From NCBI GenBank assembly GCA_024643645.1, contig JAHEMN010000011.1, positions 8,766 to 44,751 on the forward strand: a stretch of DNA of 35,986 nucleotides, given 5' to 3'. Below, in pieces: positions 1 to 35,986 of the stretch. This DNA is from Chitinophagaceae bacterium (GTDB lineage Bacteria > Bacteroidota > Bacteroidia > Chitinophagales > Chitinophagaceae). Below the pieces are notes generated by a model. That model ran no database searches. It saw only the letters and a list, made by a program, of their open reading frames with translations, and had not been told where the DNA came from. Every line of letters starts with the position of its first letter. Positions within the stretch are counted from its first letter, which is position 1. The position numbers and the translations under genes are program-made.

Positions 1-813
1 TTTCCTGAACGTTTTTTCCAGGTTGGAATTGCCGAAGCTAACATGATGGGTATTGCAGCCGGAATGACTGTTGGTGGAAAGATCCCTTTTACAACAACAT
101 TTGCAAACTTTTCTACCGGAAGAGTTTATGATCAGATTCGTCAATCAATTGCTTATAGTGATAAGAATGTAAAAATATGTGCTTCTCATGCAGGATTAAC
201 TTTAGGTGAAGATGGAGCAACGCACCAGATACTGGAAGATATTGGGTTAATGAAAATGCTACCCGGTATGACAGTTATTGTGCCTTGCGACTACGCACAA
301 ACAAAAGCAGCCACGGAAGCTATCGCAGAATTTGAAGGTCCTGTTTATCTCCGTTTTGGAAGACCAGCCTGGCCCATATTTACAAAAGAAGAAGATTTTA
401 AAATCGGCAAAGCCCAACATTTTTCAGAGGGTACCGATGTTTCCATTTTTGCCTGTGGTCACTTGGTGTGGAATGCAATACAAGCCGGTGCCATCTTACA
501 AGAAAAGGGAATCAGCGTTGAAGTCATCAATATTCATACTATCAAACCGCTGGATGAAGCAGCAGTTATGGCTTCTATTAAAAAAACAAAATGTGCGGTA
601 ACTGCTGAAGAACATAATATTATCGGCGGACTGGGTGATGCAATTGCCCAATGTGCTTCTAAAAATATGCCAATCCCGATTGAATACATCGGTACAAAAG
701 ATACTTTTGGCGAAAGTGGCAAACCGATGGAATTATTGAAAAAATATGGTCTGGATGTTCCTGATATTGTCGCTGCAGCAGAAAAAGTGATAAATAGAAA
801 AAATAACGGCTAA
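1..813 (+). CDS. Transketolase C-terminal subunit (5'-truncated by window)
   Basis: The reading frame is open from base 1, so the gene starts upstream of the window; 270 residues are visible and the N-terminal 40 or so are missing if it has the usual split-transketolase length of about 310-320. It carries the pyrimidine-binding domain and the C-terminal domain of the transketolase/DXS family. VGIAEANMMG near the start holds the glutamate that activates thiamine diphosphate, followed by TTFANF, GEDGATHQ and a C-terminal domain with AEEHNIIGGLGDAIA. Split transketolases need a partner with the ThDP diphosphate-binding domain, expected just upstream and not visible here. The role would be ketol transfer between sugar phosphates in the pentose phosphate pathway. 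A DXS-like or other alpha-ketoacid dehydrogenase beta subunit is less likely given the GEDGATHQ motif. A strong terminator follows 23 bases after the stop. Confidence 0.9.
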   Translation, partial: FPERFFQVGIAEANMMGIAAGMTVGGKIPFTTTFANFSTGRVYDQIRQSIAYSDKNVKICASHAGLTLGEDGATHQILEDIGLMKMLPGMTVIVPCDYAQTKAATEAIAEFEGPVYLRFGRPAWPIFTKEEDFKIGKAQHFSEGTDVSIFACGHLVWNAIQAGAILQEKGISVEVINIHTIKPLDEAAVMASIKKTKCAVTAEEHNIIGGLGDAIAQCASKNMPIPIEYIGTKDTFGESGKPMELLKKYGLDVPDIVAAAEKVINRKNNG

Positions 814-835
814 TAGACTGATTCAAAGTAATTTT

Positions 836-870
836 AGCAGGTTCTTTTAATATTGAACCTGCTTTTTTAT
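836..870 (+). terminator. Rho-independent terminator of transketolase gene
   Basis: AGCAGGTTC (836-844) pairs perfectly with GAACCTGCT (855-863) across a 10-base loop and is followed by a T-run. It lies just after the stop at 813 and isolates the transketolase gene from the downstream sigma-factor operon. Confidence 0.85.
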
Positions 871-941
871 TTTTAATACCTGAAAAGCATATTAAACATA
901 TTGATGATCCATTATTCTAACCGAACCAAAGCCCCTGATTA

Positions 942-1496
942 ATGTCCCTGACAATTATAAGTGATACCGAATTACTTGAACAATTTCGTAACCCAGCTAC
1001 GAAAGAAAAGGCCTATACAAGTCTTATTAAGAAATACCAGGAAAAATTATATTGGCATATCCGCAGAATGGTTGTTCAGCATGATGATGCCAATGATGTG
1101 CTCCAAAATGTACTGATCCGGGTTTGGAAAGGCCTCGAAAAGTTTAGAGAAGATAGCCAATTATATACCTGGCTTTACCGGATTGCTACCAATGAAAGCT
1201 TGACCTTTCTTGAACAACAGAAGAAAAAATCATCTGTAAGCCTGAGTGATGTGGAAACCGGCCTGAGTAACAAAATAAAAGCAGATCAGCACTTCGATTC
1301 TAAAAAATTAGAGTGGAAATTACAGTTGGCAATTCAACAACTACCTGAAAAACAAAGAGTTGTATTTAGTTTGCGATATTATGAGGAGATGCCATATGAG
1401 GAAATGAGCCGTGTTTTAGAAACCAGTGAAGGGGCCTTAAAAGCCAGTTATCATCATGCGGTCAAAAAAATTGAAGATTATATGCTAAATCATTAA
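942..1496 (+). CDS. ECF-type RNA polymerase sigma factor
   Basis: The 184-residue product has the two-domain layout of ECF sigma factors. Region 2 (about residues 12-85) includes DANDVLQNVLIRVW and FREDSQLYTWLYRIATNE, which bind core polymerase and melt the -10 element. Region 4 (about 125-180) includes LPEKQRVVFSLRYYEEMPYE and the helix-turn-helix SEGALKASYHHAVKKI, which reads the -35 element. There is no region 1.1 or 3. It is first in a three-gene set (sigma, membrane protein with one TM segment at 1563, small exported protein at 2352), the classic order for an ECF factor followed by its membrane regulator. It probably directs an envelope-stress or surface-response regulon; the signal cannot be read from sequence. 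ATG at 942 is used; no Shine-Dalgarno is evident, as is usual in Bacteroidota. Confidence 0.93.
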   Translation: MSLTIISDTELLEQFRNPATKEKAYTSLIKKYQEKLYWHIRRMVVQHDDANDVLQNVLIRVWKGLEKFREDSQLYTWLYRIATNESLTFLEQQKKKSSVSLSDVETGLSNKIKADQHFDSKKLEWKLQLAIQQLPEKQRVVFSLRYYEEMPYEEMSRVLETSEGALKASYHHAVKKIEDYMLNH

Positions 1497-1562
1497 ACTT
1501 TGAGGGTCAATTACCTTCTTATAAACGTTCTGTGATACCCAGGTTTTACAGAATAGATAAAA

Positions 1563-2345
1563 ATGACACAAAAAAACTACATATTACAAGAATTAAAGGA
1601 GTTAAACAGCTCTCTTGCCAATTTAAGTCAACAGAATGTTTATTCAGTTCCGAATGGATATTTTGATGGTTTAGCAGCCGAGGTGATGAACAGAATAAGA
1701 TCTATTGAAGCTGCTGTTACAGAAGAACAGGAATATTCATCAGAATTATTGAATACTATCTCAAACAAAAATCCATACCAGGTACTTACTGGTTATTTTG
1801 AAGGCCTGGCTGATAATATTTTAAAAACCATTAAAGCAAATGAAAACCATCAAACTGCAAAAGAAGAAATTGCAGAGCTTTCTCCTTTGCTTAGTGGATT
1901 AAAGAAAGAAATGCCCTACTCTGTTCCGGCAGGATATTTTGAAACTCTTAGCGACAATATTATTGCCACTGAAAATAAACCAGCATCAAAGGTTGTTTCA
2001 TTTGGTGCCCGTAAATGGATCCGTTATGCGGCCGCTGCGGTAATAACCGGAGTAATATTCATGGCTGGTTTCTTATATATCGGAAATAACAATAATACGG
2101 CAACTGAACCCGGCAGTAAAGTAATGGCTAAAATTACCCGTGATGTAAAAAAGATGAACTTTGAGGAACAAGACGATCTGATTGAATTTATTGATGCGGG
2201 GCTTAATGGTAAAGAGTCAGCACAAACGAAGAACAAAAACAAATCAACTGAAATTCAAGATCTGTTGATTGGAATTTCTGATGATGAACTTATAGATTTC
2301 AAAGAACAATCTGAAGACATTCAGTCTGTTCTGATGGTAAATTAA
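1563..2345 (+). CDS. Single-pass membrane protein with three GYF repeats, candidate anti-sigma factor
   Basis: This 260-residue protein has no signal peptide and one hydrophobic segment at about 152-174 (YAAAAVITGVIFMAGFLYIG). That predicts about 150 cytoplasmic N-terminal residues and about 85 outside, ending in an acidic tail. The cytoplasmic part holds three copies of a short motif, YSVPNGYFDGLAAEVMNRI (27-45), YQVLTGYFEGLADNILKTI (72-90) and YSVPAGYFETLSDNII (119-134), 45 and 47 residues apart. There is no cysteine, so the zinc-binding HxxxCxxC motif of common ECF anti-sigma factors is absent. Its place directly after an ECF sigma gene, with the TM topology of an anti-sigma, makes a regulatory partner the best guess. 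I do not recognise an experimentally described family. The stop at 2345 sits 6 bases before the next ATG, so the genes are co-transcribed. Confidence 0.7.
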   Translation: MTQKNYILQELKELNSSLANLSQQNVYSVPNGYFDGLAAEVMNRIRSIEAAVTEEQEYSSELLNTISNKNPYQVLTGYFEGLADNILKTIKANENHQTAKEEIAELSPLLSGLKKEMPYSVPAGYFETLSDNIIATENKPASKVVSFGARKWIRYAAAAVITGVIFMAGFLYIGNNNNTATEPGSKVMAKITRDVKKMNFEEQDDLIEFIDAGLNGKESAQTKNKNKSTEIQDLLIGISDDELIDFKEQSEDIQSVLMVN

Positions 2346-2351
2346 TTGACA

Positions 2352-2777
2352 ATGAAAAAGTGGTTATACATATTAATATTATTCCTGCTGCCAGCAGTTG
2401 CTGCCTTCTCACAGGACGATGATCCCGGACAAGAGAATGGTAAGATTGCTGAGAGGATGAGGGAATACATTCAAAAGAATCTTGGTTTATCAAAAAATGA
2501 AGCTGAAAGATTCACCCCCGTTTTTACCCGTTACTTTAGAGAATTTGCTCAAACTCACAGACAAAATAAAAGCGACCGTTTGGTTCTTCAGCAAAAAGTA
2601 ATTGAATTACGTCTTCGCTATCGTGGAGAATTCAAACAGATCATGGATGAGCAAAGAGCTAATAAGGTATTTCAATATGAAGATAAATTCCGACAAGAAG
2701 TTATCAGGATCATTAAAGAAAACCGAAGAGACAGAATTCCACCAAGAAGAACAAAATCGCTTATGCAAAGAGATTAA
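2352..2777 (+). CDS. Small exported helical protein, Spy/CpxP-like
   Basis: ATG at 2352 is preferred over the in-frame TTG at 2346 because it puts a clean signal peptide at the N terminus (MKKWLYILILFLLPAVAAFS, then QDDD). The mature part, about 120 residues, is highly charged and predicted helical, rich in Arg, Lys, Gln and Glu, with NLGLSKNEAERFTPVFTRYF and a basic end IPPRRTKSLMQRD. The length, the Lx(K/x)NEAxxF spacing and the position after an ECF sigma factor and its membrane partner resemble the periplasmic Spy/CpxP heavy-metal-sensor/chaperone fold, in which such proteins sense or buffer misfolded envelope proteins. The family call is tentative, because no clear LTxxQ motif is visible. 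The gene is followed by a terminator at 2796. Confidence 0.65.
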   Translation: MKKWLYILILFLLPAVAAFSQDDDPGQENGKIAERMREYIQKNLGLSKNEAERFTPVFTRYFREFAQTHRQNKSDRLVLQQKVIELRLRYRGEFKQIMDEQRANKVFQYEDKFRQEVIRIIKENRRDRIPPRRTKSLMQRD

Positions 2778-2795
2778 TGAAATAATAAATTTTAT

Positions 2796-2824
2796 AAACC
2801 GGCCAAGTAAGTGCCGGTTTTTTT
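2796..2824 (+). terminator. Terminator of the sigma-factor operon
   Basis: AAACCGGC (2796-2803) pairs with GCCGGTTT (2813-2820) and runs into a T-tract, 18 bases after the stop of the third gene. Confidence 0.8.
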
Positions 2825-2878
2825 ATTCCTAAATTATGAATCAATAAATTATCTAACTTGTTCTGTAATCAGAACAAC

Positions 2879-4423
2879 ATGAGACTACTCCTATTACTTC
2901 TTTTTTCAGCAACAACTTGTTTAGCTCAACAAAGAGCAAACATCATTTACATTATGAGTGATGATCATGATGCTGATGCTATCAGTGCCTATAACAAAAA
3001 CCTGATCAAAACTCCAAATATTGACCGCATAGCTAATGAAGGAATGAAGTTTACAAATGCATTTGTTGGAAATTCTATTTGTTCTCCATCAAGAGCAACA
3101 TTACTTACAGGACTTCATTCACACAAAAATGGTGTAAAGAATAACAGAGACCGTTTTGATTCTTCAAGGCTTACCATGCCAAAAATCTTGCAACAAGCAG
3201 GTTATCAAACCGCAGTGATAGGCAAGTGGCATTTACATTCTTATCCTACCGGATTTGATTATTGGAAAATCCTCCCGGGACAAGGACTTTATGCAAATCC
3301 TCGCCTTATTGAAATGAATGGCGATACTATAACTCAACAAGGTTATGCTACTGATGTTATTACGGATGAAACAATTAAATGGCTTGAACAAAGAGATAAA
3401 AGCAAACCATTTGTTCTATTACTTCATCATAAAGCACCGCACCGCTATTTTTTTCCTGCTCTGAAACATCTTGAAGAATATCACAAAAAGAATTTTCCGG
3501 AACCTATCACATTATATGTTGATACAATTAATAAAGGAAGTGCCTGGCATATTCAAACAATGAGTATACTAAGAGATATGGAATTATGCAGTGACCTGAA
3601 AATAGACCCTGCTTATCTCATGGATATTCCAGAATACAAACCAGACTCTACTCAAATAATTTATTATAATGCAATCTTAAACCGGGTACCATTAAATCAA
3701 AGAACCCGCTACAAAGAAATTTATGCTGAAAGAGGTAAGCTATTACGAAATTTAAAACCTAAGGGTAATGAATTATTAAAATACAAGTACCAATGGTATA
3801 TGCAGGATTACCTGGCTTGTATTGCATCAATTGATGAGAATATTGGAAGAATATTGGATTATCTCGATCAAAAAAACCTTACAAATAATACCGCTGTCAT
3901 TTATACCAGTGATCAAGGTTTTTATATTGGGGAGAATGGCTGGTTCGATAAACGTTTTGCATATGATGTTTCGATGCAAACACCTTTGCTAATAAAATGG
4001 CCCGGTAATATCAAACCCGGTTCAATAAACAATACAATGACGCAGAATATAGATAATGCCCCAACTATACTTGATATTGCAGGAATAAAACCTCCTGAAT
4101 GGATGGATGGAATAAGTATTAAACCAATACTCACCGGAACTCAAAAAACATTAAAAAGAAAATATCTTTATTATCACTACTATGAGTTTGTTAAAGACCA
4201 TACAGTGATTCCACATGTAGCTATAAGAAGTAACAGATATAAACTGATTTATTTTTATACAGTTAATGAATGGGAATTATATGATCTGCAAAACGATCCA
4301 AATGAACAAAAAAACCTGATTAAAGAAAAAGATCACCAAAAAATATTTGCTAAGCTGAAAAAAGAATTGATTCTTTTAAGAATAAAATATGATGACCATG
4401 AAACTGCTGGTGAGTTGAATTAG
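2879..4423 (+). CDS. Secreted sulfatase (arylsulfatase-type)
   Basis: ATG at 2879 is chosen because it starts directly at a signal peptide (MRLLLLLLFSATTCLA-QQ); the frame is open back to a TTG at 2858 but that adds no useful sequence. The 514-residue product is a type I sulfatase. The ANIIYIMSDDHD stretch supplies the two aspartates of the calcium site (about 28-29), and SICSPSRATLLTG (67-79) is the CxPxR signature whose Cys68 must be converted to formylglycine. GKWHLH and HHKAPH follow, and TSDQGFYIGENGW gives the remaining metal ligands. It should hydrolyse sulfate esters, probably on a sulfated polysaccharide or glycan, in the periplasm or outside the cell; the substrate cannot be told. 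No maturating enzyme is visible in the window. It is convergent with the GH63 gene, with stops 16 bases apart. Confidence 0.92.
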   Translation: MRLLLLLLFSATTCLAQQRANIIYIMSDDHDADAISAYNKNLIKTPNIDRIANEGMKFTNAFVGNSICSPSRATLLTGLHSHKNGVKNNRDRFDSSRLTMPKILQQAGYQTAVIGKWHLHSYPTGFDYWKILPGQGLYANPRLIEMNGDTITQQGYATDVITDETIKWLEQRDKSKPFVLLLHHKAPHRYFFPALKHLEEYHKKNFPEPITLYVDTINKGSAWHIQTMSILRDMELCSDLKIDPAYLMDIPEYKPDSTQIIYYNAILNRVPLNQRTRYKEIYAERGKLLRNLKPKGNELLKYKYQWYMQDYLACIASIDENIGRILDYLDQKNLTNNTAVIYTSDQGFYIGENGWFDKRFAYDVSMQTPLLIKWPGNIKPGSINNTMTQNIDNAPTILDIAGIKPPEWMDGISIKPILTGTQKTLKRKYLYYHYYEFVKDHTVIPHVAIRSNRYKLIYFYTVNEWELYDLQNDPNEQKNLIKEKDHQKIFAKLKKELILLRIKYDDHETAGELN

Positions 4424-4439
4424 ATCAATTATCTCATTT

Positions 4440-7076
4440 TTATTCTTCCTTATGCTGCAAACTTTTTTCTCCGTATTCACTGATCAATTCTGCTACCAGA
4501 GCTGTCCATCCTGTTTGATGACTGGCACCGATTCCTTTACCTGTATCGCCATTAAAATATTCAAAGAATAATACTAAGTGTTCATTACCCGGCTGATTAT
4601 AAAACCAATTATACTCTCCGTTAAAACGACGATTACCAATATCATCTTTTTGAAACAAGCTGATCACTCTTTTGGTAAGTTCAATTGAAACCTGCGACAA
4701 ATTCATTTTATTTCCAGAACCTGTTGGAAAATCTATCAAAAGAGAATCGCCATAAAATTCTCCATAACTACGAATTGATTGAATGATCAAAAAGTTTATT
4801 GGTATCCATACAGGGCCCCGCCAATTAGAATTTCCACCAAACAGATCAGAAGTGGAGTCGCCGGGATCATATTGTATGGTATGTGTTTGCCCATCCAAAT
4901 CTACAGAGTAAGGATTCTTTTCATGATATTTTGACAAAGCCCTTATACCACCATCAGATAAAAACTCTTCTTCATCCAATAACCTCTCAAGCAAAGCGAC
5001 TAACCTATCCCGTTTAACCAATGATAATAATATTTCCTCATCTTTACTTCGCTCTTCATTCGGCCAGAATTTATTATTCTTGATCCGGTATTTTTCAAAC
5101 CATGTTGTACGTTTTTTAAAATCTTCAAGCCGGCTTAACTGATCATTATTGATTGTTGATACAGCGTATAAAGGTGTAATACCAACTATAGATCTTATTT
5201 TTAATGGAATAGGGTCTGTACCGCTTACACATAGAACATCATAGAAAAAACGATCTTCTTCATTCCATAGTCCATGTTCATTCAATGATTCTGCAATCAG
5301 AATAAAATGCTCAAAAAATTTAGTAGCTGTATCTTCAAATGTATCATCATGCATTGCTATCTCTACAGCAATATCCATCATTGCAAGTGCATATGATCCC
5401 ATCCAACTTGTTCCATCTGCTTGTTCCAATTGAACTTCCCCTGTAAAATGCTGGCTTCGGTTAAATACTCCGATATTATCTAAACCAAGAAATCCACCTT
5501 CAAAAATGTTGTTACCATTTCTATCTTTCCTGTTTATCCACCAGGTAAAATTGATCAAAAGTTTCTGAAATATTTTTTTAAGAAATTTAATATCTCCTTC
5601 TCCGGTGTTTTTCTTTTCAATTTTATACACTTGCATAGCAGCCCATGCCTGTACAGGAGGATTCACATCATTAAAGTTCCACTCATATGAGGGAAGCTGG
5701 CCATCAGGTTTCATATACCACTCCCTCATCATCAGTAATAACTGATGTTTAGAAAAAGTAGGGTCTACAACTGCCATTGAGATGCATTGAAATGCCAGAT
5801 CCCATGCCGCATACCATGGATATTCCCATTTATCAGGCATCATTATAATATCCTGATTTTTCAGGTGTTTCCATTCATGATTACGTCCATTCTTTTTACC
5901 ATCATTAACTGGAGTAATACCATCCGATTTGCTTAACCATCTTTCTATATCAAAATGATAAAATTGTTTGCTCCATAAAATACCGGCTAAAGCCTGCCGT
6001 TGAATACGGGCCATATCCTCATCCATTCCCTTAGGAAGAATTGCAGCATAAAAATCATCGGCCTCTTTTTTTCTGATATCAAATACATTGGTTACACTTC
6101 TGGTAAAAGGTCTGTCAACAAGATCTGTACTTAATCTGCAGTAAACAGTTTTGGTTGCTCCTCCGGCTATTTTCATTTTATAAACAGGAGAAAATTTTGT
6201 TCCCGTTTTTCTGTTTGAAAGCTCCTTTTCATTTTTCTTATTGATAATTGCATCATGAAAAGCGTCTTTAACAAATATGTCCGGATTAGCCTGACCAAAT
6301 AATTTTTCATTATTGGTCTTATTGTCTGTGAATAAACATTTATCTGCCGGTTGAAAATAAAAATAGTAATCGCCCAATCTTTCATGTTCTGCCTTTACTG
6401 TATTTTTATTCAGATAATTAATGGAAGGCATTCTTTTAAACCGCTGATAGCTTTGCCTGTTATAGAACCACAAGGTTGGCAAAAGGGTTATTTCTGCTGG
6501 ATTGCTAAACCGATTTGTTATGTCTATTTTAATAAAAATATCATCTGCACTTTGTTTGGCGTAAGTGATCTTTACATCAAAATACTGATTGTCGTCAAAG
6601 ACACCAGTATCTAAAATTTCATATTCAGCCTCTTCACGGCTTCTTTTTTTATTCTCGGTTTTTAATTTCTCGTATGGGAATTCCTGTTGCGGATATTTAT
6701 ACAGGTACTCCATATAATAATGAGTAGGCAAATTATCAAGGTAATAATAAAGCTCCTTTACATCTTCGCCATGATTACCCTGCGGATTACTCAATCCAAA
6801 TAATCTTTCTTTAAGGATCGGATCTTTCCCATTCCATAAAGCAATTCCAAAACAAAGATTACCGAAATAATCTGTGATACCTCCTAAACCATCTTCACCC
6901 CATATATAGGATCGACTATGTGCATGATCAAATGGAAAATAATTCCATGCATCACCCCAGGGACCATAATCTTCCCTTACAGTACCCCATTGCCGTTCAC
7001 TTAAATAAGGACCCCATTTTGCAAGTGGAATTTCTTTTGTTGCATTTACCGCCAGTCGTTGATGTTCTGCTGTCAT
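4440..7076 (-). CDS. GH63-type (MGH1-like) glucosidase
   Basis: The 878-residue protein has no signal peptide, so it is probably cytoplasmic. It resembles the bacterial branch of glycoside hydrolase family 63 and the MGH1-like (alpha/alpha)6 domain. The N-terminal part (about 10-340) has WGPYLSERQWGTVREDYG and GEDGLGGITDYFGN, typical of these proteins, followed by the toroid domain. Landmarks are WYAAWDLAFQ (about 421-430), whose aspartate is the likely general acid, NWRGPVWIPINF (751-762), and FFEYFNGDTGKG (837-848) with HQTGWTALVAEL near the end, holding the likely general base. Family members act on alpha-glucosidic links, for example in kojibiose, trehalose-like sugars or glucosylglycerate; the substrate here is unknown. 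Its upstream neighbour on the same strand is an amidase gene, 88 bases away, and co-transcription is uncertain. Confidence 0.82.
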   Translation of the reverse strand: MTAEHQRLAVNATKEIPLAKWGPYLSERQWGTVREDYGPWGDAWNYFPFDHAHSRSYIWGEDGLGGITDYFGNLCFGIALWNGKDPILKERLFGLSNPQGNHGEDVKELYYYLDNLPTHYYMEYLYKYPQQEFPYEKLKTENKKRSREEAEYEILDTGVFDDNQYFDVKITYAKQSADDIFIKIDITNRFSNPAEITLLPTLWFYNRQSYQRFKRMPSINYLNKNTVKAEHERLGDYYFYFQPADKCLFTDNKTNNEKLFGQANPDIFVKDAFHDAIINKKNEKELSNRKTGTKFSPVYKMKIAGGATKTVYCRLSTDLVDRPFTRSVTNVFDIRKKEADDFYAAILPKGMDEDMARIQRQALAGILWSKQFYHFDIERWLSKSDGITPVNDGKKNGRNHEWKHLKNQDIIMMPDKWEYPWYAAWDLAFQCISMAVVDPTFSKHQLLLMMREWYMKPDGQLPSYEWNFNDVNPPVQAWAAMQVYKIEKKNTGEGDIKFLKKIFQKLLINFTWWINRKDRNGNNIFEGGFLGLDNIGVFNRSQHFTGEVQLEQADGTSWMGSYALAMMDIAVEIAMHDDTFEDTATKFFEHFILIAESLNEHGLWNEEDRFFYDVLCVSGTDPIPLKIRSIVGITPLYAVSTINNDQLSRLEDFKKRTTWFEKYRIKNNKFWPNEERSKDEEILLSLVKRDRLVALLERLLDEEEFLSDGGIRALSKYHEKNPYSVDLDGQTHTIQYDPGDSTSDLFGGNSNWRGPVWIPINFLIIQSIRSYGEFYGDSLLIDFPTGSGNKMNLSQVSIELTKRVISLFQKDDIGNRRFNGEYNWFYNQPGNEHLVLFFEYFNGDTGKGIGASHQTGWTALVAELISEYGEKSLQHKEE

Positions 7077-7164
7077 GATTTTTTATTAACGTCAAGAACT
7101 GACAAGCTGATAATCGTTAGAAATGTAAATTTATAAATTCTTCTGCTGAATAATAGAAATAATA

Positions 7165-7977
7165 CTATTGATACTTTTTTATAAGATCATACAAAATTTT
7201 CCTATCATTTTCATTAATGACCTTAGTACTGTCATTTTGCACAAAATGAATTTTGAATGACTGAATAGCATTTTTTTCATTATTGATATTATAACCGATG
7301 ATACGCAATGCATGTATCGCATTGAAATTTTCAGGAACTTTTATCCCTGAAGTATCATACCAATAACCAAAACCATTTTGAGCCAGTTGATGCCAGGGAA
7401 ACTTTTTACTGGGATCAACTTTTCTTCCAGGTGCCACATCAGCATGACCAATAAAGTTTGCAGTAGGTATCTTAAAAGTGCTTTTTAATCTTTGTAATAA
7501 TATGACCAGGCTGTTTATTTGCTGTACGGTAAAGTCTTCGAATCCATTATTATCAATTTCAATACCGATACTTGATGAATTCAAATCAGTATCATTACCC
7601 CACTTACTTACTCCGGCATGATGTGCCCGTAAGAGGTCATTGAGCATATGATGTACTGTTCCGTCTCTGCAAATTACATAATGAGCACTTGTTTGAGTTC
7701 TTGTAAGTGTAAACGTCTTTAAAGTTTGCTCACAACTATTTTGTGCTGTATGATGAATAACAACAAAATTGGGACGCCGTACTGAAAGATTCGTTGTTCC
7801 TACCCAATCAGCACTGTATGCCAATCCAGACGAATCCTTTACCGGATATTCACTTAATAATTTTGCAAACTTCTTTACTTGCTTTTTATATATTTTATTC
7901 GTTGCAGCATATTTATTAGTTGAGCAACTGTTGAATAAAATTATTGCAATTGAAAGAATGGTCAATTTACTTTTCAT
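7165..7977 (-). CDS. N-acetylmuramoyl-L-alanine amidase, lipoprotein (Amidase_2, AmiD-like)
   Basis: The protein cleaves the amide bond between MurNAc and the stem peptide of peptidoglycan or its fragments. The 270-residue product begins with a lipoprotein signal ending LFNSC, lipidated Cys18, so it should be anchored to the outer or inner membrane facing the periplasm. The amidase_2 domain spans about 60-190. FVVIHHTAQ gives His75, FIGHADVAPGRKVDP gives His168 and Asp178, and GIEIDNNG gives Glu140; these match the zinc ligands and the catalytic glutamate of AmiD, with Lys176 next to them. The last 70 residues are an extension without a recognisable domain. It would release MurNAc or anhydroMurNAc sugars from muropeptides, fitting the kinase/MurU-like salvage pair at 15513-17871, although the two are far apart. 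It is 40 bases downstream of the helicase gene. Confidence 0.9.
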   Translation of the reverse strand: MKSKLTILSIAIILFNSCSTNKYAATNKIYKKQVKKFAKLLSEYPVKDSSGLAYSADWVGTTNLSVRRPNFVVIHHTAQNSCEQTLKTFTLTRTQTSAHYVICRDGTVHHMLNDLLRAHHAGVSKWGNDTDLNSSSIGIEIDNNGFEDFTVQQINSLVILLQRLKSTFKIPTANFIGHADVAPGRKVDPSKKFPWHQLAQNGFGYWYDTSGIKVPENFNAIHALRIIGYNINNEKNAIQSFKIHFVQNDSTKVINENDRKILYDLIKKYQ

Positions 7978-8017
7978 TAAACTCTGATTATTTTACTAAT
8001 GTATGAAAGAATTAATC

Positions 8018-9238
8018 TTATCTGCGCTTGGAAGATCCTCTATGAAAATTTCTTTGCGGACGTCTTTTTCCGGAACCGGACCTAAGCCTGGGATTATAAG
8101 AAGGGGCCTTTCCAAGCTCTTCAGGTACAGGCACTTTTTCAACTTCTTTACCTAACAACTGCTCAATAGCAGCAAAACGGTTATGTTCTTTCTCACCTAT
8201 TAAAGTAAATGCAGCTCCATCCGCTTCGGCTCTGGCAGTTCTTCCGATTCTATGTACATAATCTTCACCATCACCCGGTACATCATAATTTATTACAACA
8301 TCAATTGTATCAATATCAATACCTCTGCTTAGAATATCTGTTGCTACCATTACAGGTATTCTACCGGCAGTGAATGCTCCTAAAACACTTTCCCTTTCCG
8401 ACTGTTCAAGATCACTATGTATCTCTGCAACATTAACTCCACCTCTTTTCAATTCTCTTGTCAGTTCTTTTACCGTTTGCTTACGACTACAAAAGATCAG
8501 TGCATTCTTAAAAGGTGTTTCTTTCAATATCTTTTTGATCAAGGGTAATTTCTGTGGCTCATATACCACATATGCTTTTTGAATTATTTTTTCCGGTGGC
8601 TTTGAAATTGCAATATTGATCTCTACCGGATCATGTAATAACTTTTGTGCAAGCTGCCTTATTTTTACCGGCATGGTTGCAGAGAACAATAAGTTCTGTC
8701 TTTTAACTGGTAATGCTTTTATGATCTTATTGATATCATCCTGAAAACCCATATCAAGCATCCTGTCTGCTTCATCCAATATTAAAAATTGCAGCCCTTT
8801 CATATTTACATAACCCATATTTAAATGAGCAATCATTCTGCCAGGAGTACAAACAATAATATCTGCACCCATTTGTAATGCCTTTTTTTCTGCTACAAAA
8901 TTCTGTGCATCATTACCACCATAAATTGCAATGGAACTAAGATGAGTGAAATATGATAAACCTTCAATATGCTGTGCTATCTGTATCGCCAATTCTCTTG
9001 TAGGCACAACGATCAATGCCCCAACTTGTCCATCTACATGATTACTCAGTAATCTGTTCATAACAGGTAATAAAAAAGCGGCTGTTTTTCCGGTACCGGT
9101 TTGGGCAGAAGCGATCACATCTTTACCCGCCATTATTGGTGGAATTACCTGCTCCTGAACAGGAGTGGCGTTTTCATAATTCGAAGCTTCTATTCCTTCA
9201 AGTAGGTTCGGATGAAAATTAAATTCGGTAAAAAGCAA
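8018..9238 (-). CDS. DEAD-box ATP-dependent RNA helicase (RhlE-like)
   Basis: All DEAD-box motifs are present in order in this 406-residue protein: a Q motif (TPVQEQVIPPI), motif I ASAQTGTGKT, Ia PTRELA, GG, Ib TPGRM, motif II DEAD, motif III SAT, then in the second RecA domain IV LIFCSRK, V ATDILSRGIDI and VI HRIGRTARA. A short basic tail rich in Arg, Gly and Ser (RSGSGKRRPQRNFHRGSSKRR minus ends) follows, typical of RhlE-type enzymes that unwind structured RNA during ribosome assembly or cold adaptation. The upstream neighbour is an Smr gene, 59 bases away. A TACCTTCG element on the minus strand (9261-9268) may be its own promoter. RhlE, CsdA and DbpA cannot be separated by eye; the RhlE-like label rests on length and tail. 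Confidence 0.93.
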   Translation of the reverse strand: MLFTEFNFHPNLLEGIEASNYENATPVQEQVIPPIMAGKDVIASAQTGTGKTAAFLLPVMNRLLSNHVDGQVGALIVVPTRELAIQIAQHIEGLSYFTHLSSIAIYGGNDAQNFVAEKKALQMGADIIVCTPGRMIAHLNMGYVNMKGLQFLILDEADRMLDMGFQDDINKIIKALPVKRQNLLFSATMPVKIRQLAQKLLHDPVEINIAISKPPEKIIQKAYVVYEPQKLPLIKKILKETPFKNALIFCSRKQTVKELTRELKRGGVNVAEIHSDLEQSERESVLGAFTAGRIPVMVATDILSRGIDIDTIDVVINYDVPGDGEDYVHRIGRTARAEADGAAFTLIGEKEHNRFAAIEQLLGKEVEKVPVPEELGKAPSYNPRLRSGSGKRRPQRNFHRGSSKRR

Positions 9239-9297
9239 TAGTATTTATTTTAGAAAGAAACGAAGGTAATTGAATTTAAACGGAGAAATGGATATGT

Positions 9298-9552
9298 CTA
9301 AAACTTAAAATAAACGAACAGTCTGCCGAAATTCTTACTATCATTCTCTATCCGGTGATATTGTTTTTTTATATGAGGCTGCTGTAAGAATCTTTCAACT
9401 TTTTTTCGTAATTGCCCACTGCCTTTGCCAGGAATGATCTCCACTTCTCTGATCTTCTTTTCAATAGCATCATCAAAAGCCTGTTGCAATGCATCATCAA
9501 TTGCCCGACTATTATTATAAATATGATGTAAGTCCAGTTTTATACGAGCCAT
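9298..9552 (-). CDS. Smr-domain protein (small MutS-related)
   Basis: The 84-residue product is almost only an Smr domain. LDLHHIYNNS near the N terminus is the LDLHG-type motif, and EIIPGKGSGQLRKKVERFL carries the conserved IxGxGxGxLRxxV loop. Smr domains nick or bind nucleic acids, in MutS2 and in free-standing RNA endonucleases linked to ribosome rescue. The canonical HGxH of active nucleases is reduced here (IIPGKGSG for IIHGKGTG), so nuclease activity is uncertain. The gene begins 11 bases after the stop of the 803-codon gene, so the two are very probably co-transcribed. Confidence 0.85.
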   Translation of the reverse strand: MARIKLDLHHIYNNSRAIDDALQQAFDDAIEKKIREVEIIPGKGSGQLRKKVERFLQQPHIKKQYHRIENDSKNFGRLFVYFKF

Positions 9553-9562
9553 TAAATTATTT

Positions 9563-11944
9563 TTACTCCATTATCTGCTCAATCCTTGTTAGCTGGCCAT
9601 CTTTTGACATTCCCTCAATTATTACTCGGAAAGCTTTTGCTACATCGTTATTATAGAAAATAAGCTTTACTTTATTTTTTTCAGCAGTAGTAATAACCTG
9701 TGGATTCCAATATAATGTTGTACGCAGATCCTGCTTTTCATTGGCAGCAACAAAACTGCTATAATTAGGTGATGAGAACTGCCGGATCGGAGAATATGCA
9801 CTTACTCTACTACTTGATAAACCCCTTCCAGGTTCATTTACTACATCATTTCCTTTTCGGGTATAAACAACAATAGCACCATTACCTCCACCTGAAACAC
9901 CATAAAAAGGTGGCCGCATAATTTTTATATAAGCTACATCTCTTACATTTATAGAAGACAAGAAATTTACATCTGTTGGTACCTCATCAAGCAGCACAAC
10001 CGGACTTCCTCCTCTCCATTGCAACGTTGCATTTCCACCAGACCTATTAATAATTAATCCGGCGACCTTGCCTTGTAAGTAAGCGAATATATCCGGTGCA
10101 GTTAAAGCAAATGGATCATTCACTAAATCAAACTGAATCCCATCTCCCGCATACATACCTGAAACATATTTTTCATCTAATAGTTGAACAGGTGTTTTTG
10201 TTTTTGCTTTTATTATTACATTTTCTAAAAGCTTTCCTTCTGTTTCCTGAAGTATTCTTCTTGCTTCATCTGATAGTGCAAAATGCTTTGAATATCCGGT
10301 AGTATCTTCTAATCGGTTGAAATAAAGCCCTTTTGCAAATATTCTGTTTCTATAGGCAGGCAACTTGCTTTCCATGAATTTTACTGTAGCATCCTTTATA
10401 CTCTTTGAAAGCTGAAAGTAAATATTAGCTGTATCAAATAATATAATATTCTCTTCATTAAAAGTGCCATCTTTTTCCACGGGCACATATAATATCTGGT
10501 TAACATCTTTCCCTTTATTACTCATTACAAGAAAAATATGCGCCTTATCACTTAATTGTTGGGTAGTAACACCATAAACTTTTCCGGAAAGAGAAAGATA
10601 AGCAGTATCTCTTGAATAATTTATCGCCGGAATTTTGCCTTTCACAATATCATCCCAGTTAAAACGACGCCAACCATTTGTTAGCATAACAAGATCAAGA
10701 TGCTGAGCAATGATTTTATCATCTGAAGAGAAGTAATATGAAGGATTAAAGATCTGACCTCTAAGATCTGAAGACAATAATAAATGTGAAATAATATTAT
10801 CACTGCTATCTGTATCTATTGCAGCATCAGTAACAGCAACAGAAAAATCTGCATATAAACTATCCGGAACTGTTATTTCAATTTCATTCCTGGCTCTTTT
10901 ATTCAAACCCCAATGTGCTACATTCATCTCTGCAGAAAACTTATAATCCCCGTTGTTAATAAAAGTTATTCTTTCTGCCAATGGATTCCAGCTATTATCA
11001 AAGGCTGTGATGGTAAGTATTCCGGAAGGCAGATTAAATACAGGAATCACCCCTTGAGCTGAACCGTTTGATAAATTTTTTGTGACTTTAAATACCTGGT
11101 ACTGGTTTATGGTACCTATCAGGTGTATCTGGTTCAATAATTCAGTACTTGCTTTATTTTTGGTTACGCTAAATATTCGCTTATCACCATCAACTGATAC
11201 CTGTAAAGAAACCCCTGATTTTTTTGTGACTGGTAATGCTGTTTTATATTTTTTCCCTTTCTCATCACTCCATTCGGCTACAAAACTTTCGCCCGGTTCA
11301 GGCGATAAATAAAAGAAACCCATACCATCATGCATAATACGCAAACTATCAAAAAACTCACCTTTTTGATTTTCAATCACTCCTTTAATAGTATTAACAG
11401 GACGACCCCATTGATCATTTATTTTGAATGCGATTTTATTATTTACACTTTCAATTACATCACCACCTTCCGGGAAAAAAGCAAGTGTTGGTGCAATAAT
11501 ACTATTAGAAAATGTTGCAGATGTATTTGAAGAAATTATCCGGATATCTTTTTCATAAATAAAAGCAGTATCAAAATTCAACATCCATTTTGTATAGGCC
11601 TTTACATGAATAAAAGCTCCTTTATAGCCGGTAGGAATATCGAATTGCCCGTAAGTGATTGCTAATTGCAACGGACTTGCAGTGTGTGAAAGTAAATTGC
11701 CTTTGTCATCAGTCCAATCAATATAGAATGTTTTGCTAGCATAAGCCGGAGAAATACCTTCCATCAGGTATGCTTTCCACCAAATCGTTTCTCCTGCTCC
11801 ATATGTAGATTTATCAAAATGCAGGTATGTCCTTTCCTGACCATACTCAGTGGCATATTTGTATATTATAGAATCAATATTCTGTGAGAAGGATGGTAAA
11901 GCAAAAAAGCAAAATAATGTAATTGCAACAGTTAATCTTTTCAT
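9563..11944 (-). CDS. Large exported MG2-like / TonB-plug protein without barrel
   Basis: ATG at 11944 is preferred over the one at 11974, because it places the signal peptide MKRLTVAITLFCFFALPSFS at the N terminus. The 793-residue product begins with a domain like the macroglobulin MG2 domain of Bacteroidota proteins, YGQERTYLHFDKSTYGAGE and TIWWKAYLMEG, and continues with several beta-sandwich regions. Near the C terminus (about 570-700) lies a TonB-dependent-receptor plug-like stretch: PDIFAYLQGKVAGLIINRSG, SPVVLLDEVPTD, ISSINVRDVAYIKIMRPP, GVSGGGNGAIVVYTRKG. There is no TonB box and no 22-strand barrel; the protein ends about 90 residues later. It is therefore a periplasmic or surface protein using the plug fold for interaction, not a channel. 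The function is unknown. It is the first gene of the 803/Smr pair. Confidence 0.75.
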   Translation of the reverse strand: MKRLTVAITLFCFFALPSFSQNIDSIIYKYATEYGQERTYLHFDKSTYGAGETIWWKAYLMEGISPAYASKTFYIDWTDDKGNLLSHTASPLQLAITYGQFDIPTGYKGAFIHVKAYTKWMLNFDTAFIYEKDIRIISSNTSATFSNSIIAPTLAFFPEGGDVIESVNNKIAFKINDQWGRPVNTIKGVIENQKGEFFDSLRIMHDGMGFFYLSPEPGESFVAEWSDEKGKKYKTALPVTKKSGVSLQVSVDGDKRIFSVTKNKASTELLNQIHLIGTINQYQVFKVTKNLSNGSAQGVIPVFNLPSGILTITAFDNSWNPLAERITFINNGDYKFSAEMNVAHWGLNKRARNEIEITVPDSLYADFSVAVTDAAIDTDSSDNIISHLLLSSDLRGQIFNPSYYFSSDDKIIAQHLDLVMLTNGWRRFNWDDIVKGKIPAINYSRDTAYLSLSGKVYGVTTQQLSDKAHIFLVMSNKGKDVNQILYVPVEKDGTFNEENIILFDTANIYFQLSKSIKDATVKFMESKLPAYRNRIFAKGLYFNRLEDTTGYSKHFALSDEARRILQETEGKLLENVIIKAKTKTPVQLLDEKYVSGMYAGDGIQFDLVNDPFALTAPDIFAYLQGKVAGLIINRSGGNATLQWRGGSPVVLLDEVPTDVNFLSSINVRDVAYIKIMRPPFYGVSGGGNGAIVVYTRKGNDVVNEPGRGLSSSRVSAYSPIRQFSSPNYSSFVAANEKQDLRTTLYWNPQVITTAEKNKVKLIFYNNDVAKAFRVIIEGMSKDGQLTRIEQIME

Positions 11945-12049
11945 CAAATCAACAATTCGGTTTATAAAATGCAATCTGCAATTTAAGCTATATTAGCAAT
12001 GAAAAAAACCTATTAACAGTGTAGTAACAATATTTTCTCCGTAATGTTT

Positions 12050-15000
12050 TTACATGTTCCTTCTATATTGTCCTCCCACTTCATATAATGCATGAGTGAT
12101 CTGACCTAAAGAACAATATTTTACGGTCTCCATCAATTCTTCAAACAGGTTTCCATTATTGATCGCAACTTTCCTTAGCCTGGCCAACATTTCAAAAGAT
12201 TTGTCTTCATTCCTTTTCCAGAATGCTTTCAGATTACTGATCTGCAATTCCTTTTCTTCAGTAGTGCTTCTTATAACTTCTGTCGGTAAAATTGTCGGAC
12301 TGCCTTTTTTATTTAAAAAAGTATTGACACCAACTAAAGGCAACTCTCCTGAATGTTTCTGGTGTTCATAATACAAGCTTTCTTCCTGTATCTTATTACG
12401 CTGATACATTCTTTCCATTGAACCCAGCACCCCGCCTCTTTCTGTGATACGGTCAAACTCAGCCAGCACTGCTTCTTCAACAAGATCAGTCAGTTCTTCA
12501 ATTAAAAATGAGCCCTGGTTGGGATTTTCATTTTTTGCTGTACCTAGTTCCCTGTTAATTATTAACTGAATAGCCATTGCACGGCGTACACTTTCTTCCG
12601 TTGGCGTTGTTATAGCTTCATCATACGCATTTGTGTGTAGCGAATTGCAATTATCATAAATGGCATACAATGCCTGTAAAGTTGTTCTTATATCATTGAA
12701 GTCAATTTCCTGCGCATGCAAACTTCTTCCCGATGTTTGGATATGATATTTCAACATCTGGCTACGCTTATTTGCCTTGTACTTATATTTCATTGCCTTA
12801 GACCATATTCTTCTTGCTACTCTGCCGATCACACTATATTCTGCATCCATACCATTACTAAAGAAGAAAGAAAGATTTGGAGCAAAATCATCAATATTCA
12901 TCCCACGGCTTAAATAATATTCCACATACGTAAAGCCATTGGATAAAGTAAAGGCCAATTGCGTAATGGGATTAGCTCCGGCTTCAGCAATATGGTATCC
13001 GCTGATAGAAACAGAGTAAAAATTTCTTACTTTCTGTTTAATGAAATACTCCTGTACATCACCCATCAACTTCAATGCAAACTCTGTAGAGAAGATACAA
13101 GTATTCTGTGCCTGGTCTTCCTTTAATATATCCGCTTGTACCGTTCCTCTCACCTGTGTCAAAGCAGCCGCTTTTATTGTTTCATACACGTCTGCAGGTA
13201 AAACATCTGCACCTGATAAACCGAGTAAACGTAATCCCAACCCGTTATTACCGGCAGGTAATGCCCCTTTTAATTCTCCTTTTTGAGGTAGTACAGGCTT
13301 ACTATCAACACCCATATAAAACGGCAGCTCACCATTTTTATATTTTGATTCTATGACCTTATTTACTTCGTCCCTTAAGTTATTTTCAATAATATATTTT
13401 TCACATTGCTGATCAATAGCCGCATTCATAAAAAATGCAAGCAACATTGGAGCCGGACCGTTGATGGTCATAGAAACCGATGTTTTCGGATCACAAAGAT
13501 CAAAACCACTGTATAGCTTTTTTGCATCATCAACTGTTGCAATACTTACTCCGCTATTACCTACTTTTCCATAAATATCCGGACGAGGATCCGGATCTTC
13601 TCCATATAATGTAACACTGTCAAATGCTGTAGATAATCTTTTTGCCGGCTGATCCACACTTACATAATGAAACCTTCTGTTTGTTCTTTCCGGTCCACCT
13701 TCTCCTGCAAACATTCTTGTTGGATCTTCCCCTTCTCTTTTTAATGGAAACACACCGGCAGTAAAAGGAAAGTGCCCGGGTACATTTTCCTGTGCCTGCC
13801 ATTTCAAAATATCACCCCAATCTTTATACTTAGGCAATACTACTTTGGGGATTCTTGTACCACTCAGACTTTTAGTGGTCATCGATTGCTTAATCACCCT
13901 GTCTCTTACAGTATACTCATAAAAGTCTTTCTGATATTCCGCAACCTTATTAGGCCAGTTTGTAATTAACTTTTTAGCAACAGGAGTTAATTGCTCCGTA
14001 AAAAAATCAATTTGCTTTTGAATTATTTCAATTAATGCTTTATCAGCTTTTGTTTTTAAAATTTCCAGTGATCCGTTCAATTGATAAAGTTTAGTAGCAA
14101 ATTCTGACTGATCTTTTACCAATTGATCATACCCCCTGTTATTCTCAGCTATTTCAGATAAATACCTGGTACGGCTGGATGGAATTACCGCTTGAGAAAC
14201 CTTGGCAGTTTCAGCAAAATGGTATTCACCAAATTTTACAGATGTTTTAGCTTCAATTTTTTTCAATAACATTTCAAAAAGATGATTTACACCATCATCA
14301 TTGAACTTGCTGGCCATAGTACCTATCACCGGTATATCCTCATCCTTTGCAGTAAATAACTGGTGATTTCTTTTGTATTGCTTTTTCACATCCTGCAACG
14401 CATCTAATGCCCCCGCTTTATCAAACTTATTGATACAGATAATATCAGCATAGTCAAGCATGTTTATCTTTTCCAGTTGTGATGCCGCTCCATACTCTGG
14501 TGTCATTATATACATACTTACATCACAATAATCTAAAATCGATGCATCACTTTGTCCTACACCTGCTGATTCAAGAATTATCAAATCGAAATTCGCATCC
14601 TTACAAATATCGATTGCCTCCTGCATAGCTCCGCTTAATGCTGTATTATCATCTCGTGTTGCCAAACTCCTCATATATGCTCTTGGATGAGAAATTGCAT
14701 TCATTCTTATTCTATCACCTAACAATGCTCCACCGGTTTTTTTCTTTGAGGGATCTACTGAGATAACTGCAATGGTCTTATCCAAAAAATTATTTAAGAA
14801 GCGTCTTACTATTTCATCAGTAACAGATGATTTACCAGCACCTCCCGTTCCGGTAATGCCAAGTACAGGTATTTTAGTTGTTGGTTTTGCTAATGAAAGT
14901 TTTATACCATTTTCGGCATTTGTAATATTCCTGGCTATTACCCGTACATCTTTTACTTCTCCCAGTTTCATAGCAGTTTTATAATCTGCTTGTCCGTTCA

Positions 15001-15427
15001 ATGCTATATCACATTGTTTTATTACATCTTCGATCATTCCTTCCAGTCCCATTTTTCTTCCATCATCCGGGCTATATATCCTGGATATTCCATATTGATG
15101 AAGCTCTTCAATTTCTTCGGGTAAAATTGTTCCACCACCACCACCAAATATTTTTATATGGCCGCATTCGTTTTCATCAAGCAGGTCTTTCATGTATTTA
15201 AAGAACTCAATATGCCCGCCCTGGTAACTGGTAATGGCAATACCCTGCACATCTTCTTCAATGGCTGTTTCTACGATCTCTTTAACCGAACGGTTGTGAC
15301 CAAGATGTATGATCTCCGCTCCTTTGCTCTGCATTATGCGTCGCATTACATTAATTGCAGCATCATGCCCATCAAATAAACTGGCTGCCGTTACAATTCT
15401 TACTTTATTGGAAGGTGTATAACTCAT
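12050..15427 (-). CDS. icmF: Fused isobutyryl-CoA mutase IcmF
   Basis: The adenosylcobalamin enzyme rearranges isobutyryl-CoA and n-butyryl-CoA. The start is ATG at 15427; the longer open frame to 15550 lies beyond the predicted promoter and has no homologous N terminus. The 1125-residue protein shows the IcmF order: B12-binding domain (about 8-140, SLFDGHDAA with His21 as the expected cobalt ligand, FGGGGG), G-protein chaperone domain of MeaI type (about 185-400, P-loop [12 protein letters not shown] at 190-201), and mutase barrel (about 520 to end). The residue that separates isobutyryl- from methylmalonyl-CoA mutases, Tyr in MCM, is Phe573 in TRMFAGEG, which supports butyryl substrates. 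[18 protein letters not shown] is near-identical to the known IcmF barrel. The gene is divergent from the kinase-RapZ gene, with 85 bases between the starts. Confidence 0.95.
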
Positions 15428-15442
15428 AATTATTATAAAAGG

Positions 15443-15450
15443 CAAATTTA
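15443..15450 (-). promoter_or_regulatory. -7 promoter element of icmF (TAAATTTG)
   Basis: Read on the minus strand, this is TAAATTTG, a full match to the Bacteroidota housekeeping -7 consensus TAnnTTTG, 15 bases before the icmF ATG. It supports the ATG at 15427. No clear -33 TTG was found at the right distance, so the assignment is moderate. Confidence 0.5.
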
Positions 15451-15477
15451 AACTTAAATAGCTAATGACCGTTAGTC

Positions 15478-15508
15478 TTGCTGACGGCAATTCAATTCGG
15501 TACATTTG
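15478..15508 (+). promoter_or_regulatory. Promoter of kinase-RapZ gene, TTG-N20-TACATTTG
   Basis: TTG at 15478-15480 and TACATTTG at 15501-15508 are separated by 20 bases, the Bacteroidota -33/-7 pattern. The -7 element ends only 4 bases before the ATG at 15513, so transcription would begin at or near the start codon and the mRNA would be leaderless or nearly so. Confidence 0.55.
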
Positions 15509-15512
15509 CAAA

Positions 15513-16979
15513 ATGCAGCATCTTTTAGAAAAAATTGCATCATTATACAAGCAGTGGAAAGGAATTGAGCCGGTATCAATTGAGATATTACCACAAAGTG
15601 GCAGTGAAAGACGTTATTTCCGTTTATTTGGTAAAACAGAATCTGTCATAGGCACCTATGGAGCCAATATCAAAGAGAACAAAACGTTTTTTTATTTCTC
15701 AAAAGAATTTAAAAAGAAAAATCTACCTGTTGCAGAAATATATGCAATTAGTGAAGATGAAATGTATTATATACAGGAAGATTTTGGGAGCATCTCTTTA
15801 CTAAACCATCTTGAAGCAAAAGGTTTTTCCAATGAAGTTTATAACCTTTTCAAAAAAAGCTTAGAGGCACTTGCAAACTTACAGGTGAAAGGAGATGAAG
15901 GTTTAAATTATGACTACTGTCTTACCAATAAAGAATTTGGTAAACAGGCCATTATGGCTGATCTGCTTTATTTCAAATATTATTTCCTTGATGCTCTGCG
16001 TAAACCTTACGACAAGCAAAACCTGATCAATGATTTTGAAGCACTAAGTAATTACCTCACCCACACTGAATATAAATATTTTATGTTCAGAGATTTCCAG
16101 AGCAGAAATATCATGGTAAAAGATGATAACAGTGTACATTTTATCGATTACCAGGGTGGCATGAAGGGTGCTCCGCAGTACGATGTTGCATCCATGTTAT
16201 GGCAGGCAAGAGCTAACCTTCCGAATGACTGGAAAAATAATTTACTGGAAGATTATATGAATTGTTTTGAAAATATTATTGGTCAAAAAATTGATAAGAA
16301 TATTTTCCAAAGCCAGTATAACGGATATGTGTTGATTCGTCTATTACAAGTATTAGGTGCATATGGTTTCCGGGGTCTATTTGAAAGAAAAGCACAGTTC
16401 CTTACAAGTATACCCTTGGCATTAAACAATTTAAAAGAATTTTTAAAAAATCATAGTCTTGGCATTTCAGTTCCTGAATTCAGAAAGGTACTAGATATGT
16501 GTCTTGCAAGTGAAGTTATCGAACAATTTACACCCACTCAGGCAACCGGTGATACTCCTTTGATTGTAAAGATTTGCAGCTTCTCCTATCGCAAACAAAT
16601 ACCTGAAGACAATAGTGGGAATGGCGGTGGATTTCTTTTTGATTGCAGAGGAATATTAAATCCTGGTCGTATTGACTCTATGAAAACGCAAACAGGGAGA
16701 GATAAAGATGTTATTGATTATTTGGAACAACAAACCAAAATGCCGGAATTCCTCAACAGTGTAATGGATGTGGTAGATATTACTGTGGAAGAATACATAA
16801 AACGGGGATTTGAAAGCTTATTGGTTGGATTTGGATGTACCGGTGGCCAGCACAGAAGTGTGTATGCCGCTGACGCAATGGCAAGGCATTTAAAAAATAA
16901 GTTCAAAGTAAAAGTTGAATTAAACCATATTGTTCAGGAAGAAAAAAATTGGCTGAATCCGCTACCTGAAAAAAAATGA
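15513..16979 (+). CDS. Sugar kinase (AmgK-like) fused to RapZ C-terminal domain
   Basis: The 488-residue product joins two domains not usually found together in characterised proteins. Residues 1-330 form an aminoglycoside-phosphotransferase-fold kinase resembling AmgK, the anomeric MurNAc/GlcNAc kinase. [13 protein letters not shown] supplies catalytic Asp194 and Asn199, and [20 protein letters not shown] supplies Asp212. Residues 350-480 match the C-terminal domain of RapZ, which in E. coli binds glucosamine-6-phosphate: [12 protein letters not shown] (374-385), TGRD (394-397) and [14 protein letters not shown] (441-454). The RapZ P-loop ATPase half is absent. A MurU-like nucleotidyltransferase follows, as in the AmgK-MurU pathway that makes UDP-MurNAc from recycled MurNAc. 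The kinase may therefore be regulated by an amino-sugar phosphate. ATG at 15513 fits the promoter, whereas a start at 15465 would lie upstream of it. Fusion and kinase folds are clear; the substrate is inferred. Confidence 0.88.
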
Positions 16980-17145
16980 GTGTGTTTCCTTCTTCAGTTC
17001 CCTGATGGATCTTTAGTTGCGTCGCACTCTTGTACTTCCTCTTCTCTAATCAACAATTAAATCGCAGAGAACATGAGAAAAGGAGGTAATTTAGAGAATA
17101 CTCTGTATGTAAACTCATAAACTCTTTTTCTCAGCGGTAAAAATT
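16980..17145 (+). other. 165-base spacer between kinase-RapZ and MurU-like genes
   Basis: No gene or terminator is evident. The stretch contains CGCAGAGAACATGAGAAAAG followed by AGGAGGT (17084-17090), and GTTGCGTCGCACTCTTGTAC (17018-17037), which look unlike the surrounding AT-rich sequence and recall degenerate dispersed intergenic repeats of the type seen in many Bacteroidota. The similarity is from memory and not checked. The spacing is long for two genes of one pathway, so separate transcription is possible. Confidence 0.3.
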
Positions 17146-17871
17146 ATGAAAGCAATGATATTCAGTGCCGGACTCGGCACCAGATTTAAACCATGGACCA
17201 ATAAACATCCAAAAGCATTGGCAATTGTTAATGGCAAATCATTGTTACAAAGAAATATTGAATACTTACAACAATACGGAGTAAAAGATATAATTGTCAA
17301 TGTTCATCATTTTGCAGATCAGATTGAAGAGGCGCTACAAAAACATAATGGCTGGGGTAGTAACATAATTATCAGTGACGAAAGAAATGAAGTATTGGAA
17401 ACAGGAGGTGGTTTACTGAACGCAAAAAAATTATTCAAACCCGGTGAGAGATTTATTACCTGCAATGTTGATATACTTACCAATCTCGACATCAGTAAAT
17501 TGTTGAAATTACATGAAGAAAGTAATGCTTTGATATCCTTTGGTGTTACAGACCGCAAAACTTCCCGATATCTTTTATTTGATGAAACGATGCGACTTTG
17601 CGGATGGAGAAATAAGAATACAGGCGAAGAAAAGATCTCCATTCAAAAATCCGATCTTGTTGAAAAAGCTTATAGTTGTGTAGTTATTTTTGAATATGAT
17701 ATTTTCAAATTGATGGAAGAATATAACTTTTCAGGCAAATTTTCACTGATCGATGTATATCTTAAATTAGCAAGCAACCACCTAATAAAAGGCTTTGATC
17801 ATACCGGTGACAAGCTTGTGGATGTAGGAAAACCAGAAAGTGTTGCTATTGCTGAGTCAATTTTTATATAA
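17146..17871 (+). CDS. Nucleotidyltransferase, MurU-like (sugar-1-phosphate)
   Basis: The 241-residue protein has the nucleotidyl-transferase fold. MKAMIFSAGLGTRFKPW (residues 1-17) is the GxGTR nucleotide-binding loop, HPKALAIVNGKSLL holds the lysine of the PKxL motif, and ITCNVDILTNLD supplies the metal-binding Asp. Size, lack of a LbH repeat domain and the closing GDKLVDVGKPES fit MurU and other short sugar-1-phosphate uridylyl-/guanylyl-transferases, not GlmU or RfbA. MurU makes UDP-MurNAc from MurNAc-1-phosphate after AmgK. Its neighbour here is the AmgK-like kinase, which supports that role. GDP-mannose or other NDP-sugar synthesis cannot be excluded from sequence. A weak stem GTATT-GCA-AATAC followed by CTTTT after the stop (17873-17890) might be a terminator. 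Confidence 0.82.
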   Translation: MKAMIFSAGLGTRFKPWTNKHPKALAIVNGKSLLQRNIEYLQQYGVKDIIVNVHHFADQIEEALQKHNGWGSNIIISDERNEVLETGGGLLNAKKLFKPGERFITCNVDILTNLDISKLLKLHEESNALISFGVTDRKTSRYLLFDETMRLCGWRNKNTGEEKISIQKSDLVEKAYSCVVIFEYDIFKLMEEYNFSGKFSLIDVYLKLASNHLIKGFDHTGDKLVDVGKPESVAIAESIFI

Positions 17872-17900
17872 AGTATTGCAAATACCTTTTCAACGGTAGC

Positions 17901-17908
17901 TTCATTTG
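17901..17908 (+). promoter_or_regulatory. Possible promoter of aminopeptidase gene (TTCATTTG)
   Basis: TTCATTTG differs from TAnnTTTG at one base and sits 22 bases after a TTG (17877-17879), 43 bases before the ATG at 17952. The fit to the consensus is imperfect. Confidence 0.35.
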
Positions 17909-17951
17909 CATCCTTTTCCTTTATCTTTCCCACTTTAAATAAAGAAATATT

Positions 17952-19907
17952 ATGAAGAAATTAATGTTGAGTATTTTAAGTCTGATTATGTTCTTTGGTT
18001 TGTTTGCACAATCCAATTATGATAATAAAGAGGCTTTTAATCCACAATTTTATCCTTACCCGGGTAATGATTATCGAAGTGCCAGTGGTGAGCCTGGCCC
18101 TAAATATTGGCAGAATCGGGCTGATTATAAAATCAATTGCAGCTTAAATACAGAATCTCATAAAGTAAGCGGAAGTGTAGAAATAAATTACACAAATAAT
18201 AGTCCCGACAATTTGAAGTTTCTGTGGTTGCAATTAGATCAGAACATTTATAAGCAAGATTCCCGTGGGTCAAACACCACTACGCAAACGGGCGGCAGAT
18301 GGGCTAACGGTGGCTTCACCGAAGGGGATATCATAAAGTCCATTTCAGTAGATTATAATGGAAAATCATTTACTCCAAAATACACTGTTTCAGATACAAG
18401 AATGCAGGTATGGATGCAGGAAGCATTGAATGCTGCCGGAGGAAAAGTAAAAGTCTCCATTCAATTTGAATTTACAGTACCCGAATATGGAACTGACAGA
18501 ATGGGTCGCTTAGAAACAAAAAATGGCATTGTGTATGAAGTAGCACAATGGTTTCCAAGAATGGCAGTTTATGACGATATACAGGGATGGAATACATTAC
18601 CTTATATAGGTGCAGGTGAGTTTTACCTGGAATATGGTGATATAGATTTTTCTATTACGGCACCATCAGATCTGATTGTTGTCGGTTCCGGTGAATTACA
18701 AAATCCGCAGGAATGCTACACTTCAGAACAAATGAAAAGATGGAATGAAGCAAAGAACAGTGATAAAACGGTTGCTATCCGTAGTGCTGACGAAGTAAGA
18801 TCCACCAGTTCCAGACCAAAGCAGGTTTCTATTACCTGGAAATTCAAAATACAAAACACCAGAGATGTAGCATGGGCTGCTTCAAAAGCATTTGTACAGG
18901 ATGCTGCAAGGATCAATTTGCCAAGTGGAAAAAAATGTATGGCTGTAAGTGTTTATCCGGTTGAAAGTATTGTGAAAGATGGATGGCAGCGATCTACAGA
19001 ATTTACAAAAGCAAGTATTGAACATTACTCCAACAAATGGTTTGAATTTCCTTATCCTGCAGCAACGAATGTTGCCGGTATTGTAGGAGGAATGGAATAT
19101 CCAGGAATTGTTTTTTGCAGTTCGAAATCAGCAGGTAACGGATTATGGGGAGTTACCGATCATGAATTTGGTCATACCTGGTTTCCTATGATCGTAGGAA
19201 GTAATGAAAGAAAATATGCCTGGATGGATGAAGGTTTCAACACATTTATTAATGGTTTTTCTACTGATGCATTCAATAAAGGAGAATTTAAGGAAGCTGG
19301 TTTTTTTGGCGATCCTAATTCTTCTTTTATGGTAAAATATACTTTTGGAGATAAAATGGATGGCTTATTCAATACCCCTGATGTTATTCAACAACAAAAT
19401 TTAGGAGTTGCAGCATATTTAAAACCCTCAATAATGCTTAATGCTTTGCGGAATCTTGTTTTAGGAGAAGAAAGATTTGATGCAGCATTTCGGGAATACA
19501 TTAATCGTTGGGCTTTCAAACATCCAACTCCATGGGATTTCTTTCATACCATGGAAAATGTAGCGGGAGAGGATCTAAGTTGGTTCTGGAGAGGATGGGT
19601 GTTGAATACATGGAAACTCGATCAATCAGTTAACGCTGTTTCGTATGAAAAAAATAAGCCGGAAAACGGAGCAAATATTACCATTGAGAATTTGGAGAAA
19701 ATGGTAATGCCTGTAACCGTTTTAGTAAAAGAAACAAATGGAAAAGAACATACAATTAATTTACCTGTAGAAGTATGGCAACGTGGTGCAAAGTGGACAT
19801 TTAAAGTGCCAACCACCAGTGAAATATCTGATGTAATTCTTGACCCCGATAAAAAATTACCTGAATGGGACAGGGATAATAACAAATGGAAGAAAAAAGG
19901 ATTTTAA
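17952..19907 (+). CDS. Secreted M1-family aminopeptidase
   Basis: The protein removes N-terminal amino acids from peptides outside the cytoplasm. The 651-residue product starts with a signal peptide (MKKLMLSILSLIMFFGLFAQ). The N-terminal beta domain (HKVSGSVEINYTNNSP) precedes the thermolysin-like domain. The zinc site is HEFGHTWF (His404, Glu405, His408), with WMDEGFN giving Glu427 at the HExxH-18-E spacing. GGMEYPG, at the GAMEN position, is the N-terminus-binding motif in a variant form. Domains after about 560 form a beta sandwich typical of M1 enzymes. Likely to act in the periplasm or outer membrane on peptides for nutrition. A bidirectional terminator follows. Confidence 0.92.
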   Translation: MKKLMLSILSLIMFFGLFAQSNYDNKEAFNPQFYPYPGNDYRSASGEPGPKYWQNRADYKINCSLNTESHKVSGSVEINYTNNSPDNLKFLWLQLDQNIYKQDSRGSNTTTQTGGRWANGGFTEGDIIKSISVDYNGKSFTPKYTVSDTRMQVWMQEALNAAGGKVKVSIQFEFTVPEYGTDRMGRLETKNGIVYEVAQWFPRMAVYDDIQGWNTLPYIGAGEFYLEYGDIDFSITAPSDLIVVGSGELQNPQECYTSEQMKRWNEAKNSDKTVAIRSADEVRSTSSRPKQVSITWKFKIQNTRDVAWAASKAFVQDAARINLPSGKKCMAVSVYPVESIVKDGWQRSTEFTKASIEHYSNKWFEFPYPAATNVAGIVGGMEYPGIVFCSSKSAGNGLWGVTDHEFGHTWFPMIVGSNERKYAWMDEGFNTFINGFSTDAFNKGEFKEAGFFGDPNSSFMVKYTFGDKMDGLFNTPDVIQQQNLGVAAYLKPSIMLNALRNLVLGEERFDAAFREYINRWAFKHPTPWDFFHTMENVAGEDLSWFWRGWVLNTWKLDQSVNAVSYEKNKPENGANITIENLEKMVMPVTVLVKETNGKEHTINLPVEVWQRGAKWTFKVPTTSEISDVILDPDKKLPEWDRDNNKWKKKGF

Positions 19908-19910
19908 TTA

Positions 19911-19942
19911 AAAAAGCCCTCGAAAATTTCGAGGGCTTTTTT
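19911..19942. terminator. Bidirectional terminator between M1 and tetR genes
   Basis: AAAAAGCCCTCGAAA (19911-19925) and TTTCGAGGGCTTTTTT (19927-19942) are a perfect inverted repeat with T-runs on both strands. It lies between the convergent aminopeptidase and TetR genes and can terminate both. Confidence 0.88.
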
Positions 19943-19950
19943 ATGATAGA

Positions 19951-20601
19951 TTATTTTTTTATTGTACTAAAAACAAGATCATCCAAAAACTCGAGAATCA
20001 TCGATTCATCTTTCTTTTTTCCAAAATCAGTCAATGCTGGTAAGTTATGCATAAAGAAATTCTGAAAATGTGCCATTTCGATTATAGTGCTGGCTAGTGA
20101 CTTTGGATATTTATATTTTGGATTACAAGCAAGGATCAACTCACCAATCAATGCACATAAATCTTTATATGGTTTAAAGAACTGGTCTTTATTATCCTCA
20201 TTTACATGTTTGGTTAAATACGTTTTACTTCCTTCTGATATAATGATCTGGTGAAGTATGCTTTCATTAACATATGAAGTTCTCATATCATCCTCGACAG
20301 TAGTAGACAGTAGTTCAATTACTTTTTTAAGTTTTACTACAGGATCTGCAATATTATTAGTGGTATATTTTACTCTATATTCCAACCAACTCCAATACCA
20401 TGATGTAATATAAATGAGCAACTTATGTTTATTTTCAAAATATCTATAAACACTTGCTTCTGTAGTACCCACATTTTCTGCCAGCTTTTTAAAGGTAAAG
20501 TCTTCGAAACCCTTTTTGTGAATTAACAGTATACTGTTAAGAATCAATTTCTTACCTAATTCTGTTTGCTCGGGATCCCGAATAAACAGCTTTTCATTCA
20601 T
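19951..20601 (-). CDS. TetR-family transcriptional regulator
   Basis: An N-terminal helix-turn-helix of TetR type is clear: GFEDFTFKKLAENVGTTEAS and VYRYFENKHKLLIYI, the DNA-binding helices. The remaining 150 residues are a helical ligand-binding and dimer domain without a recognisable signature. ATG at 20601 gives a compact start (MNEKLFIRDPEQ); another ATG at 20625 adds eight residues and is also possible. The gene is divergent from the SulP-carbonic anhydrase pair, and the 161 bases between the starts hold a perfect 29-bp palindrome, so it most likely represses that pair and perhaps itself. A -7 element TACTTTTG lies on its strand at 20672-20679. The ligand is unknown. Confidence 0.9.
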   Translation of the reverse strand: MNEKLFIRDPEQTELGKKLILNSILLIHKKGFEDFTFKKLAENVGTTEASVYRYFENKHKLLIYITSWYWSWLEYRVKYTTNNIADPVVKLKKVIELLSTTVEDDMRTSYVNESILHQIIISEGSKTYLTKHVNEDNKDQFFKPYKDLCALIGELILACNPKYKYPKSLASTIIEMAHFQNFFMHNLPALTDFGKKKDESMILEFLDDLVFSTIKK

Positions 20602-20671
20602 CTTTATTTGTAACTGTAGTTTCATTTTCTGTTATATCTAATGTAGTAATCTTTCTATTATCATTTCCGGT

Positions 20672-20679
20672 CAAAAGTA
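20672..20679 (-). promoter_or_regulatory. -7 element of tetR gene (TACTTTTG)
   Basis: Read on the minus strand this is TACTTTTG, matching TAnnTTTG. The 29-bp palindrome begins 30 bases upstream of it, close to where the -33 region would lie. Confidence 0.45.
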
Positions 20680-20708
20680 AGAAATAGTTTTACATTTTTT
20701 TATAATAG

Positions 20709-20737
20709 TATTACTATTATTCAGAATAATAGTAATA
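20709..20737. promoter_or_regulatory. 29-bp perfect palindrome, probable TetR operator
   Basis: Half-site TATTACTATTATTC (20709-20722), one central A, and the exact reverse complement GAATAATAGTAATA (20724-20737). It lies between the divergent tetR and sulP genes, 25 bases before the sulP ATG, and abuts a -7-like element (20737-20744). Length and symmetry suit binding of a TetR dimer. It is too AT-rich and lacks a T-run, so it is not a terminator. Confidence 0.7.
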
Positions 20738-20744
20738 TATTCGC
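20737..20744 (+). promoter_or_regulatory. -7-like element of sulP operon (TATATTCG)
   Basis: TATATTCG matches TAnnTTTG except for one base and overlaps the last base of the palindrome. A repressor on the palindrome would cover the -33 region of this promoter. Confidence 0.4.
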
Positions 20745-20762
20745 AATTGAAACTAAAACCAA

Positions 20763-22319
20763 ATGGAATCAAAAAACTTATTCAAAGAAATTAAAAGCGA
20801 TTTACCTGCGAGTATTGTTGTATTTTTTGTAGCAGTACCATTGTGTTTAGGCATTGCATTGGCATCCGGAGCACCTTTATTTTCAGGTATCATTGCCGGA
20901 ATTGTAGGTGGAATAATCGTTGGTATTGCCAGTGGTTCACCGCTCGGCGTAAGCGGACCTGCAGCAGGTTTGGCTGTTATTGTATTGACAGCAATTACTT
21001 CTTTGGGTTCATGGCCTGCTTTTTTACTAGCAGTCGTTATAGCTGGTGTTATTCAACTAATTCTAGGCTATGCAAAGGCTGGTTTCATAGCATTTTTCTT
21101 TCCGACTTCAGTTATTAAAGGTATGTTAACCGGTATTGGCTTGTTAATAATACTCAAACAAATTCCTCATGCTTTGGGATATGACAAAGATGCTGAAGGG
21201 GATTTTTCATTTTTACAAATGGATGGAGAAAACACCTTTTCAGAATTAGGTAATGCATTGAACTTTATAACTCCTGGTGCCTTATTAATTGCAGCAATAT
21301 CACTTGCTATTTTAATACTCTGGGATGTTGTTTTAACAAAAAAGCATAAAATATTTCAACTTATTCAGGGACCAGTAGTAGTTGTGGTTTTTGGAATAAT
21401 AATGTATAACTTATTCCAGAATGGAACGTTGAATTTTACTCTGGCTTCAGATCAGGTTGTAAATATTCCTGTTCCAGCGGACCTATCAGATTTTTTCAAT
21501 CAATTTACATTCCCTGATTTTTCAGCTATCACCAATTTTAAAATATGGGAAGTTGCTGTAGTACTTGCAATTGTTGCCAGCCTTGAAACACTTTTATGTG
21601 TTGAAGCAACAGATAAATTAGACCCATTTAAAAGAATAACACCTACAAACAGAGAGCTAAAAGCTCAAGGTTTAGGAAATATTGCTTCGGGATTAATTGG
21701 CGGATTACCAGTTACCCAGGTTATCGTTAGAAGTTCAGCGAATATCAATTTTGGAGGTAAAACAAAAATATCTGCAATTCTACATGGAGTCTTCCTTTTA
21801 CTAAGTGCTTTAACAATTGCAAGTCTGTTAAATATGATCCCATTAGCAAGTCTTGCAGCCATATTATTAATGGTAGGTTACAAACTTGCTAAACCTTCAT
21901 TATTCAAACAAATGTATAAAATGGGTTGGGAACAATTCATTCCATTTGTTGCGACAGTGGTAGGAATTCTTGCAACAGACCTATTAAAAGGAATTACAAT
22001 AGGTATGCTGTTTGGTATATTCTATACATTAAGACATAGCTATCGCAATGCGTATCACATGAAAGATGTTATTACAACTGAAGATGGGCATGAAGTACAT
22101 CATCTTGTATTGGCTGAAGAAGTTTCGTTTTTTAATAAAGCAAGTGTGATAAAAGCCTTGGATAATATTCCGGACAATGCAAAAGTTATCATTGATTGTA
22201 CCCAATCAAAATCAATCGCACATGATGTATTAGAACTTATTAAAAACTTTGAAAGCAATGCAAAGACAAAGAATATCACCGTTGAAAAAATAAACTTTAT
22301 AGAACCGGTATTACTTTAA
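20763..22319 (+). CDS. SulP-family anion transporter with STAS domain (probable bicarbonate)
   Basis: The 518-residue protein has 10-14 hydrophobic segments of the SulP/SLC26 fold. Signature stretches are SGSPLGVSGPAAGLAVIV near TM3, ATDKLDPFKRITPTNRELKA with QGLGNIASGLIGGLPVTQVI in the middle, and a C-terminal STAS domain (from about residue 435, VHHLVLAEEVSFFNKAS and AKVIIDCTQSKSIAHDVLEL). The carbonic anhydrase gene follows 12 bases after the stop, a combination seen in bicarbonate-importing SulP proteins, so HCO3- is the likely substrate; sulfate cannot be excluded. The product sits in the inner membrane. Expression is probably controlled by the divergent TetR gene through the palindrome upstream. 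Confidence 0.9.
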   Translation: MESKNLFKEIKSDLPASIVVFFVAVPLCLGIALASGAPLFSGIIAGIVGGIIVGIASGSPLGVSGPAAGLAVIVLTAITSLGSWPAFLLAVVIAGVIQLILGYAKAGFIAFFFPTSVIKGMLTGIGLLIILKQIPHALGYDKDAEGDFSFLQMDGENTFSELGNALNFITPGALLIAAISLAILILWDVVLTKKHKIFQLIQGPVVVVVFGIIMYNLFQNGTLNFTLASDQVVNIPVPADLSDFFNQFTFPDFSAITNFKIWEVAVVLAIVASLETLLCVEATDKLDPFKRITPTNRELKAQGLGNIASGLIGGLPVTQVIVRSSANINFGGKTKISAILHGVFLLLSALTIASLLNMIPLASLAAILLMVGYKLAKPSLFKQMYKMGWEQFIPFVATVVGILATDLLKGITIGMLFGIFYTLRHSYRNAYHMKDVITTEDGHEVHHLVLAEEVSFFNKASVIKALDNIPDNAKVIIDCTQSKSIAHDVLELIKNFESNAKTKNITVEKINFIEPVLL

Positions 22320-22331
22320 AAAAAATAAAAA

Positions 22332-22973
22332 ATGAAGACATTAACAAAAGAAATGCAAACAGCCATCACTCCATCAAAGGCTCTTGAATTATTACAAGAT
22401 GGCAATAAGCGATTTGTCAGTAATCTGAAAATAAACAGAAACTTATTACAACAGGCAAATGAAACTTCTGATGGCCAGCATCCATTTGCTGTGATTCTTA
22501 GCTGTATTGATTCCCGTACTTCGGCTGAACTGATATTTGATCAGGGCCTGGGAGATATTTTCAGTGCCCGCATAGCAGGTAATATTGTTAATGAGGATAT
22601 ACTTGGTAGTATGGAATTTGCCTGTAAAGTTGCAGGTTCCAAAATTATTGTTGTGCTGGGTCACACAAAATGCGGAGCTGTAAAAGGTGCATGTGATCAT
22701 GTGGAAATGGGAAACCTTACTGCTTTATTAAGCAAAATACAACCAGCTGTTTACGATGAAAAAACAGTTGCTGATAATCGCAGCTCTTCAAATGCAGAGT
22801 TTGTTGAGAAAGTATCAACTATAAATGTAAAGCGTACTGTAAAAGCAATTATGGAGCGTAGTCCCATATTGAAAGAAATGATTGAAAAAGGAGAAATAGG
22901 AATCGTTGGCGGAACTCATGATATTGCTACCGGCGAAGTACTTTTTTATGAAGATGCATTGATTATCAATTAA
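22332..22973 (+). CDS. Beta-class carbonic anhydrase
   Basis: Catalyses CO2 + H2O to HCO3- + H+. The 213-residue protein has the beta-class zinc site: Cys58 with the Asp60-Arg62 dyad in SCIDSRTSAE, and His111 and Cys114 in GHTKCGAVKGAC. DIFSARIAGN and the GTHDIATGEV tail also fit. No signal peptide, so it is cytoplasmic. It would equilibrate the bicarbonate imported by the SulP transporter just upstream and supply it to carboxylases. The 12-base gap and shared strand imply one operon. A hairpin follows at 22989. Confidence 0.95.
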   Translation: MKTLTKEMQTAITPSKALELLQDGNKRFVSNLKINRNLLQQANETSDGQHPFAVILSCIDSRTSAELIFDQGLGDIFSARIAGNIVNEDILGSMEFACKVAGSKIIVVLGHTKCGAVKGACDHVEMGNLTALLSKIQPAVYDEKTVADNRSSSNAEFVEKVSTINVKRTVKAIMERSPILKEMIEKGEIGIVGGTHDIATGEVLFYEDALIIN

Positions 22974-22988
22974 CCTCATGAAAAACTT

Positions 22989-23020
22989 AAAGTCAGGCTG
23001 ATCTTGAATCGCCTGACTTT
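22989..23020 (+). terminator. Hairpin after the carbonic anhydrase gene
   Basis: AAAGTCAGGC (22989-22998) pairs perfectly with GCCTGACTTT (23011-23020) around a 12-base loop. The T-run after it is short (TTTATCATTT), so it may be a weak terminator or attenuator between carbonic anhydrase and the DUF2490 gene. It also shows that a start at 23004 for the next gene is unlikely. Confidence 0.6.
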
Positions 23021-23033
23021 ATCATTTCAATCT

Positions 23034-23795
23034 ATGATTAAAAAGATCTCAATATTTTTTGTTTTACTATCCTTATCCATTCAATCCATTTCACAGGAAT
23101 CAAGATTGACTGATCAAAATTCTATTGCCTGGTTTGCTTATACCGGTAATATTAAGCTATCTCCGAAAGTTTCAATACATACAGAATATCAATGGCGCAG
23201 GACAGAAGGACTTAAATACTGGCAACAAGGATTATTCAGAACAGGCATCAATTATTCTCTTAGAAAAGATGTAAATCTTATTGTGGGTTATGCAAATGCC
23301 CAAACTTACTCTTATGGCGACTATCCTGCTTCATTTGCTTTTCCGGAACATCGCATTTTTGAACAACTTTTTATTAAAGATAAAATCGGATACATTGATT
23401 TCTCTCATCGCTTTATGCTGGAACAACGATTTGTGGGCAGCGTATCCTTACAAAATGGTACCCAAAAAACTGACTATAATTATTTGAACAGGATGCGGTA
23501 CAGAGCCAAAGCTGAAATTCCTTTTTTAAAAGAAAAATTGCCAACAAAATGGAGCCTGATCCTTCAGGATGAGATTTTTATTGGCTGGGGTGAAAATATT
23601 GGCACCAATATTTTCGATCAGAACCGGATCGGAATTCTTTGTGGTTATAAATTAAACGATTTAGTCAAAATTGAAGCCGGTTACATTAATCAAACATTAC
23701 AACAACCAAGAAGAATAAATAACAGATCAGTTTTTCAACATAACAATGGCTTCTTGATCGCAGCTAATTTTTCATTCGATGTTATAAAAAAATAA
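23034..23795 (+). CDS. DUF2490 outer-membrane-type protein
   Basis: ATG at 23034 is used, because it starts at a signal peptide (MIKKISIFFVLLSLSIQSIS-QE) and lies after the hairpin. The 253-residue protein is rich in alternating hydrophobic strands with tyrosine and tryptophan: WFAYTGNIKLSPKVSIHTEY, YWQQGLFRTGINYSL, FSHRFMLEQRFVG, YLNRMRYRAKAEIP, ending in a phenylalanine-rich strand (GFLIAANFSFDVIKK). This fits the DUF2490 family of predicted outer-membrane beta-barrels of about ten to twelve strands. Function unknown. It follows the SulP-carbonic anhydrase genes, separated by a hairpin, so it may be read through at low level. It is convergent with the RidA gene, with stops 10 bases apart. 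Confidence 0.75.
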   Translation: MIKKISIFFVLLSLSIQSISQESRLTDQNSIAWFAYTGNIKLSPKVSIHTEYQWRRTEGLKYWQQGLFRTGINYSLRKDVNLIVGYANAQTYSYGDYPASFAFPEHRIFEQLFIKDKIGYIDFSHRFMLEQRFVGSVSLQNGTQKTDYNYLNRMRYRAKAEIPFLKEKLPTKWSLILQDEIFIGWGENIGTNIFDQNRIGILCGYKLNDLVKIEAGYINQTLQQPRRINNRSVFQHNNGFLIAANFSFDVIKK

Positions 23796-23805
23796 CAGGC
23801 AGTAT

Positions 23806-24186
23806 TTATTTGATAGCAATCATACTTATTTCAACATTCACAAATTTCGGCAAAGCTGCCACCTGAACGGTCTCCCGTGCCGGAAAATCTTTTTCAAAAT
23901 ATTTTCCATAAACCTCATTAATAGCTCCGAACTGGTGCATGTCCATAATAAAAATGCTCGTTTTTACTACATTGCTGAAATCCATTGCAGCTTCATTCAA
24001 GATCACTTTCAGGTTATGCATTACCTGGTGGGTTTCCTCCTGTATATCTTTATTTTTTAATTCACCGGTAGCAGGATCAATACATATCTGACCTGAAATG
24101 AAAAGCATATTCCCAGTCAATACAGCCTGATTATATGGTCCGATAGGCGCAGGCGCCATTTTAGTGTTTATGATAGTTTTACTCAT
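23806..24186 (-). CDS. ridA: RidA-family enamine/imine deaminase
   Basis: The 126-residue protein is a complete RidA/YjgF/UK114 homologue. GPYNQAVLTGNMLFISGQ in the N-terminal part, GAINEVYGKYFEKDFPARET and VQVAALPKFVNVEISMIA near the end are the family signature; Arg in ARETVQVAALPK is the substrate-binding arginine. It hydrolyses reactive 2-aminoacrylate and related enamines in the cytoplasm, protecting PLP enzymes. The promoter at 24215-24244 precedes it. Specificity among Rid subfamilies is not resolved by eye. Confidence 0.93.
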   Translation of the reverse strand: MSKTIINTKMAPAPIGPYNQAVLTGNMLFISGQICIDPATGELKNKDIQEETHQVMHNLKVILNEAAMDFSNVVKTSIFIMDMHQFGAINEVYGKYFEKDFPARETVQVAALPKFVNVEISMIAIK

Positions 24187-24214
24187 TATTTAAAAATATT
24201 AAAATTGATATTGA

Positions 24215-24244
24215 CGAATTTAACAGTATCGGTTTTGATTTCAA
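24215..24244 (-). promoter_or_regulatory. Promoter of ridA, TTG-N19-TAAATTCG
   Basis: On the minus strand TTG (24244-24242) is followed after 19 bases by TAAATTCG (24222-24215), one mismatch from TAnnTTTG. The ATG of ridA is at 24186, giving a leader of about 20 bases. Confidence 0.5.
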
Positions 24245-24285
24245 AAAGTATTAATATTTCTCACAATCATAATTGCTTTAATCAC

Positions 24286-24321
24286 AAAAAACCCGCCACT
24301 ATTAAAGAAGTGGCGGGTTTT
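24286..24321 (-). terminator. Terminator of the M36 protease gene
   Basis: AAAACCCGCCACT (24288-24300) pairs with AGTGGCGGGTTTT (24309-24321). On the minus strand the stem is followed by a run of six T. It lies 26 bases after the stop of the M36 gene. Confidence 0.85.
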
Positions 24322-24346
24322 ATAGAGAATTAATTGAATCAATTTA

Positions 24347-27300
24347 TTACCTCACATGTACCTTTCCTTCAGCAAGTTTCTTACCTGAAGCATCACCTAT
24401 AACTACTACATATATTCCAGTACTTGCTTTTTCAAGATTTACAGGAATAAGTGTATAAGGTCCGGAGATAGGGAACTTCTTATCAAATACTAATCCACCT
24501 TTCGAATCATAGATCAATAGCTGTGTTTGAGTACTTGAACTGCTGCTGTTATAATAAGACACTGTAAAGTTTCCATCATTAGGACTTGGGAAAATAAACA
24601 GCTTACTACTAGCAGAAGCATCAATAGTTTGTGATTGAGAAAGGTTTGAACAAGCAAGACTGCTTGGCCATGTTTCTTGTATTCCAACCTGATACATTCC
24701 AAGATTGGCAACAGTTACCGGCAACGTATTACCACTTACAGTAATTGGAGCACTGTTTTGTGTCCAGGTTACGGAAAGGGTTCCACCTGTTGATGAAGTT
24801 GGTGTAGCCGTTAAAGTTGTTGTTTGACCTGGTAATAGTGTTGTCAAAGGTGATGCAGTTAACCCTACAGTTGGTAATTGACGTACCGTTAATGCACCCG
24901 CAGCTGAAGTCACAGGTGAAGAACAGGTTGCACTTGATAATAAACAACGATATTGATTATTATTTAAAGCAACACTAACATTACTTACAGTATAAGAAGA
25001 AGCTGTTGCACCGCTTATATTTGTCCAGGTAGATCCGCCATTTGTACTCACCTGCCATTGATAAATTATTGCAGGAACACTTGTACCTGTTACAGTAAAT
25101 GTTGCATTAGCTCCGGAACATTTTTCATTATTTGAAGGTGATGACGTTATTACAACGGGAGCATATACAGTCAATGTTGCTGCTGATGAGTTGGCTACAG
25201 GAGAACAAGTACCTGTAACTACACAACGATACTGGTAACTATTCATTCCAACAGTCGCACCGGTTATGGTTAATGTATTTGTAGTTGCTCCTGCATAAAC
25301 ACCTCCGTTAGCAATATTTGTAAATCCACTTCCGGTATTAACTTGCCACTGATAAGCTATTCCCGTACCGCTTCCAGCAATATTGAAAGATGTATTTCCT
25401 CCAGAACAAATTGTTTGATTTACCGGATTTGTTGAAACAGCTGGTAATGTATTCACCGTTAATGTTGCAGCATTAGATACACCCGGTGTTGAACATGATG
25501 CATTCGTTAACTGACAACGATACTGATATCCATTCATTGCAGGAGTAGCACCGGTTATATTCAACATAGCAGCAGTAGCACCTGAGTAAACTCCGCCATT
25601 TGTAATATTGGTAAATCCGCTTCCTGTATTTACCTGCCACTGATAAATCACTCCACCGCCGCTTCCGGCAACAGTAAAGCTTGTATTTGCCCCATCACAT
25701 ATTGTAGAATTTACAGGCTGACTTGTGACCGAAACTGAGGTTACAACAGTCAACAACGCACAGTTAGAGGTTACAGTTGGTGTACAGGTACCGGAAATGA
25801 TACAACGATAACCTGTATTATCATTTCCGCTTGATACACCGGTAAATGTATAAGAATTAGAAGTTGCACCTGCAATATTTGACCATGGCCCTGAGCAACC
25901 AGAAGTACTTAATTGCCATTGATAAGTCAGATTTGAACCAGTAGCAGTAACTGTAAATAAAGCATTTCCTCCAGTGCATAAATTAGCACTCTGAGGATGT
26001 GCAGTAATAGATGGTGCAGTTTGTACAGTTAATAATGCTGAATTCGAATTGGTAGTCCCACATAATGTTGAAGCAACGCAACGATACAGGTTATTATTCA
26101 TAACTGCAGTAACACCTGTAATTGTATAAGAAGCAGCCATTGCTCCATTTATATTTGTCCAGGTAGATCCACCGTTCGTACTCACTTGCCATTGAAATGC
26201 AGTAGCACCGGCAGAAGTTATTGTAAAGTTGGCATTACCACCTTCACACAAGGTTTGTGGAGCAGGTTGCGAAGAAATAGTTGGTCCAACACCAGGATTT
26301 ATTGTATAAACAATATCTCTAGTCTGGTTGGTGGCTCCACTTGCAACACCGGTAATAGTTAAGGTATAAGAACCTGCTATTAAAGTATTAGTACTATTCA
26401 ACCTTACAGTTACACTATTTCCCGGAGTTACTGTATTAGATGGTATAAAGCTTACTGTAGTTCCGGCTGGTGGTGGTGTTGAAGAAACGGTAATTGGATT
26501 TGTAAATCCGCCAACAGAAGTTGTTCCTAAAACGATATCCATACTAGCTGGCGCCGGACAAGTAGCTGTAGCTGGTGCAGGGTTATTAAAAGTAAACCCG
26601 TTTGGTAAGAATACAGTTAATGTTGCAACAGATGAAGTTGTTGTATTACAACCTTGTGTTATTATACAACGATACTTATTGCCATTCATTGCAGGTACAA
26701 CTGAAATAAGGTTCAATGTTGCTCCTGTTTCAGCAGGTACAAGATCATTCCATGTAGCACCACCATTTGTACTTACCTGCCATTTATAGAGCTTATATGC
26801 ACCATTACTAGGAGCAGGAGATACAACAATAAAACTTGCATTGTCTCCTGGATTAACAGTTAGATCCATTGGCTGAGTTGTAATTGATGGTGCCGGAGGT
26901 AGATCAAATGCTGCTGTTTGGTCAGTTGCACTTCCAGAACTTCCCTGCAAGGCACTATACCCCATTCCTCTTTTTGCAAAAGCTGTCCATATTGCACATT
27001 GATGACGGCCACCATATAAGTTCATATCTGCAGTTAAAATAGCATTTCTTGCATCTATATATCCGGGGCTACAAGGTTGTAACTTCATACCCTCCATCAC
27101 CAATTTTAATGCGATACTGTTACCTCCATTATTCCCCAAAGAGAAATTATATAAATTAGTATTTATATTATTTTCCTGCTGAATAATTGCCCAGGTCATT
27201 TCCCAAAGAGCTGCACACCAAATTTCTCCGATATTATGCACTTCTACTCCGGTACTGAATAACCAAGGTGCTCCATTAACACCCATGTGAGCATAGGTCA

Positions 27301-29356
27301 ATGGATTTAATGCCATATTTGTTGTGTATGGATAATTTCTTATTCCGCTTCCGCTATTTGATTGTCCAATAACATATGTACCTACAGGTCTTGGTATACT
27401 ACCTGATCCAACATTTACATTATTCCAGTCAGTGGTTAGCATTAAAGCATAATAATCGCTCCAGCCTTCTCCACCTCGCTCAGCATTTTGAAGACAACTT
27501 GCTGTGTTTGGACCACCGGTTAAGCGGTTTGAAATTCCATGTGTATATTCATGAACTATTATTCCTGCGTCTAGATCACCATCCAGTGCTGAAGTTTGTG
27601 TTCCACTTAAAGTGACATTTACATTATTATTCAATTGTGCCGCAAAAACAGCACCATCATTTTGTGAAATCATAACTGCCGGTATCGTAATGGTGTTATC
27701 CGCTCCTCCCATTATTATTGGATTACCCGTAACATTATTTACCATTATTACTGCTATTGCACCTGCAGTTTGAGCATTTTTAACTTTATCAACAAATGGA
27801 ACGGTTGCCGTACAAACTGTTCCTCCAAATCCTCTATCAATAAGTGCTATCTTACCAGCTACAGAATTAACCGGTGCACCACATGCATAATGCGTAGTTC
27901 CGCCTGCATCATCATTATAATAAACAACTTGTCCAGTTACAGGGCCAACATTAATTAATTTATTCGCTGTACTGAAATTACTTTCAATTGCTAAATAGCT
28001 ACCTGAAATCGCCCCCGGTGAATTCACTATTAAAGATGTATTGGCGACTGAATCAAAAAGATACATCCTCATTCTACCTTTTGTACCATCATTTGTCGGT
28101 AAAAAATTTGCATTATTTCCGATATGCCCTGCTGCACCGCTTTGTGCCAAAGCCATTACATAATCATTACCTGCACCTCCTCTTCCCTGGTTATTTTGTT
28201 GATAATTACCTGCTAATTCATTGAATCCATATTGGTAGGTAATATTATGTGTTATATTATTCCAGTAGAAAAGATTTGTGATACAAAACTGTTGCATTGT
28301 CAGATTTCTACTTGGTTCAACATTATAGTTTGGAGTGAACACAAAGTTCAGCGGATCAGGGGAAGTTGTAGATGTTGCAGGTAATCCTGTATTTAAATTA
28401 GAACCAATAGTGTCTTCTGATGCCCAAACATTATTTCCTCTTGATGTGGTATAATCTGATACACCATCATTATGCCAGCCTAAAGATGTAGCATTACCCG
28501 GCGCATCATTCCATGGATTAGTACGAATTGCTGCAGGAGAAAAAGAAGGAGCCTCGTAGGGATAAGGTATCACTAAATAATTAGCAGTACCTACTAAATT
28601 AGTACTTGGGGGTATATTGTTATTTTTGTTTTTATTATCAAAATTAGTTTGATGTTTAAAATCTGATTGACCAATATTCATAGAATGATCACTATGCTTC
28701 GCCTCAAAACTTTCAAAAATTACCACATTGATTTTATCAATGATCTTACCCGTTGAAGCATCCACCCTTATGTGCCAGACATCGTCTGTTTTTTCCGGAG
28801 CAACCTGGATCTGCCATCCTAATTTTACAGATAATTCATTTCCATTTTCGATTGGGAACCAAAATAATTCAGCCGTCACATCTTCAGTTACACCCGAAGG
28901 CTTTCCAAAATCAACTTTTCTGCCGGCTTCAGTTCTGCTTTTTGCAATAACGATAGGGGCAGATAACTTTTGCTCAAGAAAGGCTTGTTTCACTGCATTC
29001 TCCGCAGTTAATGATGGAACTTCGGATCTTCCTTGTGTAAGGTTTTCCAATTGGTTCATCATCTTCCCGGTATTTGAGATCAATTTGCCTTCTTTAAATG
29101 CTACTACCAGCATTTGATTAAAAACCGGAATACCTTTAAATGTTTGTTGCAGGTATATCATTGTAATACCTGTAGATTGATCTGTATAGGTACTTGAAAT
29201 AACAAGATTATTCAGATCATTGTCATTAATACCAATAGCGGATTTATTTTCCGCTATATATTTTAATGCAACACCTTTATCTGCATTATTGACTACCTGG
29301 CCCCAGGTAGAGACAACAATAAAAGTGATAATAGCGGAGAGGAATAACTTTTTCAA
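24347..29356 (-). CDS. Secreted M36 (fungalysin-type) metalloprotease with Ig-like repeats and T9SS sorting domain
   Basis: The start codon is TTG at 29356: it begins a signal peptide (KKLFLSAIITFIVVSTWGQ), and no ATG stands in frame upstream. A FTP-type propeptide (about 40-210) leads to an M36 peptidase domain. His602, Glu603 and His606 form HEYTHG, and GGEGWSDYY gives the third ligand Glu630. A PA domain (about 470-590, TVCTATVPFVDKVKNAQTAG) is inserted before the HExxH motif. The C-terminal half has six Ig-like modules, each with a cysteine pair and a (Y/F/K)(Q/W)WQ-type core, plus two other beta modules (around 930-1030 and before the end). The last 75 residues (LFIFPSPNDGNFTVSYYN, GIYVVVIGD, KLAEGKVHVR) form a type IX secretion sorting domain, so the protease is exported and likely anchored on the surface. 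It should degrade extracellular proteins. Confidence 0.93.
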   Translation of the reverse strand: MKKLFLSAIITFIVVSTWGQVVNNADKGVALKYIAENKSAIGINDNDLNNLVISSTYTDQSTGITMIYLQQTFKGIPVFNQMLVVAFKEGKLISNTGKMMNQLENLTQGRSEVPSLTAENAVKQAFLEQKLSAPIVIAKSRTEAGRKVDFGKPSGVTEDVTAELFWFPIENGNELSVKLGWQIQVAPEKTDDVWHIRVDASTGKIIDKINVVIFESFEAKHSDHSMNIGQSDFKHQTNFDNKNKNNNIPPSTNLVGTANYLVIPYPYEAPSFSPAAIRTNPWNDAPGNATSLGWHNDGVSDYTTSRGNNVWASEDTIGSNLNTGLPATSTTSPDPLNFVFTPNYNVEPSRNLTMQQFCITNLFYWNNITHNITYQYGFNELAGNYQQNNQGRGGAGNDYVMALAQSGAAGHIGNNANFLPTNDGTKGRMRMYLFDSVANTSLIVNSPGAISGSYLAIESNFSTANKLINVGPVTGQVVYYNDDAGGTTHYACGAPVNSVAGKIALIDRGFGGTVCTATVPFVDKVKNAQTAGAIAVIMVNNVTGNPIIMGGADNTITIPAVMISQNDGAVFAAQLNNNVNVTLSGTQTSALDGDLDAGIIVHEYTHGISNRLTGGPNTASCLQNAERGGEGWSDYYALMLTTDWNNVNVGSGSIPRPVGTYVIGQSNSGSGIRNYPYTTNMALNPLTYAHMGVNGAPWLFSTGVEVHNIGEIWCAALWEMTWAIIQQENNINTNLYNFSLGNNGGNSIALKLVMEGMKLQPCSPGYIDARNAILTADMNLYGGRHQCAIWTAFAKRGMGYSALQGSSGSATDQTAAFDLPPAPSITTQPMDLTVNPGDNASFIVVSPAPSNGAYKLYKWQVSTNGGATWNDLVPAETGATLNLISVVPAMNGNKYRCIITQGCNTTTSSVATLTVFLPNGFTFNNPAPATATCPAPASMDIVLGTTSVGGFTNPITVSSTPPPAGTTVSFIPSNTVTPGNSVTVRLNSTNTLIAGSYTLTITGVASGATNQTRDIVYTINPGVGPTISSQPAPQTLCEGGNANFTITSAGATAFQWQVSTNGGSTWTNINGAMAASYTITGVTAVMNNNLYRCVASTLCGTTNSNSALLTVQTAPSITAHPQSANLCTGGNALFTVTATGSNLTYQWQLSTSGCSGPWSNIAGATSNSYTFTGVSSGNDNTGYRCIISGTCTPTVTSNCALLTVVTSVSVTSQPVNSTICDGANTSFTVAGSGGGVIYQWQVNTGSGFTNITNGGVYSGATAAMLNITGATPAMNGYQYRCQLTNASCSTPGVSNAATLTVNTLPAVSTNPVNQTICSGGNTSFNIAGSGTGIAYQWQVNTGSGFTNIANGGVYAGATTNTLTITGATVGMNSYQYRCVVTGTCSPVANSSAATLTVYAPVVITSSPSNNEKCSGANATFTVTGTSVPAIIYQWQVSTNGGSTWTNISGATASSYTVSNVSVALNNNQYRCLLSSATCSSPVTSAAGALTVRQLPTVGLTASPLTTLLPGQTTTLTATPTSSTGGTLSVTWTQNSAPITVSGNTLPVTVANLGMYQVGIQETWPSSLACSNLSQSQTIDASASSKLFIFPSPNDGNFTVSYYNSSSSSTQTQLLIYDSKGGLVFDKKFPISGPYTLIPVNLEKASTGIYVVVIGDASGKKLAEGKVHVR

Positions 29357-29785
29357 TTGTAAAATTTTAATATTAAAATTATTATTTAAGAAATGAGAGT
29401 AACGATTTATTATAAATTGTTTGTGTCAAAACACATTACTATTAACATTGTGTTTGGCATTAAAAAATGAATAGGAAAAGAGTTAAAAATTAATCCGTTT
29501 TCATCTGCATGCTTACTAATTCTCACTTATACATAATACGGGAGTGTAGAAACCTGAATTAACCAAAGGCGGGATAATTCTAAGTAAAAAGCTACCATCT
29601 ATGCTTAATAATTCATCTATTTATTCTAAAACGGGCCTAAAATTAGGTTTTTTTTCTACACAGTAGAAATTGTTTTAGACAGTTTTGAACTCTTTCAAAA
29701 CCCCTTCATTATCATTGAATTAGATAAAGTTTCCTTTTTAAGAAAACTCATTTAGCTTTAAATGTTTTCTTTGCAAAAAATTCCC
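29357..29785 (+). other. Intergenic region of about 430 bases with small inverted repeats
   Basis: No coding sequence of support is seen between the divergent M36 gene and the dehydrogenase-like gene. The region holds AAACACA(13 bases)TGTGTTT around 29430-29460, CCTAA-AA-TTAGG followed by eight T (29636-29655), and TTTCTAC-ACA-GTAGAAA (29653-29669), a perfect 7-3-7 palindrome. A TTTCTTTG element (29766-29773) sits 12 bases before the ATG at 29786. Functions are not known. Confidence 0.4.
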
Positions 29786-30412
29786 ATGAAGATAGTTGTA
29801 ATATCAGACGAAATATTAAAAAACGAACTCCTTGCTACAGTAGAAAAGGATATTCAATCGATAGTATGGCTTGTCCATCCTTCCAAAATATCAGATGCTG
29901 ATTGTTACATTGATCTTTTATTCGATAATTCTATTGAACGGATTTCAATATTAAAAGAATTTTCAGCTAAAATTATTATTGTGAATGCTGTAAATATTAC
30001 CCTGTCTTCATTACCAGAAAATTTTATTAGAATTAATGGCTGGCCTACATTTCTCAGCAGAAATCTGATAGAAGCAAGCTGCAAATCAGATCATTTAAAA
30101 GATAATGTTGAAGCAGTTTTTTCTCAATTTAATAAGACCATTGAATGGACCCCGGATATAATCGGGTTTATTTCAGCCAGGGTTATCAGCATGCTGATAA
30201 ATGAAGCTTATTTTACTTTAGAAGATGAGGTTACAGGAAAGAATGAGATTGATATTGCTATGAAACTTGGTACCAAATATCCTTATGGACCTTTTGAATG
30301 GAGCCAAAAAATTGGCTTAAAAAACATCTATGAGTTATTATCAAAACTTTCGCAGGATCAATCCAGATATAGCCCTTGCGAATTATTAAAAAATGAAGCA
30401 GTCCAGGCATGA
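29786..30412 (+). CDS. Degenerate 3-hydroxyacyl-CoA dehydrogenase-like protein
   Basis: ATG at 29786 gives MKIVVISDEILKN; the earlier ATG at 29762 lies upstream of a possible -7 element. The 208-residue protein has a C-terminal part (about 125-195) like the 3HCDH C-terminal domain: RVISMLINEAYFTLEDE, IDIAMKLGTKYPYGPFEW. In the N-terminal half the position of the Rossmann fold lacks the GxGxxG NAD-binding loop, and the catalytic His-Glu pair of the family is not apparent, so it is probably not an active dehydrogenase. GWPTFLSR and the helical ends resemble the link between domains in the family. The stop overlaps the ATG of tsaB by 4 bases (ATGA), so the two are translationally coupled. The role is unknown. 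Confidence 0.6.
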   Translation: MKIVVISDEILKNELLATVEKDIQSIVWLVHPSKISDADCYIDLLFDNSIERISILKEFSAKIIIVNAVNITLSSLPENFIRINGWPTFLSRNLIEASCKSDHLKDNVEAVFSQFNKTIEWTPDIIGFISARVISMLINEAYFTLEDEVTGKNEIDIAMKLGTKYPYGPFEWSQKIGLKNIYELLSKLSQDQSRYSPCELLKNEAVQA

Positions 30413-31065
30413 GTTTTATTTTAAATATTGACACAGCACTTTCAGTTGCTTCGGTTTGTATATCAAAAAATGATGAATCAATTGTATTGACAATTAATAA
30501 ACAGCAACATGGACATGCTGCATGGCTTCACCAGACAATTAAGGACTCATTGGAAAAAGCTGGTTGTTCAATATCACAATTAGAAGCTGTAGCAGTTAGT
30601 ATAGGACCAGGTTCATATACTGGGCTAAGGATCGGATTATCTTCAGCTAAAGGTCTTTGTTATGCTTTAAAAATTCCATTGATCACTATTAAAACCACAG
30701 AGATGCTTGCTTCTGCAGTAAAAAATGAAGCAGAAGATCTTATTTGCCCGGCAATAGATGCCAGAAGAATGGAAATTTTCACTGCTGTATATGATAAAGA
30801 GTTGAATGAAATAAAAGCCCCACATGCATTGATAATTTCTGAAAATAGTTTTCAGGAGTATTTAGCAGATCATAAGATCCTTTTTTGTGGCGATGGACAT
30901 AAGAAATTTCAATCAGTTTTAGTTAGCAAACAAATAGATTACAGCGATCATATTGCAGATGCTTCACATCTATCAACTTTGGCGATCGACCGGTTCAGAA
31001 AAAAGAAATTCGCAGATATTGCCTATTCAGAACCGTTGTATGTAAAAGAATTTTATTCAACTTAG
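30409..31065 (+). CDS. tsaB: tRNA threonylcarbamoyladenosine biosynthesis protein TsaB
   Basis: The product partners TsaD and TsaE to add threonylcarbamoyl to A37 of tRNAs reading ANN codons. The 218-residue protein has the ASKHA-type N-terminal lobe: FILNIDTALSVASVCISK, HGHAAWLHQTIKDSLEKAGC, and SIGPGSYTGLRIGLSSAKGL, the strongest signature of TsaB. The second half (DARRMEIFTAVYDK) fits as well. ATG at 30409 overlaps the preceding stop in an ATGA arrangement, so expression is coupled to the dehydrogenase-like gene upstream. The gene is essential in most bacteria. Confidence 0.95.
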   Translation: MSFILNIDTALSVASVCISKNDESIVLTINKQQHGHAAWLHQTIKDSLEKAGCSISQLEAVAVSIGPGSYTGLRIGLSSAKGLCYALKIPLITIKTTEMLASAVKNEAEDLICPAIDARRMEIFTAVYDKELNEIKAPHALIISENSFQEYLADHKILFCGDGHKKFQSVLVSKQIDYSDHIADASHLSTLAIDRFRKKKFADIAYSEPLYVKEFYST

Positions 31066-31175
31066 GTCTAAAACAATAGGATTTTCGTCAAAATTATAAG
31101 AGAACTGAACTAAAATGTACTTTTTAGGTTAAACAGTAAAAAATAAGTTCGCATCTTTTTCTAATTTTACAGTCT

Positions 31176-31514
31176 ATGAATAATTCACCTTTGACTTTGA
31201 ATCAAAATTCAAGTAGTAATAATGTATTGAAAATAGAAGTCTTACGTATAAAGAAAGCAGCTTTAGTTCTGAGAGCAATCAATCACAAATTGCGTCAGCA
31301 AATTTTAAAATTAATAGATGAACAAGGAAAAATAACTGTAACTGAGTTATATGTTCATCTAAGACTGGAACAATCTGTTGCCTCACAACATCTTGCTATA
31401 TTACGAAAAGCCGGATTTGTTAAAACGAGCAGAGATGGGAAATACATTTATTACACTGTTAATTATGAAAGGCTTGATGAGTTAAATGAATTTATTGACA
31501 ATCTACTTCATTAA
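31176..31514 (+). CDS. ArsR-family helix-turn-helix regulator (no cysteine)
   Basis: The 112-residue protein has a winged helix of ArsR type: LRAINHKLRQQILKLID, VTELYVHLRLEQSVASQHLA (recognition helix), ILRKAGFVKTSRDGKYIYYT (wing). The first 20 residues are polar and Asn/Ser-rich. No cysteine occurs anywhere, so the thiol switch of BigR/SqrR-type persulfide sensors and the cysteine metal sites of ArsR/SmtB are absent. It precedes the CstB-like gene by 71 bases on the same strand and most likely regulates it and itself. Possible operators are CTATTA-TTA-TAATAG (31551-31565). The signal is unknown. Confidence 0.88.
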   Translation: MNNSPLTLNQNSSSNNVLKIEVLRIKKAALVLRAINHKLRQQILKLIDEQGKITVTELYVHLRLEQSVASQHLAILRKAGFVKTSRDGKYIYYTVNYERLDELNEFIDNLLH

Positions 31515-31550
31515 CTGTCCTCATCAGTCCGACAATACTTACTCCGTTAT

Positions 31551-31565
31551 CTATTATTATAATAG
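31551..31565. promoter_or_regulatory. Short palindrome between arsR and the CstB-like gene
   Basis: CTATTA-TTA-TAATAG, 21 bases before the CstB-like ATG at 31586. Possible ArsR operator; the sequence is AT-rich so chance is possible. Confidence 0.35.
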
Positions 31566-31585
31566 TTTTAATAATTATTGATCAT

Positions 31586-32995
31586 ATGTTTATAAAACAA
31601 TTATATACCAGTTGCCTTAGTGAAGCGGCATACTATATTGAAAGCAAAGGTGAAGCAGCTATTATTGATCCATTAAGGGATATTGATACTTATCTTGAAC
31701 TTGCTACAGAAAGAAAAGCCAGGATCAAATATATTTTTGAAACACATTTTCATGCAGACTTTGTTAGTGGTCATCTCGATCTAAGTAAAGCTACTGATGC
31801 ACCAATCATCTATGGCCCGAATACTAAAACAAATTTTCCGGTTCATATTGCAAAGGATGGAGAAGTTTTCTCTCTTGGCGATATAACTATAGAAGTGTTA
31901 CATACTCCCGGCCATACGTTGGAATCCAGTTGCTATTTATTAAAGGATCCTACAGGAAAAAATCATTGCGTATTTACAGGTGACACTTTATTTGTAGGGG
32001 ATGTTGGCCGACCTGACCTTGCACAAAAAGGAAATGAAATAACCATGAATGATCTGGCAGGCATGTTGTATGATAGTATTCATGCAAAACTTTTCCCGTT
32101 GGCAGATAATGTACTTGTTTATCCTGCACATGGGCCTGGCAGTTCTTGCGGAAAGAATCTTGGGCCAAGTACACACAGTACAATAGGCGAAGAAAAAGAG
32201 AATAATTATGCACTGAAAGCAACAACAAGAGAAGATTTTATAAAAAAGGTTACAGATGGTATTGAAGCTCCGCCAACTTATTTTCCTATAAATGCAAAGA
32301 TCAATAAAGAAGGGTATGATAGTCTTGACAGTGTATTGCTGAAAGGATTAACCGGATTATCAGTAAATGACTTTAAAGCTAGCACAACAGAAGACACAAT
32401 TATTTTAGATACAAGAAATGCAAATCTTTTTTCTCAAGGATTTATTCCCGGTTCCATTAGTATTGGCCTAGAAGGACGTTTTGCAGAATGGGCTGGCAGT
32501 ATCTTACCTTTTGAATCGCCAATTCTTTTAGTAACAGAAACAGGAAAAGAAAAAGAAACGATTGTCAGGCTTGCAAGAGTAGGATTTGATAATGTAAAAG
32601 GATATTTAGAGGGAGGATTTGAAAACTGGAAGAATGCCGGAGAGGAAATCGATATGATTATTGATATTGAAGCAGATGAATTAATGATGGATATACCATA
32701 TGATACAAATCTTGTTATAATTGATGTAAGACGTACCACTGAATATGCAGATGGACATTTAAAGAATGCCATAAACATACCTTTAATAGAATTGACCGAT
32801 CCTGCAAGTATGGCCAACCTGGAAGAAACACAAAACCTTTATATACATTGCGCCGGTGGATATCGCAGCGTTATTGCTTCTTCTCTCTTAAAAAGACAAG
32901 GCATTCATAATTTAAAAAATATTGAAGGCGGTTGGGGGAAAATAAAAGAACAAGAAAAAGCAGAGATCATTAAAGAAACAAGTTTATTGAATTAA
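31586..32995 (+). CDS. CstB-like persulfide dioxygenase-rhodanese fusion
   Basis: The 469-residue protein has the three-domain order of S. aureus CstB: a metallo-beta-lactamase persulfide dioxygenase, an inactive rhodanese and an active rhodanese. ETHFHADFVSGH (His54, His56, Asp58) and HTPGH (His110) with TGDTLFVGDVGRPDLA (Asp133) form the non-heme iron site. HGPGSSCGK holds Cys188, at the position of the CstB N-domain cysteine. The first rhodanese-like domain (about 265-355) lacks its cysteine (LLVTETGKEKET). The second (about 365-465) has YIHCAGGYRSV, with Cys422 as active-site thiol. CstB converts low-molecular-weight persulfides to thiosulfate, so this gene should detoxify sulfide or reactive sulfur species in the cytoplasm. 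It is controlled by the ArsR gene upstream in all likelihood. Confidence 0.92.
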   Translation: MFIKQLYTSCLSEAAYYIESKGEAAIIDPLRDIDTYLELATERKARIKYIFETHFHADFVSGHLDLSKATDAPIIYGPNTKTNFPVHIAKDGEVFSLGDITIEVLHTPGHTLESSCYLLKDPTGKNHCVFTGDTLFVGDVGRPDLAQKGNEITMNDLAGMLYDSIHAKLFPLADNVLVYPAHGPGSSCGKNLGPSTHSTIGEEKENNYALKATTREDFIKKVTDGIEAPPTYFPINAKINKEGYDSLDSVLLKGLTGLSVNDFKASTTEDTIILDTRNANLFSQGFIPGSISIGLEGRFAEWAGSILPFESPILLVTETGKEKETIVRLARVGFDNVKGYLEGGFENWKNAGEEIDMIIDIEADELMMDIPYDTNLVIIDVRRTTEYADGHLKNAINIPLIELTDPASMANLEETQNLYIHCAGGYRSVIASSLLKRQGIHNLKNIEGGWGKIKEQEKAEIIKETSLLN

Positions 32996-33016
32996 ACATT
33001 GAAAATTAATAAATAA

Positions 33017-33056
33017 AAAAAGCCCTGTTAATGACTTTATATTAACAGGGCTTTTT
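33017..33056. terminator. Bidirectional terminator after the CstB-like gene
   Basis: AAAAAGCCCTGTTAAT (33017-33032) is the exact reverse complement of ATTAACAGGGCTTTTT (33041-33056), with an 8-base loop and T-runs on both strands. It separates the convergent CstB-like and oxygenase-like genes. Confidence 0.88.
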
Positions 33057-33070
33057 AGTCTTTAAACTTT

Positions 33071-33775
33071 TTATAATTTAGAACTGATCCATTCATTTAG
33101 TTTAGGTGAACTTTCGCAACTAATAATAGCAGCATACCTTGGCTTGGTTCCATTATGTACACCTACATGCCACAAACGTTGTGAATCCACTACAAAATGT
33201 GCTCCCTTTGGCATAGGTACTCTTGCCTCCGATTCTTTTATAGGAAGATTGTTCTCATCACTATCATATAAAAGCATGTAACTATCAGCATTATCAGTTA
33301 GCTCGATCCACATTCTTACAACCCAACCTTCATCTTCAGGGTTCAACCGGTTATTATCATCCCGATGAACAGAACGAATTGCCTGATCATGAGTTTGAGG
33401 TTCCAATCTAATTATCCTTACTCTTCCAAAATTTGCAGGTATCGATTTTATATATGCCATCAGGTTTGGACACAATGCAGAATTGGGAGTAAAGATGGCA
33501 CCCTTATCTGTTTTTCCATTTTCCCAAAATCCTTTGCATTCATTTGTACCATCGCAGGAAGCTAAAGGTGCAAAGTTGGTATCTCCTCCGCTTTTCCAAT
33601 CCATATAAGTTAATCCTTCCCATTCTTTCGGATCAATATGAGAGATATCCAGTGTTTTCATTATTACATACCCTTTATCATTCATAACCGGCATACGGTA
33701 ATGAGGAGTTTGTAATGGGATCTTAACTGACCAGTGTTCACTATGAGGCCAGAATATTGTAGGTGTAACTGACAT
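33071..33775 (-). CDS. Aspartyl/asparaginyl beta-hydroxylase-like (2OG-Fe(II) oxygenase-type)
   Basis: ATG at 33775 is chosen over the longer frame to 33859, whose added segment is a hydrophobic stretch not matching this fold. The 234-residue protein has a double-stranded beta-helix look: RIIRLEPQTHDQAI, SVHRDDNNR with a candidate HxD iron motif, WVVRMWIELTDN, and DSQRLWHVGVHNGTKPRYAA with a second histidine and an arginine that could bind 2-oxoglutarate. This is the arrangement of aspartyl/asparaginyl beta-hydroxylase-type enzymes. NECKGFW and the cysteines in ASCDGTNEC are unusual. The substrate is unknown. The lpxL-like and nadB genes lie upstream on the same strand, about 130 bases away from its start. 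Confidence 0.55.
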   Translation of the reverse strand: MSVTPTIFWPHSEHWSVKIPLQTPHYRMPVMNDKGYVIMKTLDISHIDPKEWEGLTYMDWKSGGDTNFAPLASCDGTNECKGFWENGKTDKGAIFTPNSALCPNLMAYIKSIPANFGRVRIIRLEPQTHDQAIRSVHRDDNNRLNPEDEGWVVRMWIELTDNADSYMLLYDSDENNLPIKESEARVPMPKGAHFVVDSQRLWHVGVHNGTKPRYAAIISCESSPKLNEWISSKL

Positions 33776-33904
33776 GACGAAAGAATTAAAATTAATAAGG
33801 TTATGAAACGCTAAAATATGAAAAAGGAAATAAAGAAAAAATGATATGGGATAGCTCAAAAACCGTTGCTTATTCCAAATTTAAAATGTTAAAGTCTCCT
33901 CGTC

Positions 33905-34786
33905 TTATCCAATAATTTTACCATACTCTGGTTTCCATTCAAATTTCCAACGACGATGACTCCAAAGATAATTTGCAGGATCTTCTTTGATAATATCTTC
34001 TAATGAATTCTTATAGAGTAATGTTAACTTTTCAGGTGTAAATGAAGATCCGTTTTCAGTTAATAATTTTGTAGAAAAATGGTAATAACCTCTTTTTAAT
34101 TTATAAAACCCTATTATAACAACTGCTGTATTATTTTTTACAGCACCCTTTGCAGGGCCGGTAACGAATGGTACTGGTTTGCCAAAAAAATTCATCCAAT
34201 AACCGTTTGAAGGATCACCCGGGTTTTGATCTGCTGCTAGCCCTAATGAATATTGTTTTGAAAAAGCATCATGACTAATATTATTCTTAAAATCAGTCGC
34301 AGAGATCAGGATGGTACCATATCGTTTTCTAAAGTTATAGAATATACGATCGAGATGTTTATTGGCTATCGGCATATAAATACCAACAAAAGGAGCATCC
34401 AAACTCATTGCAGCTAATAAATTACCAAACTCCCAATTAAACTGGTGTCCCGCCATTATATGCACATTGTATCCTTTTGCAGAAAGCTCATTGATCAACT
34501 CAAAATCGCATGAACTCCTTTTTTTAATTTGTTTTTCAGAGATGGTGATAAACTTTATCGATTCAAGAAAAGTATCAATCAAATTATGGTAAAACTGTTT
34601 TGAAATTTTAAGCCTTTCTTTTGCGGTCTTTTCCGGAAAAGCAATCAACAGGTTTTTGATGACAATATCCCTTCTATATTTAAATACATAAAAAACGATG
34701 CTATAAATTACATCTGAGATAATATATAATAATCTGAAAGGAATGAGTGATAATAACCACAATAATCCATAAACTATATAATACAT
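33905..34786 (-). CDS. Lysophospholipid acyltransferase, LpxL/HtrB-type (lipid A biosynthesis)
   Basis: The start is taken as ATG at 34786; the frame runs to a TTG at 34795, but that TTG is inside a -7 element (TATATTTG, 34793-34800). The 293-residue protein has an N-terminal hydrophobic anchor (YIVYGLLWLLSLIPFRLLYI) and the acyltransferase HX4E motif in AGHQFNWEFG, with GLAADQNPGDPSNG and FFGKPVPFVTGPAKGA downstream as in LpxL/LpxM. It would add a secondary acyl chain to lipid A at the inner membrane. The stop of nadB is 18 bases before this start, but the local -7 element suggests its own promoter. LpxL against LpxM or other acyltransferases is not settled. Confidence 0.88.
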   Translation of the reverse strand: MYYIVYGLLWLLSLIPFRLLYIISDVIYSIVFYVFKYRRDIVIKNLLIAFPEKTAKERLKISKQFYHNLIDTFLESIKFITISEKQIKKRSSCDFELINELSAKGYNVHIMAGHQFNWEFGNLLAAMSLDAPFVGIYMPIANKHLDRIFYNFRKRYGTILISATDFKNNISHDAFSKQYSLGLAADQNPGDPSNGYWMNFFGKPVPFVTGPAKGAVKNNTAVVIIGFYKLKRGYYHFSTKLLTENGSSFTPEKLTLLYKNSLEDIIKEDPANYLWSHRRWKFEWKPEYGKIIG

Positions 34787-34792
34787 AGTGTG

Positions 34793-34800
34793 CAAATATA
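34793..34800 (-). promoter_or_regulatory. -7 element of the acyltransferase gene (TATATTTG)
   Basis: TATATTTG on the minus strand matches TAnnTTTG and ends 6 bases before the ATG at 34786, so the transcript would have almost no leader. The nearest TTG upstream is 24 bases away, longer than usual. Confidence 0.4.
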
Positions 34801-34804
34801 AAAA

Positions 34805-35986
34805 CTACAATACTATGTTCTGCACAAGGTTGCTTTTAGCAGGATAATCAGTATTAAAATGCAATCCCCTGCTTTCTTTACGGAAGCTGGCTCCTTTTAC
34901 AATCAAATAACCTACAGTGATCATATTTCGCAGTTCTAATAATTGCGGAGAAACGGTAGTGCTTTCATATAATCTTTCTGTTTCTTCCCATAGAAGATCT
35001 AATCGTCGCATAGCTCTTTGTAAACGGATATTATTACGTACAATACCAACATAATCACTCATCAGCAATTGCAATTCCTTCAGGCTTTGTGTGATCAAGA
35101 TCATTTCTTTTGGTTCTGATGTTCCCTTAGCATTCCAATCCGGTATCTGGTTTTCAATACTTTCCCAGTTCACAAAAGAGGATGTAAAAGATTCAGCTAA
35201 AACAGAAGTGCTATCCAAAAAACAACGATGGGCAAAAACCATTGCTTCCAGCAATGAATTACTGGCAAGCCGGTTGGCACCATGCAAACCAGTAGAGGAA
35301 CATTCCCCACAAGCATATAAATTCTTAATAGAACTTCTGCCCCACTCATTGGTTTTTATTCCACCGCAACTATAATGTGCAGCAGGCGCCACTGGTATCA
35401 TTTGCTTTGTAATATCAATTCCTATTGATAAACATTTTTCATAAATATTAGGAAAGTGTTCTATAAATTTTTCTTTATCAAAATGCCTGCAATCCAACCA
35501 TACATGCTCCGTACCATTGATCTTCATTTCACTATCTATAGCCCTTGCCACAATATCTCTTGGAGCAAGATCTTTCAGATCATGGTATTTTTCCATAAAA
35601 GCCTCACCATGTTTGTTACGAAGTATACCACCATCACCTCTCACAGCTTCAGTAATTAAAAATGCATGGCCACTGGCACCAGCCTCAAATAATGCTGTTG
35701 GGTGAAATTGAATAAACTCCATATTTTCAACCCTGCCTTTTGCACGGTATACCATCGATACGCCATCACCAGTGGCAATTGAAGGATTTGTAGTTGTTCG
35801 ATACACCTGCCCGTTTCCTCCGGTTGCCAGCAGAGTGATCTTGGAAAGGATCTTTTCTATTTTATTAGTTGCAAGATTTAAAACATACACTCCAAAACAT
35901 TCCACATCAGGTGTAGATTTATTTACCAGGTAACCCAGATGGTGTTGTGTAATAATATCAACAACAAAACAATGCTGAATGAATTC
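34805..35986 (-). CDS. nadB: L-aspartate oxidase NadB (5'-truncated by window)
   Basis: The frame is open to the window edge, so roughly 135 N-terminal residues are missing from an expected length of about 530; 393 residues are visible. The protein oxidises L-aspartate to iminoaspartate, the first step of de novo NAD synthesis. Motifs of the FAD/succinate-dehydrogenase-flavoprotein fold are clear: [70 protein letters not shown], and [20 protein letters not shown]. The helical C-terminal domain ends with [17 protein letters not shown]. Visible residues at the far 5' end ([13 protein letters not shown]) match the FAD-domain region of NadB. The expected neighbours nadA and nadC are not in the window. 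Confidence 0.93.

Follow-up and report, generated by a model that had tools for sequence, protein, structure and literature searches.

What does the C-terminal domain of RapZ do when it follows a sugar kinase of the AmgK type within a single protein? The question is raised by a gene in a Chitinophagaceae genome bin (contig JAHEMN010000011.1), lying in a stretch of 35,986 nucleotides which was analysed as a whole and is hereafter called the window; all coordinates are window positions. In MurNAc recycling, the product of AnmK is MurNAc-6-phosphate, AmgK requires unphosphorylated MurNAc, and AnmK acts before MupP, with AmgK and MurU acting after it. Pseudomonas MupP converts MurNAc-6-phosphate into MurNAc (PMC5371407), and the order of the Pseudomonas pathway, with AnmK before MupP and AmgK and MurU after, is given in part by the same source.

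We propose, tentatively and with slightly less than even confidence, that the fusion is a two-step MurNAc salvage protein, in which the RapZ C-terminal domain (RapZ-C) serves the kinase as a MurNAc-6-phosphate phosphatase. MurNAc-6-phosphate would come from AnmK or a different sugar 6-kinase, the Cys442...Arg448 loop of RapZ-C would strip the phosphate off it, the AmgK-type N-terminal kinase would then phosphorylate at C1 the MurNAc so released, and MurU, encoded next to the fusion, would lead on to UDP-MurNAc, so that RapZ-C would substitute for the HAD phosphatase MupP of Pseudomonas; here it is the substrate, the catalysis and the order of the steps that we infer. A phosphatase fits best, as unphosphorylated MurNAc is what the kinase should require and no other candidate for this step was recognised. 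If this is true, anabolic MurNAc recycling in a large bacterial group has its phosphatase step carried out by an enzyme unrelated to MupP, and an independent clue is gained to the role of the essential Cys247 in E. coli RapZ. In the open-access literature, subscription papers being outside the scope of the search, no title among those listed deals with a kinase–RapZ-C fusion, and no work treating RapZ together with AmgK was found. As far as that literature shows, the phosphatase-motif idea for RapZ already belongs to others, and the link to MurNAc-6-phosphate and to the kinase fusion is new.

Architecture and Predicted Structure of the Fusion

The reading frame (15513–16979, forward strand) translates into 488 residues with zero internal stops, and an ATG at 15465 is a possible alternative start upstream. 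Pfam recognises an APH-family kinase core at residues 62–248 (15696–16256, forward; PF01636, E 8e-8, 32.8 bits against a cut-off of 23.2) and the RapZ C-terminal domain, PapZ_C, at residues 351–472 (16563–16928, forward; PF22740, E 7.2e-32, 110.6 bits against a cut-off of 27). The NCBIfam RapZ model NF003828 matches with E 1e-28 and 100.6 bits, below its cut-off of 244 and over model positions 146–274 only, and by Pfam and Foldseek the N-terminal half is of APH type, with no RapZ N-terminal domain. For the kinase half the best enzyme-level NCBIfam match is AmgK (NF045759, E 8.2e-12), with 44.9 bits against an equivalog cut-off of 550; a second AmgK model, NF045698, gives 29.4 bits against 500. 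The fusion protein matches no HAD family in NCBIfam, and the likeness to the HAD-family enzyme MupP would lie solely in the proposed role, the step before AmgK, the fold being unrelated.

Searches with phmmer against solved chains connect the C-terminal part with three RapZ sequences and the kinase part with the putative aminoglycoside phosphotransferase 3csv (3e-4), the fifth match (E 0.81) being at chance level. AlphaFold2 models are confident both for the C-domain (pLDDT 92.1, pTM 0.87) and for the full-length protein (pLDDT 91.1, pTM 0.76). When compared by Foldseek, the full-length model retrieves APH-fold kinases (3csv, 6.6e-14), and the C-domain model retrieves solved RapZ chains at ranks 1–16 (E 3e-10 to 3e-5; TM 0.90 normalised on 5o5s), so that the structure comparison of the C-terminal part proposed in the initial annotation returned the RapZ fold. 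The fusion of a kinase with the RapZ C-terminal domain is real: it recurs in 40 surveyed genomes, which excludes an assembly chimaera, and the initial description of the gene as an AmgK-type kinase joined to the C-terminal half of RapZ is borne out by Pfam, Foldseek and this recurrence alike. Both domains should show up in Pfam-based annotation.

With E. coli RapZ (PDB 5o5s, 5o5q, 8b0i) the protein shares the C-terminal fold and the pocket loop CTGGxHRSVY, but it differs in its N-terminal APH-fold kinase, in a 5-residue insertion with GGG, and in having Gly at the place of His190 and Gln at that of Lys251. With AmgK, the MurNAc/GlcNAc anomeric kinase, it has in common the APH fold, the catalytic residues and a murU-like neighbour, whereas the score far under the equivalog cut-off and the extra C-terminal domain set it apart.

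Gene Neighbourhood and Distribution in the Phylum

Downstream of the fusion lies a murU-like gene (17146–17871, forward), whose best NCBIfam match is the MurNAc-1-phosphate uridylyltransferase MurU (NF045761, 1.8e-32, 113 bits, below the cut-off of 250), and owing to this gene the locus looks like one for salvage of MurNAc to UDP-MurNAc. In the survey described below, the fetched flank contains a murU-like gene at 34 of the 41 fused loci (the exceptions being those of G013, G017, G034, G128, G131, G253 and G370), at all 8 adjacent split loci and at 1 of the 6 unlinked loci; the link to cell-wall amino-sugar salvage made in the initial annotation is thereby supported.

The survey covered 392 genomes of the phylum, evenly drawn and with a completeness of at least 90. 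PF22740 was found in 54 of them, at 55 places. In a recount on fetched DNA of these 55 loci, 41 loci in 40 genomes carry the fusion, in 8 genomes RapZ-C is a gene of its own that adjoins a kinase gene of like orientation, 3 to 133 bases away, and in 6 others (G180, G271, G306, G325, G380 and G384) the RapZ-C flank contains no kinase, which gives the distribution of the fusion across Bacteroidota that had been called for at the outset. An alignment-based search for the kinase in the 392 genomes gave 122 positives, namely 55 close relatives (E < 1e-75), 65 divergent ones and 2 fragments of about 45 codons, the last (G203 and G336, both with AnmK and without RapZ-C) being excluded from the kinase count. 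All 65 divergent kinase genomes belong to one family, f18, and RapZ-C occurs in none of them. On the other hand, a close kinase accompanies RapZ-C in all 54 genomes, even in the six where the two are unlinked, and 54 of the 55 close-kinase genomes have RapZ-C, a co-inheritance that argues for the phosphatase. The sole close-kinase genome without RapZ-C, G009, has a murU-like gene directly after its kinase, and neither an AnmK nor a PF01869 match.

Frames with a RapZ_C match in the 54 genomes are either 134–169 or 476–536 codons long, with no frame of classical RapZ length among them, and RapZ of the E. coli type is therefore not seen in the 392-genome sample. A separate scan of named genomes yielded at least 594 relatives, of which 80 were kept; they include Chitinophagaceae, Saprospiraceae, Prolixibacteraceae, Labilibaculum and Mediterranea, as well as records labelled Calditrichia, Neomarinimicrobiota, Delongbacteria and Ignavibacteriales. 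Trees of the kinase and of RapZ-C, both built by a quick method, recover alike the f4 group, the f11/f12 group and the pairing of the window with a second locus (L002) from its own genome bin. They differ in the placement of G180, which joins f47 in the RapZ-C tree (98) but stands alone on a long branch in the kinase tree, and of G031, which joins G124 in the kinase tree (97) and is unplaced in the RapZ-C tree. The deep forks are weak, and the order in which fused and split forms arose is not readable from these trees. Genus g72 shows both states: in one species, G031 (L023/L063), RapZ-C has its own gene, 3 bases from that of the kinase, and in another, G124 (L022), the two are fused.

Conserved Residues and the Phosphate-Loop Motif

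Conservation was followed in two alignments, A1 with 23 rows, and A5 (as also A4) with the window and 39 loci hand-picked for identity spread from the 80 kept in the named-genome scan; of 41 loci so picked, two (L126 and L145) were excluded, since their match extended beyond a stop close to its end. The kinase catalytic loop RDFQSRN (residues 193–199; 16089–16109, forward) contains Asp194 and Asn199, which we take from the APH fold to be catalytic, and it is followed by Asp212 (16146–16148, forward), presumably metal-binding on the same grounds. All three residues, which the initial annotation had named as the kinase core, are invariant in the 23 rows of A1 and the 40 rows of A5, and the two motifs by which it had recognised the RapZ half, one of 11 residues and TGRD, are both present in the translation.

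CxxGxxR[ST] is the signature of cysteine-dependent phosphatases. The motif CTGGQHRS of the fusion (residues 442–449; 16836–16859, forward) fits this signature and sits between strand and helix, with Cys442 at the strand end and Arg448 at the helix start in both AlphaFold2 models. Residues C442, T443, G444, H447 and R448 are conserved in 23/23 rows of A1 and 40/40 of A5. Among the 80 named loci, 79 have CTGGxHRS; since the search pattern for these loci itself contained FGCTGGQH, conservation of the loop there is biased, and the unbiased count is that of the 55 loci found by HMM in 54 genomes, all of which carry the loop (CTGGQHRS in 54, CTGGRHRS in 1). This invariance, together with the strand-loop-helix geometry, speaks for a phosphatase, and the single named locus with His in place of the loop Arg (L137, reading HHS) speaks against it.

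The likeness to cysteine-dependent protein-tyrosine phosphatases (PTPs) is confined to the loop between strand and helix. A global PTP fold was considered and rejected: no PTP structure is found among the best 50 of 243 Foldseek matches of the C-domain model (E<=10), the first match after RapZ being PFKFB3 with E 0.19, and none in Pfam to E 10, where the HMMER filters drop most weak matches. The resemblance is therefore local, and the missing PTP fold among those best 50 matches counts against catalysis, as does the general acid, for which no residue was identified in the fusion. A further point against it is that the motif is common to E. coli RapZ, for which no demonstrated phosphatase activity was seen.

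In E. coli, the RapZ pocket is formed by H190, T248, G249, H252 and R253, with C247 beside it (PMC5737377, PMC9841335), and His190 is needed for RNA regulation (PMC9841335). That 2022 paper also states that C247A and C247S abolish RapZ activity, considers that the SH group might be catalytic, and reads the density in a crystal of the C-terminal domain with GlcN6P as a likely chemically transformed ligand (PMC9841335); homology of the pocket to the PTP phosphatase loop was noted in PMC7199280 (Khan and Gorke, as cited in PMC9841335).

The same comparison bears on whether the fusion might moonlight as an RNA adapter like RapZ. It has the fold of the RNA-binding half of RapZ, and the places of K170, R184 and R196 are mostly still basic in A1 and A5. 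However, the motif NPGR (residues 383–386; 16659–16670, forward) puts Gly385 at the place of His190, where Gly is found in 55 of 55 HMM-found loci; the place of Lys251 is Gln in 23/23 rows of A1 and 38/40 of A5, and that of Lys194 is mostly non-basic. With His190 and Lys251 lost, a kinase in place of the N-terminal half of RapZ, and no RapZ-length frame in the 54 genomes, RNA binding is very unlikely. Beside the 5-residue insertion placed by the alignment with E. coli RapZ, the residues GGG (371–373; 16623–16631, forward) are invariant in A1 and A5.

Asp377, the equivalent of E. coli D182, is likewise invariant in both alignments; Asp397 is also invariant and Asp366 nearly so, and the three are conceivable candidates for a general acid near Cys442. 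The C-terminal domain of RapZ dimerises and the D182A exchange breaks its self-interaction (PMC7073468, PMC5737377), so that RapZ-C might dimerise and only hold the kinase, perhaps near MurU. Such a scaffold would leave both the invariant CTGGxHRS loop and the co-occurrence of unlinked RapZ-C and kinase genes unexplained, and we consider it improbable.

Possible Sources and Outlets of MurNAc-6-Phosphate

A MurNAc-6-phosphate phosphatase would need a source of its substrate. AnmK is found in 288 of the 392 genomes surveyed, among them 36 of the 54 with RapZ-C (in G216 through a weak match). Every one of the 36 kinase genomes that possess AnmK also possesses RapZ-C, while among the 84 kinase genomes without AnmK RapZ-C is present in 18 and absent from 66 (the 65 of f18 and G009). 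Behind this contrast stand a single family, f18, and G009, which is a point against the phosphatase, and Fisher tests of the association ignore relatedness and are not taken as proof. Most AnmK genomes have neither kinase nor RapZ-C, so that AnmK alone is no predictor, and a role of AnmK as strict partner of RapZ-C is ruled out by the 18 of 54 RapZ-C genomes without it.

In 14 of these 18 genomes there is a strong match to a BadF/NagK-type kinase, which directly adjoins an AmpG-like permease in 13 and lies about 2.5 kb from it in the remaining stretch (L193); NagZ-like genes, one of them partial, are found in 6 of the 14 fetched stretches (L181–L194). The labels derive from L182, where the permease matches the AmpG family TIGR00901 at 183 bits (cut-off 350), the kinase matches NagK at 107 bits (cut-off 370), and a GH3 domain is over its cut-off; kinase and permease were also checked in L186, and the other stretches were labelled by similarity to L182. 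This kinase may stand in for AnmK where AnmK is lacking, and a substrate source thus present, as AnmK in 36 of 54 genomes and as a BadF/NagK-type kinase in 14 of the 18 others, argues for the phosphatase. Judged by their best NCBIfam match, NagK, which falls below its cut-off, these enzymes could equally be GlcNAc kinases, which argues against it. Further evidence against it comes from the remaining RapZ-C genomes without AnmK: G230, with a MurK-like gene adjoining MurQ, and G373, with a MurK-like gene, both show weak matches, and no NagK/MurK-like kinase was found in G337, where the PF01869 hit is a pantothenate kinase, or in G340, where the hits sit in a frame of 1406 codons. In G340, moreover, NamZ is encoded some 4 kb away from the fusion.

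The PF01869 search covered 29 of the 54 RapZ-C genomes, including all 18 without AnmK, as well as G009 and 30 of the 65 f18 genomes. Of the latter, 24 gave no hit over the cut-off and 6 gave strong hits, one of which (G071, L199) is an acyl-CoA dehydratase activase, the other five being judged by score and length only. In the f18 loci fetched, 5 of 65 (L174–L178), a compact gene row runs from the kinase to a nucleotidyltransferase, which in L174 has a hexapeptide tail, and on to a NamZ exo-muramidase and a sodium symporter, with no RapZ domain; the genes of L174 were identified by Pfam and those of the other four by similarity to L174. NamZ and the symporter at these loci suggest import of free MurNAc. 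Taken with the AnmK pattern, RapZ-C is suggested to act on, or respond to, something that arises with sugar 6-phosphates in recycling.

As for outlets, the MupP model NF009696 exceeds its cut-off in none of the 55 close-kinase genomes (best 101 of 359 bits), and the window's own genome gives no match to it at E<=0.001; the search had no positive control, since 0 of 14 control genomes passed the cut-off. MurQ is over its cut-off in 20 of the 55 genomes, the window's own included (G091, G292 and G388 lie just below), and is uninformative as a marker. Among the 36 AnmK genomes, 17 are without a MurQ-level match, and this, together with the MupP result, argues for a phosphatase in RapZ-C. Against it, the MupP search was without positive control, other HAD phosphatases could serve, and the genome of the window, which has AnmK, the fusion and a MurQ gene adjoining a weak MurK-like match, possesses in MurQ another outlet for MurNAc-6-phosphate.

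Catalysis or Ligand Sensing

GlcN6P is made in essentially all bacteria. It is thus to be expected in every genome, yet the f18 kinase lineage is without the domain, which tends to accompany kinases that could supply 6-phosphates from recycling, and GlcN6P is therefore the less favoured ligand. With Gly at the place of His190 in 55 of 55 loci as well, the initial idea that RapZ-C senses GlcN6P as in E. coli is not supported as stated. A wider version, in which the domain binds GlcN6P, MurNAc-6-phosphate or GlcNAc-6-phosphate and switches the kinase while leaving the ligand unchanged, is a serious if somewhat doubtful possibility. The isolated C-terminal domain of E. coli RapZ binds GlcN6P with a KD of 10 nM (PMC7073468), the places of T248, G249, H252 and R253 are conserved in A1 and A5, and allosteric control suits a domain joined to an enzyme from that same metabolism; in 6 of 54 genomes, however, RapZ-C persists as a separate gene away from the kinase, where a domain with an allosteric role alone would be less expected. 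A sensor responding to 6-phosphates from recycling accounts for the co-occurrence just as well: if it bound the same compound without catalysis it would be distributed identically, and it is for this reason that the phosphatase is put at just under even confidence and sensing is kept as a serious alternative. Should the domain be a sensor, wall-sugar salvage would be under allosteric control by a RapZ domain without RNA.

We favour catalysis over a GlcN6P sensor: given a loop like that of phosphatases and no match reaching the MupP level, gating is no likelier than catalysis. By extension, and with confidence clearly short of even, RapZ-C could be an ancestral cysteine-dependent amino-sugar-6-phosphate phosphatase, still at work in wall recycling in Bacteroidota and related phyla, from which E. 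coli RapZ would have been recruited for RNA regulation.

Further Observations

Some minor features of these loci may be recorded. In four of them (L053, L054, L056 and L057) a separate RapZ-C gene is followed by an MFS permease gene, with the kinase elsewhere in the genome; the permeases of L053 and L054 match MFS_1, and no NCBIfam family was found for those of L054 and L057. In the window, an ordinary IcmF, the fused isobutyryl-CoA mutase/GTPase (12050–15550, reverse strand; 1778 bits, over the cut-off), is divergent from the fusion. The same mutase neighbour recurs at L002 (G000:C119), on another contig of the same genome bin, where a second copy of the kinase–RapZ-C and murU-like genes is 84% identical; the contamination of the bin is 3.12%, and L002 may come from a relative sorted into the same bin instead of being a genuine duplicate. 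Further along the window (20763–22973, forward), a SulP-type permease, scoring below its cut-off, is followed by a gene that resembles a beta-carbonic anhydrase by eye.
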